In this document: positions 1 through 64,000 of the stretch, piece after piece
How the letters are laid out: each line of letters begins with the position of its first letter
Position numbering within the stretch: position 1 is the first letter of the stretch
Source of the DNA: Nitrospirota bacterium
GTDB taxonomy: Bacteria; Nitrospirota; Thermodesulfovibrionia; Thermodesulfovibrionales; Dissulfurispiraceae
NCBI GenBank assembly: GCA_004321915.1
Contig: SCQE01000088.1
Span: 62,001 to 126,000, forward strand
DNA: 64,000 bases
Direction: 5' to 3'
The notes under the pieces: generated by a model
The model's input: only the letters and a program-made list of their open reading frames with translations
Told to the model about the DNA's origin: nothing
Databases searched by the model: none
Program-made: the position numbers and the translations under genes

Positions 1-1
1 T

Positions 2-238
2 GCAGAGAAGGCCTTACGGTTTTTCGCCGCCAAAAACGCCATCTCCTTTCCGGTGCTTATGGACAAAGAGCGCATAGTTTACTCGGACAAATACAAATTA
101 TTCGGGATTCCTGCCACGCTGATCATAGATAAAAAGGGTATAATAACCGAAAAGATCATAGGCGAAATAGATTGGGACGCCCCTGAGATGAAACGGAAAA
201 TTCTCAGGCTGCTCGATGCAAAACAGACCAAAAAATAA
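2..238 (+). CDS. TlpA-like thioredoxin-fold protein, C-terminal part
   Basis: Only the last 78 residues are in the window; the gene enters from the left edge in frame 2 and ends with TAA at 236-238. The visible part has the second half of a thioredoxin fold, including the cis-proline segment FGIPATLIIDKKG that lines the active site in TlpA/ResA-type proteins. The CxxC pair would lie upstream and cannot be seen. Family members are exported or membrane-anchored thiol-disulfide oxidoreductases. It is the first visible gene of a dense redox operon: the next start codon is 12 bp away behind a GGAGGA site. Family assignment is fairly safe; substrate unknown. Confidence 0.75.
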   Translation, partial: AEKALRFFAAKNAISFPVLMDKERIVYSDKYKLFGIPATLIIDKKGIITEKIIGEIDWDAPEMKRKILRLLDAKQTKK

Positions 239-250
239 TCGGAGGAAACC

Positions 251-1462
251 ATGAACCGTCGTGATTTTTTGAAGACCTCGGCTTTGGCCGCAGCCGCAGT
301 AGCGGCAGCCCCCTTAACGACTGAAAGCGCGCCGGAGCCGTCCGCAGGCAAGCCCTCAGTAAAAAGCTACCGCGAAATAGGCAAGACCGGTTTGAAGATG
401 AGCGACATATCCTTCGGGGCAGGCAGACTTGCGTCCCCTTCGATGATACTGCGCGCTGTGGACAGCGGGATAAATTACTTCGACACGGCCCCTGATTACG
501 GGGCATCCGAGAAACTTATAGGCGAGGCCATGTCAAAGATAAAAAGAGACAAAATAATCATCACTACAAAGTTCTGCAACCACACGCCGTATCCGGGACA
601 TCTGCCCTTAGGCTCTAAAAAAAGGGAGTATGTGGCGTCTGTGGACGACAGCCTTGCGCGGCTTAAAACCGATTATGTCGATTTCATATTCGTTCATGCC
701 GTAGGCGGAGAGAGGGGCAGGAATAAAGAGCTTGAAGACGAGAAAAAAAGGCTCCTCGACGATGAAATGCTCTCGGCCGTCGATACATTGAAAAAAGCGG
801 GAAAGGTCAAATTTTTAGGCGTTTCGTCCCACGGACCCGCAAACCTTGAATCGCTTTTGATGACTGCGGTCAAGTCCGGCCATTTTGATTTGATCATGCC
901 TTCTTTCAACTTCATGAATTTTCCGAAACTGCCCGAAGTAATGAAAGAGGCCCACAAACGCAAGGTGGGCGTTGTTGCTATGAAGACGCTTGCGGGGGCC
1001 AAAGACACGAATATAGAAGCAAAGAACGAAGAGTTTGCGCATGCCGCGTTCAAGTGGGTGTTAAAGCATCCTGAAGTCAGCGGATTGGTAGTAACCATGA
1101 AAACCGTGTCCGATATAGAAACATACTTGGCCGCATCCGGCAAAAAGTTTACTCAGAGCGACAGGAAAGCGCTTAATGAATACGCGATGATGTTCGGCAG
1201 GGAATACTGCCGCACAGGCTGCAATGAGTGCGAGAGCTTATGCAATCGCGGGGTAGAGATAGCGAACATAATGCGTTATCAGATGTATTTTAAAGACTAC
1301 GGCATGGAAAAAAGGGCGATCGAATCTTATACCTCTGTCAGGAGCAACTCCGCGGCTTGCGGAGATTGCGACAACCCTGTGTGTGTTTCAGGATGCCCTT
1401 ACGGACTGTCCGTAAAAAATATGCTTGCCGACGCGCACGAGATGCTGACCTTATCGGTTTAA
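251..1462 (+). CDS. Tat-exported aldo/keto reductase with Fe-S-type Cys-rich tail
   Basis: The 403-residue product begins with a twin-arginine signal (NRRDFLK followed by an Ala-rich stretch to about residue 25), so export in folded form is predicted. Residues about 38-300 are an aldo/keto reductase barrel. The catalytic tetrad can be seen as Asp78 and Tyr83 (FDTAPDYG), Lys107 (TTKFC) and His149 (FVHAVGG). The tail carries two cysteine groups, C320/C324/C327/C331 and C370/C373/C378/C382, the last as CPYG, which resembles ferredoxin-type [4Fe-4S] binding. The start follows GGAGGA at 241-246. NAD(P)H is not expected outside the cytoplasm, so the Fe-S tail may deliver electrons instead; that is inference. 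The stop overlaps the next start (TAATG). Confidence 0.85.
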   Translation: MNRRDFLKTSALAAAAVAAAPLTTESAPEPSAGKPSVKSYREIGKTGLKMSDISFGAGRLASPSMILRAVDSGINYFDTAPDYGASEKLIGEAMSKIKRDKIIITTKFCNHTPYPGHLPLGSKKREYVASVDDSLARLKTDYVDFIFVHAVGGERGRNKELEDEKKRLLDDEMLSAVDTLKKAGKVKFLGVSSHGPANLESLLMTAVKSGHFDLIMPSFNFMNFPKLPEVMKEAHKRKVGVVAMKTLAGAKDTNIEAKNEEFAHAAFKWVLKHPEVSGLVVTMKTVSDIETYLAASGKKFTQSDRKALNEYAMMFGREYCRTGCNECESLCNRGVEIANIMRYQMYFKDYGMEKRAIESYTSVRSNSAACGDCDNPVCVSGCPYGLSVKNMLADAHEMLTLSV

Positions 1463-2421
1463 TGGGAGTCTCTTTTTTTCTCAGGGCAATACTTATCCTT
1501 GTATTGCCCTGCATTGCGGCCGTGATTTACATTAAGGGGCAGAAATACGACCCTGCGCTTATAGACTTCAAATCCGCCGCGAATACATCATCCGGCAGCG
1601 GGCAGGCGATACCCGCGAAACAGCAGGGTCCAACTTCCTCGCTGCCTTCCGATATCGAAGGCTTCAAACAGTTCGGTAAAATACGGGAGTTCAATAAAGA
1701 CAACCTTTTCGAGCATGTGAACGGTCATGCCGAATACTTCATTTCCGCAGGATTTCAGAAGCTGTCCGTGATCGAATACGTCTCTTCAACCTCAAGATCA
1801 GAGAAGCCCGAGCTGCAGGCAGAGGTTTATGAGATGGGCAGCGGGCTTCAAGCCTTTGGCGTTCTTGTTGACGAGTCAGGAGCAAAGGCGGAAGCAGTGA
1901 ATATCGGCGCTATGGGATTCAAGACATCCGGAGGAATATCTTTTTTCAAAGGGAAATATTATGTAAAAATAGCGCCCTACAGCGGTAAGCCCCCTTTGAT
2001 GCTCTTTGCCTCAAGATTCGAAAAAAAACTGACGGCGGCAAGCGAAGAATTTTCGGCCTTCTCCAAGCTGCCTGCAATAGGCAAGACCATTGCAACAAGA
2101 TTTGTGAAAGAAGGCTACCGGGGACTCGATTTCTTCAAAAATGTGATAGAAAGGGAATACAATGTTGACGGAAGAACAGTGCAGATAGCGCTGATATCAG
2201 GCAAAGATAAGGAGATAAAAGATTTTGGCGCAGCGCTGAACTCCTATCTCCAAAAATCCGCTGTCAGCTTTGAGAAAGAGAACAAACAGAACAAAGAAAT
2301 TTACAAGATCTCGGACAAATACGAAGGCGACTGGTTCGTAGTTGTAGAAAAGACGGCAGCCTTCGGGATTTTCGGAGCTCCCGATGCTTCTATCTTGCGC
2401 TATTTTATTAAGGAGGGCTAG
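1462..2421 (+). CDS. DUF6599-like membrane-anchored protein
   Basis: I start the gene at the ATG at 1462, which shares one base with the upstream stop, rather than at in-frame codons inside the aldo/keto reductase gene. The 319-residue product has a single N-terminal membrane segment (about residues 5-24) and then a soluble domain that should face the periplasm. The segment with NLFEHVNGHAEYF followed by an alternating beta-rich region resembles the DUF6599 family, whose function is not known to me. No metal or cofactor motif is obvious. It sits between two Tat-type redox proteins, with overlaps on both sides, so it is probably an accessory or assembly partner in that system. Confidence 0.7.
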   Translation: MGVSFFLRAILILVLPCIAAVIYIKGQKYDPALIDFKSAANTSSGSGQAIPAKQQGPTSSLPSDIEGFKQFGKIREFNKDNLFEHVNGHAEYFISAGFQKLSVIEYVSSTSRSEKPELQAEVYEMGSGLQAFGVLVDESGAKAEAVNIGAMGFKTSGGISFFKGKYYVKIAPYSGKPPLMLFASRFEKKLTAASEEFSAFSKLPAIGKTIATRFVKEGYRGLDFFKNVIEREYNVDGRTVQIALISGKDKEIKDFGAALNSYLQKSAVSFEKENKQNKEIYKISDKYEGDWFVVVEKTAAFGIFGAPDASILRYFIKEG

Positions 2422-3413
2422 TGCCTTCAAAGCACAATAAAACAGAACCCGGGCTTACGCGCAGGGATTTCATGATAAAGACAGCCGCTGTCTGCGGCGC
2501 GTCTGCGACTGTGGGTTTGTGGGGATACGCGTTTTACAGCAACGAGCCCGTAAGGCGGCAGGACACCAAAATATTCACCTTCAAGGATTACAGGGTCGAG
2601 GATGTTAAAACTTATCCTGATCTTGCCGTAAGCCGGGGCACAGACGCTGAAAAAATGGTGCGCGCCGCTGTTGACAGGATCGGCGGAATAAGCCGTTTTG
2701 TGAAGCCGGGAGAGAGAGTTCTGATAAAACCTAATGTGTCGTGGGACAGACAGCCTGAACAGGCGGCCAATACCAACCCGGAAGTCGTGGCCGCAGTAGT
2801 GAGAATGTGCATGGAGGCCAAGGCCTCTGCCGTATGGGTCACCGATGTTTCGGTGAACGACCCCTACAGATGCTTTGCCCGTTCAGGGGTCGAAGATGCT
2901 GTAAAGAAAAACAGCGGGATTCTGAAGTTCGCAACAGAAAATGATTTCGTTCCGACCGACCTGAAAGGCAAGGCGCTCAAGGTCTGGCCGGTCAGCGCGT
3001 TCTTTCATCAGGTGGACAAGCTTATAAATATCCCGATGGTCAAACACCACTCGTTAAGCAAATGCACGATGGCGATGAAGAACCTTTACGGCGTACTGGG
3101 CGGACAGCGCAACCGCCTGCATCAGGATATAAACACATCTATCGCAGACCTTGCCGTGGCTATTAAACCGACATTGACGATCATGGACGCTACAAGAATT
3201 CTTATGCGGAACGGGCCGACCGGAGGAAACCTTGCGGATGTTGCAAGAGGAGATACAATAATAGCCGGAACAGATATAGTCTCGATAGAAACCTATGGCC
3301 TCTCTTTCCTCAGCCTTAAGCCTGAAAACATTCCATACATTATGATGGCAGAACAGCGCGGCGCAGGCACTACCGCCATAAAATCGCTGAATATAGCAGA
3401 GATCAGCGTATGA
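2421..3413 (+). CDS. Tat-type DUF362 domain protein
   Basis: The GTG start at 2421 overlaps the previous stop (TAGTG) and lies 3 bp after a strong AAGGAGGG site (2410-2417). The 330-residue product has a twin-arginine motif (TRRDFMIK, residues 13-20) followed by a hydrophobic stretch to about residue 43, so it is either exported or left anchored by the Tat system. The rest is a DUF362 domain, with the typical IKPNVSWD and HHSLSKCTMAMKN segments. DUF362 proteins often occur with ferredoxins, but their chemistry is largely undescribed. The ATG of the next gene overlaps its end by 4 bp. Domain assignment is good; role unknown. Confidence 0.8.
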   Translation: MPSKHNKTEPGLTRRDFMIKTAAVCGASATVGLWGYAFYSNEPVRRQDTKIFTFKDYRVEDVKTYPDLAVSRGTDAEKMVRAAVDRIGGISRFVKPGERVLIKPNVSWDRQPEQAANTNPEVVAAVVRMCMEAKASAVWVTDVSVNDPYRCFARSGVEDAVKKNSGILKFATENDFVPTDLKGKALKVWPVSAFFHQVDKLINIPMVKHHSLSKCTMAMKNLYGVLGGQRNRLHQDINTSIADLAVAIKPTLTIMDATRILMRNGPTGGNLADVARGDTIIAGTDIVSIETYGLSFLSLKPENIPYIMMAEQRGAGTTAIKSLNIAEISV

Positions 3414-4927
3414 TAAAAAAATTGCTCTCGCTCAAAAACATCCGGCGGCTGTATGCGGCCTTTTTCCTTGCTCTGTTTGTAATTCTTGTAGGCATCACCA
3501 GCTTCAGGAGCATGAAGGGATATCAGGTGTCGCTATTTCTCGAACTCGACCCGCTCGTTGCCCTCTCGTCATTCCTGACAAGCTGGACCGTATATAAAGG
3601 GCTTGCCCTTTCGCTCATCATAATTGTCGGGACGATGGTATTCGGCAGGTTCTTCTGTTCATGGATATGCCCGATGGGGATAATCAACCAGATAGCAGGG
3701 AGCATATTCAATAAACTACGCGCTGTTGACCTGATAAAAATGAATGCGTACAGGACCATCTACCGCTTCAAATATTACGGTCTGGCGCTTTTCCTTGTGC
3801 TTGCGGCTTTTGGAACAATACAGACCGGCCTTCTCGATCCTATCCCGTTTATAACGAGGGCCTTTGCAGTATCAGTATATCCTGCGGTCAACTACTGGAG
3901 CGGCGGCTTTTATCTCAAACAGCCTGTTTTTCAGGGAGGGTTTCTGCTCGCGGCAATTTTTATCACGGTGCTTTTTGCTAACAGGTTCATAAACCGCTTC
4001 TGGTGCCGCTCGCTCTGCCCTCTCGGAGCTTTGCTCGGCCTGCTCTCGTTCAGGCCGATAATGCAGATATGGCGGGATACTGCCAAATGCAACGATTGCA
4101 TGAAATGCGTACAGAACTGCCACGGCGCATGCGACCCGCATGCTTCTTTAAGGACGAGCGAGTGCATGGTCTGCATGAACTGCATATCTGATTGTCCTGA
4201 AAACGCAATGCACTATGGCCTGCCAAAAAACGCAAGCTCGGTCCACACGCCGCTTGATGTTAACCGCCGCAGGCTTATAGAAACGGCAGTGTTCGGGACA
4301 GTCATGTTCCCTATGATGCGGAGTGTCATAACCTCAAAGACCGCTGCGCAGCACAGCGTTATAAGGCCGCCCGGATCTATTGCAGAAGGGGATTTTCTGC
4401 GCAGATGCATCAAGTGCGGGGAGTGCATGAAGGTCTGTCCGACAAACGTTATACAGCCTGCATTGCTTGAGGCCGGATTCGAAGGCATCTGGACTCCCAT
4501 TCTGCTTAATAAAATCGGCTATTGCGAATACAACTGCGTACTATGCAGCAGGGTCTGCCCTACCGGCGCGATAACTCCGCTCACAGTAGAAAAAAAGATA
4601 GGAAAGCCCCCGGCGCAAAAACCTCTAAAGATAGGCATCGCTTTTTACGACAGGGGCCGCTGCCTGCCGTGGTCCATGCATACCGAATGCATCGTGTGCG
4701 AAGAGGTCTGCCCCACATCTCCCAAGGCGATCTGGTTTCAGGATGTAGAGATGCAGCTGAGAGACGGCACAACAAAGGTATTCAAAAGGCCTTACATGGA
4801 CCCTGAGTTATGCATAGGCTGCGGAATATGCGAGAACAAATGTCCGGTGCGGGACAAGCCGGCAGTGCGTGTAACATCAATAGGAGAGACGAGATCTCTC
4901 ACCAACCAGATGAGCCTGAAAAGCTGA
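3410..4927 (+). CDS. Membrane polyferredoxin, NapH-like plus NapG-like fusion
   Basis: The 505-residue protein has two parts. Residues 1-270 look like NapH/MauN: about four membrane segments (near 15-32, 62-80, 122-140, 178-195), two CxxxCP loops (C83/C87 and C199/C203), then two [4Fe-4S] ferredoxin motifs (from C227 and from C252). A second twin-arginine-like motif follows at 285-288 (NRRRLIETAVFG) with a short hydrophobic run, then a NapG-like polyferredoxin with several more CxxCxxCxxxCP-type groups (from C333, C372, C427 and C468). If the internal segment inserts in the membrane, clusters would lie on both sides, which suits transmembrane electron transfer to the Tat-exported proteins encoded upstream. 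The topology is inference. Confidence 0.8.
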   Translation: MIKKLLSLKNIRRLYAAFFLALFVILVGITSFRSMKGYQVSLFLELDPLVALSSFLTSWTVYKGLALSLIIIVGTMVFGRFFCSWICPMGIINQIAGSIFNKLRAVDLIKMNAYRTIYRFKYYGLALFLVLAAFGTIQTGLLDPIPFITRAFAVSVYPAVNYWSGGFYLKQPVFQGGFLLAAIFITVLFANRFINRFWCRSLCPLGALLGLLSFRPIMQIWRDTAKCNDCMKCVQNCHGACDPHASLRTSECMVCMNCISDCPENAMHYGLPKNASSVHTPLDVNRRRLIETAVFGTVMFPMMRSVITSKTAAQHSVIRPPGSIAEGDFLRRCIKCGECMKVCPTNVIQPALLEAGFEGIWTPILLNKIGYCEYNCVLCSRVCPTGAITPLTVEKKIGKPPAQKPLKIGIAFYDRGRCLPWSMHTECIVCEEVCPTSPKAIWFQDVEMQLRDGTTKVFKRPYMDPELCIGCGICENKCPVRDKPAVRVTSIGETRSLTNQMSLKS

Positions 4928-4938
4928 TATTGCAGTTT

Positions 4939-4968
4939 TTGACATTTAATATTAGAGCATGGTATAAA
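4939..4968 (+). promoter_or_regulatory. Sigma-70 promoter of the cold-shock gene
   Basis: TTGACA at 4939-4944 and TATAAA at 4963-4968 are 18 bp apart. Transcription would start near 4975, giving a leader of about 65 bases before the ATG at 5040. The leader contains a short perfect hairpin (GGAAC-ATCA-GTTCC, 5000-5013) upstream of the ribosome site, a plausible but unproven cold-responsive element. Confidence 0.65.
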
Positions 4969-5039
4969 TTGACACCGATGCTTTGTTTCGGGACCCAAAG
5001 GAACATCAGTTCCGGGAAATTTAAGGAGGACTCAGCAGT

Positions 5040-5243
5040 ATGGCTTTTGAAGGAAAAGTAAAGTGGTTCAACGAATCCAAGGGATTTGGCTTCATCCAGC
5101 AGGACAATGGGCCGGATGTATTTGTTCACTACTCTTCGCTCAAACAGGAAGGCTTTAAGACCCTTGCTGAAGGCCAGAGGGTCAGGTTTGACGTTGTCGA
5201 AGGCGACCGCGGACCAAAGGCCACAAACGTAGAAAGAATCTAA
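5040..5243 (+). CDS. csp: Cold-shock domain protein
   Basis: A 67-residue single cold-shock (OB-fold) domain, the usual length for CspA-type proteins. Both RNA-binding motifs are present: RNP1 as KGFGFI and RNP2 as VFVHYS. These proteins bind single-stranded RNA and DNA and melt RNA structure in the cytoplasm. The start is fixed by AAGGAGGA at 5023-5030. It has its own promoter (4939-4968) and terminator (5251-5280), so it is monocistronic and not part of the redox operon upstream. Confidence 0.95.
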
Positions 5244-5250
5244 CCAATCC

Positions 5251-5280
5251 GGGGCCCGCAAAGGGCCCCTTTTATTTTTT
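5251..5280 (+). terminator. Intrinsic terminator after the cold-shock gene
   Basis: GGGGCCC (5251-5257) pairs with GGGCCCC (5263-5269) around a GCAAA loop and is followed by a T-rich tract to 5280. It begins 7 bp after the stop codon. Bases 5281-5399 hold no gene that I can see, only an AT-rich stretch with a 7-bp inverted repeat (AAATTTC/GAAATTT, 5337-5355). Confidence 0.85.
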
Positions 5281-5399
5281 CTCTTATTCCTTATTTCTTC
5301 TACAAGTTCGCAGGTTGAGCAAATATATAATCCTGCAAATTTCTGAAAGAAATTTCGAACATAGCTGTTACTCGCCGCAAGTTGATATAAACTCCCATG

Positions 5400-6122
5400 T
5401 TATATTTGTTTTATCTCTTCTATCTCTATAATATGGTTTGGATCAAGAGCCTGACCTCTTAGATCGATGGAATATCCGTCGAAGAGATCGTCCGAATCAC
5501 TTTCAGGGTCTATGAAATTGAAATAAGCACGGAATAAGCAGAACGCGAAGTAATTTTTTTCAGAAAGATATAAATACGGAATAGCACAGTGAATTATCAT
5601 TGGTATCGACGTGGCCGGATCAACACCAACATGGTGACCAGTGCAAGCTGAGAGGATTTCAGGGCCTTTAAGGCAGAAATGATTGTCTGGTTTCTTTGCA
5701 CACTTATAACTTAGCAAAAACCAAGGTCCGGGGCTATGTTGAGACCGGTAATCCCATAGAGCCTTTCCATGCACTGCTTGGATAACATTCTCTGAAAGTC
5801 TCACTGTTTCTTCGCTTAAAGGAAGAATGCCCTTTTTCAGAAAGGCTTTTTTGTCGCTATGACACGTGCAATGATACCCCATAAACTTTGTATCGCTGCT
5901 GATGCATCTTCGATCCCATGCGGATAGGAACTGATCCTGCGGACATCCGAGATAACAAGATATATCTGCAAGCATGTGAGTGGATTTGTTCCAAAAGTCA
6001 GAGGAAGTTGTTTTTTTATCAGTCTTAAGACAGGCATACAATTCTCCCGGATTGAACCAGCCTCCAGAAAGTTGCTCGACTCCGGACTGGATAGATTCTC
6101 GGCTATCAATGTCTATAATCAT
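5400..6122 (-). CDS. Orphan protein of unknown function
   Basis: A 240-residue product that I do not recognise. It has no signal peptide and no clear membrane segment. It is rich in Cys and His: one notable stretch is YHCTCHSDKKAF followed shortly by KKGILPLS, and a LYLSEKNYFAF segment lies near residue 185. The H-x-T ... KGI-x-PL pattern loosely recalls the front of some small ADP-ribosyltransferase-like domains, but this is weak. The ribosome site is poor. The gene opens an accessory island that includes two toxin-antitoxin modules, so a defence or effector role is possible, not shown. Confidence 0.55.
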   Translation of the reverse strand: MIIDIDSRESIQSGVEQLSGGWFNPGELYACLKTDKKTTSSDFWNKSTHMLADISCYLGCPQDQFLSAWDRRCISSDTKFMGYHCTCHSDKKAFLKKGILPLSEETVRLSENVIQAVHGKALWDYRSQHSPGPWFLLSYKCAKKPDNHFCLKGPEILSACTGHHVGVDPATSIPMIIHCAIPYLYLSEKNYFAFCLFRAYFNFIDPESDSDDLFDGYSIDLRGQALDPNHIIEIEEIKQI

Positions 6123-6193
6123 ATCAACTCATATATGTAGATTGTCCCCTAGCTGTCTCTAGTTTTCTTTGTAAAAACAATCCTTGGATAGAG

Positions 6194-7645
6194 TTACTTT
6201 GCGGTTGTCTTCATTTTGAATGGAACGCTTGCTAATATTTTACCTGTTTTTACTTCAATTAATTTATGGATTTCCATATCCAACGCTTCAGTATCTGACA
6301 AATAAGAGCGTGAAAAATCTATCAGTAATAAATGAGATGCACCAAGCATCTTCCCCAATTTCTGCTGTGTAGTAACGTCTATTAATCCAGATTGTTGAAG
6401 TTTAAGCTCACTTAAAACAATAGACGCTTTTTCTCTATCAACCAATAAAAAATTCTTTTCAGGTCGCAAAAATGACAAATAGTAGTTTTCTAAGCTACCA
6501 CCTAAAATAGGTTTCATCATTTCCTTCCATTTTTCCAGTGTAGTTCCCTCCAAATACATGTTTGTTAGACTATTTACAATAATTGCAAGACGTATTGGTT
6601 CTTCATTCTTTGTAATCTCATATAGAAGAGCATATAAATCTTTCATAAGGTAATCTGTTGGTGGTGTAATAGATTTCTTCAATAAACCTCCTCTTCTTTT
6701 AATAAAAACATCAACAGTATCACCTGCATTTTTCCTCTCATAGATTAATTCGAATAATTGAGAACGATTAGTAATGTCTATATCATCAACACGAGTAATT
6801 ATATCGCCTATACGCAAATCAGATTTGGCAGTTACTGATTGCTTAGATACTCTGTAAATCTCAATCTCTTTATTATCATTTTCTATGACATAAATCCCGA
6901 ATATTGAACGATTCACAAAAGATTCTTGGTTTGTCTCAACTAGTGTTTGCCATTCTTTATTAGCACCTTTGGGAGATTTGGATTGTAAATTCATTGTGTC
7001 AGCATTGTTATTGTTATTTTGGACGGATATATTATTTTCGCTTGATTTTGCCTTAGTAGTAGATATTTGAAGGCTGCTTTCTTGCAATTGAGATGATTGC
7101 AGCATATGTTCTATAAGAGATTTTGTGAATGTTGATCTTAATGAGTCTAAAGCCCCATCAGCATTTAATCCCCCTGGCGCGATAGCCCAACCGTTAAGTC
7201 TAATTGACCATATTGGGTTATAGTTTGGAACACTAACTATCTCCGCATAGAGGGTTGCATCGGCTCTCATAGAAACCCCCATATTGTTTATAAATTTAAT
7301 TTTTTCCATTCTTCCCCGTAAAAGCAAATCCGCATCTGCTTGTTTTTTTACTATATTTCTGAAAATAACTTCTTTTGACAATGTTGATGTTATATCTTTC
7401 TGTAAGTAAAAACCAAAATTTGATAAATTGACATGCATATCAATATTATTAGCAACATCTACATTTACAAAATTGTCACTATTGAAATCACTAATATATA
7501 AATTTGCTGGATATGATGTATGTTCGGCAAAGGAATGTGATGTTCCTAATGAACTAGGACTATAGGGAACAGTGTAGGCACATCCACCGGCAAACAAGCA
7601 TAAAAATATTGCTATAGTCGGCGCTACAACGTTCTTAGTACGCAT
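6194..7645 (-). CDS. PDZ-domain lipoprotein with CsgG-like C-terminal region
   Basis: I start at the ATG at 7643-7645 because an excellent site (AAAGGAGGTT, complement of 7651-7660) lies just upstream; an in-frame codon 71 residues earlier has no such support. The 483-residue product begins with a lipoprotein signal ending in FAGGC. About residues 45-185 form a domain reminiscent of periplasmic lipoproteins, then comes a low-complexity Asn/Ser linker. A PDZ-like domain follows (GIYVIEN ... DLRIGDIITRVDDIDI), then a C-terminal region resembling CsgG/FlgO-type proteins (KLGKMLGASHLLLIDFSRS). The gene is clearly more AT-rich than its neighbours, which suggests transfer. Client or substrate unknown. 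Confidence 0.7.
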   Translation of the reverse strand: MRTKNVVAPTIAIFLCLFAGGCAYTVPYSPSSLGTSHSFAEHTSYPANLYISDFNSDNFVNVDVANNIDMHVNLSNFGFYLQKDITSTLSKEVIFRNIVKKQADADLLLRGRMEKIKFINNMGVSMRADATLYAEIVSVPNYNPIWSIRLNGWAIAPGGLNADGALDSLRSTFTKSLIEHMLQSSQLQESSLQISTTKAKSSENNISVQNNNNNADTMNLQSKSPKGANKEWQTLVETNQESFVNRSIFGIYVIENDNKEIEIYRVSKQSVTAKSDLRIGDIITRVDDIDITNRSQLFELIYERKNAGDTVDVFIKRRGGLLKKSITPPTDYLMKDLYALLYEITKNEEPIRLAIIVNSLTNMYLEGTTLEKWKEMMKPILGGSLENYYLSFLRPEKNFLLVDREKASIVLSELKLQQSGLIDVTTQQKLGKMLGASHLLLIDFSRSYLSDTEALDMEIHKLIEVKTGKILASVPFKMKTTAK

Positions 7646-7659
7646 AGTACAACCTCCTT

Positions 7660-7936
7660 TTATAGACATATGGATTATGCCACTAATCAAGACAGGAGTA
7701 AAGGGAAAAGTACCATTGATTACCGCTTGAAATCTTGATGAAATGAAGACGCTACGCTTATGAGGAGTACAGGAAGAACTTTTTAGCAAAAAATGGGGCG
7801 TTGTACTAGCTCGGTAATTCGGTAACCTAGGCCGAGTTGTACGGCTGTAGTGGAGCAAGCATTTAGAACTTCCAAAACGCAGCCCTGAACGAACGGGGAA
7901 CCATGTCCATGCGAAGTGAAGCGTTAAACAACTGCA
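7660..7936. other. Non-coding stretch with an imperfect inverted repeat
   Basis: About 275 bp between the lipoprotein start and the end of higA with no convincing gene. It contains GTACTAGCTCGG (7803-7814) and CCGAGTTGTAC (7832-7842), which form an imperfect inverted repeat around a CCTAGG palindrome. A GCGTTAAAC string at 7921-7929 resembles an integron core site, but I found no matching partner. It may be an island junction remnant. Confidence 0.3.
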
Positions 7937-8242
7937 CTATACAGCTGCTGCGCGATATGGCCTGATAGATTTAAGTGTACCGGCAATATTGCTTCTTGCG
8001 ACTGCGGCATCATAATCCGATTGAAGGCCGAGCCAGAATTCAACGCTGTTGCCAAAGTACCTTGCAAGTCTCAGCGCAGTATCTGCAGTTATGGCCCTGC
8101 GTTCCCTGACAATATCATTAATCCGGGGGGCGGGAACCATAATAGCAATTGCGAGAGCATTGGCAGTTATCCCCATAGGGGACAGGAACTCTTCCCTCAG
8201 GATTTCTCCGGGGTGTATAGGCCTCATCCTGTTTTCTATCAT
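7937..8242 (-). CDS. higA: HigA antitoxin, XRE-type
   Basis: A 101-residue helix-turn-helix protein with the classic HigA opening MRPIHPGEILREEFLSPMGI and the ending SVEFWLGLQSDYD. It neutralises HigB and represses the operon by binding its promoter. The ATG at 8242 has an AAGGAGG site (complement of 8250-8256), so I keep the five-residue extension before MRPIHP. The gene is 12 bp downstream of higB, in the toxin-first order usual for this type. A good operator candidate is present at 8545-8559. Confidence 0.93.
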   Translation of the reverse strand: MIENRMRPIHPGEILREEFLSPMGITANALAIAIMVPAPRINDIVRERRAITADTALRLARYFGNSVEFWLGLQSDYDAAVARSNIAGTLKSIRPYRAAAV

Positions 8243-8254
8243 TTCAGAACCTCC

Positions 8255-8533
8255 TTAGTGATAATCAACAATCTCAACATAATAGGCATTCCCCTTATCG
8301 AACCTGAAGCATACCCGCCATTGGTCATTAATGCGTATGCTCCACTGTCCTCTTCGGGCATCTTTAAGCTTTTCAAGCCTATTGCGCGGCGGCGCTTTCA
8401 AGTCCTCAAGACTGACAGCCCGGTGCAGCATTTCAAGCTTTCTTTCTGCCACAGCCCTAAACCCTTCAAAACGAGCAACCCGCTTGCCAGAGAAAAGCCT
8501 GCCTGTATCTTCGCATGCAAAAGACAAAATCAT
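8255..8533 (-). CDS. higB: HigB toxin, RelE-like mRNA interferase
   Basis: The product shows the HigB/RelE fold signature, including LKAPPRNRLEKLKDARRGQ and the ending RINDQWRVCFRF ... VEIVDYH. HigB proteins cut mRNA on the ribosome. I choose the ATG at 8531-8533 (92 residues, the family's usual length) over an in-frame codon 8 residues upstream, because that earlier codon lies inside the predicted promoter/operator. No ribosome site is visible before 8533, and the predicted transcription start falls at about the A of the ATG, so the message may be leaderless. Confidence 0.9.
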   Translation of the reverse strand: MILSFACEDTGRLFSGKRVARFEGFRAVAERKLEMLHRAVSLEDLKAPPRNRLEKLKDARRGQWSIRINDQWRVCFRFDKGNAYYVEIVDYH

Positions 8534-8538
8534 GGCTA

Positions 8539-8567
8539 ATAATATAATGCGCCGCATTAAATGTCAA
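8539..8567 (-). promoter_or_regulatory. higBA promoter with built-in operator
   Basis: On the minus strand TTGACA (complement of 8562-8567) and TATTAT (complement of 8539-8544) are 17 bp apart. The spacer holds a perfect palindrome, TAATGCG-N-CGCATTA (8545-8559), placed exactly where a repressor would block RNA polymerase. HigA is the obvious ligand. The -10 box ends 5 bp before the higB ATG. Confidence 0.7.
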
Positions 8568-8684
8568 TCGTTATATCCGGCAAAATGGTAATAATCTTTG
8601 CATTTGAGAGAACAGGTTAAATATCTCGCAGGCGTGGTCCAACTGTTTTTCAGCAATGAGCGTTTGACATTCTGGCATGTATTT

Positions 8685-8713
8685 TTGACAGTTAATACGG
8701 TATCGTATATAAT
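8685..8713 (+). promoter_or_regulatory. Consensus promoter of the PIN toxin module
   Basis: A perfect TTGACA (8685-8690), 17-bp spacer and TATAAT (8708-8713). An ATACG-GTAT-CGTAT inverted repeat (8695-8708) fills the spacer and overlaps the -10 box; GGTAT/ATACC (8699-8703/8712-8716) is a second overlapping one. Both are candidate operators for the ribbon-helix-helix antitoxin. The toxin ATG is only 7 bp from the -10 box. Confidence 0.75.
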
Positions 8714-8719
8714 ACCAGC

Positions 8720-9145
8720 ATGAAATGTGGCGTTGTTATTGACACTAATGTTTTAATATCGGCCCTGCGCTCGAAAAGAGGAGCATCCTATCGATTGCTT
8801 ATGGGTATCGGACAAGGACATTTTGATATTAATATTTCTGTGCCTTTAGCGCTTGAATACGAAAAATCCGCAAAAAAAATAATTGATGAAATAAAACTTT
8901 CATCTGAGGATATTGATGATGTTCTTGACTATATATGCTCTATTGCAAGACCTTGGAAAATATTTTATTTATGGCGGCCGTTTTTAAAAGACCCTAAAGA
9001 CGATATGGTGTTGGAGCTGGCGGTAGCGTCAAAGAGCGATTTTATCGTTACATACAATAAAAAAGATTTTGAAGGCGCTGGACATTTTGGTGTTAAGGTT
9101 GTAACTGCAAACGAATTTTTGAAAAAAATCGGAGGTTTACAATGA
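8720..9145 (+). CDS. PIN-domain toxin, probable ribonuclease
   Basis: A 141-residue PIN domain of the toxin-antitoxin type (COG1569-like). The acidic active-site residues can be placed at Asp8 (IDTNVLISAL), Glu46, Asp94/Asp95 (DPKDD) and Asp107. Such toxins are Mg-dependent ribonucleases acting on RNA in the cytoplasm. The start cannot lie further downstream because Asp8 is catalytic. No ribosome site precedes it and the -10 box is 7 bp away, which again suggests a leaderless message. The stop overlaps the antitoxin start (ATGA). Confidence 0.88.
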   Translation: MKCGVVIDTNVLISALRSKRGASYRLLMGIGQGHFDINISVPLALEYEKSAKKIIDEIKLSSEDIDDVLDYICSIARPWKIFYLWRPFLKDPKDDMVLELAVASKSDFIVTYNKKDFEGAGHFGVKVVTANEFLKKIGGLQ

Positions 9146-9378
9146 GCACTGTAAGTATTAGACTGCCTGATTCTCTGCATGATACGGTCCGTGAATTATC
9201 TAAAAAAGAGCACGTATCAATAAACCAGCTTATAACAACCGCTCTTGCCGAAAAAATATCGGCCCTTATGACGGAAGATTATCTTGCAAAAAGAGCCAAA
9301 CGCGGCAAAAGGTCAAAATTCGAGAAGGCTATGTCCAAGGTTGCTGATATCGAACCGGAAAGCCGTGATCGCATATAG
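9142..9378 (+). CDS. Ribbon-helix-helix antitoxin (HicB/CopG-like)
   Basis: A 78-residue protein with an N-terminal ribbon-helix-helix DNA-binding motif (STVSIRLPDSLHDTVRELSK ... INQLITTALAEK) and a charged C-terminal tail likely to wrap around the toxin. It overlaps the PIN gene by 4 bp and has a GGAGG site inside the toxin's last codons (9131-9135). It should neutralise the PIN toxin and bind the inverted repeats in the promoter at 8685-8713. Bases 9379-9447 hold no gene. Confidence 0.85.
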   Translation: MSTVSIRLPDSLHDTVRELSKKEHVSINQLITTALAEKISALMTEDYLAKRAKRGKRSKFEKAMSKVADIEPESRDRI

Positions 9379-9447
9379 GCGACATTTGGGATATATGCTA
9401 TTTCCTCCCGACCTGCTTGAATAAAAAGTTTTGTATCTTTAAACCTT

Positions 9448-10299
9448 ATGCGTCTTCCTGAATGGATTAAAACCGATTACAGCGGGCAGCATTCTATGAA
9501 AAACTTGATGCGCGCGAAACGCCTCACGACAGTTTGCGAAGAAGCGCGCTGCCCCAACAGAGGCTACTGTTTTTCAAAGCCGACCGCCGCGTTTATGATA
9601 CTCGGCGATGCCTGCACAAGAGACTGCGGGTTTTGCGCTGTTGCTCATGGGGCACCGAACGCTCCGGACAAAGAAGAGCCGCAGAGGGTTGCCGAGGCTG
9701 TTTTTGAAATGGGACTGAAGTTTGTCGTAATCACATCGGTAACGAGAGATGATCTGCAGGATGGGGGTGCAGGCCACTTTGCAGCGACCATAAAAACGGT
9801 AAGAAAGCGGTGCCCCGAAGTGAAGATCGAGGTGCTGACCCCGGACTTCAACGGCAGTGAAGCAGCGCTCCAAAAGGTTCTCGATGCAAGGCCGGATGTC
9901 TTTAACCACAATATCGAAACCGTAAGAAGGCTCTATCGGAAAGCCCGTCCTCAGGCCGATTATGAACGGTCGCTTGAAATTATAAAAACCGCAAAACAGC
10001 TTGCCCCTGATATAAAAACAAAATCGGGCTTCATGGTCGGACTGGGTGAAACGCGCGATGAAATATCCGGACTTCTGCGCGATTTAAGAACTGTAAATTG
10101 CGATTTCCTGACGGTCGGACAGTATCTCAGGCCTGCAAAAAAAAATCTGGCTGTTGTAGAATACATAAAACCTGATGTCTTTGAAAGCATAAGAAAAGAA
10201 GCGCTTTCTCTCGGGTTTGGGTTTGTCGCCTCAGGCCCTCTGGTCAGAAGCTCGATGAATGCCGAAGAAATGTATGAAGGAGGACTCAAAAATGTTTGA
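9448..10299 (+). CDS. lipA: Lipoyl synthase
   Basis: A 283-residue radical SAM enzyme that inserts two sulfurs into protein-bound octanoyl groups to make lipoyl cofactors. Both Fe-S sites are visible: the auxiliary cluster C30-x4-C35-x5-C41 and the radical SAM triad C56-x3-C60-x2-C63. The conserved RSSMNAEE ending supplies the serine ligand of the auxiliary cluster. Length is normal. It overlaps the next gene by 8 bp, so lipA, alaC, hom and moeB form one operon. The start has no strong ribosome site, but the N-terminus LPEWIKTD fits the family. Confidence 0.95.
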
Positions 10300-11473
10300 A
10301 TTTAACAGAATAAAAAGACTGCCTCCGTATGTGTTTGCGATAGTGAACACACTTAAAATGGACTACCGCAGAAGAGGCGAAGACATTATAGACCTCGGCA
10401 TGGGCAATCCCGACATGCCTACACCCAAGCATATAGTTGATAAGCTCACAGAGGCGGCCAACAATCCGAAGAACCACCGCTATTCCGCATCTAAAGGCAT
10501 TACACAGCTTAGGGTCGCGATAACCGAGTGGTATAAGCGCAGGTTTGATGTTGATTTGGACCCTGAATCGGAGGCCGTTGTTACGATAGGCTCAAAAGAA
10601 GGCTTGTCTCACCTTGCTCTGGCAGCCATACAGCCGGGGGATGTAGTAATGACGCCGACCCCTGCATATCCGATACATCCTTACAGCGCGATAATCGCGG
10701 GCGGAGAAGTAACGAGCGTGCCGATAGGCCCCGGGATAGATTTTTTCAGCGAACTCGACAAGGCCCTTAAAAAAACTTGGCCGAGACCTAAAATGCTGAT
10801 ACTCAATTTTCCACATAATCCGACTACGACAGTAGTTCACGGCCTCGATTTCTTTGCCAAAATCGTGGACTTCGCAAGAGAAAACAACATTATAGTCTTT
10901 CAGGATTTTGCTTACGCCGATTTGGTTTTTGACGGATACAAAGCGCCGAGCATACTTCAGGTCCCGGGCGCAAAAGACGTGGCTGTCGAATTTTTTTCGC
11001 TCACAAAAAGCTATTCTATGGCCGGCTGGCGTGTAGGTTTCTGCTGCGGCAATAAAGAGATTGTGGGGGCGCTTATAAAGATCAAAAGCTACCTCGACTA
11101 CGGAATGTTCCAGCCCATACAGATAGCGAGCATAGTCGCTCTGCGCGGACCGCAGGACTGCGTTGAAGACATACGCAAAACATACGAATCGCGCAGGAAC
11201 GTTCTCATCAAAGGCCTGCATCAGGCAGGATGGATGGTCCCGCCTCCTCAGGCCACTATGTTTGTCTGGGCCGAAATCCCAGAGCAGTTCAAAAAGATGG
11301 GTTCGCTCGAATTCGCCAAATACCTTATCGCCGAAGCAGGCGTGGCTGTAGCCCCGGGCATAGGCTTCGGTGAAGGCGGCGACGGCTATGTGCGGTTCGC
11401 GCTGGTAGAAAACGAGCATAGGATAAAGCAGGCTGCAAAAGGCATAAAAAAAGCATTGAACAGAGGAGCATAG
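10292..11473 (+). CDS. alaC: AlaC-type alanine aminotransferase
   Basis: I start at the ATG at 10292, which has GAAGGAGGA (10276-10284) upstream and begins with the family motif [12 protein letters not shown]; this gives 393 residues. It is a fold-type I PLP enzyme whose sequence follows E. coli AlaC closely along its whole length ([24 protein letters not shown] with the PLP lysine at 239). AlaC converts pyruvate and glutamate to alanine and 2-oxoglutarate. It sits directly before homoserine dehydrogenase; the dapL paralogue at 56020-57186 is a different enzyme. The substrate could still be another amino acid. Confidence 0.85.
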
Positions 11474-11477
11474 GGCT

Positions 11478-12788
11478 ATGGCTAAAAACAAAATTAATGT
11501 CGGCATAATCGGTTTCGGCACGGTCGGCACAGGAACAGCAAAGATTCTTCTCGAAAACGCGGCCATAATAAAAAAGCGGGCCGGCTTTGATGTTGTACTG
11601 AAAAAAATCGCCGATCTGGATATTACGAGAGACCGTGGCATAAAAGTGCCCGAGGGCGTATTGACGACCGATGCAAAAGCCCTGCTTAACGATCCCGAAA
11701 TAGACATTGTGGTGGAGCTCATGGGGGGCGTAAGACCGGCAAAGGATTTTATGCTCCAAGCGATAAAAAACAAAAAGCATGTTGTGACAGCTAATAAGGC
11801 CCTGCTTGCCACGGAAGGCAAGGATATCTTTGCCGAAGCCGCTAATAACGGAGTAGAGGTTGGATTCGAGGCCTCTGTTGCCGGCGGAATACCTATTATC
11901 AAGGTTGTGCGCGAAGGTCTGACCGCGAACAATATAACTGCGGTTTACGGCATCATCAACGGGACCTGCAACTATATCCTGACCAAAATGACGAATGAAA
12001 AAGCCGAGTTCTCGGACACCCTTAAAGAGGCCCAGAAATTGGGTTATGCAGAGGCCGACCCGACCTTTGATATCGAAGGCATAGACACTGCCCACAAACT
12101 CACAATTTTGGCATCTCTCGCATACGGCATCCCCCTTTCATTCGACAAGGTTTATACCGAAGGCATAACAAAGATAACCGCCCACGATATATCTTTTGCG
12201 TCCGAGCTTGGATATAAGATCAAACTGCTTGCTATCGCAAAAATCTCGGACGGCGGCATAGAATTGCGCGTGCATCCCACAATGCTTCCGGAAGACTATA
12301 TGATCGCAAAGGTCGACGGCGTATTCAACGCAGTGTTCGTGGAAGGCGACGCTGTGGGATCAACTCTTTACTATGGACGGGGCGCAGGAGACCTGCCCAC
12401 AGGCAGCGCGGTTGTAGCGGACATTATCGATATAGCCCGTAACATAGTAAACGGCGGGGTCTTGAGGGTGCCCGGCATCTCTCCCGACGAAAAGGGCGTT
12501 GGAACAATTAAAAATATGGAAGATATCGAAAGCTCTTACTACTTCAGGTTCTCGGCGTTTGACCAGCCGGGCGTTCTTTCAAAAATAGCCGGGGTTTTCG
12601 GAAGCTACAATATAAGCATAAAATCCGTAATACAGAAGGGCCGCAGGATCGGCGGTTCGGTGCCGCTTGTGGTGCTTACTCACAGCGCTAAGGAAAAAGA
12701 TGTTTTAAGCGCCTTAAAAGAGATCGAGGCCCTCAATGCTGTTTCGGACAAAACCATTGTTATCAGGGTCGAAGGCAAAGAGGGATGA
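11478..12788 (+). CDS. hom: Homoserine dehydrogenase
   Basis: A 436-residue enzyme that reduces aspartate semialdehyde to homoserine on the threonine/methionine branch. Domains in order: NAD(P) Rossmann fold (IGFGTVGTG, residues about 9-17), catalytic region with the GTCNYILTKM and YAEADPTFDIEGID motifs, and a C-terminal ACT domain (from about residue 355, YYFRFSAFDQPGVL) that usually binds threonine for feedback control. The start follows an AGAGGAG site within the end of alaC. Its last 4 bp overlap the moeB-like gene. Confidence 0.95.
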   Translation: MAKNKINVGIIGFGTVGTGTAKILLENAAIIKKRAGFDVVLKKIADLDITRDRGIKVPEGVLTTDAKALLNDPEIDIVVELMGGVRPAKDFMLQAIKNKKHVVTANKALLATEGKDIFAEAANNGVEVGFEASVAGGIPIIKVVREGLTANNITAVYGIINGTCNYILTKMTNEKAEFSDTLKEAQKLGYAEADPTFDIEGIDTAHKLTILASLAYGIPLSFDKVYTEGITKITAHDISFASELGYKIKLLAIAKISDGGIELRVHPTMLPEDYMIAKVDGVFNAVFVEGDAVGSTLYYGRGAGDLPTGSAVVADIIDIARNIVNGGVLRVPGISPDEKGVGTIKNMEDIESSYYFRFSAFDQPGVLSKIAGVFGSYNISIKSVIQKGRRIGGSVPLVVLTHSAKEKDVLSALKEIEALNAVSDKTIVIRVEGKEG

Positions 12789-13588
12789 ACGGTTTCACCG
12801 AAGAACAGCTTCACCGGTACAACCGGCATATCATATTGCCGGAGGTGGGCGCAAAAGGCCAACTGAAGCTGCTTAATGCCAAGGTTTTCATCGTAGGGGC
12901 GGGGGGACTCGGATGTCCTGTCGGGTATTACCTTGCCGCAGCCGGTGTCGGGACCATCGCCTTGATGGACAACGACACGGTAGAGATAAGCAACCTCCAA
13001 AGGCAGATAGCTCACAGCACAAAGACCATCGGGATGCATAAGGTGGATTCGGCCAAAGCGACTTTTGAAGCCCTAAATCCGGATGTCAAAGTCATTGGCA
13101 TAAAAGAGAGGATCAATAAAGATAATATTTTAGACCTCTTCCGCGATTATGATATCGTTGTGGACGGGAGCGATAACTTCCCGACCCGATATCTTATCAA
13201 CGATGCATGCGTTATGTTGAAGAAAACGCTTGTAAGCGGAGCCATACTCAGGTTCGAAGGACAGGTCACAACGATAGTTCCGGGCGAAGGACATTGCTAT
13301 CGCTGTCTGTTCGAGGAGATGCCGCCTGCCGGATTGGTGCCGACCTGTCAGGAGGCGGGCGTTATCGGAGCGATTCCGGGAGTTGTAGGCGCGCTTCAGG
13401 CGATGGAAGTTACGAAAGCGATCCTCGGCAAAGGCTCCCTGCTCAAGAACGAGTTGCTTATCTACGATGCGCTAAAGGCGAGTTTTAGAAAGGTGAAGAT
13501 CCCAAAAAATCCTGACTGCCCTGTCTGCGGCGACAATCCTACAATCACTGAACTAACAGACGGGCCTGCCGAGATCTGCAGGGTTTAG
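12785..13588 (+). CDS. moeB: ThiF/MoeB-family E1-like adenylyltransferase
   Basis: A 267-residue E1-like enzyme that adenylates the C-terminus of a ubiquitin-like sulfur carrier. Visible features: the nucleotide-binding GAGGLGCPV loop, the Asn-Leu-x-Arg-Gln motif (NLQRQ), two zinc pairs (CYRC and CPVC) and the PTCQEAGVIG region carrying the conserved cysteine. MoeB (molybdopterin) is the default name. Translational coupling to hom (ATGA overlap) raises the possibility that it activates a sulfur carrier for homocysteine or methionine synthesis, as HcyF does in some anaerobes. The choice cannot be made from this window. Confidence 0.85.
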   Translation: MNGFTEEQLHRYNRHIILPEVGAKGQLKLLNAKVFIVGAGGLGCPVGYYLAAAGVGTIALMDNDTVEISNLQRQIAHSTKTIGMHKVDSAKATFEALNPDVKVIGIKERINKDNILDLFRDYDIVVDGSDNFPTRYLINDACVMLKKTLVSGAILRFEGQVTTIVPGEGHCYRCLFEEMPPAGLVPTCQEAGVIGAIPGVVGALQAMEVTKAILGKGSLLKNELLIYDALKASFRKVKIPKNPDCPVCGDNPTITELTDGPAEICRV

Positions 13589-13599
13589 AATACGCTTTT

Positions 13600-14343
13600 C
13601 TATCCGTACAATTTTTCGAGAAAATAGGGGAACTGGACCCTCCACCACGGCCAGTCATGGTTGACGTCGTGTCCCCAAAAATCTATCGTGCATGGGATGT
13701 TTTTGGCTTTTAGGATTTCTTTGATCTTTGCGGTGTCGGCAATCATAGGCCCTTCCCACGCACCCTGCCCCACACAAATTATTATGGAGCTTTTTCGATA
13801 TTTCTCGAGATACCATTCGTCTTTCAAATCAGGAAGAAAATCGAGCGGAGAGTTGTAGTAAACGTCCAAGCTGTCCCCATCGTATCCGTTCAGGAAAAAT
13901 CTGAAGTTATATACCCCGCTTAACGCTATGGCGCCGTTGAAAATATCGGGGTGCTTGAAAAAGAAAAGCGCGGAATGCGAAGCCCCCATGCTGACCCCTG
14001 TGCACATAATCCCGACATCCCCGGCACAATGCGTCTTAATGAACGGGACAACCTCAGAAATTATATATCCGTCGTAATCGTTATGGCGGCGGGCCTTTTC
14101 TTCAGGCTGCTTCTGAGTATTGTCCCATGATTGAGGATCGATGCTGTCAACGCAAAACAACTTTATCTTTCCCTCCCGGATAAAACGCTCTGCCGCATTT
14201 ACCATCCCGTTGTCTTCGAAATCATAGAACCTGCCGCTCGATGTCGGGAAAACAATGAACGGCCGGCCCGCATGTCCGTAAACCTTCAACTCCATTTCCT
14301 GCCCGAGGCTTCGGCTCCACCATTTATGATATTCGACATTCAT
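13600..14343 (-). CDS. Alpha/beta-hydrolase, esterase-like (COG4947 type)
   Basis: A 247-residue cytoplasmic alpha/beta-hydrolase. The nucleophile elbow is GVSMG with Ser118, and the catalytic His is likely His229 in HDVNHDWPWW. The family is annotated as an esterase of unknown substrate. It ends 11 bp from the convergent moeB-like gene. It starts 6 bp after the end of the ATP-grasp gene, so the two are almost certainly cotranscribed and probably act on the same compound, one forming and one cleaving a bond; that is inference. Confidence 0.8.
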   Translation of the reverse strand: MNVEYHKWWSRSLGQEMELKVYGHAGRPFIVFPTSSGRFYDFEDNGMVNAAERFIREGKIKLFCVDSIDPQSWDNTQKQPEEKARRHNDYDGYIISEVVPFIKTHCAGDVGIMCTGVSMGASHSALFFFKHPDIFNGAIALSGVYNFRFFLNGYDGDSLDVYYNSPLDFLPDLKDEWYLEKYRKSSIIICVGQGAWEGPMIADTAKIKEILKAKNIPCTIDFWGHDVNHDWPWWRVQFPYFLEKLYG

Positions 14344-14349
14344 CGGCTT

Positions 14350-15516
14350 CTACCCCTCCGTTGCGTGCACGACATCGATGCCCTTGAGTATTTCATCAAG
14401 GTCCTGCGACCTTATAATATATCCGTAGTCGCCGATGGCAGACCTGAAAACACCGCTCACAGGCATATGCTTCACGATCAGTCCGTAGAGTTTTTCGAGC
14501 GCCTGTTCGTGAGAATAGCGATAGCGTTTGCCGTGTTTTCTGCCGATGTAGCAACAGTGGTATTTTCTCGAATAACCGGCCTCGAACTTGTTCCGGGCAA
14601 CAACATTGGCCCACTCTTGGTATATGTCAATGTCGTTGGCATAGTTGAACATGTCCGTTGTATAACCTCCCGGGGGCCTCATATTGGCTTCAAGAGCGAC
14701 TATCTTCCCTTCCTTATGCGTTCTGAAAAACTCTATATGGAAAAACCTCTCTCTTATATCAAACGCCCTTACGGCGCTTCTTCCTGCAGCCTCGAGATCT
14801 TCCGGCAGTTCGCGGTATGAGTAGTAGTAGAGGTGTGTGTCGTCGTTCACGGTTTCCATAATGCCCTGCATAAAGTGATGTCCGGTGTAAAAAACTATAT
14901 TTCCGTCCCTGTCGGTCAAGCCGTCAAAGCTTAAAATATCGCCGGATACGAACTCTTCGAAAATATAATCGACCGCAGGTTTGTCCGCAAAAAAATCTTC
15001 CAATTCCTTGTCGTTTTTTATCTTGTACGTGTTCAGCGCCCCTACCCCGCGGTCCGGCTTTGCTACAACGGGGTAGCCCACCTCGGAGACGAACAACTTC
15101 GCGGCTTCCATTTCGCCTATCACCCTGCCGCGCGCAACCGGAACGCCCGCATCGACAAATTTCCGCTTCATTAAGGATTTGCGTTTTATGACATCGATGC
15201 CGTCCGTTTTTATCCCGAACATATTGAAGTCGGTGCGTATCTTTGCTTCGAGGTCGAGCCAGTATTCATTAAAGGAATCCAGCCTGTCCATTTTGCCGTG
15301 TCTGTGGGTAAGGTGGCCGACCGCGCGCAGGATTTGTTCATAATCCCCCATATCGTCCACCTTGTAATATTCGGAGAGGGCCCCTTTAAGCTCGTCACGC
15401 AAATTTTCATACGGCCCGTCGCCTATGCCTAAAACATTGGCCCCGGCCCTTCTGAGCCCGACGCTGAAAAGGTAATAGTTGTCAGGAAAGTGGGGAGAAA
15501 AGTGTATTATATTCAT
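14350..15516 (-). CDS. ATP-grasp ligase of unknown substrate
   Basis: The start at 15516 (MNIIHFSPHFP) gives 388 residues; an in-frame codon at 15549 would add eleven without better support. The ATP-grasp fold is shown by the nucleotide-binding region YPVVAKPDRGVGA, the hinge FEEFVSGD and the metal-binding pair FFHIEFF ... VALEANMRPPGG near residues 270-295. These enzymes join a carboxylate to an amine or thiol through an acyl phosphate. The C-terminal ~90 residues have no domain I recognise. Pairing with the esterase-like gene downstream is the main clue to its role. Confidence 0.8.
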   Translation of the reverse strand: MNIIHFSPHFPDNYYLFSVGLRRAGANVLGIGDGPYENLRDELKGALSEYYKVDDMGDYEQILRAVGHLTHRHGKMDRLDSFNEYWLDLEAKIRTDFNMFGIKTDGIDVIKRKSLMKRKFVDAGVPVARGRVIGEMEAAKLFVSEVGYPVVAKPDRGVGALNTYKIKNDKELEDFFADKPAVDYIFEEFVSGDILSFDGLTDRDGNIVFYTGHHFMQGIMETVNDDTHLYYYSYRELPEDLEAAGRSAVRAFDIRERFFHIEFFRTHKEGKIVALEANMRPPGGYTTDMFNYANDIDIYQEWANVVARNKFEAGYSRKYHCCYIGRKHGKRYRYSHEQALEKLYGLIVKHMPVSGVFRSAIGDYGYIIRSQDLDEILKGIDVVHATEG

Positions 15517-15547
15517 GACAGATATATTAGCATTTTGGAGGACAAGC

Positions 15548-15661
15548 ATGGCAAAAGCGCTATGTCTGAATACCGGCGCATGCCCTGCCTATAATTTTTG
15601 CAGATACCACGCTTTATCGTTTATAGTTATCTATGCGCCTGATACATCGTTCGATATTTAA
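15548..15661 (+). CDS. Possible 37-codon Cys-rich leader ORF before lptF
   Basis: An ATG at 15548 preceded by GGAGG (15537-15541) opens a 37-codon frame that ends inside lptF, overlapping its start by 29 bp. The peptide has a C-x7-C-x5-C-x3-H spacing and a hydrophobic stretch. lptF itself has no visible ribosome site, so translational coupling from this frame could explain how it is read. It overlaps, on the opposite strand, the alternative start of the ATP-grasp gene. It may equally be chance. Confidence 0.3.
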   Translation: MAKALCLNTGACPAYNFCRYHALSFIVIYAPDTSFDI

Positions 15662-16694
15662 AGAGCTTCTGCTGAACTTTTTCCTGTCGCTGTTGTTCCT
15701 GACCTTTACGCTGATGATGGAACACCTGCTGCGTTTAAGCCGTCTTTTGTCCGGCGTAGGGGCATCCGTTGCCGACATAACAAAAATGATCTTCTATCTC
15801 CAACCGCAGATATTGATACTCACAATACCTATGGCCCTGCTGCTTTCCACGCTCCTGACCTACGGCCGGATGAACTCCGACAACGAACTGATAATAATGC
15901 GGGGCGCAGGAATATCGTTCAGAATGATCTCGCTGCCTGTGGCCTATCTGGGCGCAGTATGTTTTTTTGCGGGTATCGCCATGAGCTTCTATTTAAGTCC
16001 TCTCGGCAGCGGCCTGCTGAATGCAAAGGTCTCGGAGATACTGACGACAAAGGCGTCTATGGCGATAGAGGAGGGTGTGTTCAATACCGCCTTCAAAGAC
16101 ACCGTAATCCTTGTGAAGGAGAAACCGGCCCCGAACATACTTTCCGGGATATTCATCGTTGACGAAAGGAAAAAGGACGAACCCAAACTGATCACGGCAA
16201 ATGAAGGGATCATTGTGCCCGAAAATAACGCGCTAAGTTTTTCCCTGAAAAACGGCCAGATATACATAACAAAAAAGAATACCGTGACCGAAATACGCTT
16301 TAAGACCTACAATTTCAAACTCAACCTTTTATTCGATCCTCCGGTCAAAAGCAACAGTGAGCTGACCCCGAAAGAGCTTTTGAAGAGAGCAAAGGAAGAC
16401 GAACAGCGGCGCATACCGATAATGCTCGAATTCCACAGACGCCTCTCGATGCCCGCCATATGTCTAATAATCATCTTCCTAGGCCCCGCGCTTTCTCTGC
16501 TCTCGGGGAAATCGGGCAAACTCGGCGGACTGACCATAGGGCTGTTTGTATTTGCGGTTTATTACACACTGCTGTTGTATGGTGAAAACCTTTCGCGTTC
16601 GGGCAAGGCGCCGGTCTTTGCCGGTTCTTGGCTTTCTTTCTTGTTATTGAGCTTTTTTGCGATAATAGTTTTTGAAAAGGTAAACAAACGCTGA
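15633..16694 (+). CDS. lptF: LPS export permease LptF
   Basis: A 353-residue inner-membrane protein of the YjgP/YjgQ family. With LptG and the LptB ATPase it extracts lipopolysaccharide from the inner membrane and passes it to the periplasmic bridge. Three membrane segments lie in the first 110 residues, then a periplasmic beta-jellyroll domain (about 125-260), then three more segments near the C-terminus, the family layout. The conserved NELIIMRGAGIS loop is the LptB contact. It is joined to lptG by TGAATG. lptB is not in the window. Confidence 0.9.
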   Translation: MRLIHRSIFKELLLNFFLSLLFLTFTLMMEHLLRLSRLLSGVGASVADITKMIFYLQPQILILTIPMALLLSTLLTYGRMNSDNELIIMRGAGISFRMISLPVAYLGAVCFFAGIAMSFYLSPLGSGLLNAKVSEILTTKASMAIEEGVFNTAFKDTVILVKEKPAPNILSGIFIVDERKKDEPKLITANEGIIVPENNALSFSLKNGQIYITKKNTVTEIRFKTYNFKLNLLFDPPVKSNSELTPKELLKRAKEDEQRRIPIMLEFHRRLSMPAICLIIIFLGPALSLLSGKSGKLGGLTIGLFVFAVYYTLLLYGENLSRSGKAPVFAGSWLSFLLLSFFAIIVFEKVNKR

Positions 16695-17810
16695 ATGCTG
16701 ATAATACAAAGATTATACCTCAAAGAATTCCTTAAAACACTTGCCGTCCTCACCTTCGGGATCGCTGCGGTGTTCAGTATTATCGGCCTCGTAAACAGGG
16801 TTGGGGATTTCATGCAGCACAACCCTCCGGCCGCAATGCTTGTGCAATATACCCTTCTGGGGTTCCCGAAATATGTGCATTACCTTCTGCCGATGGCGAT
16901 ACTCTTGAGCACTCTTTTTATCTTTTCTCAGGCCCTGAAAAGGAGAGAGATCATTGCGGTAAAATCCGCATCGGGCAGGATGAAAAAACTGCTTATGCCT
17001 TTTGTTTACACAGGACTCCTTCTTACGCTTTTCGGATTTGTGGTGGGAGAACTCGTAGTGCCGGCTTCCACAAAAAAAATGCACCAGATAAAGAACAGAA
17101 TAATCAAAAAAGACAAAAAACATCTGTTCCGCGAAGGCACGCTTTATATGAGAGGCAAGAACAACTCGATCGTCAGGGTAGGCCTTTACATGCCCGACAA
17201 GAACATTTCGAAAGATGTTTCGATATTCGTATTTGACGACGCAGGGCTCAAGGAAAGGATCAACGCAGAGTCGGCAGAGTGGGATGAAGATGCGTGGGTA
17301 TTGAAAAAGGTGTCGATACAGGATATAGAGCAAGGCAGAACAACTGAAAAAGGGCTGCTCCGCTATGAAGGCATGGAATCGCCGAAGATATTTCAGGAGG
17401 ACATCTGGAACACCGAAGAGATGACCATTCAGGAACTTTTTTCTTATCGCAAGCGTCTGAATGAGGCCGGCTTTAAGAATGTGCGCCTCGTCGTATATAT
17501 CAATTCGCGGCTGTCTTATCCCTTTATAAACTTTTTCATGCTGTTACTCGGAATTTCCCTCTCGATCGGGGGTGAACAGAAACTGTTCCAGAGGATCCAT
17601 CATTCTGCCGTCTTTTCCGGCTCCCGTGCCAATGCAGGCATAATATCCGCCGCGATAGGACTATTGATAAGCCTCATATACTGGTTCGGATATTCGCTTT
17701 TCCTTTCGCTGGGTTATGCGGGCACAGTGCCTCCGGCCTCCGCTCCGTGGATAGTGCCCGCCGTATTTGCGTTAATTGCGGCCTATTTGTATAAGGAGAT
17801 CCCGGAATGA
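16695..17810 (+). CDS. lptG: LPS export permease LptG
   Basis: A 371-residue partner of LptF with the same layout: three N-terminal membrane segments, a periplasmic beta-jellyroll (about 130-270) and three C-terminal segments. The coupling-helix region KRREIIAVKSASGRM is clear. The start directly follows the lptF stop, and its own last 4 bp overlap the flavin oxidoreductase gene. F/G naming rests on order and similarity and could be reversed. Confidence 0.88.
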   Translation: MLIIQRLYLKEFLKTLAVLTFGIAAVFSIIGLVNRVGDFMQHNPPAAMLVQYTLLGFPKYVHYLLPMAILLSTLFIFSQALKRREIIAVKSASGRMKKLLMPFVYTGLLLTLFGFVVGELVVPASTKKMHQIKNRIIKKDKKHLFREGTLYMRGKNNSIVRVGLYMPDKNISKDVSIFVFDDAGLKERINAESAEWDEDAWVLKKVSIQDIEQGRTTEKGLLRYEGMESPKIFQEDIWNTEEMTIQELFSYRKRLNEAGFKNVRLVVYINSRLSYPFINFFMLLLGISLSIGGEQKLFQRIHHSAVFSGSRANAGIISAAIGLLISLIYWFGYSLFLSLGYAGTVPPASAPWIVPAVFALIAAYLYKEIPE

Positions 17811-18907
17811 GCATGCTCTTCGAACCTTTCACATTTGCCGGGATGGAACTCCGCAACCGCATCGTGAGGTCCGCGACATATGAGAAGCGGGCTGATGTGG
17901 ACGGCTTTGTGACCGAAGAACTGATAACCCTTTACAGGAATCTTGCAAAAGGCGGGGCCGGCCTGATCATAACCGGGAATGCCCTTGTGCATGTCTCGGG
18001 ACGCTCTGTACCGCAGGCCATCTGCATCCATAACGATTTTTATATCGACAAGCTTAAAAAGCTTACCGAGGCCGTACACAAAAAATCCGGCAGAGTGGCC
18101 ATTCAGCTAGTTCACGGGGGCAGACAATGTTTCCCTTCAATGCTCGGAACAGAGCGACCGCTTGCGCCGTCAGAGGTCTACGAACCCACCCTAAAGACAA
18201 CGCCCCGGGCGATGATCGACGAAGAGATATGGCAAATCATCGAATCGTTCGGCGATGCGGCAAGAAGGGCCGTGTACGCCGGGTTTGACGGCATACAGGT
18301 CCACGGCGCACACGGCTACCTCGTTAACAACTTCCTATCGCCCTACACAAACAAAAGGACCGACTACTGGGGCGGGGACGAAGAGCGCAGGTTCCATTTT
18401 CTGGAAGAGGTCTTTAAGTCCATCCGTAAAGAGGCGGGGGACCATTATCCCATAATGATAAAACTCAATTCGGCGGATTTTGTCGAAGGAGGACTTACGG
18501 TCCAAGAATCGCTGAAAATAGCCAAACGGCTTGAAGATATGGGACTGGATGCGGTAGAGGTGAGCGGCGGTATTTATGAGTCGCAGCTGAAAGCGGCCCG
18601 CACCGGCATAAAGACCGTAGAACAGGAGGCCTATTTCAGGGAAGCGGCGAGAACATTCAAAAAAGAGTTGAACATTCCGCTTATGCTCGTGGGCGGTATA
18701 CGCTCTAAAACATTGGCCGAAGACATACTTAGAGAGGGCGATGCCGACCTCATCTCCCTTTCGAGGCCGTTAATAAGAGAGCCTGACCTGCCGAATAAGT
18801 TTAAAGAGGGCAAAGAGAAAGCGGACTGCATCTCCTGCAACGGCTGCATGCGCTTCATGAAGCTCGATATGGTCAGATGCACACAGCTCGAAAAAGGGGC
18901 GGACTGA
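17807..18907 (+). CDS. NADH:flavin oxidoreductase (old yellow enzyme family)
   Basis: A 366-residue FMN-binding TIM barrel that reduces activated C=C bonds. It has the family motif HGAHGYLVNNFLSPYTNKRTD. After the barrel the protein ends with a cysteine group C-x2-C-x2-C-x11-C (CISCNGC ... VRC), as in 2,4-dienoyl-CoA reductase-type enzymes, where it binds a [4Fe-4S] cluster. The C-terminal FAD/NADPH domain of those enzymes is absent, so electrons would have to come from another protein. It overlaps lptG by 4 bp and is followed 1 bp later by mtnP. Confidence 0.85.
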   Translation: MSMLFEPFTFAGMELRNRIVRSATYEKRADVDGFVTEELITLYRNLAKGGAGLIITGNALVHVSGRSVPQAICIHNDFYIDKLKKLTEAVHKKSGRVAIQLVHGGRQCFPSMLGTERPLAPSEVYEPTLKTTPRAMIDEEIWQIIESFGDAARRAVYAGFDGIQVHGAHGYLVNNFLSPYTNKRTDYWGGDEERRFHFLEEVFKSIRKEAGDHYPIMIKLNSADFVEGGLTVQESLKIAKRLEDMGLDAVEVSGGIYESQLKAARTGIKTVEQEAYFREAARTFKKELNIPLMLVGGIRSKTLAEDILREGDADLISLSRPLIREPDLPNKFKEGKEKADCISCNGCMRFMKLDMVRCTQLEKGAD

Positions 18908-18908
18908 T

Positions 18909-19694
18909 ATGAAACTCGGAATTATCGGCGGAAGCGGGATTTATGATATCGAGGGCCTCGGTGCGACCGAAGAAATCTCTGTTGAAACCCCGTACGGCAA
19001 GCCTTCCGCGCACTATAGGGCCGGAAAAATCGAGGACAGAAAGGTCGTATTTCTGCCCCGACACGGCGCGGACCATTCGATAGCCCCGCACAAAATAAAT
19101 TACAGGGCGAATATCTGGGGATTCAAATCTTTAGGGGTAGAAAAAATAATCAGCGTGGGCGCAGTAGGCGGGATAAGCGGCAATCTGAAACCGGGGGATC
19201 TGGTGGTCCTCGACCAGTTGATCGACTTTACCTTCGGGGCGCGGCAATCAACTTTTTTCGAAGACGATAAAGTCGCGCATATAGACTTCACCGAACCGTA
19301 CTGCGCCGAGATGAGAAAAACGGTCTTATCTGTCGCTGAAAACATAGGGTTGGCGGTAAAAGAGAACGGCTCTTACATATGCGTTAACGGCCCCAGACTT
19401 GAAACTGCGAAGGAAATCCGGCATTTTTCGATGATCGGGGCCGATGTGGTCGGCATGACCGGAATGCCGGAAGCGGCTTTGGCGAGGGAGGCGGAGATAT
19501 GTCTCTGCGGAATGGCCGTGGTGACTAATTACGCGGCAGGAATTTCAAAAAACAAGCTTACGGTCACAGAGGTGATCGAAACCATGAAAAAATCTACGGA
19601 CAACCTTAAAAAGCTCATACGGGAATTTGTCCTTCAACTCCCGGCCGAACGCAATTGCGACTGCAAAGACGCGCTTAAAAATGCAGTAATGTGA
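18909..19694 (+). CDS. mtnP: S-methyl-5'-thioadenosine phosphorylase
   Basis: A 261-residue nucleoside phosphorylase that splits methylthioadenosine into adenine and methylthioribose 1-phosphate, a step of methionine salvage. Family motifs are present: GIIGGSGIYDIEG at the start, PRHGADHSI for phosphate binding and CVNGPRLET and GMTGMPEAALAREAEIC for base and ribose binding. It could also act on inosine or guanosine, as some relatives do. It is the last gene of the lptF operon and converges on panD with about 30 bp between; I see no clear terminator there. Confidence 0.92.
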   Translation: MKLGIIGGSGIYDIEGLGATEEISVETPYGKPSAHYRAGKIEDRKVVFLPRHGADHSIAPHKINYRANIWGFKSLGVEKIISVGAVGGISGNLKPGDLVVLDQLIDFTFGARQSTFFEDDKVAHIDFTEPYCAEMRKTVLSVAENIGLAVKENGSYICVNGPRLETAKEIRHFSMIGADVVGMTGMPEAALAREAEICLCGMAVVTNYAAGISKNKLTVTEVIETMKKSTDNLKKLIREFVLQLPAERNCDCKDALKNAVM

Positions 19695-19724
19695 GGGGCA
19701 AAACAGGATTTCAAAGCTGAAAAG

Positions 19725-20075
19725 CTAAGCGGGGTTGTTCTGGGGGTCCAGTTTGATTATGGTTGGGACAAAGCCGGACTTTATTTCGTCTTCGTCCATA
19801 TGGCAGTAGGAAAAAATTATGATTTTATCGCCTACCATGCCTTTACGGGCGGTAGGTCCGTTAAGACAAAATTCTCTCGAGCCCCGTCTGCCCGGAATCA
19901 CATAAGTTTCAAAACGTTCGCCGTTGTTAAGGTTGCTTATCATGACCTGCTCGTAAGGGAGTATGCCGGCCTTGTCCATTAAGTCGAGGTCTATCGTAAT
20001 GCTTCCCTCATAGGCCAAGTTCGACTCGGTGACCGTCGCCATATGGATTTTTGATCTTAGAAAACAGCGGAGCAT
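19725..20075 (-). CDS. panD: Aspartate 1-decarboxylase
   Basis: A 116-residue pyruvoyl enzyme that makes beta-alanine for pantothenate and CoA. The self-cleavage site is Gly24-Ser25 in YEGSITID, exactly where expected; Ser25 becomes the pyruvoyl cofactor. Lys9 (SKIH) and Arg54 region (GERFETY) also match. Last gene of the pcrA-gatC-panD operon, 9 bp after gatC. Confidence 0.95.
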   Translation of the reverse strand: MLRCFLRSKIHMATVTESNLAYEGSITIDLDLMDKAGILPYEQVMISNLNNGERFETYVIPGRRGSREFCLNGPTARKGMVGDKIIIFSYCHMDEDEIKSGFVPTIIKLDPQNNPA

Positions 20076-20084
20076 AAGGCAGAT

Positions 20085-20372
20085 TTATTCTATTATTTTC
20101 GGGACCCTGTAAAATTTACCGGTCCCATCAGGGCTGTTTTTGAGCGCCTCTTCCACCTGAAGCGAATCGCCCACCCTGTCTTCTCTCATAACATTCTTTA
20201 AAGGAAGGACATGCGATGTAGGTCCGATATCGGCAGTATCAAGTTTACCGAGCTGTTCGACATAACCGAGAATGGAGTTGAGCTGGCTGCGAAAAGTTTC
20301 GGCTTCTTCATCCGCCAGACTGAGCCGCGAAAGACCTGCTATATGTTTTACTTCATCGGCCGAAATGCTCAC
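20085..20372 (-). CDS. gatC: Asp/Glu-tRNA amidotransferase subunit C
   Basis: A 95-residue GatC with the typical opening VKHIAGLSRLSLADEEAETF and the ending NSPDGTGKFYRVPKIIE. GatC holds GatA and GatB together in the complex that converts misacylated Glu-tRNA(Gln) or Asp-tRNA(Asn). gatA and gatB are not in the window. It starts with GTG 2 bp after the pcrA stop. Confidence 0.93.
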   Translation of the reverse strand: MSISADEVKHIAGLSRLSLADEEAETFRSQLNSILGYVEQLGKLDTADIGPTSHVLPLKNVMREDRVGDSLQVEEALKNSPDGTGKFYRVPKIIE

Positions 20373-20374
20373 CG

Positions 20375-22474
20375 CTACACCTTTTCGAGATTCACAAATT
20401 TGATCGCAAGGCGTTTAAGGCCGATGCCCGGAAAGTTGACCGTCACCTTTGTGTCATCGCCTTCGCCGGAGCAGTCTCTGACAACGCCCACGCCCCATGC
20501 CGGATGTTTTACCCTGCATCCGATCACATAGGCGCACGATAATTTCTGGGCCGAAGGCTTTAAAGGCTTGCAAGCAGCTTCGGGTTTTCTAAATGCCTTT
20601 TCGGTCCAATGACAGCAGTCCTTGGGAATGTCCTGTAAAAAGCGGGACGGCTCCTGCTCCTGCACTTTAGAATAAAGACGCCTTTTCTTCACGCCGGTCA
20701 TACAGAGCATATCTTTTGCCCTAGTCATACCCACATAGAAAAGTCTTCGTTCTTCGTACATCTCGTGGGGGTCGTCCATTGCCTTGAAATAGGGGAGAAT
20801 GCCTTCTTCGAGCCCCACAAGAAACACCACAGGGAATTCCAGACCTTTTGCGCTGTGAAGAGTCATCAAGGACACGCCCGGTTTTTTGTCCTCATCCATC
20901 GTTGCCATAAGAGATACCCTTTCGGAAAAATCTTTTACCGACAGTGTCTCCGCCGAAGAAACGAGTTCCATTATGTTCTGGAGCCGCTCCTCTTCGATAT
21001 CGTCGAGATAACCGGTTTTTTCGGCTATGTCCTTAAGCATTTCGGCTGCTGACTTATAATTCGCACTGGACATCGCGTCGATGGTCTTTATGAATTCGCG
21101 CAGCTTCTCCTTGAGAGATGCGGCCACGGAATCGGATTTTAGCATGGACTTGATCGCCGCATACAGGCTCGTCGAGTTCTTCTTCGATTCCTGTTCTATC
21201 TTCGACAAAGTGGATGCGCCCACACCCCTGTGAGGACTGTTTATAACACGTCTGAGGCTCAGGTTGTCATCGTGGTTCAATATAAGCCGGAGGTACGAAA
21301 TAATATCTTTTATCTCACGCCTGTGATAAAAACTTATTCCACTGACCACATGGTAAGGAATGCCTTCGGCCCTCAACGCATCTTCAAGCGCCCTCGCCTG
21401 AAGGTTTATTCTATACAGCAGGGCAAAATCTTTATAATCGTAACTATCTTTAAGATAAAGGTCCTTTATAATGCGCGCGATATATTTGGCCTCTTCCTCT
21501 TCCGTATTCAGTCTGCAGTAAAAGACCTTTTCTCCGCTGCCCTTGTCGGTCCAGAGGGTCTTTGCTTTTCTATGAGGGTTCTTGGAGATTACCGCGCCCG
21601 AAACATCGAGAATGTTCTGGGTAGAGCGGTAATTCTGTTCGAGTTTGATTATCTTCGCATCAGGATAATCCTTGTTGAAACTCAGGATGTTGCTGATATC
21701 GGCGCCCCTGAATTTATAGATGCTCTGATCATCATCCCCCACAGCGCATATATTTTTGTGTCCGGCCAAAAGCTGCAACAGCCGGTACTGCGATTTGTTC
21801 GTGTCCTGAAATTCGTCCACAAGCACGTATGGGAACATATCCTGATACTTTTGCTTTACCGGGGGGTTCTCTTCCAAAAGCCTGACCGTCTGCATGATAA
21901 GATCGTCGAAATCGAGGGCATTGCACCGTTTCAACTCGTCCTGATACTTAAGATAAACCCTGCCTAGCTTTTCATCGAAACTGAACCCGTCGCCTTGGGA
22001 AAGAAACTGTTCCGGAGAAATAAGCGAGGCCTTGAGCAGGCTTATCCTCGATGCCACGCCCTTATAAAGGGCCTCATAGATTTTAAAGTCCCTAAGGATA
22101 TGCCTGATAAGGCTGCATTGATCATCGTCGTCATAAATAGAGAAATCGGATTTATAACCGAGAGACTTTATCTCTCTGCGTAATATCTTATTGCATTGGG
22201 AGTGGAAAGTGCCTATCCACGAGCTTTTAATATCGCCGTCCACGAACTTGCCGATGCGCTCTTTCATTTCGTTTGCGGCCTTGTTTGTGAACGTGACTGT
22301 CAGTATAGAGGAGGGTTTGTACTTCTTTTTCCTTACGAGATACGCGAACTTATGGGTTATAACCCGGGTTTTACCGCTCCCTGCACCCGCAAGTACAAGC
22401 AACGGTCCTTTGCTGTGGAGTATGGCTTCTTTTTGTTGGGAATTAAGATCTTCTAACAAGGCTTCTTTCGCCAT
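20375..22474 (-). CDS. pcrA: UvrD/PcrA-type DNA helicase
   Basis: A 699-residue superfamily 1A 3'-5' helicase. Motif I is AGAGSGKT, motif II VDEFQDTN, motif III VGDDDQSIYKFRGA, motif V FPVVFLVGLEEGILP and motif VI RRLFYVGMTRAKD. The last ~50 residues (VKHPAWGVGVV ...) form the Tudor-like domain that binds RNA polymerase in PcrA and UvrD. Roles are nucleotide excision repair and clearing of replication and transcription blocks. The start at 22474 follows a short AT-rich leader with no strong ribosome site. PcrA versus UvrD versus Rep cannot be settled here. Confidence 0.92.
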   Translation of the reverse strand: MAKEALLEDLNSQQKEAILHSKGPLLVLAGAGSGKTRVITHKFAYLVRKKKYKPSSILTVTFTNKAANEMKERIGKFVDGDIKSSWIGTFHSQCNKILRREIKSLGYKSDFSIYDDDDQCSLIRHILRDFKIYEALYKGVASRISLLKASLISPEQFLSQGDGFSFDEKLGRVYLKYQDELKRCNALDFDDLIMQTVRLLEENPPVKQKYQDMFPYVLVDEFQDTNKSQYRLLQLLAGHKNICAVGDDDQSIYKFRGADISNILSFNKDYPDAKIIKLEQNYRSTQNILDVSGAVISKNPHRKAKTLWTDKGSGEKVFYCRLNTEEEEAKYIARIIKDLYLKDSYDYKDFALLYRINLQARALEDALRAEGIPYHVVSGISFYHRREIKDIISYLRLILNHDDNLSLRRVINSPHRGVGASTLSKIEQESKKNSTSLYAAIKSMLKSDSVAASLKEKLREFIKTIDAMSSANYKSAAEMLKDIAEKTGYLDDIEEERLQNIMELVSSAETLSVKDFSERVSLMATMDEDKKPGVSLMTLHSAKGLEFPVVFLVGLEEGILPYFKAMDDPHEMYEERRLFYVGMTRAKDMLCMTGVKKRRLYSKVQEQEPSRFLQDIPKDCCHWTEKAFRKPEAACKPLKPSAQKLSCAYVIGCRVKHPAWGVGVVRDCSGEGDDTKVTVNFPGIGLKRLAIKFVNLEKV

Positions 22475-22489
22475 TTTCTGATTTATTTA

Positions 22490-22498
22490 AGTATACCA
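22490..22498 (-). promoter_or_regulatory. Extended -10 promoter of pcrA-gatC-panD
   Basis: On the minus strand TGG-TATACT (complement of 22490-22498) matches an extended -10 element, 15 bp before the pcrA ATG. No -35 box is evident. The transcript would have a very short leader. Confidence 0.4.
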
Positions 22499-22526
22499 TA
22501 AAAGACGCGGGCTGCGGTAGTCATGG

Positions 22527-23732
22527 CTAATATTTGTAACTTGCCCCGAACTCGAGGCCGTGCGATTTATATTTATACTGGTCGTAATTGGAGTCCCTTT
22601 CCGAAAACCTGTAGGCCATATCAAGGCTGAAATGCCGCACCGGATTCCACCCCATTCCGGCGGCAAGATCGTTGAGCCTGTCGCTTCTCTGTTGAAAAAC
22701 TGTCAGCGCAAGATGAGAATCCCCCCTGAAAGATTTTTGCGTGGCCGAACCGCTCAGATACGTTTCTATTTTTGCAGAAGGCTTATATGTCGCGGTCAGT
22801 CCGAACGATTCGTCAACGCTGTAAAGCTGATCGAGAAATATTTCTTCCTGAAGCCAGCGCTCCGCAACAGCCGACAATGCGACCTTGCCGGTCAACTGAT
22901 GGGCAAGCTGGGCCTTTCCTATAATGCCGGCGAAGTTCCTTGAGCCGAACTCTTCATATCTTCTGCCCGAGTGGCCTCCGGAAAGCGACACCACGGTCTT
23001 GCCGCCCAGCTTGCCGTTATACCCGAGCTTAAACATTTCACCCGTACTGTCATTGCCTACAAAACGGCCGCCTACCGCCTGTTTCTTGTCGTAATCGATT
23101 TCATTTATATGATAGCTTGTAAAAAAAGTGCTGTCGGGCGAAGGTGAATATGAAAGCACTCCGGAGTATGTGTTGTTTGTGTATTCTTTCGACTCCAGTG
23201 CCTGAAGAGAAAAATCCTTTCTCTCGCTTCTGACAAGCGCACGTATGGCAAAACCCGATGGAAGATCATATCCGACCGAAACCTCTTTGACCTCGCTTAT
23301 CTGCTCGTTCTTTTGGTTGGATGTAAAATCCTTTTTCAATACCAGAGACCGTTGATAGGTTTCGCTCGCTGTTGCCTTTACCTTGTCCAGAAAATTCAGT
23401 TTGAGTTTTAGGCTGACTTCATCCTGATTTGCGTTCTGGTCTTTATAATGCTTGTACCTTAAAATATCTTTTTTTATGAAGGCCTCCATTTCCTGCCTCG
23501 ACCATTTGTAGTTGAAACTCGCCCCTAAGCTGAGTTGATTGATCGTTTCGGACATCCTGTCGTCGCCGGACAACGCTTTCAGATACTCCTTGTCCTTTAC
23601 CCGGAACAAATTGCTGTCATAATAGGTCTTTGCCGAAACGAACGGTTTGATCCTGTCTCCGATAATTTCTGCAGACACGCATACATTCAGGGAAGTTGCA
23701 AGAAATACCACAAAAAAAATTGCCGTCTTCAA
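22527..23732 (-). CDS. epsL: Outer-membrane beta-barrel protein, EpsL type
   Basis: A 401-residue protein with a signal peptide (about 21 residues, ending VSA) and a body made of alternating strands ending in YKY, as in outer-membrane barrels. It resembles the EpsL family found in exosortase-associated polysaccharide loci, where it probably helps the polymer leave the cell. The best start is TTG at 23730-23732, 1 bp after the sugar transferase stop (TGA-T-TTG). It is the last gene of the exopolysaccharide locus. Confidence 0.75.
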   Translation of the reverse strand: MKTAIFFVVFLATSLNVCVSAEIIGDRIKPFVSAKTYYDSNLFRVKDKEYLKALSGDDRMSETINQLSLGASFNYKWSRQEMEAFIKKDILRYKHYKDQNANQDEVSLKLKLNFLDKVKATASETYQRSLVLKKDFTSNQKNEQISEVKEVSVGYDLPSGFAIRALVRSERKDFSLQALESKEYTNNTYSGVLSYSPSPDSTFFTSYHINEIDYDKKQAVGGRFVGNDSTGEMFKLGYNGKLGGKTVVSLSGGHSGRRYEEFGSRNFAGIIGKAQLAHQLTGKVALSAVAERWLQEEIFLDQLYSVDESFGLTATYKPSAKIETYLSGSATQKSFRGDSHLALTVFQQRSDRLNDLAAGMGWNPVRHFSLDMAYRFSERDSNYDQYKYKSHGLEFGASYKY

Positions 23733-23733
23733 A

Positions 23734-25164
23734 TCAATATCCGGTGCCCCTGAAAACGACAGTAATAGCCTTTACCAGTATCCGGGCATCGAGTTTGAGC
23801 GACCAGTTATCGATATATTCCAAGTCATGCTTCATCCAGCGGTCGAAATCCTTGTCGTTCCGCGCCACAACCTCATGTATACAGGCCATGCCCGGCCTGA
23901 GGCTCAAGCGGCGCCTTTGCCAACTTTCGTATTTTTTAACTTCCGCAGGAAGGGGCGGCCTAGGCCCGATAAGCGACATCTCTCCTTTGAGTACATTAAT
24001 CAACTGAGGCAATTCGTCAAGACTGGTCCTTCTGAGAATGCGACCTATACTTGTTATGCGCGGATCTTTCTGAATTTTAAACACAGGACCTTCGAGTTCA
24101 TTATGTTTCATTAATTCTTTCAGTTGTTTTTCGGCATCATCGACCATTGTTCTGAACTTGTAAATGCGGAATTCGCGTCCATTGGTACCGCACCTGACCT
24201 GCCTGAAGAAAACCGGTCCTTTCGATGTAAGTTTTATCCCGATCCCGATCAGGGTAAAAAATGGAGCGAGCAAAATAAGGCCGAAAAAAGAACCTGCTAT
24301 GTCTATAAATCTTTTTACCGCAAGCAGTCCTGAATCCAGCGGTGTGGTGTCAAAAGTGAGCAACGGCCATCCGTGCATGTCCTTTATAAGGGGCTTGGCT
24401 ATCTCGGTATTAAAGAAGTCAACAGCAATTGTGGCCCTGACGCCGACCTTTTCGCAAACCATTACATAATCCTCAAGGCTATTGAGCCATTTTCGGGGCA
24501 TAAGAAAAACCACCTCATCGATAACATTTTTAACCAGTATATTCTCGATATCGTCAAAGGTGCCTATCACCCTGCTGTTTTCTATTTCAGCGCCTATCAT
24601 CTCTTTTTCATCTACGAAACCAAAAATCCTGACCCCCCATTCAGGATGTTTGTTGATGTTTTGCGCGAACAGCCTTGCCCTATCACCGGAGCCGACTAAA
24701 AGCAATACCCTGAAATTGTAACCGCTTTTCCGGATATAGTGCAGAAACATCAGTACGGTCATTTTTTCGGCCGTAAGCAGAATGACGACCAAAACGAATA
24801 ATGCAAGTATGAAGTTTCTTGTCAGTATCTCCCATTTTAAAAAAAATGCCGTAGCCGAAAAAACAAGCACGGAAACCAAAGAGGCGTCGAAAATGATCCA
24901 GAAAATACGGAAAAAACCCTTCTCTCGCATGGAATCATAAACACCGAAGTGAGTGAGGGTTGCGATCCACAAGACCAGCGTGAAAATCAACAGCCCAAGA
25001 TATTCCCTGAGAGAGTAAGCTTTGTTCAAAAAGCTTTGCGGCAGGATAGTAATATCCTGAAGACCGCTGCTCAAGCTATATGCAAAAATAAACGAAACCG
25101 CCACGATAAGGCAGTCAACGGAAATTGCTGTTTTATGAATAAAGCTATCCTGTTCTTTAAGCAT
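23734..25164 (-). CDS. Initiating undecaprenyl-phosphate sugar transferase
   Basis: A 476-residue polyprenyl glycosylphosphotransferase. The N-terminus has four or five membrane segments (about 10-125) and a Rossmann-like CoA-binding-like domain (about 130-250). The C-terminal catalytic domain (about 270-476) starts at a membrane segment and carries KFRTMVDDAE, RRTSLDELPQL and SLIGPRPPLP. It moves a sugar phosphate onto undecaprenyl phosphate to begin each repeat unit. Glucose or galactose phosphate is usual; the true sugar is unknown. It is followed by epsL and divergent from a VanZ-like gene. Confidence 0.9.
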   Translation of the reverse strand: MLKEQDSFIHKTAISVDCLIVAVSFIFAYSLSSGLQDITILPQSFLNKAYSLREYLGLLIFTLVLWIATLTHFGVYDSMREKGFFRIFWIIFDASLVSVLVFSATAFFLKWEILTRNFILALFVLVVILLTAEKMTVLMFLHYIRKSGYNFRVLLLVGSGDRARLFAQNINKHPEWGVRIFGFVDEKEMIGAEIENSRVIGTFDDIENILVKNVIDEVVFLMPRKWLNSLEDYVMVCEKVGVRATIAVDFFNTEIAKPLIKDMHGWPLLTFDTTPLDSGLLAVKRFIDIAGSFFGLILLAPFFTLIGIGIKLTSKGPVFFRQVRCGTNGREFRIYKFRTMVDDAEKQLKELMKHNELEGPVFKIQKDPRITSIGRILRRTSLDELPQLINVLKGEMSLIGPRPPLPAEVKKYESWQRRRLSLRPGMACIHEVVARNDKDFDRWMKHDLEYIDNWSLKLDARILVKAITVVFRGTGY

Positions 25165-25210
25165 AGATTTCGCCGGTCCTTGCTGTTTGTGGTATCATCC
25201 TATCAACCAG

Positions 25211-25555
25211 ATGTTTGCAAAAACCCTTTTTTATATAACGGCCGCATTAATCTTCGTCCTTTCGGTGGTACCTAATTATAAACATCTGCCTGATGTATTT
25301 TCATTGAGCGATGTGTTAAACCATTTTGCCGCTTTTGCCGTTCTTGCGGCACTGCTGGATTCTGCGTATCGCAAGATGGGAATACCACAAAAGATACTGA
25401 TACTTTTAGGATACGGACTGTTCATCGAGGTCGTGCAGTATTTCATACCGTACAGAAAATTCTCGCTAGCCGATTTGGCAATAGACGGCGTAGGGGTATG
25501 CGCGTATTTTGTAGTTGCGTGGAAAATATTAATCCGAAACTCTTCTAAGGCTTAA
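25211..25555 (+). CDS. VanZ-like membrane protein
   Basis: A 114-residue protein with four predicted membrane segments and the VanZ motifs DVLNHFAAFAVL and GYGLFIEVVQYFIPYRKFSLADLAIDGVG. I start at the ATG at 25211; an in-frame codon 24 bp earlier is not better supported. It is the only plus-strand gene inside the exopolysaccharide locus. Its 3' end overlaps the end of the WecG-type gene by 27 bp, tail to tail. VanZ-like proteins are common in exosortase loci, but their task there is not known to me. Confidence 0.85.
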   Translation: MFAKTLFYITAALIFVLSVVPNYKHLPDVFSLSDVLNHFAAFAVLAALLDSAYRKMGIPQKILILLGYGLFIEVVQYFIPYRKFSLADLAIDGVGVCAYFVVAWKILIRNSSKA

Positions 25556-26308
25556 AATATCTTTGAGCACATAAAAAATAAAAAGCGTATTAGTGACCAA
25601 ATATCTCTTCCACAAACGGCGCGGCTCAGAAATCAGCCTGTAAAACCACTCCAAGCCTGATCTTTGCATCCATAAAGGGGCACGTTTAACCGTGCCTGCG
25701 ATAAAATCAAAGGCTGCCCCTACACCGATCATTACGGCGTTGATCCTGCCCCTCTGCTCCGCAATCCAAAATTCCTGCTTTGGGCAACCGAGGCTTACAA
25801 AAACAATATTTGCACCCGAGCCGTTTATCATCGCCGCAATCTTCTCATTCTCCTGCGCGCTGAAAGTTCCGAAAGGAGGGGAATAGATTCCTGCAATTTT
25901 CAGCTCAGGAAACTTTGTAGAAAGTCTTTGGGTCAAAAGCCCCAGAACCTTTTCTGTGTTCCCGAGAAAAAAGATGGGAAGTCCTCGCTCCAAAGCCTGC
26001 TCGCAAAGCCTCCACATCAGGTCGGGTCCGCTTATTCTTTGCTGTCCTTTGAACCCGTCCCGCCTCATCAGCCAAACAACAGGCATCCCATCAGGCAAGG
26101 CCATATCCGCGCTGTTGATAACATCTTTGAACGCGGCATCCATTCTCGCCGTAACCACGGAATGCACATTGCATGTGCAGATATAGCGGGACTCGCGGGT
26201 GGAAGCCCACGAGCAAATATCGCTTAATATAGACTTCCAGTCCGATGTACTAATAAAGGAACCGAGAACTTTCTGTCCGGCCTTGTGCCCGCCCCTTGTT
26301 GCGTTCAT
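25529..26308 (-). CDS. WecG/TagA/CpsF-family glycosyltransferase
   Basis: The ATG at 26306-26308 overlaps the upstream glycosyltransferase stop (ATGA), giving 259 residues; an in-frame codon at 26401 would overlap it by 97 bp and is less likely. The product is a GT26-type enzyme: TCNVHSVVTARMD, ALPDGMPVVWLMR, RISGPDLMW and VGVGAAFDFIAGTVKRAP are recognisable. Relatives transfer ManNAc(A) or a similar sugar to a lipid-linked acceptor on the cytoplasmic side. Here it probably adds the second or a later sugar of the repeat. Confidence 0.88.
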   Translation of the reverse strand: MNATRGGHKAGQKVLGSFISTSDWKSILSDICSWASTRESRYICTCNVHSVVTARMDAAFKDVINSADMALPDGMPVVWLMRRDGFKGQQRISGPDLMWRLCEQALERGLPIFFLGNTEKVLGLLTQRLSTKFPELKIAGIYSPPFGTFSAQENEKIAAMINGSGANIVFVSLGCPKQEFWIAEQRGRINAVMIGVGAAFDFIAGTVKRAPLWMQRSGLEWFYRLISEPRRLWKRYLVTNTLFIFYVLKDILSLRRVSD

Positions 26309-27438
26309 GCAGCTTTCAAGCACGCTTCGATGCCGTCCACAAAGTTCTTCGCCATGTTTTCGAGCGTATATCTTTCGGATGATTTCAAGGCTGCCGCACA
26401 CATCGCCTCATAAGAGCCCTTGTTGCGCAAAAGATCAATGACCGCTTCAGCATAATCGGTTGCAGAGCCGTCCACAATGCACCCGTTTACGCCGTTTTCA
26501 AGATACGCAATCTCGGGACTGTGTCGGGCGGAAGAGGTCGTTATAAGCGGGAGCCCGGCGCAAAACGCATCTACGATATGAAGCCCCACCATGCCCGGAT
26601 TCAATACGACCTTTGCAATTTTGAAGTAACAGGCTTTCTCCGCGCCCTTTTTGACACCCACCCAGTAAGCCCATGATTTATCTTTTATGAGCTCTTGCAG
26701 TTCAGCCGAACTTGGTCCGTCGCCGATCACGACGAAACGGAATCCCGGCATCCGCTCATGAATTATGGCAGCGGCGTCAATCATGAACTTTATCCGCTTA
26801 TCCGGATAAAGCGAGCCGCAAAACAAACCGAGAGGCGCATCTTCCGCCAAATCAAGTTCACGCAGCAAACGGTCTGCAGCCTCTGCGCTTACATTCTTCA
26901 AGTCAAAAACAAAGGCATCGTTGTCGATCGCGTTGTTCAGACAGGTAATCCTTTCTTTCGGAAATCCGTTCGCAAGCAAAATGCCTTCCGTCAGTTTAGT
27001 GTATGCAAACCACCAGTCCACTTTGTTGAGCAGCCACATTTTCCAGCGTTCACGCAATCCCTGCGGGGCATAGCTCTGAAAGTTCCTGCCGTGTCCCCAG
27101 AAGGCGATTTCTCGCTTGTTCCACAACCTGCTTAACAACAGAGGATAATTGGACAGAATACGATTTTCCTGCATGAGAATAACCAAATCGGCATCCTTCA
27201 ACTTAGAAGGGAATGGTTGCCAAACCAGATCAACATTGCCGGCTTCCCAAAAATAATTTTCTACCTTGTGCGCCCAAGGAAGATTACCCTCGTCTTTTTT
27301 GGCTGATTCGCTTCGTGAAGCCTGTCCGCAAACAATATGAAGTTCGATGCCGCGCCGACTGCATTCGATTCTAAGAAACTCAAACAGCCGGACACGGTAA
27401 TGAAGGAGACGATGCTGACAAATTACAAGTTTTTTCAC
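26305..27438 (-). CDS. Glycosyltransferase family 4-like enzyme
   Basis: A 377-residue GT-B enzyme. The N-terminal half starts KKLVICQHRLLHYRVRLFEFLR; the C-terminal donor domain holds LGLFCGSLYPDKRI and a weakly conserved EX7E-like region around the HIVDAFCAGLPLITT segment. It begins with GTG at 27438, overlapping the acyltransferase stop (GTGA). Donor and acceptor sugars are unknown. Confidence 0.82.
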   Translation of the reverse strand: MKKLVICQHRLLHYRVRLFEFLRIECSRRGIELHIVCGQASRSESAKKDEGNLPWAHKVENYFWEAGNVDLVWQPFPSKLKDADLVILMQENRILSNYPLLLSRLWNKREIAFWGHGRNFQSYAPQGLRERWKMWLLNKVDWWFAYTKLTEGILLANGFPKERITCLNNAIDNDAFVFDLKNVSAEAADRLLRELDLAEDAPLGLFCGSLYPDKRIKFMIDAAAIIHERMPGFRFVVIGDGPSSAELQELIKDKSWAYWVGVKKGAEKACYFKIAKVVLNPGMVGLHIVDAFCAGLPLITTSSARHSPEIAYLENGVNGCIVDGSATDYAEAVIDLLRNKGSYEAMCAAALKSSERYTLENMAKNFVDGIEACLKAA

Positions 27439-28058
27439 TTGCCAAACTCATCTTTAGACCATGCAGGTTCAATTACGCAATAGTCGTATCCGCGCTCAGA
27501 AAGCCTAAACTTGCCGTTTCTAATGCCTGCTTCATGCCGTTCGATAATCGCCAAATCCGTAAAACGTTGCCCAATCACCTTGGCCGGGCTGCCGGCAACT
27601 ATCGAATATGGAGGGACGTCTCGTGTCACAACGCTGCCTGCGGCAATAACAGCCCCGCGGCCTATGGTTACGCCGGTCAGCACAATTGCACCGTATCCAA
27701 GCCACACATCATTTTCTATAATGACTTTCTCATCGGCATACCGATTCGGATGCTTTTTACTCCCTATCCAAGGAGAAAAACGCACCGGAAACCCGAGGGC
27801 GGAAAAGTCATGGTCGCGGCGACCTATTATTGCCACGCGGTTAGCGATAAGGCAGTAATCGCCGATTTCGCAATTTGCTTCTATATGAACATTTTTGCCG
27901 ATGTAAACAAAATCACCGATCCTTATACTATGCGGAGCCCAAAGTCTTGCGCCTTTGCCGACATGCAACTCTCGCCCATAAACCAAAACTTTTGACGCAT
28001 GATACAATTTTATCCAAGTTCGAAATCGTCTAAGAAAAGCAAGCAGAGATGTTTTCAT
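27435..28058 (-). CDS. Hexapeptide-repeat acyltransferase
   Basis: The ATG at 28056-28058 gives 207 residues and avoids a long overlap with the hydrolase gene upstream; an in-frame start at 28121 is possible. The protein is a left-handed beta-helix of the LacA/CatB/WbbJ type, with repeats such as IGDFVYIGKNVHIEANCEIGDY and GYGAIVLTGVTIGRGAVI, and the active-site loop around RDHD. It probably O-acetylates a sugar of the polysaccharide. Confidence 0.82.
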   Translation of the reverse strand: MKTSLLAFLRRFRTWIKLYHASKVLVYGRELHVGKGARLWAPHSIRIGDFVYIGKNVHIEANCEIGDYCLIANRVAIIGRRDHDFSALGFPVRFSPWIGSKKHPNRYADEKVIIENDVWLGYGAIVLTGVTIGRGAVIAAGSVVTRDVPPYSIVAGSPAKVIGQRFTDLAIIERHEAGIRNGKFRLSERGYDYCVIEPAWSKDEFGK

Positions 28059-28074
28059 TTTTAGGCGAAAGATA

Positions 28075-29193
28075 CTACTCTGCAATCCATGTGATCTCCC
28101 TTTTCTTGCCTGAAGAATCACTGGTTAAACATGTCCATTTGTTTACATTGCCGGAACATGATTCAATTGTACTCCCAAGCAATTGTTTTGCCATTGAACG
28201 CCAACCTTCAACAATAGGTTTTTCCTTCCCGGAAGACGGCTCAATCATCCCTAATCCATAACGATTGTCCCACGAATACCAATAAAACCGATCTACACCT
28301 TCAGCCCGAGCCAAAAGAAACGCCCGGAATAAATATGATGCCGCGTCTTCTAACCCGACTTTTCTCCAGCCGCCCTTAGCAACCATAGGATGGTCGGGCG
28401 TGCCGTCTCCATTAGCCAGCCACCATCCGGTTTCAGTGTTCCAAAGCGGTTTATTCTCTATGTTATGTTTCTGCATTACGGCGCGAACACTACGGATTAA
28501 CGGAACCATCGCTTCCGGCCCAAAACGCGGGACATAAAAGTGATGAGCAACTATATCTATACAATCCTTTCCCCCAGACTGAAGAAACCGGTCTAAATAC
28601 TCAATATGTCTGCCTCCTCCTGTTGATGCGGGAGAAACTATCCGGTTTGCCGGATCTATATGCTTAAGAATTTTATAAGCCTTACAAGTCAAGTCAACAA
28701 GTGTCTCTATATTCCCCGTAAAATAAAGCTGATCACTGGGTTCGTTCCAAATCTCATAATATCGAATTCGTCCTTTATAGCGGTTTCCAATAGTTTCAAC
28801 ATAATGCATCCAATCTTCTATGCGGGCAGGTTCTGCTTTACTGCCTAACTTGTTATATCCGCTCGGCTCATTAGGCCGCGCAGAAGCCCAAGTCGGAGTC
28901 ATTGCAAGTGGAAGCAAAATATCTGTCTTCGTCAGCTTAGCCATTGCCACATATTTATCAAGTCGCTTAAAATCCCATTTGCCCTGTTCCGGCTCAAGAT
29001 AAGCCCACCCCACATAGGCATCCCAAAGTCGCCAACTGCCAAAGGGGACTTTAGGCCAAGCAGTGCCCTGATCCGACCGATGAATATGCAGGCCGAAATA
29101 ATCCATAGTTATTGGTTTCTTTTCTATCGCATCTGAAATCGATTGTAAGAAAACAACGGCTGCTAAAAATAAAACCAAAAGAAAACATCTCAT
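28075..29193 (-). CDS. Secreted GH39-like glycoside hydrolase (PslG-like)
   Basis: The ATG at 29191-29193 overlaps the upstream GT2 stop (ATGA) and directly opens a signal peptide (RCFLLVLFLAAVVFL); the product has 372 residues. The TIM barrel carries both catalytic glutamates of clan A: Glu151 in YEIWNEP (acid/base) and Glu254 in WNTETGWW (nucleophile). The nearest family I recognise is GH39, and the setting matches PslG of the Pseudomonas Psl locus, a periplasmic hydrolase that trims or clears the polymer. The bond it cuts is unknown. Confidence 0.85.
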   Translation of the reverse strand: MRCFLLVLFLAAVVFLQSISDAIEKKPITMDYFGLHIHRSDQGTAWPKVPFGSWRLWDAYVGWAYLEPEQGKWDFKRLDKYVAMAKLTKTDILLPLAMTPTWASARPNEPSGYNKLGSKAEPARIEDWMHYVETIGNRYKGRIRYYEIWNEPSDQLYFTGNIETLVDLTCKAYKILKHIDPANRIVSPASTGGGRHIEYLDRFLQSGGKDCIDIVAHHFYVPRFGPEAMVPLIRSVRAVMQKHNIENKPLWNTETGWWLANGDGTPDHPMVAKGGWRKVGLEDAASYLFRAFLLARAEGVDRFYWYSWDNRYGLGMIEPSSGKEKPIVEGWRSMAKQLLGSTIESCSGNVNKWTCLTSDSSGKKREITWIAE

Positions 29194-30047
29194 GATTTCC
29201 CCCACCCCCACTTGAAAAACCCCTCAATTCGACCAATTGTTATACATACCCCGCAAAGCAAAGCCCTGAAACCGGCCAACCTTATAATAGGCAAGATTAT
29301 AGGAGCAATAGATCCGCGCAAAACAACAAAAAAACTTAGGGAGTGCTTGGCATATACAGCGCCTGTGCCGTGTGCCCTCATTCGGGCTTTGCGACATAAT
29401 TCAATCAAATTGCCGCTAAGAGTAGTCGCATAAATATGGTGCACCCTTGCCGTCGGACAACGCTCGATTTCGGCGCCTGCCGACAATGCCCGCATAATAA
29501 GATCCGTTTCCTCTGCCGCTCCGAACCAGCCACCCACCCCTAAACGCTCGTCAAACCATCCAATGCTGTCAAGCATCCGCCGTTTCAAAAAAAGGGTTAT
29601 GGAACTTGCATTGCCGCCGTGGAATTTGCGCCAAGCATCAAGAGACAACCGTTTATCAACAAAGCTTTTTTCTTTTTCCTGATACTCAACCCAATAAGCA
29701 ACAATACCATCCAGTTGCGGTTTCGAAAAAAAAGCCTTTCTTACTTCCATAATAAGATCGGGCTCATACCAGCAATCATCATCAGGAAAAGCAAGAATGT
29801 CCCCTTTTGCCATACGCGCCCCATAATTTCGTGCGTGCGATAAATTTTGTTGATTTATTTTGTGATGCTGAATATAAAGACCAAGATTACTATATTCACT
29901 AATCATCGGAACAAGGCTATCACCTTTGCTTTGATCAACAATAACCACTTCAAAGTTTTTGTCTGTTTGCAAAACAAGAGAACTCAAAAGACGATGCAGT
30001 TCATCGGCTCTTTCCAACGTTGCAATTATCAATGATAACTTGCTCAT
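29190..30047 (-). CDS. Glycosyltransferase family 2 (rhamnosyltransferase-like)
   Basis: A 285-residue GT-A enzyme: SLIIATLERADELHRLL at the nucleotide-binding end, DDDCWYEPD as the metal-binding DxD region and a C-terminal GAAEETDLIMRAL segment with the likely catalytic acid. Two hydrophobic stretches near the C-terminus may tether it to the membrane. Overlaps both neighbours by 4 bp (ATGA). Confidence 0.85.
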   Translation of the reverse strand: MSKLSLIIATLERADELHRLLSSLVLQTDKNFEVVIVDQSKGDSLVPMISEYSNLGLYIQHHKINQQNLSHARNYGARMAKGDILAFPDDDCWYEPDLIMEVRKAFFSKPQLDGIVAYWVEYQEKEKSFVDKRLSLDAWRKFHGGNASSITLFLKRRMLDSIGWFDERLGVGGWFGAAEETDLIMRALSAGAEIERCPTARVHHIYATTLSGNLIELCRKARMRAHGTGAVYAKHSLSFFVVLRGSIAPIILPIIRLAGFRALLCGVCITIGRIEGFFKWGWGKS

Positions 30048-30784
30048 AGTGACTTTAACAGTCTTCTTTTGCGAACTATGTAGTGAGCATAGTGATAAAG
30101 AAAGGAAGTAAATGTTTTTTTTATGTACTTGCGACGAATAACGTAATCTTCTTCAAAGGCAGCCGTTTTATTAGCTGTGCTTAAGCTCCCTTCATGCCTT
30201 CGAAAAACGGCAAGGTGTTCATCAAGCTGAACTGGAGCGGCAATGCGGCCGAATCTGAGCCACAAGTCGTAATCCATTCCATATTTAATATTCGTATCAA
30301 ACATTCCGGCCCGCCTAAATAATTCCCTGCGTATAAATGTCGCCGGATGCGGAATGAAGTTCCCCTTCAAAAGTCTCTTATAGCTATATCTCGGCACCCT
30401 ATATTGTTCAGGAACTAAAGCCCCATCAATATCACTCAAACAGCGACCAAAAAGCCACTGCGCTTCGCTTCGCAAAAAAATCCCGGCGACATCCGCAAAT
30501 ACATTGTCGTGCACATAGTAATCATCAGAATGCAAATGGGCAATGATATCACCACGCGCAAGCTCCACCCCCCGGTTCATAGCAGATGCTATGCCTCCGG
30601 TAACTCCATAAGCTATTTGTTTGGGGCGATCAACTTTCTCAATAATTTCAAGGGTTGCATCCGTTGAGTTGCCGTCGACAAAGATCAATTCAAAATCATT
30701 ATAATTCTGGCTGCAGATGGAGGCGATACATTTTTCGAGATAAAGAGAGCTGTTTTTCGTGCAGGTGATAATCGAGATTTTCAT
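30044..30784 (-). CDS. Glycosyltransferase family 2
   Basis: A 246-residue GT-A enzyme. It starts KISIITCTKNSSLYLEKCI, has the metal-binding LHSDDYY motif and a GMDYDLWLRFGR acceptor-side motif. Of the WcaA/Pgl-like type that adds one sugar to the growing lipid-linked unit. It ends overlapping the next GT2 by 4 bp and lies 16 bp after the Wzy-like gene. Confidence 0.88.
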   Translation of the reverse strand: MKISIITCTKNSSLYLEKCIASICSQNYNDFELIFVDGNSTDATLEIIEKVDRPKQIAYGVTGGIASAMNRGVELARGDIIAHLHSDDYYVHDNVFADVAGIFLRSEAQWLFGRCLSDIDGALVPEQYRVPRYSYKRLLKGNFIPHPATFIRRELFRRAGMFDTNIKYGMDYDLWLRFGRIAAPVQLDEHLAVFRRHEGSLSTANKTAAFEEDYVIRRKYIKKTFTSFLYHYAHYIVRKRRLLKSL

Positions 30785-30800
30785 TGCGTAAAAAATCTAT

Positions 30801-32258
30801 TTAACTGGATGGTTTTATATTATATGAAATGTAAGGAATAGCAATACAAAAGCCTAATAGTGCCATATGCCTGAATTCAATAATCGGAGTGCCCAAAAGC
30901 ATATCTGGAACAAAAAATAGAAAACCCGCAAATGACGCTTCAGCAAACCCTCGTGTTCCTGATGATAGAGTGTAACGCTTTGTTATCCAGAAATAGGCAT
31001 AGCCTATGAACATTGCAAGAAATACCAATAAACCAATCACCCCCATTTTCAGCAACATATGAATAACCGCACTATGAGTAAACATGCCGAAACCTTCGAA
31101 TCCACCGAAAATTAAGATATTGCTCATTTGCTGATAGCCACCCCAGGGTCCAACTCCAAACAACAAGTTATTTTTAATTGTTTTTATAGCCATATACAGC
31201 TCAACAAATCGCCCCTGTGTATAATTAAAGCTTCCTCGTGCGAATACATCAGGAAAAAGTCTTAGAACCCCCTCCCCCTTCTGCAAACCGAACCTCCCTA
31301 ATGACACAATAGAAAGTACAGGAATAAATATTGATAGAGCAGAGGCAAGAAACACCAAACGTTTTCCTTTAGTTACTGATGTTGCAAACCATAGTGCAGC
31401 AAATACCAAACCAAGCCATCCAGTCCTTCGATATGAAAACACTATATTAAATAGACATATTATTACAACAAGATAAAATAATGTAGCTTTTTTTGAAGAA
31501 CCATTATGTTTGTTCATCAACACCCATGCAGCGTAAAACAGGGCTATGCAAGCAATTAAACTATCTCCTATATCAAAAAAGGTCACTTTAACACTTATTT
31601 TTTCCAATGTTGCATAGGGATTCGCCGGATCACCGCCAAAGAAAAAAAATCGTATAATCCCCCATATTCCCCGAACAGTCACACTAACAATGAAAATAAG
31701 CTTTAGCTGATCTAACTCTTCCTCCTTATTGACAAAAACCAGCATCGCAATAACAAGCAATGTCATATTTGTGACGTTTATAACGCCATAGTAAGATGTG
31801 GCATCCCAAATTGATATTCCTTTTCCAATTCCCCACAAAATAAATAGCATAAACAACCCATTAAACAACAAAAACAACTTATACAAATTGCAATAACCCC
31901 ACTCTTGTTTTTTCAAGCCTTTTTGAAACAATGCAAAAATAAATACAAGCCACAACAGCATATTGACAATCGAGAAATGAAAAACACCGGTACCCTTCCA
32001 ATAAATATTAAGCACACTTTCTTGTTCGCTAACGCCGTAACCAACATTAGGGAAAAACAAAACAATCACAATAAAAAAATAAAGTAAAAATTTAGGCTGA
32101 ACCAAAAAAAATGGGGTTGTAAAAAATAAAAGTAACAAGCCAATATGGAATGGTGGGAACGCATTAATAGCATAGCCAAATAAAATAGCAAGGAATATTG
32201 CTATTAGTGTGTGAAGGCTTGTTCTATGGTTTAATTTTAACGCTATTTTTTGTAACAC
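30801..32258 (-). CDS. O-antigen polymerase/ligase-like membrane protein (Wzy type)
   Basis: A 485-residue protein with about eleven membrane segments and one larger periplasmic loop (about residues 325-380, GRFGLQKGEGVLRLFPDVF ...) with the VGPWGGYQQ motif typical of the Wzy_C/O-antigen ligase family. It should polymerise repeat units in the periplasm. It starts with GTG, overlapping the GT4 stop by 16 bp. This gene and the next two are notably AT-rich, as is usual for strain-specific Wzy/Wzx cassettes. Confidence 0.82.
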   Translation of the reverse strand: MLQKIALKLNHRTSLHTLIAIFLAILFGYAINAFPPFHIGLLLLFFTTPFFLVQPKFLLYFFIVIVLFFPNVGYGVSEQESVLNIYWKGTGVFHFSIVNMLLWLVFIFALFQKGLKKQEWGYCNLYKLFLLFNGLFMLFILWGIGKGISIWDATSYYGVINVTNMTLLVIAMLVFVNKEEELDQLKLIFIVSVTVRGIWGIIRFFFFGGDPANPYATLEKISVKVTFFDIGDSLIACIALFYAAWVLMNKHNGSSKKATLFYLVVIICLFNIVFSYRRTGWLGLVFAALWFATSVTKGKRLVFLASALSIFIPVLSIVSLGRFGLQKGEGVLRLFPDVFARGSFNYTQGRFVELYMAIKTIKNNLLFGVGPWGGYQQMSNILIFGGFEGFGMFTHSAVIHMLLKMGVIGLLVFLAMFIGYAYFWITKRYTLSSGTRGFAEASFAGFLFFVPDMLLGTPIIEFRHMALLGFCIAIPYISYNIKPSS

Positions 32259-33478
32259 TTCATAATTTCCAAGATTTTTTCCTTAATACATGCCCCGAAA
32301 TCTCTACCAAACGTATCTAAACTGCCGGATTCAGTTGTCTTATTTATTGCCGATGCAACGCCGCTTACCAACTCGCTCATATTGTTATACAGTTCTACTT
32401 GATTAGGGTTGCGTGCATAAGACATTAATTCCAAAATTCCTCCCCTTTTGAGAGCATAAACTTTATTCCCCAAGAAAATAGCTTCTAAAGCTGTTATTGG
32501 ACCTGTCTCTTGCAACAACGATGACACAACAAAAACCCCATTTTGTGCCATCAAAGTTAAAACCCCCTCATGCTCAAGCCACCCACAGAAAGTGATAGGG
32601 TAATCCTTAAACTCTGTCTTCATAGATGCTAACTCACTACCAGAACCCGCCACAGTTACCGGGAAATTACAACCGGCATCTCTATACGCTTTTAAAAAAC
32701 TGCTTACACCTTTGGCGGGATTGAGTGTGCTCGCCAACAAAACACCTGCAGGGTTGAATTTAAAATCTTTACTTTTATTTATTTTCGAAATAATATCTTT
32801 CGTATCTATAAAGTTATGTATTACGCTGATGCCAGAATGCCTATTTAAGCCTAAAACACTCGAAGCAATATCAAATGCTCTTTCCGAAACAAAAATTGTT
32901 TTATGCGTTGACAATGCCTTTACTGTATCGGCGCGCCATTCTAAACACCCTAAATAGTTAATGTGGCGCCGCAAAGAATCATTATTAGGCTTAAAACACA
33001 CGGCACAGTTATCTGCAGATGGATCAATACATTCAGAGAGGGTGGATTCTTTAAAAAAAAGTTTATTAAGACAAAAAGTTCCATGATCATGACGCGTTTG
33101 TATAAAATTTATATCTTTATTAATAAAGCTTGAAACCATTGGATAGTGTCCATGATAATGAACAACGTCAAATTTTTCTGCAATTTTATTGATCGCTTTT
33201 GCTATTTGTTTTGCAAAACGTTTATATAACGGATACGGATAAACCCCTATGTATTTTTCTATTCTTCTGGACAGCGTTCTATTTAGCTTAAAACCTAAAA
33301 TCAACTGTCCGGCAAAGCCAAGGTTGCCTATATGCTCCGCATCGGCAAACTCACAATTGCCCATAATGCTCACTTCATGACCTTCTCTCTGCAAATAGTT
33401 CCCAAGGGTTATGCAATGCCTTGCAAGCCCCCCCAAAACAGGATATGGAATTAATTCACTTACAAGAAGAATCTTCAT
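32243..33478 (-). CDS. Glycosyltransferase family 4
   Basis: The ATG at 33476-33478 overlaps the flippase stop (ATGA), giving 411 residues that begin MKILLVSELIPYPVLGGLARH, a standard GT4 start with the Gly-rich loop. The acceptor domain contains an unusual four-Cys region (C at SECIDPSADNCAVCF), seen in a subgroup of GT4 enzymes. The donor domain has ASTLNPAKGVSSFLKAY and QETGPITALEAIFLG, the EX7E motif region. AT-rich like its two neighbours. Confidence 0.88.
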   Translation of the reverse strand: MKILLVSELIPYPVLGGLARHCITLGNYLQREGHEVSIMGNCEFADAEHIGNLGFAGQLILGFKLNRTLSRRIEKYIGVYPYPLYKRFAKQIAKAINKIAEKFDVVHYHGHYPMVSSFINKDINFIQTRHDHGTFCLNKLFFKESTLSECIDPSADNCAVCFKPNNDSLRRHINYLGCLEWRADTVKALSTHKTIFVSERAFDIASSVLGLNRHSGISVIHNFIDTKDIISKINKSKDFKFNPAGVLLASTLNPAKGVSSFLKAYRDAGCNFPVTVAGSGSELASMKTEFKDYPITFCGWLEHEGVLTLMAQNGVFVVSSLLQETGPITALEAIFLGNKVYALKRGGILELMSYARNPNQVELYNNMSELVSGVASAINKTTESGSLDTFGRDFGACIKEKILEIMKCYKK

Positions 33479-34983
33479 GGTTTGCCGATTCCAAAGCGAC
33501 TGCTTATTTTTGTCTGCCATTCCGAACTCAAAACGCTTCTATAACCGAAAAACACAAATATGCCCGTAGCCAAGATAAATTCGCTTATAGATGTGACAAT
33601 TGACTGCGGCAAAAAGACTCGTGCCATAAGAGTAGCCAAAACAGCGACTATCGAAATAAATACTGGAACTAAAAATGCCTGATTTATTACTTGCATTAAA
33701 GACATCCTTAATGTTTTCTTGTGAACAAATAACAAAAAGGCAATAGAAAAAATCAGTGATGAAAGCATATACGAGAAAGCTACACCCGTCAATCCGCCAA
33801 ATTTTGCGCCAATTAGAAGCGCAATTACTCCAAAAACAGCTCTTGATAGAGCAAAGCTTCCTGTTATATGCGGAAAGCTTAGACCGTCGTTAATCAGCGA
33901 CGGCAGATTTGTTAGCGAATCTAAAAACATTCCGAGAGAAAGCAAAATTAAAACAACATATGTTTTCTGGGCAAAAATATCCCCCATCCATAGACGCAAT
34001 ATTTGCATAGAGAACAAACATAGAATTGTAGTTATCATGATGTTTAAAAAAAATATATGGCGACTAACGACAATATAAATTTTCTCCAATTCATCACGCC
34101 TACCTATCGCGCCTAACTCGCTGGCGATAGGAAATATTACCATTGAAAACCTGACTGAAATATTCATAAGTCTACTAACCAGCAGATATGGTATAGCATA
34201 TAAAGTGACTGCAGCGGAGCTTAAAAAAGACCCAATAATAAGTTTGTCGCTATTGTTGGTAATGGCAGTCGCTATTTTGCTCATAAACGAATATGCGCTA
34301 AAAGAAGCTATTTTATTAGTTATTCCTTTGCTTACCCGCGATACAAAACTGGCGTAGGGAATAATTTTTTTTACAATCCACAGACAAGTCAGGCAATTCA
34401 CAAAAGCTATAATGAGCCGCAGCACAACAACTTCTATCAGACCAAATCCCAAATACAGGATAAGCACAGTTAAGAGCATCAAGCTTATGCCGAAACCTGC
34501 CTCCATTTTTGCCAATATATCAAAACGGTGTATTGCTCGGGATATCGAGGATAAATAATTTTGCATCATATTTAAGAAAAACCCCACGGCCGTTAAATGC
34601 AATGTTGTTGCCGATAAGTTTTTTAAATTTTCAGGGATATTAAACCACTTCAATAAAAACAAATCAGTAGATATATATATCAATACAGTTCCCGTTATCC
34701 CCGCTGCTATATAACCAAAAAAACTTACAGTAAGCACTTCATTAACATTCTCAAACTCGTTTTTAGCATGATATTCCGAGATATAACGAATGCTCCCAAC
34801 AGCAAGATTTATATCGAGAAGCGCAAAGTATCCCATTACAGCGGTTGATAACATTAAGATGCCGTAGCTGTCTGCACCAAGAGACCGAACAACATATGGG
34901 ATAGTTAAAAAATTTACTATAACCGGCACAACCCAGCCACCAAGGCTGTATAAAGAATTATGCAAAATTCGGTATTTTATCAT
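33475..34983 (-). CDS. Polysaccharide flippase (Wzx type)
   Basis: A 502-residue protein of the MATE/MOP superfamily with about 12-14 membrane segments. It starts IKYRILHNSLYSLGGWVVPVIVNFLTIPY, typical of O-antigen and exopolysaccharide flippases, which move undecaprenyl-linked repeat units to the periplasmic side. It stands in the expected pairing with a Wzy-like polymerase two genes on. AT-rich. Confidence 0.88.
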   Translation of the reverse strand: MIKYRILHNSLYSLGGWVVPVIVNFLTIPYVVRSLGADSYGILMLSTAVMGYFALLDINLAVGSIRYISEYHAKNEFENVNEVLTVSFFGYIAAGITGTVLIYISTDLFLLKWFNIPENLKNLSATTLHLTAVGFFLNMMQNYLSSISRAIHRFDILAKMEAGFGISLMLLTVLILYLGFGLIEVVVLRLIIAFVNCLTCLWIVKKIIPYASFVSRVSKGITNKIASFSAYSFMSKIATAITNNSDKLIIGSFLSSAAVTLYAIPYLLVSRLMNISVRFSMVIFPIASELGAIGRRDELEKIYIVVSRHIFFLNIMITTILCLFSMQILRLWMGDIFAQKTYVVLILLSLGMFLDSLTNLPSLINDGLSFPHITGSFALSRAVFGVIALLIGAKFGGLTGVAFSYMLSSLIFSIAFLLFVHKKTLRMSLMQVINQAFLVPVFISIVAVLATLMARVFLPQSIVTSISEFILATGIFVFFGYRSVLSSEWQTKISSRFGIGKP

Positions 34984-35032
34984 GATTATTTATTATGTTT
35001 TGGCATGTTACTAATGCGTTCTGTTTTTGACG

Positions 35033-35698
35033 TCAGTTATGTTCTCTTTCGAACAACACATCCCTAAATTCGGGGCTTGCCTCATCGTATAAAGAAGCCA
35101 CAAACCCCCTCTGCATCTCATATTCGCTTTTAAAATCCGCATTTGTCGCAAATGACGAAACCCTTACCATCACCCCACCGGAATCAGCACCGAAAAAGTT
35201 GTAATAGGCCTGTTTGATTTTTCTGTCGAATTCTCCGGTGACTACTTTGCCGTTTAGCACTATCCAGTATTGTACCAGTTCAATTCCAACAGCCGGATTT
35301 TTAGCTGCGAATTGCTTAAGCGTCAAGGCTGGCGAATTCATGGTTGCATATCCGAGCGGCGTAATCTCAAAATCCGCCGCTTCATAGCATACTTCAGGCA
35401 GATGTATGCTGAATTTCCTTCGTTGGTCGGCGCCATACGCCACAGCAAGCATAATGATTTTACCGTCTTTTCTTTGGTATGTGCGAAACAGAACATCGTC
35501 CAAAAATTTTGCCTCTGCCGCTTTAATCGTATCGTTCTGGGCAGTCATTCTCCATTCACCTATAGTTTGAGGTATATCATTGAGGTTAATCGGGCTTGGC
35601 TGCGTACGCCGTTCTATCCTGTAAAATAGCGTCACCGCCGCAACTACGGCAAACAGAGCAATGACTGCAAAATGCTTTTTTTTAGCGGCGCTCAACAT
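35033..35698 (-). CDS. epsI: Exosortase-associated protein EpsI
   Basis: A 221-residue protein with one N-terminal membrane segment (about 10-25) and a periplasmic domain containing the EpsI signature: PQTIGEWR near residue 44, LPEVCYEAADFEI and VQYWIVLNGKVV. EpsI often occurs fused to the C-terminus of exosortases or right behind them; here it overlaps the exosortase gene by 17 bp. Its exact role is not settled. The start ATG is at 35696-35698. Confidence 0.88.
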   Translation of the reverse strand: MLSAAKKKHFAVIALFAVVAAVTLFYRIERRTQPSPINLNDIPQTIGEWRMTAQNDTIKAAEAKFLDDVLFRTYQRKDGKIIMLAVAYGADQRRKFSIHLPEVCYEAADFEITPLGYATMNSPALTLKQFAAKNPAVGIELVQYWIVLNGKVVTGEFDRKIKQAYYNFFGADSGGVMVRVSSFATNADFKSEYEMQRGFVASLYDEASPEFRDVLFEREHN

Positions 35699-36539
35699 GC
35701 GGCGCTCTCTTCCCGTTTAAAAATATATCTATGCAGACAAGCCCACCCATTGCGATCAAAAAGAGCAGTATCCCGGAGAAGTTATGGAAAAAGCCCTGCC
35801 CTGCAGCTTCCCCATAGTGGTAAGTTATAAGCGCAAGCACGATCAATCTGATTGTATTCGCAGCTATGGATATCGGAATGACCGATAAAAACAGAACCAC
35901 CTTTTTAAAGTTTGATATTGTCTGCAGGTATGCGTAAACCGCGCCGACCGCCATCAGCGAAACGAGTGAACGCATGCCGCTGCATGCGTCTCCCACTATG
36001 ATGGTGTAATCACCGATATACATAATGGCCCCGTCCCTGCTTATTAAATATCCCGCTGCTTTCAAAACGTATGCCGAGACTACCGCAACGCCAAGCTTTA
36101 AAGGAAAAGTCACCATGTCGATGAAAAATCCCGGGGGCGGGACTAAAAAAATCAGGAACAGTGCCGGGAATAAAATACTCGAAACAGCCTGTCTCCCATA
36201 AAGAAAGCCTGTAGCGCCTATGAGGACCGGGACCATAGCAAAAGACTCCAAAACCATCGAACTGAGTATTGAGCCGACCATATAACAAAATAGCCCGAAC
36301 AGCAGAAAAGAAAGCGACAAAACATTGATATCGGCTTCGCAAGACAGTGTAAATTTTTCCCGGTCCCTCCACAACAGCCAGAAAAAGGCGATCAGTATCA
36401 GCGGGCCGTGGCTGTAATCCGCATTATTCCACCCGTATGAATAAAGCTTGTAAAACGTCGGGGCAAAAAGAGCGGCAAACGCAAGATACGTAAAAACAGT
36501 AAGCGGATGGGATTTTATAATTTCAATATGGCTTCGCAT
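35682..36539 (-). CDS. Exosortase, membrane transpeptidase-like cysteine protease
   Basis: A 285-residue protein with about eight membrane segments. The exosortase catalytic residues are visible in order: Cys in GDACSGMRS, Arg in ANTIRLI and His in FFHNFSG. Exosortases cut PEP-CTERM proteins near the PEP motif and probably attach them to a surface carbohydrate or lipid. A substrate gene lies at 42016-42582. The context (epsI, epsD, epsF, epsG, epsL neighbours) fits the XrtA/EpsH class, but the exact class is not certain. Bases 36540-36646 upstream contain no gene and no clear promoter. Confidence 0.93.
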   Translation of the reverse strand: MRSHIEIIKSHPLTVFTYLAFAALFAPTFYKLYSYGWNNADYSHGPLILIAFFWLLWRDREKFTLSCEADINVLSLSFLLFGLFCYMVGSILSSMVLESFAMVPVLIGATGFLYGRQAVSSILFPALFLIFLVPPPGFFIDMVTFPLKLGVAVVSAYVLKAAGYLISRDGAIMYIGDYTIIVGDACSGMRSLVSLMAVGAVYAYLQTISNFKKVVLFLSVIPISIAANTIRLIVLALITYHYGEAAGQGFFHNFSGILLFLIAMGGLVCIDIFLNGKRAPHVERR

Positions 36540-36646
36540 ATAAGCGAGAGAGAGCCTTGGCCTGAGACATGATTCGACAAGTTACGTATGTTTATCCACA
36601 GTTTACTTGTTGACTTGAGGCGTCTTTAATAAGCAGTATGGACTCT

Positions 36647-37735
36647 TTATTCATGATACCCGAAGGTTTTGAAACCCTCCTTTTTGCACAGTTGGTCCCT
36701 TTCCGCCTCGTTTAAATCTTCCCTCACCATCTCGGCCACGAGGTCCTTAAACAAGACCGTAGGGGTCCAGCCCAGCTTTTCTCTGGCCTTAGTGTAATCG
36801 CCTAGAAGCGAATCAACCTCGGTCGGACGAAAATAACGCGAATCGACTTCGACCAATACTCTTCCCGACTTGCCTTCGGTCCCTTTTTCTTCAAGGCCCT
36901 CGCCTTTCCATCGAATCTCGACACCTATCTCTTTGAATGCCGCCTCGATAAACTCCCTGACCGAATACTGCTGTCCTGTCGCTATCACATAGTCCTCAGC
37001 TTTGTCTTGCTGCAATATCAGCCACTGCGCTTTCACAAAATCTTTTGCGTGGCCCCAATCGCGCTTTGCGTTCAGGTTTCCAAGGTAAATTTTATCCTGC
37101 AAACCGAGCTTGATTCGCGCAACCGCCCGGGTAATCTTGCGCGTAACAAAAGTTTCGCCGCGCACAGGAGATTCATGATTGAACAAAATACCGTTACACG
37201 CAAAAAAATCGTAGGCCTCCCTGTAGTTCACCGTAATCCAGTAAGAGTAAAGTTTGGCAACAGCGTAAGGACTTCTCGGATAGAAGGGGGTGCTCTCTTT
37301 TTGGGGCGTCTCTTGGACCTTTCCATAAAGTTCGGATGACGAGGCCTGATAGAATCTGGTTTTCTTACTCAACCCCAGTATCCTTATAGCCTCGAGGAGT
37401 CTCAACGTTCCGAGAGCGTCCGCATTTGCGGTATATTCAGGCGTTTCAAAAGACACCTTTACATGGCTTTGGGCAGCCAAGTTATAAATCTCGTCCGGTT
37501 GCGCCTCCTGAATTATGCGTATAAGATTCGTAGAGTCTGTCAGGTCCCCATAATGCAGCTTAAACTTTATATTCTTTTCGTGCGGGTCCATATAAAGGTG
37601 ATCGATCCTGTCGCTGTTGAATAATGACGCCCTGCGCTTTATGCCGTGCACTTCGTAACCCTTTGCAAGCAGAAACTCGGCAAGATATGCGCCGTCCTGT
37701 CCGGTAATTCCGGTTATCAATGCTTTTTTAGACAT
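36647..37735 (-). CDS. gmd: GDP-mannose 4,6-dehydratase
   Basis: A 362-residue short-chain dehydrogenase that turns GDP-mannose into GDP-4-keto-6-deoxymannose, the precursor of GDP-fucose, rhamnose or perosamine. NAD-binding [13 protein letters not shown], the [10 protein letters not shown] segment with the catalytic Thr/Ser-Glu region, and YAVAKLY (YxxxK) are present, as is the [16 protein letters not shown] substrate loop. No enzyme for the next step lies in the window. The gap to epsD (98 bp) shows no clear promoter. Confidence 0.95.
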
Positions 37736-37833
37736 TTGTCATCTTCTCCTTGAACTTTTTTACGCGCTACCGCCCTCTCGGTTACATTTCGCGTATTCGA
37801 GCGGCGGCCGGCAAATTGTTTTTATTTATACAA

Positions 37834-38700
37834 CTAATTAATTTTTTCAAGAAGGTTTTCGTTGACCTGAACCTTTATGTCCTTCTTGAGGTCGTCTATA
37901 CGTTTTTTCAATGACTCCTGAAATTTCTCGTTTTTAAGCCGGTTCTTCAAGCCTTCTTTGACCTGCTCAAAGCTGTAGGATATTGTTCGCCTGTCGGTCA
38001 CCTTGTAAATCTCGTATCCCCCGGACATTTTGTATACCCCGCTTATTTCGCCCGCTTTCATCCTGAAGATATCTTCCCTCACCTCGTCCGGCAGCTGGTT
38101 TTTTATAAAGTAGCCCGCATCACCGCGACGCAGAGCACTTATTTTGTCCGTAGAATAACGTGCGGCAAGCTCCGCAAAATCCTTTTTCCCTTTTAGTTTG
38201 CCCAGCATATCGTCAGCCTCTTTTTTGTCCGACAGAACAATCTGGCTCAACCTCACTTCTTCTCTGTTTTTGAACTCATCCGGATGGGCCTTGTAATATT
38301 CCTGCGCGTCTTTATCTTCGACCGTGATTTTGTTGAGAACCTCTCTCTGCAGATATGTCGTGACTATCAGTTCCTTCTTTATATCGTCAAGTTTGCGCTG
38401 CAATTCCGGGTCCTTTTCCAAGTCTTTTTTGACCGCATCGGAATATAAAATCTCTCTGTTGATCATGCCTTCGAGCAATGCTTGCTTGCCTTTGCCTGCA
38501 ACCGCAAGCTTTTGCACGGATTCCGGCAGGTTGGAGAGCTGCCTTTCGAATGAATTTATGGTTATCTCTTTTTTGCCTACACGAGCAAGCACTTGGCTGG
38601 ATTTGGCCATGTCATCCGTGCCTCCGCAGCCGAACGTTGCCGCCAAAAAAGCAAAAGACAAAAGGCCTGAGAATAAATTTTTGCCGGAACCTGCCTTCAA
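37834..38700 (-). CDS. epsD: Peptidyl-prolyl isomerase lipoprotein, EpsD type
   Basis: I start at TTG 38698-38700 because a full AAGGAGG site (complement of 38706-38712) lies 5 bp upstream; an ATG six codons earlier contains that site within its own coding sequence. The 288-residue product has an export signal with a possible lipoprotein Cys at residue 25 (AATFGC), a SurA-like N-terminal helical domain and a PpiC parvulin domain (about 140-235: EVRLSQIVLS, AARYSTD, GDAGYFIKNQLPDEV). EpsD-type isomerases are regular members of exosortase polysaccharide loci and may help fold export proteins. Confidence 0.82.
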   Translation of the reverse strand: MKAGSGKNLFSGLLSFAFLAATFGCGGTDDMAKSSQVLARVGKKEITINSFERQLSNLPESVQKLAVAGKGKQALLEGMINREILYSDAVKKDLEKDPELQRKLDDIKKELIVTTYLQREVLNKITVEDKDAQEYYKAHPDEFKNREEVRLSQIVLSDKKEADDMLGKLKGKKDFAELAARYSTDKISALRRGDAGYFIKNQLPDEVREDIFRMKAGEISGVYKMSGGYEIYKVTDRRTISYSFEQVKEGLKNRLKNEKFQESLKKRIDDLKKDIKVQVNENLLEKIN

Positions 38701-38828
38701 AAAAACCTCCTTAAACATCAGTACGCCCTTTTATAACGACTGCCTCTTCTGGAAAAAGCTTCAGGTCCGAAAACGGTCCATAAAAAACTGGAATACAAAA
38801 CATGCAGAAGAAAAAATGCAATGCTGCT

Positions 38829-39728
38829 CTAAAAGAATTTAAACCGCTTAGGCTGTTTTTTATTGTCCGGTTCATTTATTATCGAGCCTAAGATCCTTGC
38901 CGCCGATGTTTTGAGTTGTTTTTTTACATTGTCGAACGCTTCTTTCCTTGTATTTCCTTTAAGTGCAAGCATCAAAATGCCGTCCACAAGATTCGAAACC
39001 ACAAGGGCGTCCGCCGTATTGCTAAAAGCCGGAGTGTCGACGATAATCACGTCATACATGCCCTTAAGCGAAGTTATTATGTCTCTGGTGTCCGGCCAGC
39101 CTAAAAGCTCAAGCGGGTTGGGCGGCTGCGGGCCTGCAGGCAGAATATGCAGTGTAGGGATCGGGGTGCAATAGACCGCCTGCGCAAGGTTCGCCCTCTT
39201 GATTATTACACTGCTCATGCCGCAGTTGTTCTTCAGGTTGAATATCTCGTGTATTCGCGGCTTTCTGAAGTTTGCGTCGACAAGGACGGTTTTGGACCCG
39301 AGCTGCGCGAAAGTTGCGGCAAGGTTCGCCGCAATGAATGTCTTGCCGTCGCCTTCGTTCGGACTGACTATCGCAACCGCCTTTAAAACACTGCCTATGC
39401 CCGAAAGCACAAGCTTGCTTCGCAGCGAGCGAAAAACCTCTATCTGATTGCTGAACGGCTGGAGAACCGAAACGAGTTCGCTGCCTATCGGGTGTTTCTC
39501 GTCTCCCAAGTAGGGATAGGAGAACTGCTGCGAAAGCGCGCGCTTGACGTCCTCTTCCGTAAGTATCCCCAGATAAACGGCCGCTTCTCCGAAAAGCATG
39601 CCTTTTTCCTGTTGTAACCCCACGATCTTCTCGAGGTCCGCGGCGGTTATCTTCCCGGTATCTTTAAGGATGCTGCCTATGTCCTTTACCTGATTGCTGC
39701 CTATTACGCAGGTCAATTCTTCGCCCAC
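38829..39728 (-). CDS. epsG: BY-kinase-like ATPase EpsG with N-terminal MshEN domain
   Basis: A 299-residue protein with GTG start. Residues 16-68 form an MshEN unit: two 24-residue segments (16-39 and 45-68) split by five residues, the layout that binds c-di-GMP in MshE, though the first-position Arg is replaced by Asp16. Residues 90-285 are the bacterial tyrosine-kinase/ParA fold: Walker A SPNEGDGKT (122-130), Walker A' VLVDANFRKP (147-156) and Walker B VIIVDTP. The last tyrosine is Tyr225; the tail (KRFKFF) lacks the usual Tyr cluster, so autophosphorylation there is not possible. Partner: EpsF, encoded just upstream. Confidence 0.85.
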   Translation of the reverse strand: MGEELTCVIGSNQVKDIGSILKDTGKITAADLEKIVGLQQEKGMLFGEAAVYLGILTEEDVKRALSQQFSYPYLGDEKHPIGSELVSVLQPFSNQIEVFRSLRSKLVLSGIGSVLKAVAIVSPNEGDGKTFIAANLAATFAQLGSKTVLVDANFRKPRIHEIFNLKNNCGMSSVIIKRANLAQAVYCTPIPTLHILPAGPQPPNPLELLGWPDTRDIITSLKGMYDVIIVDTPAFSNTADALVVSNLVDGILMLALKGNTRKEAFDNVKKQLKTSAARILGSIINEPDNKKQPKRFKFF

Positions 39729-39729
39729 T

Positions 39730-41139
39730 TCACGACTCCTCTATTCGTGATACCGTTGCCAATACAGGCATGTTGAAATCCCTCTCGACAACTTCTACGG
39801 ATTTTATGGTGTCGTCCAGGTATTCGAAAAAGAAGGCCAGCCCGATGCCCAAAAAGGCGCCCACAAATATGGAAAGAAGAAAATTAAGCATGATCTTGGG
39901 ACTGTACTTTTGTGCCGGAGGCACTGCAGCGTCTATCAAAAACACGTTAGTGCGGTTCATGTCGCTTTGGAGCACGGTTTCGTTGAATTTTTTCAAAACC
40001 GCGTCGTACGTCTGTTTAAAGGCCTCTGATTCTCTGTTAAGAGAGTCCATCTGGTAACGGGATGTGTTCAGGTTCAGCGCCTCTCCTTTTTGCGCATTCA
40101 AGGCCTTTTCGAGACTCTGGACCCTTCCGGCAGCAGCTTCATACTCCTGTCTTATCGCATTTATGATATTTTGTATCTCGGCGTTCAGCTTTGCTGTCAC
40201 AGTCTGAAGTTCCGATTGCATTCTGCTGTATTGCGGATGTTTTGTCCCGACTTTTGCAGACAGATCTGAAAGGCTTTTTTCGATCTTCATTTTTTCGATC
40301 TTCAAATTGCTGACGAGGTTGTTGGATATAACGTCAGGAATGCTTTCGTAATTGCCTTTGCTGTCCTCGATCCTCTTTATCGCCACCTTGGCCTCATAGA
40401 GTTTTCCCTTGGCCACGACCATCTGGCTGTTTATCTGGTCAAGTCTCTGCACAGCATCGTCATAGTAGCGCCCCTCCTGAGAAACAAGTCCTTTTTTCTT
40501 CTGGTATTCCCTGAGCTGTTCACTCGCTTTGTCCGCCTTGTCCTTGACATCGGTAAGCTTATCCGAAAACCATTTGCCCGCGTCCCGGAGAGGAATAAGC
40601 TTGAGTTCAAGATTATATTCCGTATAAACTTTTGCAAAAGCATTGGCGGCTGCGGCCGAGAAGTCGGGGTCCGGGGAATAAAATTTGATGAACAGAAAAC
40701 GGGCGTCCCTCGCTGGTTCGACCTTCAGGGACTTTGAAAGAAAATAGTCCGCAAGCCAGACCTTTATATCCATCTCCTGCTCTTTTTTCCAGAAAAAAAG
40801 CGGGTTCGCTTTCTTCGTTTTTTCAAACCTCTCGACGATCTCGGGTATCTTGTCAAGCTTTAGAAGATCGACCACTCCGACTGCGACCTTCCTGCTTCTT
40901 ATTATCTCGATCTGCGTATTGATATATTCTATGGACTGAAACATTCCCGAAACCATGGCCGCCGGTCCGATGGTCATCGGATTGCTGCTGTCATAGTCGA
41001 GGACCAGCGTTGCCGTGGCCTCGTACTTCGGGGGCCACAACAGAGAAGCGACAAGCGTCGCAGCAACGGTGACCGCAAACGCCGTTATGACTATCCAGCG
41101 CCTGTCCATTACAACATTCCAGTAATAATTCAGGTTCAT
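39730..41139 (-). CDS. epsF: Wzz/GumC-type chain-length protein EpsF
   Basis: A 469-residue polysaccharide co-polymerase. Membrane segments at about 16-35 and 425-445 flank a long periplasmic domain that is mostly coiled coil between about 180 and 395. The PPAQKYSPKIMLN motif before the second segment is typical. It sets chain length and couples polymerase to the outer-membrane channel, with the cytoplasmic kinase encoded next. The start overlaps the export protein stop by one base (TGATG). Confidence 0.9.
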   Translation of the reverse strand: MNLNYYWNVVMDRRWIVITAFAVTVAATLVASLLWPPKYEATATLVLDYDSSNPMTIGPAAMVSGMFQSIEYINTQIEIIRSRKVAVGVVDLLKLDKIPEIVERFEKTKKANPLFFWKKEQEMDIKVWLADYFLSKSLKVEPARDARFLFIKFYSPDPDFSAAAANAFAKVYTEYNLELKLIPLRDAGKWFSDKLTDVKDKADKASEQLREYQKKKGLVSQEGRYYDDAVQRLDQINSQMVVAKGKLYEAKVAIKRIEDSKGNYESIPDVISNNLVSNLKIEKMKIEKSLSDLSAKVGTKHPQYSRMQSELQTVTAKLNAEIQNIINAIRQEYEAAAGRVQSLEKALNAQKGEALNLNTSRYQMDSLNRESEAFKQTYDAVLKKFNETVLQSDMNRTNVFLIDAAVPPAQKYSPKIMLNFLLSIFVGAFLGIGLAFFFEYLDDTIKSVEVVERDFNMPVLATVSRIEES

Positions 41140-41930
41140 CAGAAGATGCTTTCCTTGACCATTATCACGTCGTCTATCTCGACCGTATCATCTAGCGTGC
41201 CTTCGTGGATCACATCCTTATCGTTCGTCCTACGTGTGATTTCAACCTTTTTCTTGGCCGCTTTCTGGTTGAACCCGCCTGCAAGGGCCACGGCCCTCTT
41301 GACCGTAAGGCCTTTTTCTATCCTGTACGCGCCGGGCCTGTTAACCTCTCCGTAAACATAGAAGAAGCCTTTCGGCACAAAGATTATGTCCTTGTCTTTC
41401 ATCTGGATGTTCTCTTCGAGCTCACCCTTTCTGAGAAGGCGGTCGAGATCTATCCGGAGTTTTTCGAACTTGGGGTCCGCGCCCCCGCTCTTTCTGAAAA
41501 GGGTGATCATATAGCCGGCATTCTGGGTGGTGCCCAACGCCTTCGATATGATATCCAATACATAGGTGGGGCCTGTGATTTCGTACTGCCCCGGCTTGGA
41601 AACCTCGCCTATTATCGTTACGCGCTGTCCCATGTACTGCTGGATCAATACCGCCACTTGGGGATTGGTGATGTAACCTGCGGACAGCTTATCGGCTATC
41701 TTTTTCTCGACCTGTCTTGCCGTGAGGTTTTTAATATCGAGCTCCCCGATGAGGGGGAAAGAGATTTTGCCGTCCTCGCTCACGCGTGTCTCGGTGGTGA
41801 GGTCCGGATGCTCATAAACGGTTATTTTAAGGAGGTCCTGACTGCCGATGAGGTAATCCTGCGCAAACGACGGACAGGTTGCCGAAAAATACAATGCCGC
41901 CAAGACCGCCAAAATCTTTTTAAAATTCAA
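41139..41930 (-). CDS. SLBB-domain polysaccharide export protein (Wza type)
   Basis: I start at TTG 41928-41930: it follows GGGGGGAGA, opens directly into a signal peptide (KKILAVLAALYFSATCPSFA), and the only earlier in-frame option lies in the T-tract of the terminator upstream. The 263-residue product has a Poly_export domain (YLIGSQDLLKITVYEHPDL, about 25-100) and two SLBB domains (QRVTIIGEVSKPGQYEI and FYVYGEVNRPGAYRIEKG). Without a long C-terminal helix it probably sits in the periplasm and works with a separate outer-membrane barrel such as EpsL. First gene of the main exopolysaccharide operon. Confidence 0.9.
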   Translation of the reverse strand: MNFKKILAVLAALYFSATCPSFAQDYLIGSQDLLKITVYEHPDLTTETRVSEDGKISFPLIGELDIKNLTARQVEKKIADKLSAGYITNPQVAVLIQQYMGQRVTIIGEVSKPGQYEITGPTYVLDIISKALGTTQNAGYMITLFRKSGGADPKFEKLRIDLDRLLRKGELEENIQMKDKDIIFVPKGFFYVYGEVNRPGAYRIEKGLTVKRAVALAGGFNQKAAKKKVEITRRTNDKDVIHEGTLDDTVEIDDVIMVKESIF

Positions 41931-41950
41931 AAATCTCCCCCCGAACAATA

Positions 41951-41990
41951 ATAAAAACAGCCATAACCGAAGCCTCAGAAGTTATGGCTG
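41951..41990 (-). terminator. Intrinsic terminator after the PEP-CTERM gene
   Basis: On the minus strand a perfect 10-bp stem, CAGCCATAAC/GTTATGGCTG (arms at 41981-41990 and 41958-41967), is followed by TTTTTATTATT. It separates the PEP-CTERM gene from the export operon. Confidence 0.85.
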
Positions 41991-42015
41991 CTGCAGATCG
42001 GAACAACCCGGCAAA

Positions 42016-42582
42016 TCAACCCTTAGCAATAAATCTCCGGAACCTTGCGGCAAAGGGAAGGGCCACAAGCCCAACGCCTACAAGCGCCATAGATGCGGGT
42101 TCCGGCGCAACATTGCCGTAAAGCGACGCGCTTTTCACCTTTTTCTTGTCGTCCTCGTCGTGCAAGATCAAGGCAAAAGCGAGAGGTGTCTTTTTTACGT
42201 AGCTTTCGAGGAGGGCCGCATTCAAAGCGCTGAGCGCGCTTGCCGAAAAATCGAACTGCTTGCCGAAGTATATTTTCCCGAGCTCCTGCTCGATCTTTAT
42301 GTTATAAGACGTATTTCCGTCATGTGTATCTTTTGTTATAGCAGCGAGACCGAAATCGGCTTTCTTTCCGATCAGGCCCCTGCTGACATCGAATTTCAGA
42401 TGCGCGTCGATAAACGTGCCTCCGCTTGCAGGCAGGGTGTTCTCCCATCCGAGATATCTATGGTCTGAGAAAAAGGTGGAGGTCGAATCTGTATAGTTAT
42501 AATTGGTTAAGGCGCTTGCCTGTCCGCAAAATACTAGGACCAAAGATACGGTTGCAACTATCAAAAACTTTTTACCAAACAT
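42016..42582 (-). CDS. PEP-CTERM surface protein, likely exosortase substrate
   Basis: A 188-residue exported protein. Signal peptide about 1-24, then a beta-rich domain, then the sorting signal: Pro160-Glu161-Pro162-Ala, a hydrophobic segment to about 178 and the basic end RFRRFIAKG. Exosortases recognise this tripartite tail. It is the only PEP-CTERM protein I see in the window. The gene has GGAGG before its ATG, its own sigma-70 promoter (42631-42659) and terminator (41951-41990), so it is transcribed alone. That independence suggests high or special expression, as for a matrix protein. Confidence 0.9.
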   Translation of the reverse strand: MFGKKFLIVATVSLVLVFCGQASALTNYNYTDSTSTFFSDHRYLGWENTLPASGGTFIDAHLKFDVSRGLIGKKADFGLAAITKDTHDGNTSYNIKIEQELGKIYFGKQFDFSASALSALNAALLESYVKKTPLAFALILHDEDDKKKVKSASLYGNVAPEPASMALVGVGLVALPFAARFRRFIAKG

Positions 42583-42630
42583 TAATGCCTCCGCAAAGGT
42601 TCCCCTCTGTCCCTAGTCCCTCAATATTAA

Positions 42631-42659
42631 AGTATAACTATTTTTCCTTTAAAAATCAA
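42631..42659 (-). promoter_or_regulatory. Promoter of the PEP-CTERM gene
   Basis: On the minus strand TTGATT (complement of 42654-42659), a 17-bp spacer and TATACT (complement of 42631-42636). Transcription would start near 42625, about 42 bases before the ATG. I see no sigma-54 element here. Confidence 0.6.
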
Positions 42660-42692
42660 TTACCCCAAACATCGTTAAGAAGTGAATGTCCG

Positions 42693-43688
<996 letters not shown>

Positions 43689-45518
43689 TTATTCGACAGT
43701 TACGCTTTTTGCGAGATTTCTCGGTTGGTCGACGTCGCAGCCCCGCAACACCGCAATATGATAGGCGAGAAGCTGAAGCGGAACAGTCATAATGACCGGG
43801 GTCAGAAATTCGTTTGAACCCTGTACTGCTATTGAATATTCGGACATCTGCCGCGCTGCTTTCCCGTCATCCGTTGTAACCGCAAGGAGTATTCCTCCAC
43901 GGCTCTTGACCTCTTCCATGTTCGACAGCACTTTTTCGCTCAGTTTGCCTGAAGGCGCAATAACCACGACCGGCACATCCTCGTCTATCAGCGCTATCGG
44001 GCCGTGTTTCATTTCCCCGGCAGCGTACCCTTCGGCATGTATATACGATATTTCCTTGAGTTTTAACGCGCCTTCGAGCGCTATGGGATAATTAATGCCC
44101 CTGCCTAAATAAAGAAAATCCTCGGCCTTGAAAAGCTCTTTGGCGATAACCGTAATTTCGGCGTCGAGATCTATCGCCTGTTCGATCTTTGCAGGGAGAT
44201 GGAGCAGCTCATCTATCAGTTCTTCCGCCTTATCGGTTGCAAGCACCCCTTTTATCTTCCCGAATGCGATCGCAAGCATGTATAGCGAAACCATCTGGGT
44301 GGTAAAGGCCTTTGTCGAAGCGACCCCGATTTCAGGACCTGAATGCGTATAAAAAACAAAATCGGAATCCCTCGAAGCAGTGCTTCCGATAACATTACAA
44401 ATGCTAAGGGTCTTTGCTCCAAGAGACTTGGCCTCTCTAAGAGCGGCAAGCGTATCGGCTGTTTCCCCAGATTGTGTGATTGCGATAAACAGACTGTTTT
44501 TACCCACGATAGGCTCTCTATAACGGAACTCCGAGGCTATATCGACTTCCACCGGTATGCGGGCGAGGGTCTCTATCATATATTTGCCGGCAAGTCCGGA
44601 ATGGTATGAGGTCCCGCAGGCCACGATAAATATCTTCTCGACGGACTTGATGATATCGGCGGTCAGGCCGAATTCGTCGAGCGCAATCTCGCTGTTTTCG
44701 GCATAAGCGCGCCCCCTTATCGTATCTGCCACGGCCCGCGGCTGCTCGAAAATCTCTTTGAGCATAAAATGGCGATAGCCGCCCTTTTCGGCCATAGAAG
44801 GGTTCCATGAAATAGTAGTCACATTTTTCTTGAGCGGCCTGCCTGTAAAGTCGGTAATGATTACCCCGTCCCTGTGCAGCACCGCCATCTCTTGATTGTC
44901 AAGAAAGATGACCTCTCTGGAATGGCTGAGAAAGGCCGGCACATCGGAGGCAAAAAAGAATTCGCTCTCCCCGAGCCCTATAACAAGGGGACTTTCCTTT
45001 CTGACGGCAATGACTTTGTCCGGCTCTTTTTCATCGACAACAGCAAAGGCATATGCCCCCCTGATCTCTTTCAGGGTGTTCCGCACCGCCTCTTCTATTG
45101 CAGGCGCGGTTTTTGTGTGCTTATTTATAAGATGACACAGGACTTCGGTGTCGGTTTCGGATGTAAAGACATAGCCTTCGGACTGGAGCTCATGCTTGAG
45201 TTCAACATAGTTTTCGATAATTCCGTTGTGGACAACAACTATTCCGCCCGATCTGTGCGGATGGGCGTTTTCATCGGACGGTCTCCCGTGGGTGGCCCAT
45301 CTCGTGTGGCCTATGGCAACGGTGCTCGATACGCGGGCCCCGTCCATGATAGCTTCAAGGTCCCGAATCTTGCCTTTGCAGCGTTTAACTTCAAGGACAC
45401 CCGAATCAAAATAAGCGATGCCTGCAGAATCATAGCCCCTGTATTCAAGCTTCTTAAGTCCGTCGATCACTATTGGAATTGCGTTTCTGTTTCCTATATA
45501 GCCTATAATTCCGCACAT
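43689..45518 (-). CDS. glmS: Glutamine-fructose-6-phosphate aminotransferase
   Basis: A 609-residue enzyme making glucosamine 6-phosphate, the first step to UDP-GlcNAc. The N-terminal glutaminase begins with the catalytic Cys (MCGIIGYIGNR), which is freed by removal of Met. Two SIS domains (about 290-430 and 460-600) follow, with SQSGETADTL and the ending PRNLAKSVTVE. Only 23 bp separate it from glmU, which leaves no room for a glmS ribozyme. Confidence 0.97.
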   Translation of the reverse strand: MCGIIGYIGNRNAIPIVIDGLKKLEYRGYDSAGIAYFDSGVLEVKRCKGKIRDLEAIMDGARVSSTVAIGHTRWATHGRPSDENAHPHRSGGIVVVHNGIIENYVELKHELQSEGYVFTSETDTEVLCHLINKHTKTAPAIEEAVRNTLKEIRGAYAFAVVDEKEPDKVIAVRKESPLVIGLGESEFFFASDVPAFLSHSREVIFLDNQEMAVLHRDGVIITDFTGRPLKKNVTTISWNPSMAEKGGYRHFMLKEIFEQPRAVADTIRGRAYAENSEIALDEFGLTADIIKSVEKIFIVACGTSYHSGLAGKYMIETLARIPVEVDIASEFRYREPIVGKNSLFIAITQSGETADTLAALREAKSLGAKTLSICNVIGSTASRDSDFVFYTHSGPEIGVASTKAFTTQMVSLYMLAIAFGKIKGVLATDKAEELIDELLHLPAKIEQAIDLDAEITVIAKELFKAEDFLYLGRGINYPIALEGALKLKEISYIHAEGYAAGEMKHGPIALIDEDVPVVVIAPSGKLSEKVLSNMEEVKSRGGILLAVTTDDGKAARQMSEYSIAVQGSNEFLTPVIMTVPLQLLAYHIAVLRGCDVDQPRNLAKSVTVE

Positions 45519-45541
45519 ACTTTCTTAAGCAGACGCTACGC

Positions 45542-46942
45542 TTAGCGCTTGCTCTCCTTTCGTAGCTTTTCGTTTTTTACAGCTGTTTTTTTCTTTGCCC
45601 AACCCGCAATAATTCTCTGTTCGGCCCTGCTGACCGCAAGGGCTTCGGCCGGAACGTCTTTTGTTATGGTCGAGCCGGCGCCGACATACGCGCCCCTTTT
45701 CACGCTTACGGGAGCTATAAGCTGCGTGTCGCTGCCTATAAATACATCGTCCTCTATCACCGTCTTATTTTTGTTCTTGCCGTCATAGTTGCAGGTAATT
45801 GTTCCCGCGCCGATGTTAACATTCTTTCCTATTTCGGCATCGCCGAGGTAACTGAGATGAGATGCCTTTGTCCCTGCACCCAAGACCGATTTCTTTATCT
45901 CTACGAAGTTGCCGATCTTGACCGAAGGCCCTATTACCGATTGCGGTCTTATATGCGCAAAGGGTCCTACTACAGCGCCATCCATAACGGTTGATTCTTC
46001 GATTACGGTCGAGTCCTTTATCGCAACATCGTTTCCTATCCTGCAACCCGCTATCCGTACGCTAGGGTATAACACGCATCCCCGGCCGATTGTCGTTTCC
46101 CCCTCTATCAGCACATTCGGATAAATGATGGTGTCGGCCCCGAGTTCCGCACCCTGATGGATAAATACCGACTCCGCATCGATAAAGGAAACCCCTTTGG
46201 ACATCCATGCCGATACGATTTTCCGCTGCATGAATTTCTCCGCTGCATGGAGTTCCTGCCTCGTGTTTATACCCGAAAGTTCGAGCTCGTCCGAAAGCGC
46301 ATGGCCGCCCACCCTCAAACCTTTGTCCACAGCCAATTTCACAATATCGGTGAGATAATACTCGCCCTTTGCCTTGTTTATTTTTATCCGCTTTACCAGT
46401 TCGAGGCACGAATGCTTTATCGCATAAATACCGCTGTTCACCTCTTCGATTTTTTTCTGTTCCTCGTTTGCGTCCCTGTCCTCGACTATAGCGTCAACCC
46501 TGTTCCCGTCCCGGACAATCCTCCCGTAAGAGTGGCTGCCGGTCACCCTGAAAGACAGCAGCGAAATGTCTTCGCGCATTTTTCTGTGGTGCGCTAAAAA
46601 AAGCCTGAGCGTCAGGAACGAAATCAGCGGCGTATCGCCGCCCAAAACAAGCACATCGCCTTGAAACCCCCTGAGCGAAGACATTGCAACCTTTAACGCG
46701 TCCCCTGTGCCCAACGGCCTTTTCTGGACACCGAACTCCACAGACAGACCCGAAAGTGCGGCCCTTATACCTTCGCTTTCCGGGCCCACAACAACAATTA
46801 TCTTCTCAGGCTTCAGGGCTGCCGCGGCTTCCGCCACCAGCCGGACCATCGGCTTGCCGCAAACTTTATGAAGGACCTTTGGCAAAGACGATTTCATCCG
46901 GGTGCCGAGTCCTGCCGCAAGAATTACAACCGCGACATTCAT
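45542..46942 (-). CDS. glmU: Bifunctional GlmU: GlcN-1-P acetyltransferase / UDP-GlcNAc pyrophosphorylase
   Basis: A 466-residue two-domain enzyme. The N-terminal pyrophosphorylase (LAAGLGTRMKSSLPKVLH, about 1-230) makes UDP-GlcNAc; the C-terminal left-handed beta-helix acetylates glucosamine 1-phosphate (GNFVEIKKS, SHLSYLGDAEIG, NIGAGTITCNYDG). The start overlaps the DUF502 gene stop (ATGA). With glmS and galE it forms a nucleotide-sugar supply block upstream of the polysaccharide locus. Confidence 0.96.
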   Translation of the reverse strand: MNVAVVILAAGLGTRMKSSLPKVLHKVCGKPMVRLVAEAAAALKPEKIIVVVGPESEGIRAALSGLSVEFGVQKRPLGTGDALKVAMSSLRGFQGDVLVLGGDTPLISFLTLRLFLAHHRKMREDISLLSFRVTGSHSYGRIVRDGNRVDAIVEDRDANEEQKKIEEVNSGIYAIKHSCLELVKRIKINKAKGEYYLTDIVKLAVDKGLRVGGHALSDELELSGINTRQELHAAEKFMQRKIVSAWMSKGVSFIDAESVFIHQGAELGADTIIYPNVLIEGETTIGRGCVLYPSVRIAGCRIGNDVAIKDSTVIEESTVMDGAVVGPFAHIRPQSVIGPSVKIGNFVEIKKSVLGAGTKASHLSYLGDAEIGKNVNIGAGTITCNYDGKNKNKTVIEDDVFIGSDTQLIAPVSVKRGAYVGAGSTITKDVPAEALAVSRAEQRIIAGWAKKKTAVKNEKLRKESKR

Positions 46943-47586
46943 GCAACCTGCTCCCTGTGCGCCGTGCCGTCGTCATTTTTCAGAGAACCCGCTATCTTGG
47001 AAGGCGCTGATATGCCGCCCGACAGGATGATCCTTATTCCCTCTTCGATAGGGATGTCCGTATAGATTATGTCCTTGTCGTTCATTAGAACTATCTCGCC
47101 TAGATACAGATTGTTTGTCGGAATGTAAACCGCCTTAAGAAGATTCTCTTTAACGCCCGAATCCACAACGCATTCTTTGGTTAAAAAGCCGAATGCGTGC
47201 GCCCCCGCCCTCGGATATTCGACGATAACAAACTTCTTGAACGAGCTTTTGCTTTCCGGAGAAAACGCATCAACAAGCTGCTTTACCGACGTATAGAGAC
47301 TCTTGAACACCGGGATGTGAAGAAATACATTTTCGACATATCCCAAAATCCTTTTGCCGAACATGTTTGTTGAAACGATACCCGCAAAAAAAACGAGGAC
47401 GATCGCTGAAATGAATCCAAGCCCGGCTATGTGTGTGCCTAGTATCACATCGAAAACAGGCCCTAAAATCCCATCGACAAACCTGAAAAGGCCGACTACA
47501 ACAAGAATGGTTATTGCGGCCGGAATAGTTACAAAGAGCCCGGCCAAGAACTTTCTCTTAAATGTGATATGTATAGCTTCGGTCAT
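46939..47586 (-). CDS. DUF502 membrane protein
   Basis: A 215-residue protein with two membrane segments (about 13-35 and 55-78), then a cytoplasmic domain containing the DUF502 hallmarks: NVFLHIPVFKSLYTSVKQLVDAF, VEYPRAGAHAFGFLT and VYIPTNNLYLGEI. The family is widespread and of unknown function; the segment after the membrane part recalls a regulator of transporters. Encoded between yebC and glmU. Confidence 0.88.
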   Translation of the reverse strand: MTEAIHITFKRKFLAGLFVTIPAAITILVVVGLFRFVDGILGPVFDVILGTHIAGLGFISAIVLVFFAGIVSTNMFGKRILGYVENVFLHIPVFKSLYTSVKQLVDAFSPESKSSFKKFVIVEYPRAGAHAFGFLTKECVVDSGVKENLLKAVYIPTNNLYLGEIVLMNDKDIIYTDIPIEEGIRIILSGGISAPSKIAGSLKNDDGTAHREQVA

Positions 47587-47621
47587 TTCACCCTGCTTGG
47601 GAATGCCGCAGGCTTTTTATG

Positions 47622-48356
47622 TTACGCGTCGGGAACATCGAAATTGGCGTAAACATTCTGAACGTCGTCATTGTCTTCGAGCGCTTCCATCAGCCTCACC
47701 ATCTGGTCTGCGGCGCTCCCCTCAAGGTCAATATAGTTTTTAGGAAGCATCGTTATCTCGGCAAGGGAAACCGGAATTTTATTTTTCTCGACCGCCTCTT
47801 TGACAGAAGGAAAATTTTCAGGAGCGGTCAGTATTTCATAGTTCTCTTCTTCAGGGTCGTTCTTCATGTCGTCCGCGCCCGCATCCAACGCCACCGACAT
47901 CAATGTGTCCTCGTCAACAGCCGATTTCTCAACGAGTATGTAGCCTTTTTTCTCGAACATCCAAGAAACACACCCGCTCTCGCCCAAGCTGCCGCCGTTT
48001 TTAGAAAGGGTATGCCTTATCTCGGATACGGTCCTGTTCTTGTTATCGCTTAACACCTCTATCAAAAGGGCGACGCCTCCGGGGCCGTAGCCCTCATAAA
48101 CGCTTTCCTCATAGGCCATGCCGGGCAGCTCGCCCGTGCCTTTCATTATGGCCCGTTTGATATTCTCGGCAGGCATGTTCACTTCTTTTGCCTTATCGAG
48201 GGCCGTTCTGAGCCGGGGATTGCCGTCCGGGTCTCCGCCGCTGGTCCTTGAGGCGACCGCTATCTCTTTAACGATCTTAGTGAATATCTTGCCGCGCTTA
48301 GCGTCGGTCGCGGCCTTTTTATGCTTAATCTGAGACCACTTAGAATGTCCTGACAT
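47622..48356 (-). CDS. yebC: YebC/PmpR/TACO1-family protein
   Basis: A 244-residue YebC-family protein, full length, starting with the invariant [21 protein letters not shown]. Members have been described as transcription regulators; TACO1-like work links YebC to translation of difficult (proline-rich) stretches. The DNA-binding versus ribosome role cannot be told from sequence. First gene of the yebC-DUF502-glmU-glmS-galE run. Confidence 0.95.
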
Positions 48357-48429
48357 AATCTCCTCCGAAAACCTGATACAAAGCCGAAAATTGGTGAAAG
48401 ATTATATTAAGCGGATTAAAAGAGAGCTG

Positions 48430-49128
48430 TCAAGAAATAGGATCGGCAAAAAATCGGCAGAAAACATTCTGGACAGCCTCTGCCGCTATTTTCATGGAGG
48501 CTTTGTCGAGGGCTTTGCCCCGCCTGTTTTCAATGACATTGCTGATGCCCCTTATCTCACAGACCGGGATGCCGCTTGCGATGCAGACCTGCGCCACTGC
48601 CGCGCCTTCCATGTTCTCGCATACGGTATTGAACCGCTGTTCCAGTTCCATTCCTCTTTCGACCGTGCCTGTGCATGCCGAAACTGTCAGGAATGCGCCC
48701 CTGTCTTTAAAATCCTGAAGCGCGTCAGGGACAAACATGGGAAATTCGTTGAAATAGTCTTTGTCGGATGATAAAAGCGGGAGGTCCAGCGAATCCATTG
48801 TGTAAAAATTGTCCTCGCCATTCAGTCCTTCATCCCCGTATATCTCTTTGTCAGCGACAACAATATCGCCGACAGAAAGGCCTGAAGATGGGAAGGCCCC
48901 GCCTACGCCTATGTTGAATATCCGGTCGGGCCTGAACCTTTCGATAAGAAGGGCCGTGGCGTGCGCGGCATTCGCCTTGCCGATGCCGCAGATACAAATC
49001 GTTGCGGCATTATCGTTAAATCGGCCTTCGAAAAAAAGCTTGCCCTGAATAGTCGATTCTTTTTTCGGCGAAAGCCGCTCTATAAGAATATTTGCTTCAA
49101 GAAAGGTCGAAGCGATTATGCCCAACAT
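48430..49128 (-). CDS. mqnB: Futalosine hydrolase
   Basis: A 232-residue nucleoside hydrolase of the MTA/SAH nucleosidase fold. It removes hypoxanthine from futalosine in the futalosine route to menaquinone. Supporting motifs: CGIGKANAAHATALLIERF, NIGVGGAFPSSGL, VCENMEGAAVAQVC (substrate Glu) and EIRGISNVIENR (catalytic Asn/Asp region). A general MTA nucleosidase is the main alternative, less likely given a separate mtnP. Other mqn genes are not in the window. Starts 5 bp after the OsmC gene. Confidence 0.85.
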   Translation of the reverse strand: MLGIIASTFLEANILIERLSPKKESTIQGKLFFEGRFNDNAATICICGIGKANAAHATALLIERFRPDRIFNIGVGGAFPSSGLSVGDIVVADKEIYGDEGLNGEDNFYTMDSLDLPLLSSDKDYFNEFPMFVPDALQDFKDRGAFLTVSACTGTVERGMELEQRFNTVCENMEGAAVAQVCIASGIPVCEIRGISNVIENRRGKALDKASMKIAAEAVQNVFCRFFADPIS

Positions 49129-49133
49129 AGGAC

Positions 49134-49625
49134 CTATTTCTTGTCTTCCTTTGGCGCAGGCTCTTTTTCTTCAAGAACATATCTGACCTTTACATCCATA
49201 TCTTTTCTAAGAGAGTTGTAAACAGAGCAATATTTTTCGTGCGAAAGCTTCACTGCACGGTCCACCTTTTTGGGGTCGATATTCTTCCCGCCGATTTTCA
49301 GGACCATTTCGATTGCCTTGAAATACTGCGGTGGGGTGGGGTTTCTGTCTCCCACAATATCTATTTTGAAATCAGCAATTACTACCTTCATCTTCTGCAG
49401 AAACATTACTACATCGATCCCCATGCAGCCTGCAAGGCTTAGGAGCAAAGCATCCGTAGGCTTGCAGCCCCACTGCACATGGGCATCGAACTCGATTTCA
49501 TATCCTTCTTGGCTCCTGCCGACAAATATCAGGTCTTTGTCCCAAGTCAGGCTGCCTTTTACCTGCGGGCTTATCTTTTCCTTGTATCCGGCAAGCGATC
49601 CTTCAAGATTGTCTTTTTCTTCCAT
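49134..49625 (-). CDS. OsmC-family protein
   Basis: A 163-residue OsmC/Ohr-fold protein. The fold is shown by WGCKPTDALLLSLAGCMGIDVV and the closing YCSVYNSLRKDMDVKVRYVL. OsmC proteins reduce organic peroxides with two cysteines; here one conserved Cys is in LAGCMG and the other in KYCSVY, matching the YhfA-type branch. The ATG has GAAGGAG upstream. Operon with mqnB. Confidence 0.88.
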   Translation of the reverse strand: MEEKDNLEGSLAGYKEKISPQVKGSLTWDKDLIFVGRSQEGYEIEFDAHVQWGCKPTDALLLSLAGCMGIDVVMFLQKMKVVIADFKIDIVGDRNPTPPQYFKAIEMVLKIGGKNIDPKKVDRAVKLSHEKYCSVYNSLRKDMDVKVRYVLEEKEPAPKEDKK

Positions 49626-49759
49626 TTGGCTGTATCTCCTTCTTTATGACTGCAGATTATGAAATTCTATTGAATAGCAGCAAATCGCGTCAAGACGGAT
49701 CATTAAAAAAGAGAATATTATTTTTTGAGTTATAATTAAAATTACGTGGAACAAAAATA

Positions 49760-50746
49760 ATGCCTATAATAAAAGTCGAAAACCTGACAAAACATTTTGG
49801 CCCGGTCGCCGCGGTTGACGGAATAGCGTTTGAGGTCGAAAAAAATTCGATATTCGGTTTTCTGGGCCCTAACGGCGCAGGAAAAACCACAACCATAAAC
49901 ATTCTCTGCACACTGCTGTCTCCAACTTCGGGTAAAGCCGCCATTGACGGCCATGACTGCATGACGCGCTCTTCCGAAGTGCGAAAAAAGATCGGGATCG
50001 TTTTTCAGGACACCACGCTCGACAAAGAGCTTACCGCTTACGAAAACCTAAGTTTTCATGCCTACCTGTACGGCGTCCCTAAAGATCTGCATAAGAAAAA
50101 AATCGATGCGGCGCTTGATTTCATCGGTCTTTATGACAGAAAAGACGACCAAGTAAAAAAATTCTCGGGGGGAATGAAGCGCAGACTTGAAGTCGCGCGC
50201 GGCATCATCCATGAGCCCGCGGTTTTATTTTTGGACGAACCCACGCTCGGGCTCGATCCTCAAAGCAGGGCCAATCTCTGGGAATTCATATCGAAGCTTC
50301 CGGAAAAAAGCGGCGTGACCGTTTTTATGACCACGCACTACATGGAGGAAGCCGAAATCTGCAACAGGATAGCCATAATCGACAAAGGCCGGATAATTGT
50401 AAACGGAACTCCGGAAGAACTCAAAAAAATGGTGGGGGGAGACGTTATTTATCTCAAAACCACAAACAACAAGCTTGCGGCAGAAGAGTTGAAAAAAACC
50501 ATGGGAATAGGGGCGGAAGAAAAAAACGGGGAACTGTTTATTCAGGCGGTCAGGGGCGATGCCTGCATTCCAAAGCTGATAAGCTCTCTCGCGGATATGG
50601 TGCTGTCCGTGAGACTGCAGAGGCCGACGCTGAACGATGTTTTTTTAAAACTTACCGGCAAGGCGATAAGAGACGAGGCGCAGGGAAGCGGCGACGAGCT
50701 GAAAGATTCGATCAGATCGTACAGAAAAAAGTTCGACAAGAAATGA
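49760..50746 (+). CDS. ABC-2 exporter ATPase (DrrA type)
   Basis: A 328-residue ABC ATPase: Walker A GPNGAGKTTT, signature FSGGMKRRLE, Walker B VLFLDEPTLGLDP and a long C-terminal extension as in DrrA/CcmA-like exporters. It powers the permease encoded next, which overlaps by 4 bp. Cargo unknown (drug, lipid or polysaccharide). A TATAAT (49731-49736) lies upstream, without a good -35 box. Confidence 0.92.
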   Translation: MPIIKVENLTKHFGPVAAVDGIAFEVEKNSIFGFLGPNGAGKTTTINILCTLLSPTSGKAAIDGHDCMTRSSEVRKKIGIVFQDTTLDKELTAYENLSFHAYLYGVPKDLHKKKIDAALDFIGLYDRKDDQVKKFSGGMKRRLEVARGIIHEPAVLFLDEPTLGLDPQSRANLWEFISKLPEKSGVTVFMTTHYMEEAEICNRIAIIDKGRIIVNGTPEELKKMVGGDVIYLKTTNNKLAAEELKKTMGIGAEEKNGELFIQAVRGDACIPKLISSLADMVLSVRLQRPTLNDVFLKLTGKAIRDEAQGSGDELKDSIRSYRKKFDKK

Positions 50747-51516
50747 GCACAGACCTTAACGCGATATATGTGATAGTGGCGCGCGAGCTGATAAAGTTCG
50801 TGCGCGAAAAAGGCAAGCTCGTCTCGACGCTCGCAAGGCCCCTTATCTGGCTTTTCCTTGTAGGGGGCGGCATGTCGAGGGTCGTAAGCCCGGACATGGG
50901 AATGCCCTACATGCAGTTCATATTCCCCGGGATCCTCGGTATGACAATACTCTTCAGTTCTATTTTTTCATCGATATCGATAATATGGGACAAGGAATTC
51001 GGCTTCATGAAAGAAATGCTGGTGGCCCCGGTTTCGAGGTTTTCGATAGTTGTCGGGAAAGCCTTAAGCGGGACTCTCGTGTCAACTATTCAGGCCGTTA
51101 TAATATTACTGCTGTTCCCGGTTATCGGCCTTAAAATAGACGCGGTCCAGATCCCGCTCATAGTCTTTATGTGCATGGGACTGGCCTTCTGCCTCGCATC
51201 GCTAGGGATACTGATTGCGACCTTCTATGAGAACTTCGAAAGCTTCAGCGTGATAATGAATTTCATAGTGATGCCGATGTTTTTCCTTTCGGGCGCCATG
51301 TATCCTGTCAAAACACTGCCGCCGGCGCTCGGGCTTCTGACCATGCTCAACCCGCTCACTTACGGCATAGACGCCCTTAAATACATGGTGTTTCCCGCCA
51401 AGGGCGGCTTGTCCCTGACCCATGATTTTTCGCTTGCGGTCGATATCGCAGTGATAGCAGTATGCTCCACGGTTTTTGTGCTGATTGCCGGAATAATGTT
51501 CGAGAGAAAAAAATAG
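50743..51516 (+). CDS. ABC-2 exporter permease (DrrB type)
   Basis: A 257-residue integral membrane protein with six predicted segments and the ABC-2 motif NPLTYGIDALKYM near the C-terminus. The N-terminal VARELIKFVREKGKL helix is the usual ATPase contact. Pairs with the upstream ATPase to form a half-size exporter that would dimerise. Confidence 0.92.
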   Translation: MSTDLNAIYVIVARELIKFVREKGKLVSTLARPLIWLFLVGGGMSRVVSPDMGMPYMQFIFPGILGMTILFSSIFSSISIIWDKEFGFMKEMLVAPVSRFSIVVGKALSGTLVSTIQAVIILLLFPVIGLKIDAVQIPLIVFMCMGLAFCLASLGILIATFYENFESFSVIMNFIVMPMFFLSGAMYPVKTLPPALGLLTMLNPLTYGIDALKYMVFPAKGGLSLTHDFSLAVDIAVIAVCSTVFVLIAGIMFERKK

Positions 51517-51612
51517 ATCGGCTTACGGTTTTTATATGCTAAAATCATAGTAAGCAGAAGCGCAAATGCTGCCTGAGTTTTTAATTGTTATAGGGCAGGG
51601 AAAGGAGGGGCA

Positions 51613-51699
51613 ATGGCCTGCAAGTCATCCGCCGGAAGCAAGAGCAAATGCGGAACTAAAAAACCCGCGACCAAGAAGCCTGCCGCAAAAAAGAAATAA
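51613..51699 (+). CDS. 28-residue basic peptide
   Basis: A 28-codon frame with an excellent ribosome site (AAAGGAGGGG, 51601-51610) and an intrinsic terminator 7 bp after its stop. The peptide begins MACKSS, has two Cys (positions 3 and 13), and ends in a run of Lys, Pro and Ala repeats (KKPATKKPAAKKK). Composition resembles the basic tails of histone-H1-like proteins. The signals make it a credible gene in spite of its size; function unknown. Confidence 0.6.
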   Translation: MACKSSAGSKSKCGTKKPATKKPAAKKK

Positions 51700-51706
51700 T
51701 CTACGG

Positions 51707-51728
51707 CCCCGACACAGTCGGGGTTTTT
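51707..51728 (+). terminator. Intrinsic terminator after the 28-residue gene
   Basis: CCCCGAC (51707-51713) pairs with GTCGGGG (51717-51723) around ACA and is followed by TTTTT. It lies between two convergent small genes. Confidence 0.8.
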
Positions 51729-51742
51729 GCATTTACCGTATT

Positions 51743-51901
51743 TCAGATCTTTTCGGGTTGGGGCACTGTCTGTTTCGGCTGCTCTTTAATCGACAGGTCC
51801 TTTTCGAATTCCGGACATTTTCTGCCGGCAGGCATAGAAAATTGTTTTTGACAAGTCCCCCGGTAAGCGCAAATTATACAAAGATTCTTTTCTCCGGCCA
51901 C
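51743..51901 (-). CDS. 52-residue Cys-rich small protein
   Basis: A GTG start (complement of 51899-51901) with AGGAGGGC upstream (complement of 51906-51912) opens a 52-codon frame. The peptide has an ordered cysteine pattern, C8-x2-C11-x5-C17-x11-C29, in the segments LCIICAYRGTCQK and GRKCPEFEKDL, followed by a Gln/Pro/Lys tail. Such spacing suggests a small metal-binding (zinc or Fe-S) protein. It converges on the 28-residue gene. The pattern looks like a conserved family, but I cannot name it. Bases 51914-52013 upstream hold AT-rich promoter-like sequence. Confidence 0.6.
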   Translation of the reverse strand: MAGEKNLCIICAYRGTCQKQFSMPAGRKCPEFEKDLSIKEQPKQTVPQPEKI

Positions 51902-52013
51902 AGCGCCCTCCTGAAATCAAAAATTAACACCTAATTTACATTCCACGATAATATTATATATTAACCGGCTAAACATGGAAGAAACATCGTAGCCTCTCTA
52001 TTCGAAGGAGAAA

Positions 52014-54233
52014 ATGGAAGATAAAAATCAACAAAAACCCCAAGCGCCGTTAACGGCCGCTCCAGTGCAGCAATCCGTTGCACAGACAGCCCCTCCAAAA
52101 AAACTGGGCGACTATCTGATGGACGCAAAGATGGTCACCCAAGAGCAACTCGACAAGGCGCTCGATATCCAGAAAATCTCCAAGAAGAAACTGGGGGACA
52201 CGCTTGTCGATCTCGGATACCTGACTATAAGCCAGATGTCATCCCTGCTGACCCAACAGCTCAAAACCAAAACAGGCGCCCAGAAAAAAAGATTGGGAGA
52301 TTTGTTGATCGATGCAAAGATAATTACACAGGAACAGCTGGGTCAGGCGCTGGAGACGCAAAAGACAAAGAAAGGAAAAATCGGGCAGATATTGATCGAC
52401 CTTGGTTTTGTTACAAAAGACCAGATCGCTGAAGGCATTTCGGAAAAGCTCAAGATCCCGATAATATCCTGCGCAGAATACGAAATAGGCGGAGAGCTTC
52501 AAGCGCTGATAAACAAAGAAACTGCTGAAAAAAATATGTTGATACCTCTCGAGAAAAAAGGCAATACGCTTATAATCGCCATGGCGGACCCCTTGGATTA
52601 TCAAGCTATCGACGAGCTTTCCTTTAAGACCGGACTGAAAATCACCCCGCTCATAAGTTACGATTGGGCGATATCGAAAGCCATAGAAAAAAATTACGTT
52701 GCGGCCGAGGAAGCCTCGGTCGAAGATAATATTTTCGCCCAGCTCGGCGACGACATCAATGCGGACAAAGAAGTGGAATTCGTAGAGCAGCAGGACGAAA
52801 GCGAAGAGAACATGAATATCGACATGCTCTACTCGAAAAGCAACTTCCCTCCGATAGTAAAACTGGTCGCAATGCTTGTAGCGGAAGGGAGCAAAGCGAG
52901 GGCAAGCGACATTCATATAGAGCCGCGCGACAAATACGTTCAGATACGGTTCAGGGTGGACGGCGAACTCCAAAACGTCTTCAAATACCAGAAAGATGTT
53001 CATCCCTCCGTGGTTTCAAGAATAAAGATCATCTCGAAACTGGACATAACGAACAGGCGCACGCCTCAGGACGGAAGCACGCATGTCTCGTTCAACAATA
53101 AGGAAATCGATTTGAGGGTCGCCACCGCGCCCACGGTGTATGGGGAGCAGATAGTCATAAGGCTGCTGGACCACAGCTCGGGGATAATACCCATAGATGC
53201 CCTCGGCATGCCCGAGAATATAAAAATAAAGCTTGTTGAGGTCTTTAAACGGCCGCAAGGCATGCTTCTCGTAACCGGGCCTACCGGCAGCGGAAAAACT
53301 ACCACACTGTATTCGAGCTTGAACGAACTGCGTTCGGATGCGAGGAAGGTCGTAACTATCGAGGACCCTGCCGAATATAAGCTCGATGGCATAACCCAAC
53401 AACAAGTCAACGATGCTGTGGGAAGGACCTTCGCGGCGATCCTGAAATCCATTCTGCGTCAGGACCCCGATGTAATCATGCTCGGAGAGATCAGAGACCT
53501 CGAAACCGCCGAGACGGCGATGAAGGCCGCGCTTACCGGACATTTCGTGTTAAGCACGCTGCACACCAACAACACGATAGCTACGGTCACCAGACTTATA
53601 GAAATGGGCATACCTTCCTATATCGTAAGTTCGGCCCTGAGCGGTGTGGTGGCACAGCGGCTTATCAGAAGAATATGCGCCTCCTGCAAAATCGAGGTCA
53701 AGGTGCCGCCTGAAACAGCAACTACAATGAAATCCATGGGGCTTGAGTCGCCTGAAAAATTCTGGAAGGGTTCGGGTTGCGCTAAATGCGGCAATTCCGG
53801 ATATTCGGGCAGAATAGCCGTTTATGAATTTCTGTCTATGACGGCCGAATTCAAACGGATACTTGCGAGCGGGGCCACGGAAAGCGACCTGTTTATTCAG
53901 GCAAAGAAGGACGGCGTAAATTTTCTGTTCGAAGACGCCTTCAACAAGGTCAGGGCCGGGATTTCGACATTTGAAGAGATCCTTGCCAAAATCCCTATGG
54001 AACATCTGTCGAAACTTAAAGAGCCCGAAAAGAAAATTCTGCAATATTCGGCGCCTCCATCCGCGCAACCTAAGCCTGTCGCTCCCGAACCGGAGATGCC
54101 GTACATGACAGCGGAACAGATAATATATCAAAGCATCGCAGGTATGAACGAGAATACTGTCGGGCCTGAAACATATGAGGAAGAAGATGCTTTCCCTGAC
54201 AACGCTCTGAGCGATTTTCTGCGTCTAGGGTAA
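52014..54233 (+). CDS. pilB: PilB/GspE-type secretion ATPase with two MshEN domains
   Basis: A 739-residue ATPase that drives pilus or type II pseudopilus extension. After a Gln/Pro-rich start there are two MshEN units (about 30-82 and 94-146), each made of two 24-residue segments split by five residues (KISKK and KTKKG), the c-di-GMP-binding layout. Then come the GspE N-terminal fold, the RecA-like ATPase (Walker A GPTGSGKTTT, Asp and Walker B boxes around VIMLGEIRDLETAE, His box LSTLHTN) and a Cys4 zinc site (CASC ... CAKCG). A long Pro-rich tail ends the protein. Start fixed by GAAGGAG. No pilin or PilC gene is in the window. Confidence 0.9.
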   Translation: MEDKNQQKPQAPLTAAPVQQSVAQTAPPKKLGDYLMDAKMVTQEQLDKALDIQKISKKKLGDTLVDLGYLTISQMSSLLTQQLKTKTGAQKKRLGDLLIDAKIITQEQLGQALETQKTKKGKIGQILIDLGFVTKDQIAEGISEKLKIPIISCAEYEIGGELQALINKETAEKNMLIPLEKKGNTLIIAMADPLDYQAIDELSFKTGLKITPLISYDWAISKAIEKNYVAAEEASVEDNIFAQLGDDINADKEVEFVEQQDESEENMNIDMLYSKSNFPPIVKLVAMLVAEGSKARASDIHIEPRDKYVQIRFRVDGELQNVFKYQKDVHPSVVSRIKIISKLDITNRRTPQDGSTHVSFNNKEIDLRVATAPTVYGEQIVIRLLDHSSGIIPIDALGMPENIKIKLVEVFKRPQGMLLVTGPTGSGKTTTLYSSLNELRSDARKVVTIEDPAEYKLDGITQQQVNDAVGRTFAAILKSILRQDPDVIMLGEIRDLETAETAMKAALTGHFVLSTLHTNNTIATVTRLIEMGIPSYIVSSALSGVVAQRLIRRICASCKIEVKVPPETATTMKSMGLESPEKFWKGSGCAKCGNSGYSGRIAVYEFLSMTAEFKRILASGATESDLFIQAKKDGVNFLFEDAFNKVRAGISTFEEILAKIPMEHLSKLKEPEKKILQYSAPPSAQPKPVAPEPEMPYMTAEQIIYQSIAGMNENTVGPETYEEEDAFPDNALSDFLRLG

Positions 54234-54242
54234 AAAACAACT

Positions 54243-55145
54243 TTAGTCTTCGAGCAGTTTTAGCGCGAGTTGTTTAACGGCCAAAGAAAAAGGCGCGGCA
54301 GGATTTTGTAGCAGAAGGGGCTTCATGGACGCTATAGACCTTCTGACGGTATCGTCTTCGGGCACGATAATCATTTCAGCGCACAATATTCCTAAATACT
54401 GTCCCATAAGCGCTTTTATAGAGTCTCCGGATTTTACGTCGTTCGTGGTCCTTACCCTGTTGATGATTATAGTAGGTCTGAAAGTGGTCAGGATTTTTTT
54501 TGCGGATTCCGCGGTTTCGGGATCTATCTGTACGGCGTTTCTGAAAAAATCGTCCATTGTTTTCAGTTCCGGATGATTCTTCGGATCACGCGCTTTTTCC
54601 AAGAGAGACAGCAACCCTACGGACTGCCGTGTTTTAAAATGGACCGCGAGCCACCTGAACAGCGCGGATTTTACAAAACCGTAAACCTTTAAAACAGAGG
54701 TCACCTCAGGCGTCGTGACTATGAGGGTCTTGTGGGCTATGTAGAGAAAGTCCACGACATTGGCTGAAGAACCCGCGCCGAGGTCCAGAATCGCCATATC
54801 GCAATCCAGTTTAAAAAGCTGCACGATCAGGTCCGCTTTCTGGTTGAAAGGCAGGTCGGCGATATTCGGCATGTCCCCGCCGTGAATCATCCGCAGATTT
54901 TCTATTCCTGTTTTTATGACAGCGCTATCAAGCCCGCTTATTTTTTTGCTCACAAAATCATCGAAAGTATGCTTGATTTCACATATGCCGAAGAACACAT
55001 TAAGGTTTGCTCCGCCGAGGTCAAAATCAACAGCAATAACTTTTTTGCCTATCCCGGCCAATGCTACCGCAAGATTAGCCGAGATGGTGCTTTTACCGAC
55101 ACCGCCCTTCGGCCCCGCAATCGCAATAATTTTTTGTCTTTCCAT
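54243..55145 (-). CDS. MinD/ParA-family ATPase (FlhG-like)
   Basis: A 300-residue deviant Walker A ATPase: KGGVGKST, VIAVDFDLGGANL and DLGAGSS. Of the MinD/FlhG group, which places or counts surface structures such as flagella or pili. No flagellar gene is near; the convergent neighbour is the pilB-like ATPase, only 9 bp away at the 3' ends, so a link with pili is possible but the two are not cotranscribed. It has no recognisable C-terminal membrane helix. Confidence 0.85.
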   Translation of the reverse strand: MERQKIIAIAGPKGGVGKSTISANLAVALAGIGKKVIAVDFDLGGANLNVFFGICEIKHTFDDFVSKKISGLDSAVIKTGIENLRMIHGGDMPNIADLPFNQKADLIVQLFKLDCDMAILDLGAGSSANVVDFLYIAHKTLIVTTPEVTSVLKVYGFVKSALFRWLAVHFKTRQSVGLLSLLEKARDPKNHPELKTMDDFFRNAVQIDPETAESAKKILTTFRPTIIINRVRTTNDVKSGDSIKALMGQYLGILCAEMIIVPEDDTVRRSIASMKPLLLQNPAAPFSLAVKQLALKLLED

Positions 55146-55172
55146 AAAATGTGCTTTGTTTAAAAAAACATA

Positions 55173-55565
55173 TCAGACTATTTTCAGTACCACCCTTCGA
55201 TGTCGCGGACCGTCAAACTCGCAAAAATAGATAGATTGCCATGTGCCCAAAACAAGCTTGCCTTCGTCGATAAGAAGGGATTGGGAAACTCCGACAAGAG
55301 ACGATTTGATATGCGCGGCGGAATTGCCTTCCATGTGGTGATAATCGCCTTCAAAAGGAATTTCTTTGTTTAAAAAGACGAGCATGTCCCGCTTGACCGA
55401 AGGGTCGGCGCCCTCGTTGATAGTAAGCCCTGCTGTTGTATGCGGAACGTAAATATAACAAACACCGCTTGCGACGCCGGATTCCCGCACAGCCGCTTTA
55501 AGTTCGTCCGTTATGTCTATGAACTCCGTCTTTGAGCGGCTTTTTACATTAATGGTTTTCAGCAT
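55173..55565 (-). CDS. YjbQ/UPF0047 family protein
   Basis: The ATG at 55563-55565 follows GGAG by 7 bp; a TTG two codons earlier is the alternative. The 130-residue product is a YjbQ-type protein: GVCYIYVPHTTAGLTINEGADPSV and the His-rich EGDYHHMEGNSAAHIKSS form the conserved metal-like site, with GTWQSIYFCEFDGPR at the end. Some members show weak thiamine-phosphate synthase activity; the real function is unclear. Overlaps folK by 17 bp. Confidence 0.9.
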   Translation of the reverse strand: MLKTINVKSRSKTEFIDITDELKAAVRESGVASGVCYIYVPHTTAGLTINEGADPSVKRDMLVFLNKEIPFEGDYHHMEGNSAAHIKSSLVGVSQSLLIDEGKLVLGTWQSIYFCEFDGPRHRRVVLKIV

Positions 55566-56019
55566 GCGCAAGCTCCTTTTTCAACTCTGCAACGGTTTTG
55601 CCGCTGACCGGGTCGGTTTTGGCGGGGGCGATCTCATTTAAAGGCATAAGCACGAAATCCCTTTCGCGAAGGTACGGGTGAGGTATTTCGATTGGGCCGG
55701 TCCGCAGAATGAGGTCGTCATAAAAAAGTATGTCGAGGTCTATCACCCGCGGCCCCCATTTAATCGCATCCGTTCTTCCGAGCCCCTCTTCGATCTTTTT
55801 TATTACGGCAAGCAACTCAACCGGCGATAAGAAAGTTTCGGCTTCGAGCGCAAGGTTCAAAAAAGAGGGCTGGTCTTTAACGCCCCAAGGTTCCGTTTCA
55901 TAAAAAGACGAAATTTTTTTTATAGCAAGCCCATGCTCCGCCAAGGAATCTATTGCCCTTAGACAGTTGGCTTGCCTGTCCCCCAGATTAGAACCGATTC
56001 CTATATGGGCCGTGGACAC
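55549..56019 (-). CDS. folK: HPPK, folate pyrophosphokinase
   Basis: A 156-residue enzyme that pyrophosphorylates 6-hydroxymethyl-dihydropterin with ATP in folate synthesis. Motifs: IGIGSNLGDRQANC, SSFYETEPWGVKDQPSFLN, the metal-binding RVIDLDILFYDD and IPHPYLRERDFVLMPL. It starts with GTG immediately after the dapL stop and overlaps the YjbQ gene. Confidence 0.95.
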   Translation of the reverse strand: MSTAHIGIGSNLGDRQANCLRAIDSLAEHGLAIKKISSFYETEPWGVKDQPSFLNLALEAETFLSPVELLAVIKKIEEGLGRTDAIKWGPRVIDLDILFYDDLILRTGPIEIPHPYLRERDFVLMPLNEIAPAKTDPVSGKTVAELKKELAHAENH

Positions 56020-57186
56020 TTATAAAACCTTTTTGATCCTCTCGACCGCTTCTTTTATCCGGGAAACAGGTTGTGTAAGCGCAAAGCGTATATACCCCTC
56101 TCCGGGCGCCCCGAAACCTACGCCGGGCGTGCAGAGAACACCGCATTTTTCAAGAAGATAGGCTACGAATCCGGAAGAATCGAACGCTGAAGGCACTTTG
56201 GCCCACAAATAAAATGTCGCACCCGGTTTATTAAGCGAAAGTCCGAGCGCTTTCAGGCCTTCATACATGGCATCGCGCCGTTCCTGATAAATGTTTCTAA
56301 TGCTTGAAAGTGTCGCGTCATCGGTTTTCAGCGCAGCGATAGACGCCTCCTGTATCGCCTGAAACACCCCGGAATCGAGGTTGGATTTGATCTTGCCGAG
56401 CCCTGCTATTACATCTTTATTGCCGACGGCAAAACCTATTCTCCAGCCTGTCATATTGTAGGTTTTCGAAAGCGAGTGGAACTCTATGCCTATCTCTTTT
56501 GCTCCTTCGAGTTCAAGAAAACTCATCGGCTTTTTGTTATCGTAGTACATTTCGGAATAAGCCGCATCATGACAGACGATGATGCCGTGTTTGCCTGCAA
56601 ACTCTATGGCCTGTCTAAAAAAATCCACCGGTGCGTTCGCGGCTGTCGGATTGTTCGGATAATTCAGAAACATAAGTTTTGCGCGCTTCAGAATATCGGA
56701 GGGAATCGAGGAAAAGTCCGGTAAAAACGCGTTTTCCTCTTTTAGCGGCATCATATAAGGCTCGCCTCCGGCAAACATCGTACCGACAGGATAAACAGGG
56801 TATCCGGGAGACGGCACAAGCACCACATCTCCGGGGTTTATGAATGCAAGCGGAATATGGCCGATACCTTCCTTGGATCCGATCAAGGAAAGAACTTCGG
56901 TTTTGGCCTCCAGAGAAACATTAAACCGCTGCTTGTACCACGCAGAAACCGCTTCGCGGTATGACAGCATGCCTTCGTACGACGGATAACGGTGGTGCGC
57001 CGCCTTTTCGACAGCCTGCTTCATTGCTTCCACTATATGGTCGGGCGTCGGAATATCAGGGTCCCCGATACTCAGGTCTATTAGATCTATGCCTTTCGCA
57101 ACAGCGTCCTGCTTCATCCTGTCTATAGCGGCGAAAAGGTACGGGGGAAGATGCTTTATTCTATCCGCAAGTTCAACATGGGCCAT
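56020..57186 (-). CDS. dapL: LL-diaminopimelate aminotransferase
   Basis: A 388-residue fold-type I PLP enzyme that makes LL-diaminopimelate from tetrahydrodipicolinate in one step, for lysine and cell wall. It has the DapL-like opening ADRIKHLPPYLFAAIDRMK, IGDPDIPTP, YPNNPTAANAP and HSLSKTYNMTGWR with the PLP lysine at 241. It is a paralogue of the AlaC-type enzyme at 10292-11473. The ATG follows AGGAGGAG. Some close relatives have other amino acid substrates, so the substrate is likely, not proven. Confidence 0.88.
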   Translation of the reverse strand: MAHVELADRIKHLPPYLFAAIDRMKQDAVAKGIDLIDLSIGDPDIPTPDHIVEAMKQAVEKAAHHRYPSYEGMLSYREAVSAWYKQRFNVSLEAKTEVLSLIGSKEGIGHIPLAFINPGDVVLVPSPGYPVYPVGTMFAGGEPYMMPLKEENAFLPDFSSIPSDILKRAKLMFLNYPNNPTAANAPVDFFRQAIEFAGKHGIIVCHDAAYSEMYYDNKKPMSFLELEGAKEIGIEFHSLSKTYNMTGWRIGFAVGNKDVIAGLGKIKSNLDSGVFQAIQEASIAALKTDDATLSSIRNIYQERRDAMYEGLKALGLSLNKPGATFYLWAKVPSAFDSSGFVAYLLEKCGVLCTPGVGFGAPGEGYIRFALTQPVSRIKEAVERIKKVL

Positions 57187-57224
57187 CAGAAACTCCTCCT
57201 AGAACAATATGGTCAATCGATTAT

Positions 57225-57252
57225 TTTATATTACGGATATAGCAAAGGTCAA
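57225..57252 (-). promoter_or_regulatory. Promoter of dapL-folK-yjbQ
   Basis: On the minus strand TTGACC (complement of 57247-57252), a 16-bp spacer and TATAAA (complement of 57225-57230). Transcription would begin about 30 bases before the dapL ATG. Confidence 0.5.
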
Positions 57253-57318
57253 AGCAAACCTGTTGTTTTAGGAACGAAAAACCTGCTTAATCTTGCGGCC
57301 AAACGAAATAACTACGGT

Positions 57319-57678
57319 TTATTTTTTCTGATTGTTCGGCATGCCGCCGGTAACGCCTTCGTTTTTCTGCGGAGTGACTTCTATGCTTCTGGCAAGTGCC
57401 TTGCCTTCTGTTTCCGAATATTTTACCCTTACCTTATCTCCGATCTTGACTTCGGTAAGTTGTCTCTGTGTTTTATTTATGATAACTACGGTCTTTTCGT
57501 TTGTGGTCAGTATCAGATCGTTAAGTCTTTTTTTGACCGTCATGGAATTAGCGGCGGGGTCTATGGCCGCAATCTCTCCGGTGATAAGTCTTATCTTGAT
57601 TTTTTCGGCGGCGATAAGCGATGACGAAAAAAGAATCGCTACAAAAAAAACGATGAAAACCGCAAGCAGCTTTTTCAT
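57319..57678 (-). CDS. Small secreted DUF5666-like protein
   Basis: The ATG at 57676-57678 follows an AGGAGG-type site (complement of 57683-57688) and opens a signal peptide (KKLLAVFIVFFVAILFSSSLIAA). The mature part, about 95 residues, reads as a small beta-barrel (GEIAAIDPAANSMTVKKR ... VKIGDKVRVKYSETEGKALARSIEV), similar to DUF5666 or OB-like periplasmic proteins. Function unknown. A small terminator-like hairpin (57692-57712) lies just before its ribosome site. Confidence 0.75.
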   Translation of the reverse strand: MKKLLAVFIVFFVAILFSSSLIAAEKIKIRLITGEIAAIDPAANSMTVKKRLNDLILTTNEKTVVIINKTQRQLTEVKIGDKVRVKYSETEGKALARSIEVTPQKNEGVTGGMPNNQKK

Positions 57679-57691
57679 AATTCCTCCGTTT

Positions 57692-57712
57692 ATATAAAAA
57701 GCCGCAAGGCTT
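57692..57712 (-). terminator. Small hairpin with T-tract before the DUF5666-like gene
   Basis: On the minus strand AAGCC-TTGC-GGCTT (57699-57712) is followed by TTTTTATA. It could be a second terminator for the Lys/Ala-rich gene upstream or an attenuator in the leader of the DUF5666-like gene. Confidence 0.4.
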
Positions 57713-57741
57713 ATTAGTTGCGATTCAGGCAAAACTTAAAA

Positions 57742-57780
57742 CTAAAAAGGCAGCGGGTTTAACGCCGCTGCCTTTTATTG
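57742..57780 (-). terminator. Intrinsic terminator after the Lys/Ala-rich gene
   Basis: An 8-bp stem, GGCAGCGG/CCGCTGCC (57749-57756 and 57765-57772), flanked by A and T runs, so on the minus strand it is followed by TTTTTAGTTTT. It begins 6 bp after the stop at 57786. Confidence 0.85.
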
Positions 57781-57785
57781 AAAAA

Positions 57786-58046
57786 CTATTTCTTCTCTTC
57801 TGCAGCCTTTTCAGCAGCCTTGTCGGCTTTCTTCTTAGCCTTCTTAGCTTTTTTCTCAGCCTTCTTCTCTGCCTTGTCAGCAGCCTTGTCAGCCTTTGCC
57901 TCTGCCTTCTCTGCCTTCTTCTCAGCCTTTGCCTCTGCCTTCGGGGCGTCAGCCTTCTTCTCTGCCGCCTTCGGAGCATCCGCTGCAAAAGCGAAAGATG
58001 CCATAGCGAAAACGAGAGCTACGATAAGTGCCAATGCTTTCTTCAT
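57786..58046 (-). CDS. Secreted Lys/Ala-rich low-complexity protein
   Basis: An 86-residue protein with a signal peptide (about 21 residues, ending AFA) and a mature part of nearly pure Lys, Ala, Glu and Asp in heptad-like KAEKKAEKA repeats, so a long charged helix is expected. The ribosome site is near-perfect (AAGGAGGTGA), a strong terminator follows, and a sigma-54 promoter precedes it (58105-58120). All signals point to strong, switched expression. The repeat coding is also reflected in repetitive DNA. No family I can name; perhaps a periplasmic or envelope polycation-like protein. Confidence 0.75.
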   Translation of the reverse strand: MKKALALIVALVFAMASFAFAADAPKAAEKKADAPKAEAKAEKKAEKAEAKADKAADKAEKKAEKKAKKAKKKADKAAEKAAEEKK

Positions 58047-58104
58047 TCTGAATCACCTCCTTCATCTTTTTTATTTGAATCCTTAATCGATTGGAAATTA
58101 TTTA

Positions 58105-58120
58105 TGCAATCATCGTGCCA
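58105..58120 (-). promoter_or_regulatory. Sigma-54 (-24/-12) promoter of the Lys/Ala-rich gene
   Basis: On the minus strand TGGCACG-ATGA-TTGCA (complement of 58105-58120) matches the RpoN consensus TGGCACG-N4-TTGC at every fixed position. Transcription would start near 58094, giving a leader of about 48 bases. The NtrC-type activator gene ends 49 bp upstream (58169). Confidence 0.85.
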
Positions 58121-58168
58121 ACCATAAAAACGGGTAAAAAAGCCGGATTTTTGATAGAATTTACAAAA

Positions 58169-59563
58169 TCAGGTCCTTTTTTCAGGAAAAATCTCCTCTT
58201 TTGGGGAAGAAGCGTTTATCCCAAATTTTTCGAGCCTGTACCAGAAGGTCTTGTAACTCATTCCGAGCAACCTTGCAGCTTTTGCAGCCACATTATTGGA
58301 CTTTGCAAGGGCTTTTCTCAGAAGTTCTTTTTCGAGTTCTTCAAAGTTAAGACCTTCATCCGGTATTTCTATTTCAAACGCCCCCCTGTCTTTTGAATAT
58401 CTGAGCTCGCTTCTTATGTCGTCAAGCCCTATAACAGCCGAGTCCGTTATAAGCACGGCCCTTTCGACAACCGCCTCGAGTTGTCTTATATTGCCCGGCC
58501 ACCCGTATTCGCCGAGTGCCCTGAGAGAGCTGTCGTTCATGCCCTTAACTCTTTTGCCGAATTCGGTGTTGTATTTGTTTATAAAAAATTCAACTAGTAA
58601 AGGAATGTCCTCTTTGCGTTCGCGAAGGGGCGGCAGCTCTACAGCCACAACCTTGATCCTGTAATATAAGTCCTCCCTAAAGCGGCCCGCTTCTACCTCT
58701 TTCTCGAGGTTTTTGTTTGTGGCAGCAAGAATCCTTACATCGACCGGAAGGCTGTCTTTGGCCCCGAGCCTTCTCACCTCCTTGTCCTGAAGCACCCTCA
58801 GGATCTTGGTCTGTGTCAGGGCAGGCAGGTCCCCGATCTCGTCGAGAAAAAGGGTCCCTTTGTTGGATGCCTCAAAGAGTCCGACCTTTTTGGCCAACGC
58901 CCCGGTAAAAGCCCCTGCTTCGTAGCCGAAGAGCTCGCTCTCCAAAAGGTTTTCCGGAATTGCGGCGCAATTTATTGCGGTAAAAGAAAAGGTCCTTCTC
59001 GGACTGTTATAGTGTATGGCCCTAGCGATAAGTTCCTTGCCTGTGCCGCTTTCGCCGTTAATGAGCACCGTAACATTGGCCGGCGTAACTTTTTTCACAA
59101 GCTCCATGACCTCTTTCATTCTCTTGGAGCTTCCCACTATCCCTTCTATCTTGAATTTGGCGAACAGCGCCTCCTGCAGACGAAGGTTTTCGCGCAGCAA
59201 CTGCATCCTCTCTGCCGCTTTTCTCACAGAGAATACGACAACCTCTTTTTCGAGAGGTTTTGTGAGGTAATCGAACGCGCCTTTTTTCATGGCTTCCACA
59301 GCCGAAGAGATGGTCCCGAATGCGGTCATGATTATTACCGCAGGCTTTACTGCGGTATCCGGTATGGCGTCAAGCAGTTCAACCCCGCTCATGCCTCCCA
59401 TTTTAAAATCCGTGATAACGACATCCGGGTTGACCGCCTTTATCAGCACAAGTCCTTTTTCGGCGGAGGGAGCGGTCTGGACTTCATGCCCCTCGTCGTC
59501 TAAGATGGTTTTGATTATATCGCGCTGACGCTGTTCGTCATCGATTACGATCACGGTTGCCAT
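58169..59563 (-). CDS. NtrC-family sigma-54 response regulator
   Basis: A 464-residue activator. Receiver domain about 1-120 (acidic pocket VIDDEQ, phosphoacceptor Asp in VITDFKMGG, Thr and Lys switch residues in MTAFGT and YLTKP). AAA+ domain about 140-380 with Walker A GESGTGKE, the sigma-54 contact loop GAFTGA intact, Walker B LFLDEIGDL. The C-terminal Fis-type helix-turn-helix is at about 420-455 (NNVAAKAARLLGMSYKTFWYRLEK). Directly follows the kinase gene (TGAATG). The nearest sigma-54 promoter is that of the downstream Lys/Ala-rich gene. Confidence 0.95.
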   Translation of the reverse strand: MATVIVIDDEQRQRDIIKTILDDEGHEVQTAPSAEKGLVLIKAVNPDVVITDFKMGGMSGVELLDAIPDTAVKPAVIIMTAFGTISSAVEAMKKGAFDYLTKPLEKEVVVFSVRKAAERMQLLRENLRLQEALFAKFKIEGIVGSSKRMKEVMELVKKVTPANVTVLINGESGTGKELIARAIHYNSPRRTFSFTAINCAAIPENLLESELFGYEAGAFTGALAKKVGLFEASNKGTLFLDEIGDLPALTQTKILRVLQDKEVRRLGAKDSLPVDVRILAATNKNLEKEVEAGRFREDLYYRIKVVAVELPPLRERKEDIPLLVEFFINKYNTEFGKRVKGMNDSSLRALGEYGWPGNIRQLEAVVERAVLITDSAVIGLDDIRSELRYSKDRGAFEIEIPDEGLNFEELEKELLRKALAKSNNVAAKAARLLGMSYKTFWYRLEKFGINASSPKEEIFPEKRT

Positions 59564-61021
59564 TCAGTTCACGCTCCTGTTGCATTCACTAAAAGAGACC
59601 GGCAGTATTATTTTTACTTCCGTACCCGCCCCCTCTGTGCTGTTGAATTCGATTTTGCCTTTATGTTCTTCGACCACCCGCCGGGTCATTGGAAGCCCGA
59701 TCCCTATCCCGTTAGGTTTTGTTGTAAAAAAAGGCTCGAAGATCCTCGACATGTTCTCTGCCGAAACACCATGCCCGTTGTCCTTTACCGAAAGCTCGAA
59801 ATTCCCGTTCGAGGTATTTGTTCCTATGCCTAGGACCGCTTCGCCCGCAGAGTCGGCCATGGCATGGAATGCGTTCGATATGATATTCATGACGCAGGAC
59901 TTGAAAAGGTCCGGGTCCACATTAAGCTCGACGTCGGCATTAAAATCTTTCACGACCCTTATCCCTTCGGCCTCCGCCTTGGCCCATATGAGCGCGAGGA
60001 CATCCTCGAGAAGCGTTTGCACGCAGACCTTTTGAAGATTCAACTTTAACGGCCGGCTGTAATCCAGAAAATCGTTCACCAGCTTGTTCAACCTCTGTAT
60101 CTCAAGCTTTATGCCCGAAAGAAGACTGCTGAATTTTTCCGAATCGTCAGCGTCGGCCGGCTTGAACTTGTCTTCTATGTACTCGACGCTCAGGTTTATA
60201 AAATTCAGGGGGTTCCTGATTTCATGGGCGATGTCCCTAGAAAGCTGGCCGAGCCCTGATAGATGTTCCGCTTCTCTCAGCCTTTCCTCAAGCGCCCTGT
60301 TCTCCCTTAGCCGCTCCACCATAAAATTAAAACTGTCCGACAGCTGTCCTATCTCATCCTTGCTTTTGACCTGTATATGCTGGTTGAAATCGCCTGCTGC
60401 AACACGCCTTGCAGCATCGACTATTCTTTTGATCGGGTCTGTGTAGTGCCTTGAAAGCAGCAGGGAAAGAATGACCCCTATGCCGAAAACGAGCAGCGTG
60501 GACGCGATCCTCTTTATGGTGTTCTTTTTGAGTATGTCCGTGAAATCGTCTTTATTCACCTTAAGATGAACATACCCGTACTGTACATTGTCGGCAATGA
60601 CAGGAAGTATCACGTTGTACGCGCTGCCTTCCATCGATACCGGGTCTCCGAGTTCGGCCTTTATTATCAGTTCTTTTCTTTTATGTGTGATGGGCTGGCC
60701 TATCTTTGCGGTGTTTGTGCTGGCCACAATCTCGTCGGTATTGTTGATTATCGATATCTCTTTTACGCCCTTTGAGTTGAGGTTGTTGAGATAGTTCGAA
60801 AGCCGGGCCTCGTCGGTTGCGCCGGAAGCGGTGACCTCCTCGACTCCTATCTGTATGGCCTTTGAAAGCTCACGGGTCTGGTTTTCGAACTCTCTGAGCA
60901 GGCTTTTTTCGGACTGCGAATATATTACGAGAATAATCGAAATAAGGATAAAAGTGAGAAGCAGCATGATAAGCACTAAGCGCAAATTCAGAGAAAGGTT
61001 GACCGGAAACTCTTTAAACAT
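59564..61021 (-). CDS. Membrane sensor histidine kinase
   Basis: A 485-residue kinase: membrane segment 1 about 13-33, periplasmic sensor domain of about 130 residues (34-165, Cache-like), membrane segment 2 about 168-190, HAMP (about 190-245), dimerisation/His domain with the phosphorylated His in RDIAHEIRNPLNFI, and the ATPase domain with N, G1 and G2 boxes (NIISNAFHAM, VKDNGHGVS, GIGIGLPMTRR). The signal is unknown. Operon with the regulator downstream. Confidence 0.95.
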   Translation of the reverse strand: MFKEFPVNLSLNLRLVLIMLLLTFILISIILVIYSQSEKSLLREFENQTRELSKAIQIGVEEVTASGATDEARLSNYLNNLNSKGVKEISIINNTDEIVASTNTAKIGQPITHKRKELIIKAELGDPVSMEGSAYNVILPVIADNVQYGYVHLKVNKDDFTDILKKNTIKRIASTLLVFGIGVILSLLLSRHYTDPIKRIVDAARRVAAGDFNQHIQVKSKDEIGQLSDSFNFMVERLRENRALEERLREAEHLSGLGQLSRDIAHEIRNPLNFINLSVEYIEDKFKPADADDSEKFSSLLSGIKLEIQRLNKLVNDFLDYSRPLKLNLQKVCVQTLLEDVLALIWAKAEAEGIRVVKDFNADVELNVDPDLFKSCVMNIISNAFHAMADSAGEAVLGIGTNTSNGNFELSVKDNGHGVSAENMSRIFEPFFTTKPNGIGIGLPMTRRVVEEHKGKIEFNSTEGAGTEVKIILPVSFSECNRSVN

Positions 61022-61078
61022 GCCTTAATAATACCATAAACACAGGCCGGGCAAACTCAGCTCCGGACGGAAATTCGC

Positions 61079-62473
61079 TTATGTCGCAGCGTTCTTCAGG
61101 CCCGCTGCAACCGCTTCGATTTCCGAATCCTGAATCGTTCTGGCATCCAAAATAAGGGTCTCATCTTTGATTCGGGCGATTATGCACGGACTGCCCAAGC
61201 GCAACCGCTCTTCCAGCTTGTTAACAGAAATTCCATCGGGTTTTATTGCAACGACGAATGTCGGGAATTCGATTTCCGGAAGCGCGCCGCCTCCTGATTG
61301 CGAGGAGTCTTCCATTAAAGTCACCTTTACAGTGTCCGGCAAAACCGCATCCGCCGCAGCCTTTATCTTTTCGGCCCTCTGCCTGATATCTTCGGTTTTT
61401 TGTAGCAGCATACGGAGCGTCGGGATTTCGTTTTTTGCGGTCTCCTCGTCGAGGTATTTCATCAGCACGGATTCAAAAGCCGCAAGCGTAAGTTTGTCTA
61501 TTCTTACCGCACGCATGAGCGGATTGCGGGATATTTTTTCTATCAGGCTTTGTTTGCCGACGATAACGCCTCCCTGCGGGCCCCCTAAAAGTTTGTCTCC
61601 GCTAAAAGAGACTATATCGCAACCGGTTTTTACAATGCTCTGGACTGTCGGTTCGATATTAATGCCGTAAGGCTTCAGGTCAACAAGGCAGCCGCTTCCG
61701 AGGTCGAACATCACGGGGACATTGTGTTTCCTTCCGAGAGCAACAAGTTCATCGAGCTCTACGGCTTTTGTAAAACCTATCATCCTGTAATTCGACTGGT
61801 GTACTTTTAATAAAAGCGCGGTCTTGTCGCAGATGGCGCGTTCGTAATCCTGAATATGGGTTTTGTTGGTCGTGCCCACCTCTCGCAGCACCGCCCCGCT
61901 GCTGCTCATGACATCGGGTATCCTGAACGAGCCGCCTATTTCTACAAGCTCTCCCCGGGACACGATGACCTCTTTGCCCTGCGCAAGCGCGGCAAGGCAG
62001 ACAAGAACAGCCGCGGCATTATTATTTACTATGAGCCCCGCTTCTGCGCCGGTTATATCTCTTATGAGTTTCTGTACATGCGAGTATCTCTTTCCCCTTT
62101 TACCGCCGGGGATATCGTATTCGAGGTTTGAATAGCCGCAGGCAATGCGTTTTACATTGTCCAGAACATCCCCTGTAAGTATCGACCTGCCTAAATTCGT
62201 ATGGATGACCGTGCCTGTGGCATTGATAACGTTCTTAAGGCTAAGGTCCGAAAGGGCCTGTGCACGGGCTTCAATCGAATGGAACATCTCTTCCATGACC
62301 AGTTCGTTTATTTCGCCCTTCAATATCGCCTGTCTTGTAGATTCTATGGTCTCCCGGATCGCCTGAAGCACATATCTGCGCGGATATGTTTTTAGCCAGC
62401 TTGTCCCGCTTGTAGACCGCAGGACCTCATCCACAGCCGGCATTGCCGAAAGCAACCTTTGTTTGTCCGACAT
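61079..62473 (-). CDS. selA: Selenocysteine synthase
   Basis: A 464-residue PLP enzyme that converts seryl-tRNA(Sec) to selenocysteinyl-tRNA(Sec). The PLP lysine is in FSGDKLLGGPQGG; NATGTVIHTNLGRSIL and GKRGKRYSHVQ are also typical. It implies that the organism makes selenoproteins, though selB, selD and tRNA(Sec) are not in the window and I found no selenoprotein gene here. Confidence 0.95.
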   Translation of the reverse strand: MSDKQRLLSAMPAVDEVLRSTSGTSWLKTYPRRYVLQAIRETIESTRQAILKGEINELVMEEMFHSIEARAQALSDLSLKNVINATGTVIHTNLGRSILTGDVLDNVKRIACGYSNLEYDIPGGKRGKRYSHVQKLIRDITGAEAGLIVNNNAAAVLVCLAALAQGKEVIVSRGELVEIGGSFRIPDVMSSSGAVLREVGTTNKTHIQDYERAICDKTALLLKVHQSNYRMIGFTKAVELDELVALGRKHNVPVMFDLGSGCLVDLKPYGINIEPTVQSIVKTGCDIVSFSGDKLLGGPQGGVIVGKQSLIEKISRNPLMRAVRIDKLTLAAFESVLMKYLDEETAKNEIPTLRMLLQKTEDIRQRAEKIKAAADAVLPDTVKVTLMEDSSQSGGGALPEIEFPTFVVAIKPDGISVNKLEERLRLGSPCIIARIKDETLILDARTIQDSEIEAVAAGLKNAAT

Positions 62474-62684
62474 AATATATTACCGTCCCTCCCGGATAGT
62501 TGCGACTGAATAGTTTAACCCTATTAGTCGAAGCTTTTCAAAGATACGGAAGAAATTTGCCCCCGGCGCATCCGGTAGATGCATAGGGCGTTTGCCCTGA
62601 ATATTGAACTTATATTAAAATATCCGCTCGTGCATTTTTGCATGATAAGCAAGCTTTAAAGCTAATCAAAAAGCTGGAGGTAAA
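62474..62684. other. Divergent intergenic region selA / aminotransferase
   Basis: About 210 bp without a gene. It contains a bulged inverted repeat (GACTGAATAG, 62503-62512; CTATTAGTC, 62520-62528) near selA and an AGGGC-GTTT-GCCCT hairpin (62585-62598) that overlaps the proposed -35 box of the aminotransferase promoter. Confidence 0.35.
62592..62621 (+). promoter_or_regulatory. Possible promoter of the class V aminotransferase
   Basis: TTGCCC (62592-62597), an 18-bp spacer and TAAAAT (62616-62621). The -35 box overlaps a short hairpin (62585-62598) that could be an operator. Confidence 0.35.
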
Positions 62685-63824
62685 ATGTTAAAGCGTTATT
62701 TATTGGCTCCCGGGCCCACACCTGTTCCGCCTGAGGTGCTTCTTTCCATGGCCATGCCCATGATACATCACAGGGCCCCGGATTTTCTCCCTATACTCGA
62801 TTCGGCAAAAAAAGGCCTCCAGTGGCTTTTCCAGACAAAGAACGACGTTCTGATACTGACCTCCACAGGCACCGGCGGCATGGTCGGCTCGGTAAACAAC
62901 TTCTTCAATGCCGGAGACAAGGTGCTTGTTTTGAACGGCGGCAAGTTCGGAGAACGCTGGACCAAGATCTGTCAGTCTTACGGGCTTAAGGTCGAAGAGG
63001 TTATGGTCGAATGGGGCTACTGCATAAAGCCCGAGCATGTCGAAAGCGCCCTGAAAAAAGACCCGGACATAAAAGGCGTCTTTGTTCAGGCCACAGAAAC
63101 CTCCACAGGCGTTTACCACGATATTAAAGGGATTGCTGGTGTTGTAAAAAATTTCGAGAACACGCTCTTTGTGGTTGACGCTATCAGCGCCCTCGTTGCC
63201 GAAGATATAAGGACCGACGAATGGGGCATAGACATTGTGGTAGGCGGTTCACAAAAAGGGTTGATGCTGCCTCCGGGGCTTGCGTTTGTGAGCGTAAGCG
63301 ATAAGGCTTGGAAGCGCAACGAGACCTCGAAGATCCCGCACTTCTATTTCAACTTCAAAAAAGAGCGGGAGAACCTCGCAAAAAACCAGACCAACTTCAC
63401 TTCTGCCGTTACTCTCATAATCGGGCTTAACGAAGCGATAAGGGTTTTACAGCAGGAAGGGCTCGAAAATGTTTTCAAGAGGCATGCGCGGCTTGCCAAT
63501 GCAACAAGGGAAGCTGTAAAGGCGCTCGGACTCGGCATCTACTCAAAAGAGTCCCCGAGCAATTCTGTCACCGCAATCGAGGCCCCGGCAGGCATTGACG
63601 GGCAGCAGATATACAAAATACTGCGTGAAAAATACGGCATCACAGGCGCGGGCGGACAGGACAGGGCAAAAGGCAAGATCTTCAGGCTCGCCCATCTCGG
63701 CTACGCAGACACCTTTGACGTGATCACAGGGGTAGCGGCGCTCGAGATGGTGCTGAAAGAGCTCGGATATAATCTCAAACTGGGCACAGGCGTTGCCAAG
63801 GCCCAGGAATTGTTGATGGCGTAA
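62685..63824 (+). CDS. Class V aminotransferase (alanine-glyoxylate / serine-pyruvate type)
   Basis: A 379-residue PLP enzyme. Opening LLAPGPTPVPPEVLLSM, HHRAPDF, TSTGTGGMVGSVNNF, and the PLP lysine in VVGGSQKGLMLPPG match the AGXT group. The ATG has CTGGAGG upstream. It lies directly before a probable serA, so in this organism it may serve as the phosphoserine or serine aminotransferase of serine synthesis instead of a SerC-type enzyme; that is inference from context. Confidence 0.9.
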   Translation: MLKRYLLAPGPTPVPPEVLLSMAMPMIHHRAPDFLPILDSAKKGLQWLFQTKNDVLILTSTGTGGMVGSVNNFFNAGDKVLVLNGGKFGERWTKICQSYGLKVEEVMVEWGYCIKPEHVESALKKDPDIKGVFVQATETSTGVYHDIKGIAGVVKNFENTLFVVDAISALVAEDIRTDEWGIDIVVGGSQKGLMLPPGLAFVSVSDKAWKRNETSKIPHFYFNFKKERENLAKNQTNFTSAVTLIIGLNEAIRVLQQEGLENVFKRHARLANATREAVKALGLGIYSKESPSNSVTAIEAPAGIDGQQIYKILREKYGITGAGGQDRAKGKIFRLAHLGYADTFDVITGVAALEMVLKELGYNLKLGTGVAKAQELLMA

Positions 63825-63831
63825 AAGAAAT

Positions 63832-63895
63832 GTAAGAAGCAGGAGGTAAGAAGTAAAGTTTTATTTCTTTACTTCTTGGTTTTCACTTCCAACTT
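63832..63895. repeat. GA/TC-rich hairpin repeat
   Basis: A perfect 11-bp stem, AAGAAGTAAAG (63848-63858) and CTTTACTTCTT (63867-63877), with flanks that continue the pairing imperfectly. GTAAGAAG occurs twice on the left (63832-63839 and 63846-63853). It lies between the aminotransferase and the serA-like start, and looks like a dispersed intergenic repeat or a weak terminator. Confidence 0.6.
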
Positions 63896-63960
63896 CTCAC
63901 TTTTAAATTGTTCTTATCGCTCACTCTGTATCGAGGAGCCAATAAAAGGAGGTAGTGTTA

Positions 63961-64000
63961 TGAAGGTTTTGGTAAGCGACAACATTTCGCCGAAAGGCAT
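63961..64000 (+). CDS. serA: Start of D-3-phosphoglycerate dehydrogenase (partial)
   Basis: Only 13 codons are in the window. AAAGGAGGT precedes the ATG at 63961 and the peptide opens MKVLVSDNISPKG, the usual start of SerA, the first enzyme of serine synthesis. The call rests on this opening plus the aminotransferase upstream. Confidence 0.65.

Follow-up and report, generated by a model that had tools for sequence, protein, structure and literature searches.

A conserved four-gene locus of Nitrospirota encodes predicted exported redox proteins, among them a LarA-fold DUF362 protein that is a candidate nickel-pincer nucleotide enzyme

To our knowledge, the nickel-pincer nucleotide (NPN) is found solely in LarA-type racemases and epimerases. 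DUF362, by comparison, is a large and widespread protein family with no assigned function. DUF362 and the DUF2088 domain of LarA (lactate racemase; PF09861) share one Pfam clan (CL0471; PMC11770544). One survey reported that about 15% of genomes carry larB, larC and larE without larA, the recipient protein in such genomes then being unknown (PMC11796402). A second described system that resembles the locus analysed here is the pair of quinol-dehydrogenase ferredoxins NapH/NapG (MauN/MauM; for their function see PMC3475470), and a third is the aldo/keto reductase superfamily, defined by a (beta/alpha)8 fold and an Asp-Tyr-Lys-His tetrad.

The window is the whole 64,000-nucleotide stretch that was analysed. 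All five reading frames were found on its + strand in the order given by an initial annotation, which had described five overlapping or nearly abutting genes; frames, order and Pfam families all agreed with that description. The features are as follows, with window coordinates.

2 to 238, + strand: 3′ part of a TlpA/ResA-like thioredoxin gene (WATYCGIC, with CxxC; Pfam AhpC-TSA/Redoxin).
251 to 1462, + strand: Tat-exported aldo/keto reductase (AKR), 403 residues (Pfam Aldo_ket_red, 1.4e-34; TAT_signal).
1208 to 1396, + strand: AKR C-terminus with two four-Cys motifs (Cys invariance; weak DsrO ferredoxin match).
1462 to 2421, + strand: DUF6599 protein, 319 residues, predicted N-terminal membrane anchor (TM 7-25) and exported domain (Pfam PF20244, 3.6e-28).
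2421 to 3413, + strand: Tat-exported DUF362 protein with a LarA fold, candidate NPN enzyme (Pfam PF04015, 6e-49; Foldseek).
3048 to 3122, + strand: LarA-like motif in DUF362 (H210, K220, H234), from comparison with LarA.
3410 to 4927, + strand: NapH-NapG-type fused polyferredoxin (PFD; many Pfam Fer4 matches, four TM helices, Cys motifs).
4268 to 4327, + strand: internal Tat-signal-like segment of the PFD, RRRLIETAVFGTVMFPMMRS, between its NapH-like and NapG-like halves (RR invariance).
5040 to 5243: short cold-shock gene 3′ of the operon.
5251 to 5269, + strand: strong terminator-like hairpin 3′ of the cold-shock gene (L004, 9251-9269).

The 5′ end of the thioredoxin gene lies upstream of the window (G000, C9, at about 61720; L004 3720-4238 corresponds to window 2-238 plus the upstream part). 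The AKR and DUF6599 genes overlap at a TAATG junction, and the hairpin at 5251-5269 is the predicted outer limit of the transcription unit. No nap genes were found at the locus. The flanking genes offered no clue to the substrate, being unrelated housekeeping or restriction-modification genes that vary between genomes, and neither did the Bacteroidales neighbourhoods examined.

Co-occurrence was analysed in a sample of 246 Nitrospirota genomes. AKR and DUF6599 were detected in an identical set of 23 genomes, every one of which (23/23) also encoded the PFD. Each of the 60 genomes in which the PFD match was full-scoring also had DUF362, and 37 of them were missing the AKR; the DUF362-PFD pair is the more widespread core compared with the AKR-containing set. 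Because AKR, DUF6599 and PFD co-occur strictly across the 246 genomes, the gene set is far from a chance assembly. The four-gene order was found in Nitrospirota and again in Deltaproteobacteria. At L069, DUF362 and PFD follow AKR-DUF6599 after an insertion of several genes, a DNA methylase and Vsr among them, and at L076 a type III restriction-modification pair separates AKR-DUF6599 from the downstream DUF362 and PFD. Tat-AKRs adjoining a PFD also occur in Bacteroidota and Lentisphaeria. Like the window's operon, the Bacteroidota and Victivallales neighbourhoods combine a PFD with a Tat-Fe-S AKR, here directly side by side; they differ in that DUF6599 is missing, the AKR is just 23-28% identical, and DUF362 is often elsewhere or absent.

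The initial annotation had named co-occurrence of the five families in other genomes as the point to check. Comparison of gene neighbourhoods bore it out for four of them, while the thioredoxin accompanies the set in the same genus only (L067) and is gone from the locus outside that genus, where the other four genes persist. This distribution leaves very little room for a thiol or cofactor maturation operon in which the TlpA-like thioredoxin would set the pathway and the other proteins would assist thiol or haem chemistry, an idea suggested by the position of the thioredoxin gene 12 bases upstream of the AKR. The genus-restricted thioredoxin was ruled out as a core member and is probably not part of the conserved unit, which consists of four genes: AKR, DUF6599, Tat-exported DUF362 and PFD.

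The AKR belongs to its superfamily by fold and active site. Foldseek matches of its structural model were AKRs, the nearest solved structure being L-galactose dehydrogenase (7SMI/8SCC), and the catalytic tetrad (D78/Y83/K107/H149) was invariant across 23 homologues. The best-matching solved AKRs, unlike the window protein, are without its eight-Cys C-terminal tail, and the window protein has a Tat signal in addition. Two Cys clusters had been noted from the outset, and the comparison confirmed them, all eight residues (C320/324/327/331 and C370/373/378/382) being invariant in the same 23 homologues. These motifs are predicted from sequence to bind two [4Fe-4S] clusters, and the region gave a weak NCBIfam match to DsrO ferredoxin (9e-10). 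Loss of nicotinamide contacts was considered as a peculiarity of this AKR and dropped, as the solved AKR 9YEB has similar residues. Given the typical fold and tetrad, the protein could in principle be a plain cytoplasmic-type NADPH-dependent AKR with a spurious Tat-like N-terminus and an incidental neighbourhood. The chance of this is almost negligible: all 23 homologues keep R3, R4 and F6 of the Tat motif, the distribution of the AKR is identical to that of DUF6599 and falls strictly inside that of the PFD, and Tat-AKRs adjoin the PFD beyond Nitrospirota as well. Free NAD(P)H is not present outside the membrane; it is possible that the exported AKR holds a tightly bound cofactor. A literature search for aldo-keto reductases with Tat signals or Fe-S clusters found nothing relevant. 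For DUF6599, a remote Pfam search returned nothing beyond DUF6599 itself and chance matches, and a literature search found no paper.

The DUF362 protein had been regarded as an anonymous electron carrier. Its structural model points elsewhere: when searched against the PDB with Foldseek, the top 18 matches were all LarA-family NPN enzymes (E 1.5e-6 to 1.7e-4, probability 1.00), the next, unrelated match appearing only at 5e-3. The TM-scores against LarA were moderate (0.36-0.48), which counts against NPN in this protein. An alignment of 65 DUF362s with eight LarAs by hhalign was collinear over 214 columns with the active-site His and Lys in register (P 0.0014), with a probability of only 17%; this low value, and the lack of a match with narrower profiles, weigh against NPN in DUF362. 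Lar_N (PF09861) did not match the window DUF362 above its curated cut-off, a further point against; in favour, it matched ferredoxin-type DUF362s, below the cut-off, at 1.1e-4 to 8.5e-4 and up to 22.0 of the 23.3 bits. The motif [KR]xHx9K[NQ] was found in 65/65 DUF362s, its LarA counterpart being PHx9K. Within it, K220 corresponds to the cofactor-tethering Lys184 of LarA and is invariant in the 65 proteins, and the invariant H210 corresponds to the catalytic His174 and precedes the Lys by 10 residues, as in LarA. H234, which corresponds to the nickel ligand His200, lies at +14 from the Lys; a His at +13 to +16 was present in 60/65 DUF362s, compared with +16 in LarA. The DUF362 protein differs from LarA in being Tat-exported and shorter (some 270 residues once the signal is removed), in having a polyferredoxin partner where LarA is a stand-alone racemase, and in the region of LarA His108, where no His is invariant and the conserved residues are K103 and D142. 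Some LarA homologues likewise have just one catalytic His (PMC12611868). In the literature searched on DUF362, the sole link to LarA was its use as an outgroup. DUF362 has a LarA fold and is probably itself an enzyme.

The genome that contains the window encodes LarB (264 bits, cut-off 175), LarC (467 bits) and LarE (310 bits, cut-off 150), and LarA was not found in it. Its lar genes lie away from the operon, which counts against NPN in DUF362, and within Nitrospirota no lar-DUF362 linkage was seen. LarC was present in 143/148 DUF362 genomes and also in 54/98 DUF362-negative Nitrospirota; LarC without DUF362 is frequent, so the association is not an exclusive one, and phylogeny confounds it. 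Linkage was detected in the Lentisphaeria class sample only, where a PFD lies beside LarC in 3/60 LarC loci and DUF362 in 1/60. In the latter case (L185), genes for Tat-DUF362, PFD, LarB, LarC and LarE lie together in a run on one strand, all three Lar proteins scoring above their NCBIfam equivalog cut-offs. L181 and L218 combine PFD, LarC and Tat-AKRs, with LarE also in L181. The search that found L185 and L218 was prompted by locus L034, which is on the same contig as L181, and because L034 suggested the search, the L034/L181 linkage is not independent confirmation.

These data bear on a reading that keeps the same Fe-S relay and has a LarA-fold DUF362 devoid of NPN, either binding another nucleotide or metal or serving as an adaptor between PFD and AKR, with the AKR as the sole enzyme. 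Four Bacteroidota genomes have a DUF362 with an intact motif, alongside PFD, and no LarC, Nitrospira-type genomes have LarC without DUF362, and the equivalent of His108 is missing, all of which would suit such a protein; the L045 DUF362 is 53% identical to that of L185, which also counts against NPN. However, conservation falls on precisely the Lys that tethers the cofactor, the His that serves as acid/base and the His that binds nickel, the L185 run places all three biosynthesis genes with a Tat-DUF362 and a PFD, and the window's own genome has a full larBCE set and no larA. We consider an NPN-free DUF362 rather unlikely, and NPN in DUF362 likely.

The PFD has four TM helices, two CxxxCP motifs and 2 + 4 four-Cys [4Fe-4S]-type motifs. 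Its four-TM core, with both CxxxCP and two of the four-Cys motifs, resembles NapH, and the four further Cys groups (residues 333-478), located behind the internal RR segment, resemble NapG; this RR is invariant in 15 homologues, the counterpart in L185 being SRRDFLVGGTVGALALLG. Unlike in NapH/NapG, both parts are fused in one chain, and the partners are AKR, DUF6599 and DUF362 rather than NapA and NapB. Scores were under the equivalog cut-offs for NapG (94.7 of 269 bits) and NapH (82.1 of 234 bits). The positive-inside rule predicts that the NapG-like C-terminal part is outside and that the first 2x[4Fe-4S] part is cytoplasmic, contrary to the view that all soluble parts of the operon's products face outward. 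A transmembrane Fe-S relay linking the membrane to exported enzymes is well supported: the families co-occur strictly, Tat signals are present, and the PFD is built like NapH and NapG. The electron path from the membrane to an exported enzyme that the initial annotation had proposed is thereby upheld in outline, and the part that changes is the destination, since DUF362 is probably an enzyme too.

For NapGH, a role in the reductive maturation of NapA, perhaps in place of electron supply, has been proposed (PMC6195509), and NPN proteins are labile (PMC11796402). By analogy, the PFD could be a maintenance partner that keeps an oxygen-sensitive DUF362 cofactor and the Fe-S clusters of the AKR active or makes them active again, DUF362 then being an ordinary exported NPN racemase or epimerase, whose LarA chemistry would need no net electrons. 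We regard this as quite improbable. In cytoplasmic DUF362s, two Fer4 domains sit beside the motif within one chain, and in the exported forms the PFD takes their place. These Fer4 insertions, and the fact that DUF362 and PFD are paired stoichiometrically within an operon, suggest that electrons are transferred regularly and not just for repair.

The best explanation of the locus as a whole, to which we assign a probability of roughly 0.5, is an exported four-protein redox module with an NPN-loaded DUF362 and a quinone-linked Fe-S relay. According to this model, AKR and DUF362, being Tat-exported, would fold and take up their cofactors inside the cell before export. The PFD would connect the quinone pool, the cytoplasm or both to Fe-S clusters at the outer surface of the membrane. 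In DUF362, NPN would most likely be attached to Lys220, His210 would serve as acid/base and His234 would bind the nickel, and the protein would move hydride to or from a hydroxy or keto substrate; in contrast to LarA, the reaction would be a net redox reaction in which electrons are exchanged with the [4Fe-4S] clusters of the PFD. The Fe-S AKR, a hydride-transfer enzyme that could be a reductase or an oxidase, would use this relay too and would act on a substrate identical or linked to that of DUF362. DUF6599 would have an accessory role at the membrane, where it may serve the AKR as a scaffold or for docking.

DUF362 may be a long-sought user of this rare cofactor, NPN. Its fold and active-site residues are those expected of the recipient, and in L185 it shares an operon with larB, larC and larE. 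Tentatively, and at somewhat less than even odds, we extend this proposal to the family: DUF362s would be the missing non-LarA users of NPN in many NPN-making genomes that are without larA, performing ferredoxin-coupled net hydride redox chemistry through Fe-S clusters in their own chain (cytoplasmic forms) or in a NapHG-like partner (Tat-exported forms). If this is true, the exported DUF362 would be the first known case of an NPN enzyme located beyond the cytoplasm, NPN biology would gain both net redox chemistry and an extracytoplasmic site, and the widespread DUF362 family would acquire a function.

Reading-frame and domain analysis identified all five genes that the initial annotation had grouped into an operon, as a same-strand run in which neighbours overlap or are separated by only a few bases:

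start upstream of window, end 238, + strand: TlpA/ResA-like thioredoxin gene
251-1462, + strand: Tat-exported aldo/keto reductase (AKR) gene
1462-2421, + strand: DUF6599 gene
2421-3413, + strand: Tat-exported DUF362 gene
3410-4927, + strand: polyferredoxin gene
5251-5269: strong hairpin, 3′ of the operon, after a short cold-shock gene

The near relatives of the genome include Ca. Magnetominusculus and Thermodesulfovibrionia MAGs. Further along the window, small adjoining genes judged by eye to resemble a HigA/HigB-type toxin-antitoxin pair (7937-8557, − strand) are followed by a PIN-domain-like gene (8720-9145, also by eye).

Co-occurrence was counted across 246 Nitrospirota genomes, as raw genome numbers that ignore kinship. 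DUF6599 and the AKR occur in an identical set of 23 genomes, all 23 of which carry the polyferredoxin, and DUF362 is present in 60/60 genomes with a full-scoring polyferredoxin match. The polyferredoxin occurs without the AKR in 37 genomes, and in most contexts fetched from these DUF362 adjoins it; the wider core is the DUF362-polyferredoxin pair. The order AKR-DUF6599-DUF362-polyferredoxin is common to several Nitrospirota families and to Deltaproteobacteria (loci L009, L010 and L012), while two loci have the operon halves split, by inserted genes including a DNA methylase and Vsr (L069) or by a type III restriction-modification pair (L076). Co-occurrence and order thus support four genes as a unit, whereas the thioredoxin gene joins the set in the same genus only. 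The four-gene set very probably constitutes a functional extracytoplasmic redox unit.

Other arrangements were also observed. A second type of DUF6599 and Tat-DUF362 pair, lacking AKR and polyferredoxin (L075:7197-9466), adjoins DUF350 and, by eye, a glutathionylspermidine-synthase-like gene; DUF6599 and DUF362 are thereby seen together in two kinds of arrangement. In L091 and L101, from genomes of family f22, Tat-DUF362 is present in two copies close to the polyferredoxin and an FG-GAP protein. In a closed genome (CP070737.1), a 55%-identical AKR lies at a locus without DUF6599, DUF362 or polyferredoxin, and the LarC match of that genome is restricted to the C-terminal end of LarC.

Three features do not vary in an alignment of 23 AKR proteins, with identity down to ~31%: the Tat residues, the TIM-barrel tetrad (D78/Y83/K107/H149) and two C-terminal groups of cysteines, eight residues in all. 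The AlphaFold model (pLDDT 76.9) matches ordinary AKRs, L-galactose dehydrogenase best. Because polyferredoxins of Bacteroidota and Victivallales often lie directly beside a distant Tat AKR, the AKR-polyferredoxin partnership extends beyond the window operon.

The two halves of the polyferredoxin match the NapH and NapG profiles, respectively. The first contains four hydrophobic helices, whose inner loops are positive, together with two CxxxCP motifs and a pair of 4-Cys motifs. These are followed by an invariant RR and short hydrophobic stretch, which the NapG model aligns to the Tat signal of NapG; four more 4-Cys motifs lie beyond it. In the homologue at the Lentisphaeria-class locus L185 the internal Tat signal is a textbook one, SRRDFLVGGTVGALALLG. 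The predicted topology places the NapH-like part with its clusters inside and the NapG-like part outside, and the protein would therefore form a transmembrane Fe-S conduit. NapH/NapG has been described as a menaquinol-oxidising module (PMC3475470), although a reductive-maturation role has been argued (PMC6195509).

DUF362 shares a Pfam clan with DUF2088/LarA (PMC11770544). The best 18 PDB matches of the window DUF362 model (pLDDT 80.7) belong exclusively to the LarA family, including lactate racemases loaded with the nickel-pincer nucleotide (NPN; 5HUQ, 8EZF), and the first unrelated match has a ~30-fold weaker E-value. Aligning a profile of 65 diverse DUF362s with eight Nitrospirota LarAs gave a single 214-column block (hhalign, P = 0.0014, probability just 17%) with the motif His and Lys in register, and Lar_N (PF09861) weakly matches ferredoxin-type DUF362s across the motif region. 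In LarA a thioamide bond joins NPN to a lysine, a His completes nickel coordination, and His108/His174 form the acid/base pair (PMC12611868). The motif [KR]xHx9K[NQ] is present in 65/65 DUF362s, 60 of which have a His 13-16 residues past the motif Lys; all eight LarAs have PHx9K with a His at +16. We take the cofactor lysine and nickel-ligand histidine of LarA to be Lys184 and His200, a numbering that agrees with the invariant columns. By alignment, DUF362 keeps apparent counterparts of the LarA tether, nickel ligand and one catalytic His. A second catalytic His is not evident in DUF362, but some LarA homologues are known to have just one (PMC12611868).

The genome encodes LarB, LarC and LarE, each scoring well over its curated cut-off, and nothing in it matches Lar_N. 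Among the 246 Nitrospirota genomes, 197 have LarC and 20 have a LarA over cut-off; LarC accompanies DUF362 in 143/148 genomes, versus 54/98 DUF362-negative ones. Surveyed genomes contain larBCE without larA in ~15% of cases, from which NPN-binding proteins of unknown identity were inferred (PMC11796402). Separately, 53 Nitrospirota genomes have LarC without DUF362 or LarA over cut-off, the listed examples mainly from Nitrospira-type families (f27, f30), possibly reflecting a different protein that uses NPN, or a pathway that survives as a relict.

Linkage of lar genes to this system was found in the Lentisphaeria class. L034, originally picked up solely for its Tat AKRs, carries polyferredoxin, LarC and LarE genes, with three Tat AKR genes on the same strand. 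A LarC search of its class, with 60 loci inspected, recovered the same contig (L181) and two further linked cases. L218 has two Tat AKRs with polyferredoxin and LarC; its LarC is 71.5% identical to that of L034/L181, and these loci being related, independent arrangements number just two to three. L185 (G445:C1:1701000-1714000) is a same-strand run of Tat-DUF362, polyferredoxin, LarB, LarC and LarE, the three Lar proteins over NCBIfam equivalog cut-offs, with a divergent Fe-S AKR beside it and LarA absent from the run. It is the most clear-cut candidate for an operon with an NPN-dependent DUF362. In Nitrospirota, no lar genes were found beside the operon. A gene for a NikR-type nickel regulator (L009:15199-15675), ~2 kb downstream of the deltaproteobacterial four-gene operon, is a weak hint. 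At another inspected locus, L200, a NikR gene lies directly 3′ of LarE.

The main objection to NPN in DUF362 comes from four Bacteroidota genomes that have DUF362 with an intact motif and lack LarC; the Bacteroides protein (L045) is 53% identical to the L185 DUF362. Many Nitrospira-type genomes, for their part, have LarC but neither LarA nor DUF362. The Bacteroidota proteins may obtain NPN by another route, or DUF362 may need it not always, or not at all. On balance, we consider it somewhat probable that the operon's DUF362 carries NPN.

A racemase requires no electrons to enter or leave its hydride centre. Cytoplasmic DUF362s, including the second copy of this genome (L083), have a two-cluster Fer4 insertion beside the motif; exported DUF362s lack the insertion but are accompanied by the polyferredoxin. 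Fe-S clusters, whether in cis or in trans, suggest electron transfer into or out of the DUF362 hydride centre; unlike that of the racemase, this centre would gain or lose electrons through the clusters in net redox chemistry. We assign a probability of roughly 0.5 to the full reading, in which a Tat-exported AKR and an NPN-loaded DUF362 exchange electrons with a quinone-linked transmembrane Fe-S relay. What the initial annotation observed holds, and the electron chain from membrane to exported reductase that it proposed is partly supported; the more valuable outcome is that DUF362 emerges as an Fe-S-coupled enzyme with the LarA fold and a probable dependence on NPN.

Follow-up and report, generated by a model that had tools for sequence, protein, structure and literature searches.

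The 52 amino acid protein encoded on the minus strand at 51743-51901 of the window, the 64,000-nucleotide stretch of Nitrospirota DNA analysed here, is a member of a family of small proteins with a predicted four-cysteine metal site, which is unnamed in the family libraries searched and which we refer to as Cys4. It is a stand-alone copy of a ca. 35-residue four-cysteine domain followed by a charged tail, and its gene is conserved, translated-looking and under purifying selection. In other genomes the same domain is found fused to two different P-loop enzymes or encoded directly behind a conserved nuclease-like gene.

A convergent pair of short genes

The first-pass annotation had proposed two convergent short genes at this locus, and both frames are exactly as it described, including the C-x2-C-x5-C-x11-C arrangement of the 52-residue product. 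The features of the locus are as follows.

51603-51608, plus strand: AGGAGG, ribosome site of the peptide gene, read from the sequence
51613-51699, plus strand: gene for a 28 amino acid lysine-rich peptide with two cysteines, ATG start, supported by homologues and pN/pS
51705-51725, plus strand: hairpin terminator followed by a T-run, 3' of the peptide gene, 9 pairs, -14.6 kcal/mol
51743-51901, minus strand: Cys4 protein gene, 52 amino acids, GTG start, cysteines at 8, 11, 17 and 29
51907-51912, minus strand: AGGAGG, ribosome site of the Cys4 gene, read from the sequence, 5 nt before the GTG
51939-51964: 26-nt block identical in the window and G001 by BLASTN alignment, in the space that separates the Cys4 gene from the divergent pilB-like gene
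51953-51958, minus strand: TATAAT, candidate -10 element of the Cys4 gene, read from the sequence
52014-54233, plus strand: PilB/GspE-like ATPase with an MshEN domain, divergent from the Cys4 gene (T2SSE, 6e-126)
55173-55571, minus strand: YjbQ-type gene, a name we take from the look of its sequence; neighbour cluster 2, present in 23 of 134 loci including the window

The strong ribosome sites claimed for both genes are borne out by the AGGAGG preceding each of them. G001, the only genome of the same genus, retains both frames together with their ribosome sites and convergent layout, at protein identities of 76% for Cys4 and 93% for the peptide. The GTG start noted for the 52-residue frame is present in the window and is replaced by ATG in G001, where the start region reads AGGAGG, TTCT and ATG with the ribosome site in the same place. 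The candidate TATAAT lies within the block identical in G001, and a promoter scan listed no minus-strand site. The hairpin placed between the two genes exists, but its T-run serves the plus strand only and it therefore reads as a terminator of the peptide gene and not as a two-way terminator. A terminator scan returned 2 terminator-like sites where shuffled sequences gave 1.1 on average, which carries small statistical weight alone.

Purifying selection is evident for both frames, with Nei-Gojobori pN/pS values between the window and G001 of 0.134/0.638 for Cys4 and 0.032/0.278 for the peptide, and chance open reading frames are thereby rejected. Across 26 pairs of Cys4 cores of equal length with pS between 0.05 and 0.65, dN/dS has a median of 0.067 and a maximum of 0.175. 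The Cys4 frame is very short, and its conservation could in principle stem from an RNA or an overlap constraint acting on a frame with no product or a disposable one. This reading is already contradicted, and we assign it almost no probability, given a dN/dS of ca. 0.1 against the G001 copy, the low median above, the restriction of core indels to whole codons between the third and fourth cysteines and the fusion of the domain to two enzymes at the protein level. No Rfam match was found at the locus, a result that neither favours nor excludes an RNA. The annotation had regarded both frames as genes lying below usual calling limits, a view that a lack of conserved frames or start regions in relatives would have undone; conservation in relatives was found and supports it.

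The 28 amino acid peptide represents a real, conserved micro-gene family unrelated to Cys4, and the two genes merely share a convergent intergenic space. It carries the signature M[AS]C[KG]-x(3-9)-C-[GA] followed by a lysine-rich tail and is preceded by a purine-rich ribosome site; the core can also be written M[AS]CK...CG[T/S] or M[AS]CK..CGT..KK. Relatives with both signature and ribosome site occur in G001, G015, G050, G098, G105, G117, G057, G166, G306, G046, G089, G063, G034, G314 and G002. With a seven-sequence profile, hits were obtained in 23 of 295 genomes at E≤0.05, nine of these hits being partial, weak or unread; the G015 peptide, which had scored 2e-10 in another search, was missed. 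Lysine-rich peptides of 22-28 residues with two cysteines are encoded at 51613-51699 and at L033, L265, L266, L267, L269, L276-L279, L281 and L284-L287, and many of these genes are followed by a hairpin-like stretch. The convergent arrangement with Cys4 was observed in the window's genus only, and a functional pairing of the two was rejected since peptide relatives lie elsewhere (in G015 the peptide is on C7 and Cys4 on C70). A role of the peptide in nucleic-acid or metal binding is only a guess. Directly 5' of the peptide gene, a DrrA/DrrB-type ABC exporter pair occupies 49760-51516 on the plus strand.

Distribution and signature of the Cys4 family

Among 120 relatives, a single-sequence search detected Cys4 homologues in 102 at E≤1 and in 94 at E≤4.5e-5, the latter set being used for the co-occurrence tally below. 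A 27-row profile (E≤0.001) detected the family in 107 of the 295 genomes from the window's phylum, and a 69-row profile (E≤1e-4) in 107 of 297 from the phylum to which a Syntrophus MAG belongs, 8 of the latter 107 showing two matches. By the titles of its database records the family spans two phyla. Of 211 loci encoding a relative, 80 were kept. By record title most of their hosts are Nitrospirae/Nitrospirota, Thermodesulfovibrionales, Syntrophaceae, Desulfomonile, Geobacteraceae and further 'Deltaproteobacteria' MAGs, while some carry only the label 'uncultured bacterium' or 'Proteobacteria'. One genome (G007) contains two near-identical copies, L052 and L053, the second continuing into another and longer tail, as would result from a frameshift or a broken duplication.

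Comparison of 125 distinct cores shows that the four cysteines, one arginine, one lysine and one final aspartate are invariant. The residue before the arginine is tryptophan in 116 cores and tyrosine in 9, and the gap between the third and fourth cysteines varies from 11 to 17 residues. The invariance of all four cysteines is what a metal site predicts and agrees with the likeness to a small metal-binding protein pointed out in the first-pass annotation.

A known protein family was rejected as the source of Cys4. The window protein matched no family above cut-off in Pfam, NCBIfam, PHROGs or PADLOC, and 27 members gave chance-level matches only (best Pfam 0.0046, best NCBIfam 0.022), three of them touching the RecB-like model TIGR03491 at no better than E 0.04. 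No PDB sequence matched, PDB profile searches each reached a best E of 1.1, and two AlphaFold models were poor (pLDDT 53.7 and 45.3). No paper on the family was found in the literature library searched. The absence of a name in family libraries is explained mainly by the ca. 50-residue length of the members. Carriage mainly by phages or plasmids was likewise rejected, with one match in the viral collection, on a 545-kb contig, and none in plasmids.

Fusion partners and gene neighbours

The Cys4 domain lies N-terminal to a THEP1 NTPase (PF03266, NTPase_1) in 15 of 295 genomes as judged by coordinates, comprising 12 genomes with both parts in one frame and 3 f27 genomes with a degenerate NTPase. 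In families f21 and f22, which belong to other classes, it forms the first 45 residues of a ca. 220 amino acid protein whose remainder is a THEP1-type NTPase_1 (Pfam E of 9e-50, 1.5e-47 and 7e-48). Pfam supports the fused form at L132, L172, L174 and L176. The f27 fusions match NTPase_1 at 7e-10 and have a Walker A region without the GKT signature. At L176, L177 and L180 the P-loop reads GPAGTDRTR or GPSGSERTR in place of GxxGxGKT, and these fusions are perhaps a non-hydrolysing derivative. In Syntrophus/Syntrophaceae-type MAGs the domain precedes a second enzyme, Cytidylate_kin2 (PF13189), with E of 1.5e-42 and 8e-43 in the two proteins tested and further examples read by eye. Three genomes of the Syntrophus-MAG phylum set (G325, G355 and G574) each contain one free and one long-frame copy. 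Since it extends the N-terminus of both THEP1 and Cytidylate_kin2, Cys4 is a domain common to two different P-loop partners; the window protein lacks the NTPase part, and the Cytidylate_kin2 enzyme is absent from the window.

THEP1 of A. aeolicus has ATPase/GTPase activity and a solved structure, and its in vivo role is given as unknown in the passages cited here (PMC1079890). Across 295 genomes, unfused THEP1 and stand-alone Cys4 co-occur more often than expected, in 29/52 versus 63/228 (odds ratio 3.3), from counts made by eye that ignore lineage and to which we give no weight. The window genome contains no PF03266 match, which rejects an obligate pairing with THEP1, and THEP1 is absent from many other Cys4-bearing genomes.

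The commonest neighbour of Cys4 is an unnamed protein of ca. 280 amino acids. Its gene immediately precedes Cys4, in the same orientation, in 42 of the 134 distinct loci that remained after removal of duplicates (L101:2601-3446 and 41 further loci). In 32 of these 42 loci its stop codon overlaps or lies within 20 nt of the Cys4 start. The protein is strongly conserved and carries the signature G-G-D-Y-D ... E-x-K, which, taken with weak matches below threshold to models of the DUF4143, Hjc and YraN type, suggests a PD-(D/E)XK fold; it passes the cut-off of no PD-(D/E)XK family or any other family searched. This nuclease-like gene occurs in 70 of 120 relatives, and in 55 of the 56 relatives that contain both genes it is adjacent to Cys4, upstream and on the same strand. 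It is also found upstream of the THEP1 fusions L173 and L175. A further 38 relatives have Cys4 only, 14 have the nuclease-like gene only and 12 have neither, so the two are distributed independently (Fisher p 0.66) and an obligate pairing was rejected. In the 14 relatives that carry the nuclease-like gene alone, the genes following it differ and no replacement Cys4 frame was found.

Neither the window genome nor G001 yielded the nuclease-like gene. YjbQ-type and FolK-type genes, which recur upstream of Cys4 in other loci, are still present upstream and on the same strand in the window, and from this recurrence we infer an older gene order, kept in part at this locus, from which the nuclease-like gene was lost in the window lineage. 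A PilB-like ATPase with N-terminal c-di-GMP-type MshE motifs adjoins a convergent MinD-like ATPase at 52014-55145, and this pair separates YjbQ from Cys4. Other neighbours vary by lineage and include argS, PolX, RecO, MiaA and ScpB-like genes, all named by eye. Among 74 stand-alone loci without the nuclease-like gene, a -10-like hexamer is present between -90 and -15 in 36, compared with 6 at +500, and many stand-alone Cys4 genes are therefore probably transcribed on their own.

The predicted metal site and its possible roles

Common zinc ribbons carry paired CxxC...CxxC motifs, and the three clustered cysteines of Cas4 and AddB are spaced C-x2-C-x5-C. Most of the named Cys4 hosts belong to lineages that we take to be anaerobic. 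Two published [4Fe-4S] sites follow the Cys4 ligand order in the passages cited, namely the auxiliary cluster of AhbD with CX2CX5CX20-38C (PMC10452713) and Aux II of anSMEcpe with Cys317, 320, 326 and 348 (PMC5715301). This SPASM/Twitch spacing, C-x2-C-x5-C with a fourth cysteine downstream, is present in all 125 Cys4 cores. The published sites are located in radical SAM tails with last gaps of 20-38 (AhbD) and 21 (anSMEcpe), while Cys4 stands alone or precedes a P-loop enzyme in the same chain, has a gap of 11-17 and adds an invariant A-W/Y-R, lysine and aspartate. No SPASM match was found among 27 members, the fusion partners are P-loop and not radical SAM enzymes, and hhalign of Cys4 with two SPASM tails taken from the window genome, a weak test using a two-sequence alignment, gave a probability of 1.2%. 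With the longer last gap and this low score, no homology to these sites is shown.

The reading we put forward, with about an even chance of being right, is that Cys4 is a four-cysteine metal-site module accessory to nucleotide- or nucleic-acid-handling enzymes. The four cysteines would hold one metal centre, with a [4Fe-4S] cluster likelier than zinc, and the domain may serve as a redox- or iron-responsive or docking module, acting in cis within fusions and in trans as a separate protein. An accessory role is suggested by its use in two P-loop enzymes and its position behind the nuclease-like gene. Iron-sulfur is favoured over zinc to a moderate degree, by analogy, because of the published ligand order and the presumed anaerobic life of the hosts. 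Independent occurrence of the nuclease-like gene and the absence of THEP1 from many genomes mean that no single partner explains the family.

Alternatively, Cys4 could be a structural zinc mini-domain, a knuckle or ribbon making protein or nucleic-acid contacts only and having no redox or iron-sensing role. Four invariant cysteines accompanied by conserved basic residues fit this reading, and a four-cysteine site of the Cas4/AddB type carries zinc in place of iron-sulfur in one structure, DUF3799, according to the text cited (PMC3466216), so that spacing does not settle the metal. The Cys4 spacing is nevertheless unlike that of zinc ribbons and matches the [4Fe-4S] sites above, and we regard the zinc reading as a serious possibility at well under even chances. 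The same source describes the Cas4/AddB 'iron staple' as three clustered cysteines plus a distant one near a RecB/PD-(D/E)XK nuclease (PMC3466216), and by analogy Cys4 could be a detached metal staple, supplied in trans to form a two-gene Fe-S nuclease with the upstream PD-(D/E)XK-like protein. The adjacency in 55 of 56 relatives, the short or overlapping junctions, the same gene ahead of two THEP1 fusions and the conserved G-G-D-Y-D ... E-x-K all speak for such a subunit. Set against it are the independent presence of the two genes, the many genomes, the window's included, with Cys4 and no nuclease-like gene, and the sub-threshold family matches of the putative nuclease. In Cas4/AddB, moreover, the lone cysteine comes first and all four lie in the nuclease chain, whereas in Cys4 it comes last and the protein is separate. 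We consider this two-gene nuclease improbable.

Returning to the accessory module, a new and more specific version, which we think unlikely, is a transferable [4Fe-4S] 'sensor clip' that anaerobes would attach to THEP1 or to a cytidylate-kinase-like enzyme, or provide as a separate protein, coupling nucleotide turnover to iron or redox state. If the centre is indeed iron-sulfur, Cys4 would rank among the smallest dedicated cluster proteins that serve both in free form and as plug-in domains. The family occurs in most sampled relatives and about one third of the sampled genomes in two groups, yet it is unnamed in the libraries searched. For THEP1, an N-terminal metal module offers a handle on its function through the question whether NTP hydrolysis depends on the predicted metal centre.
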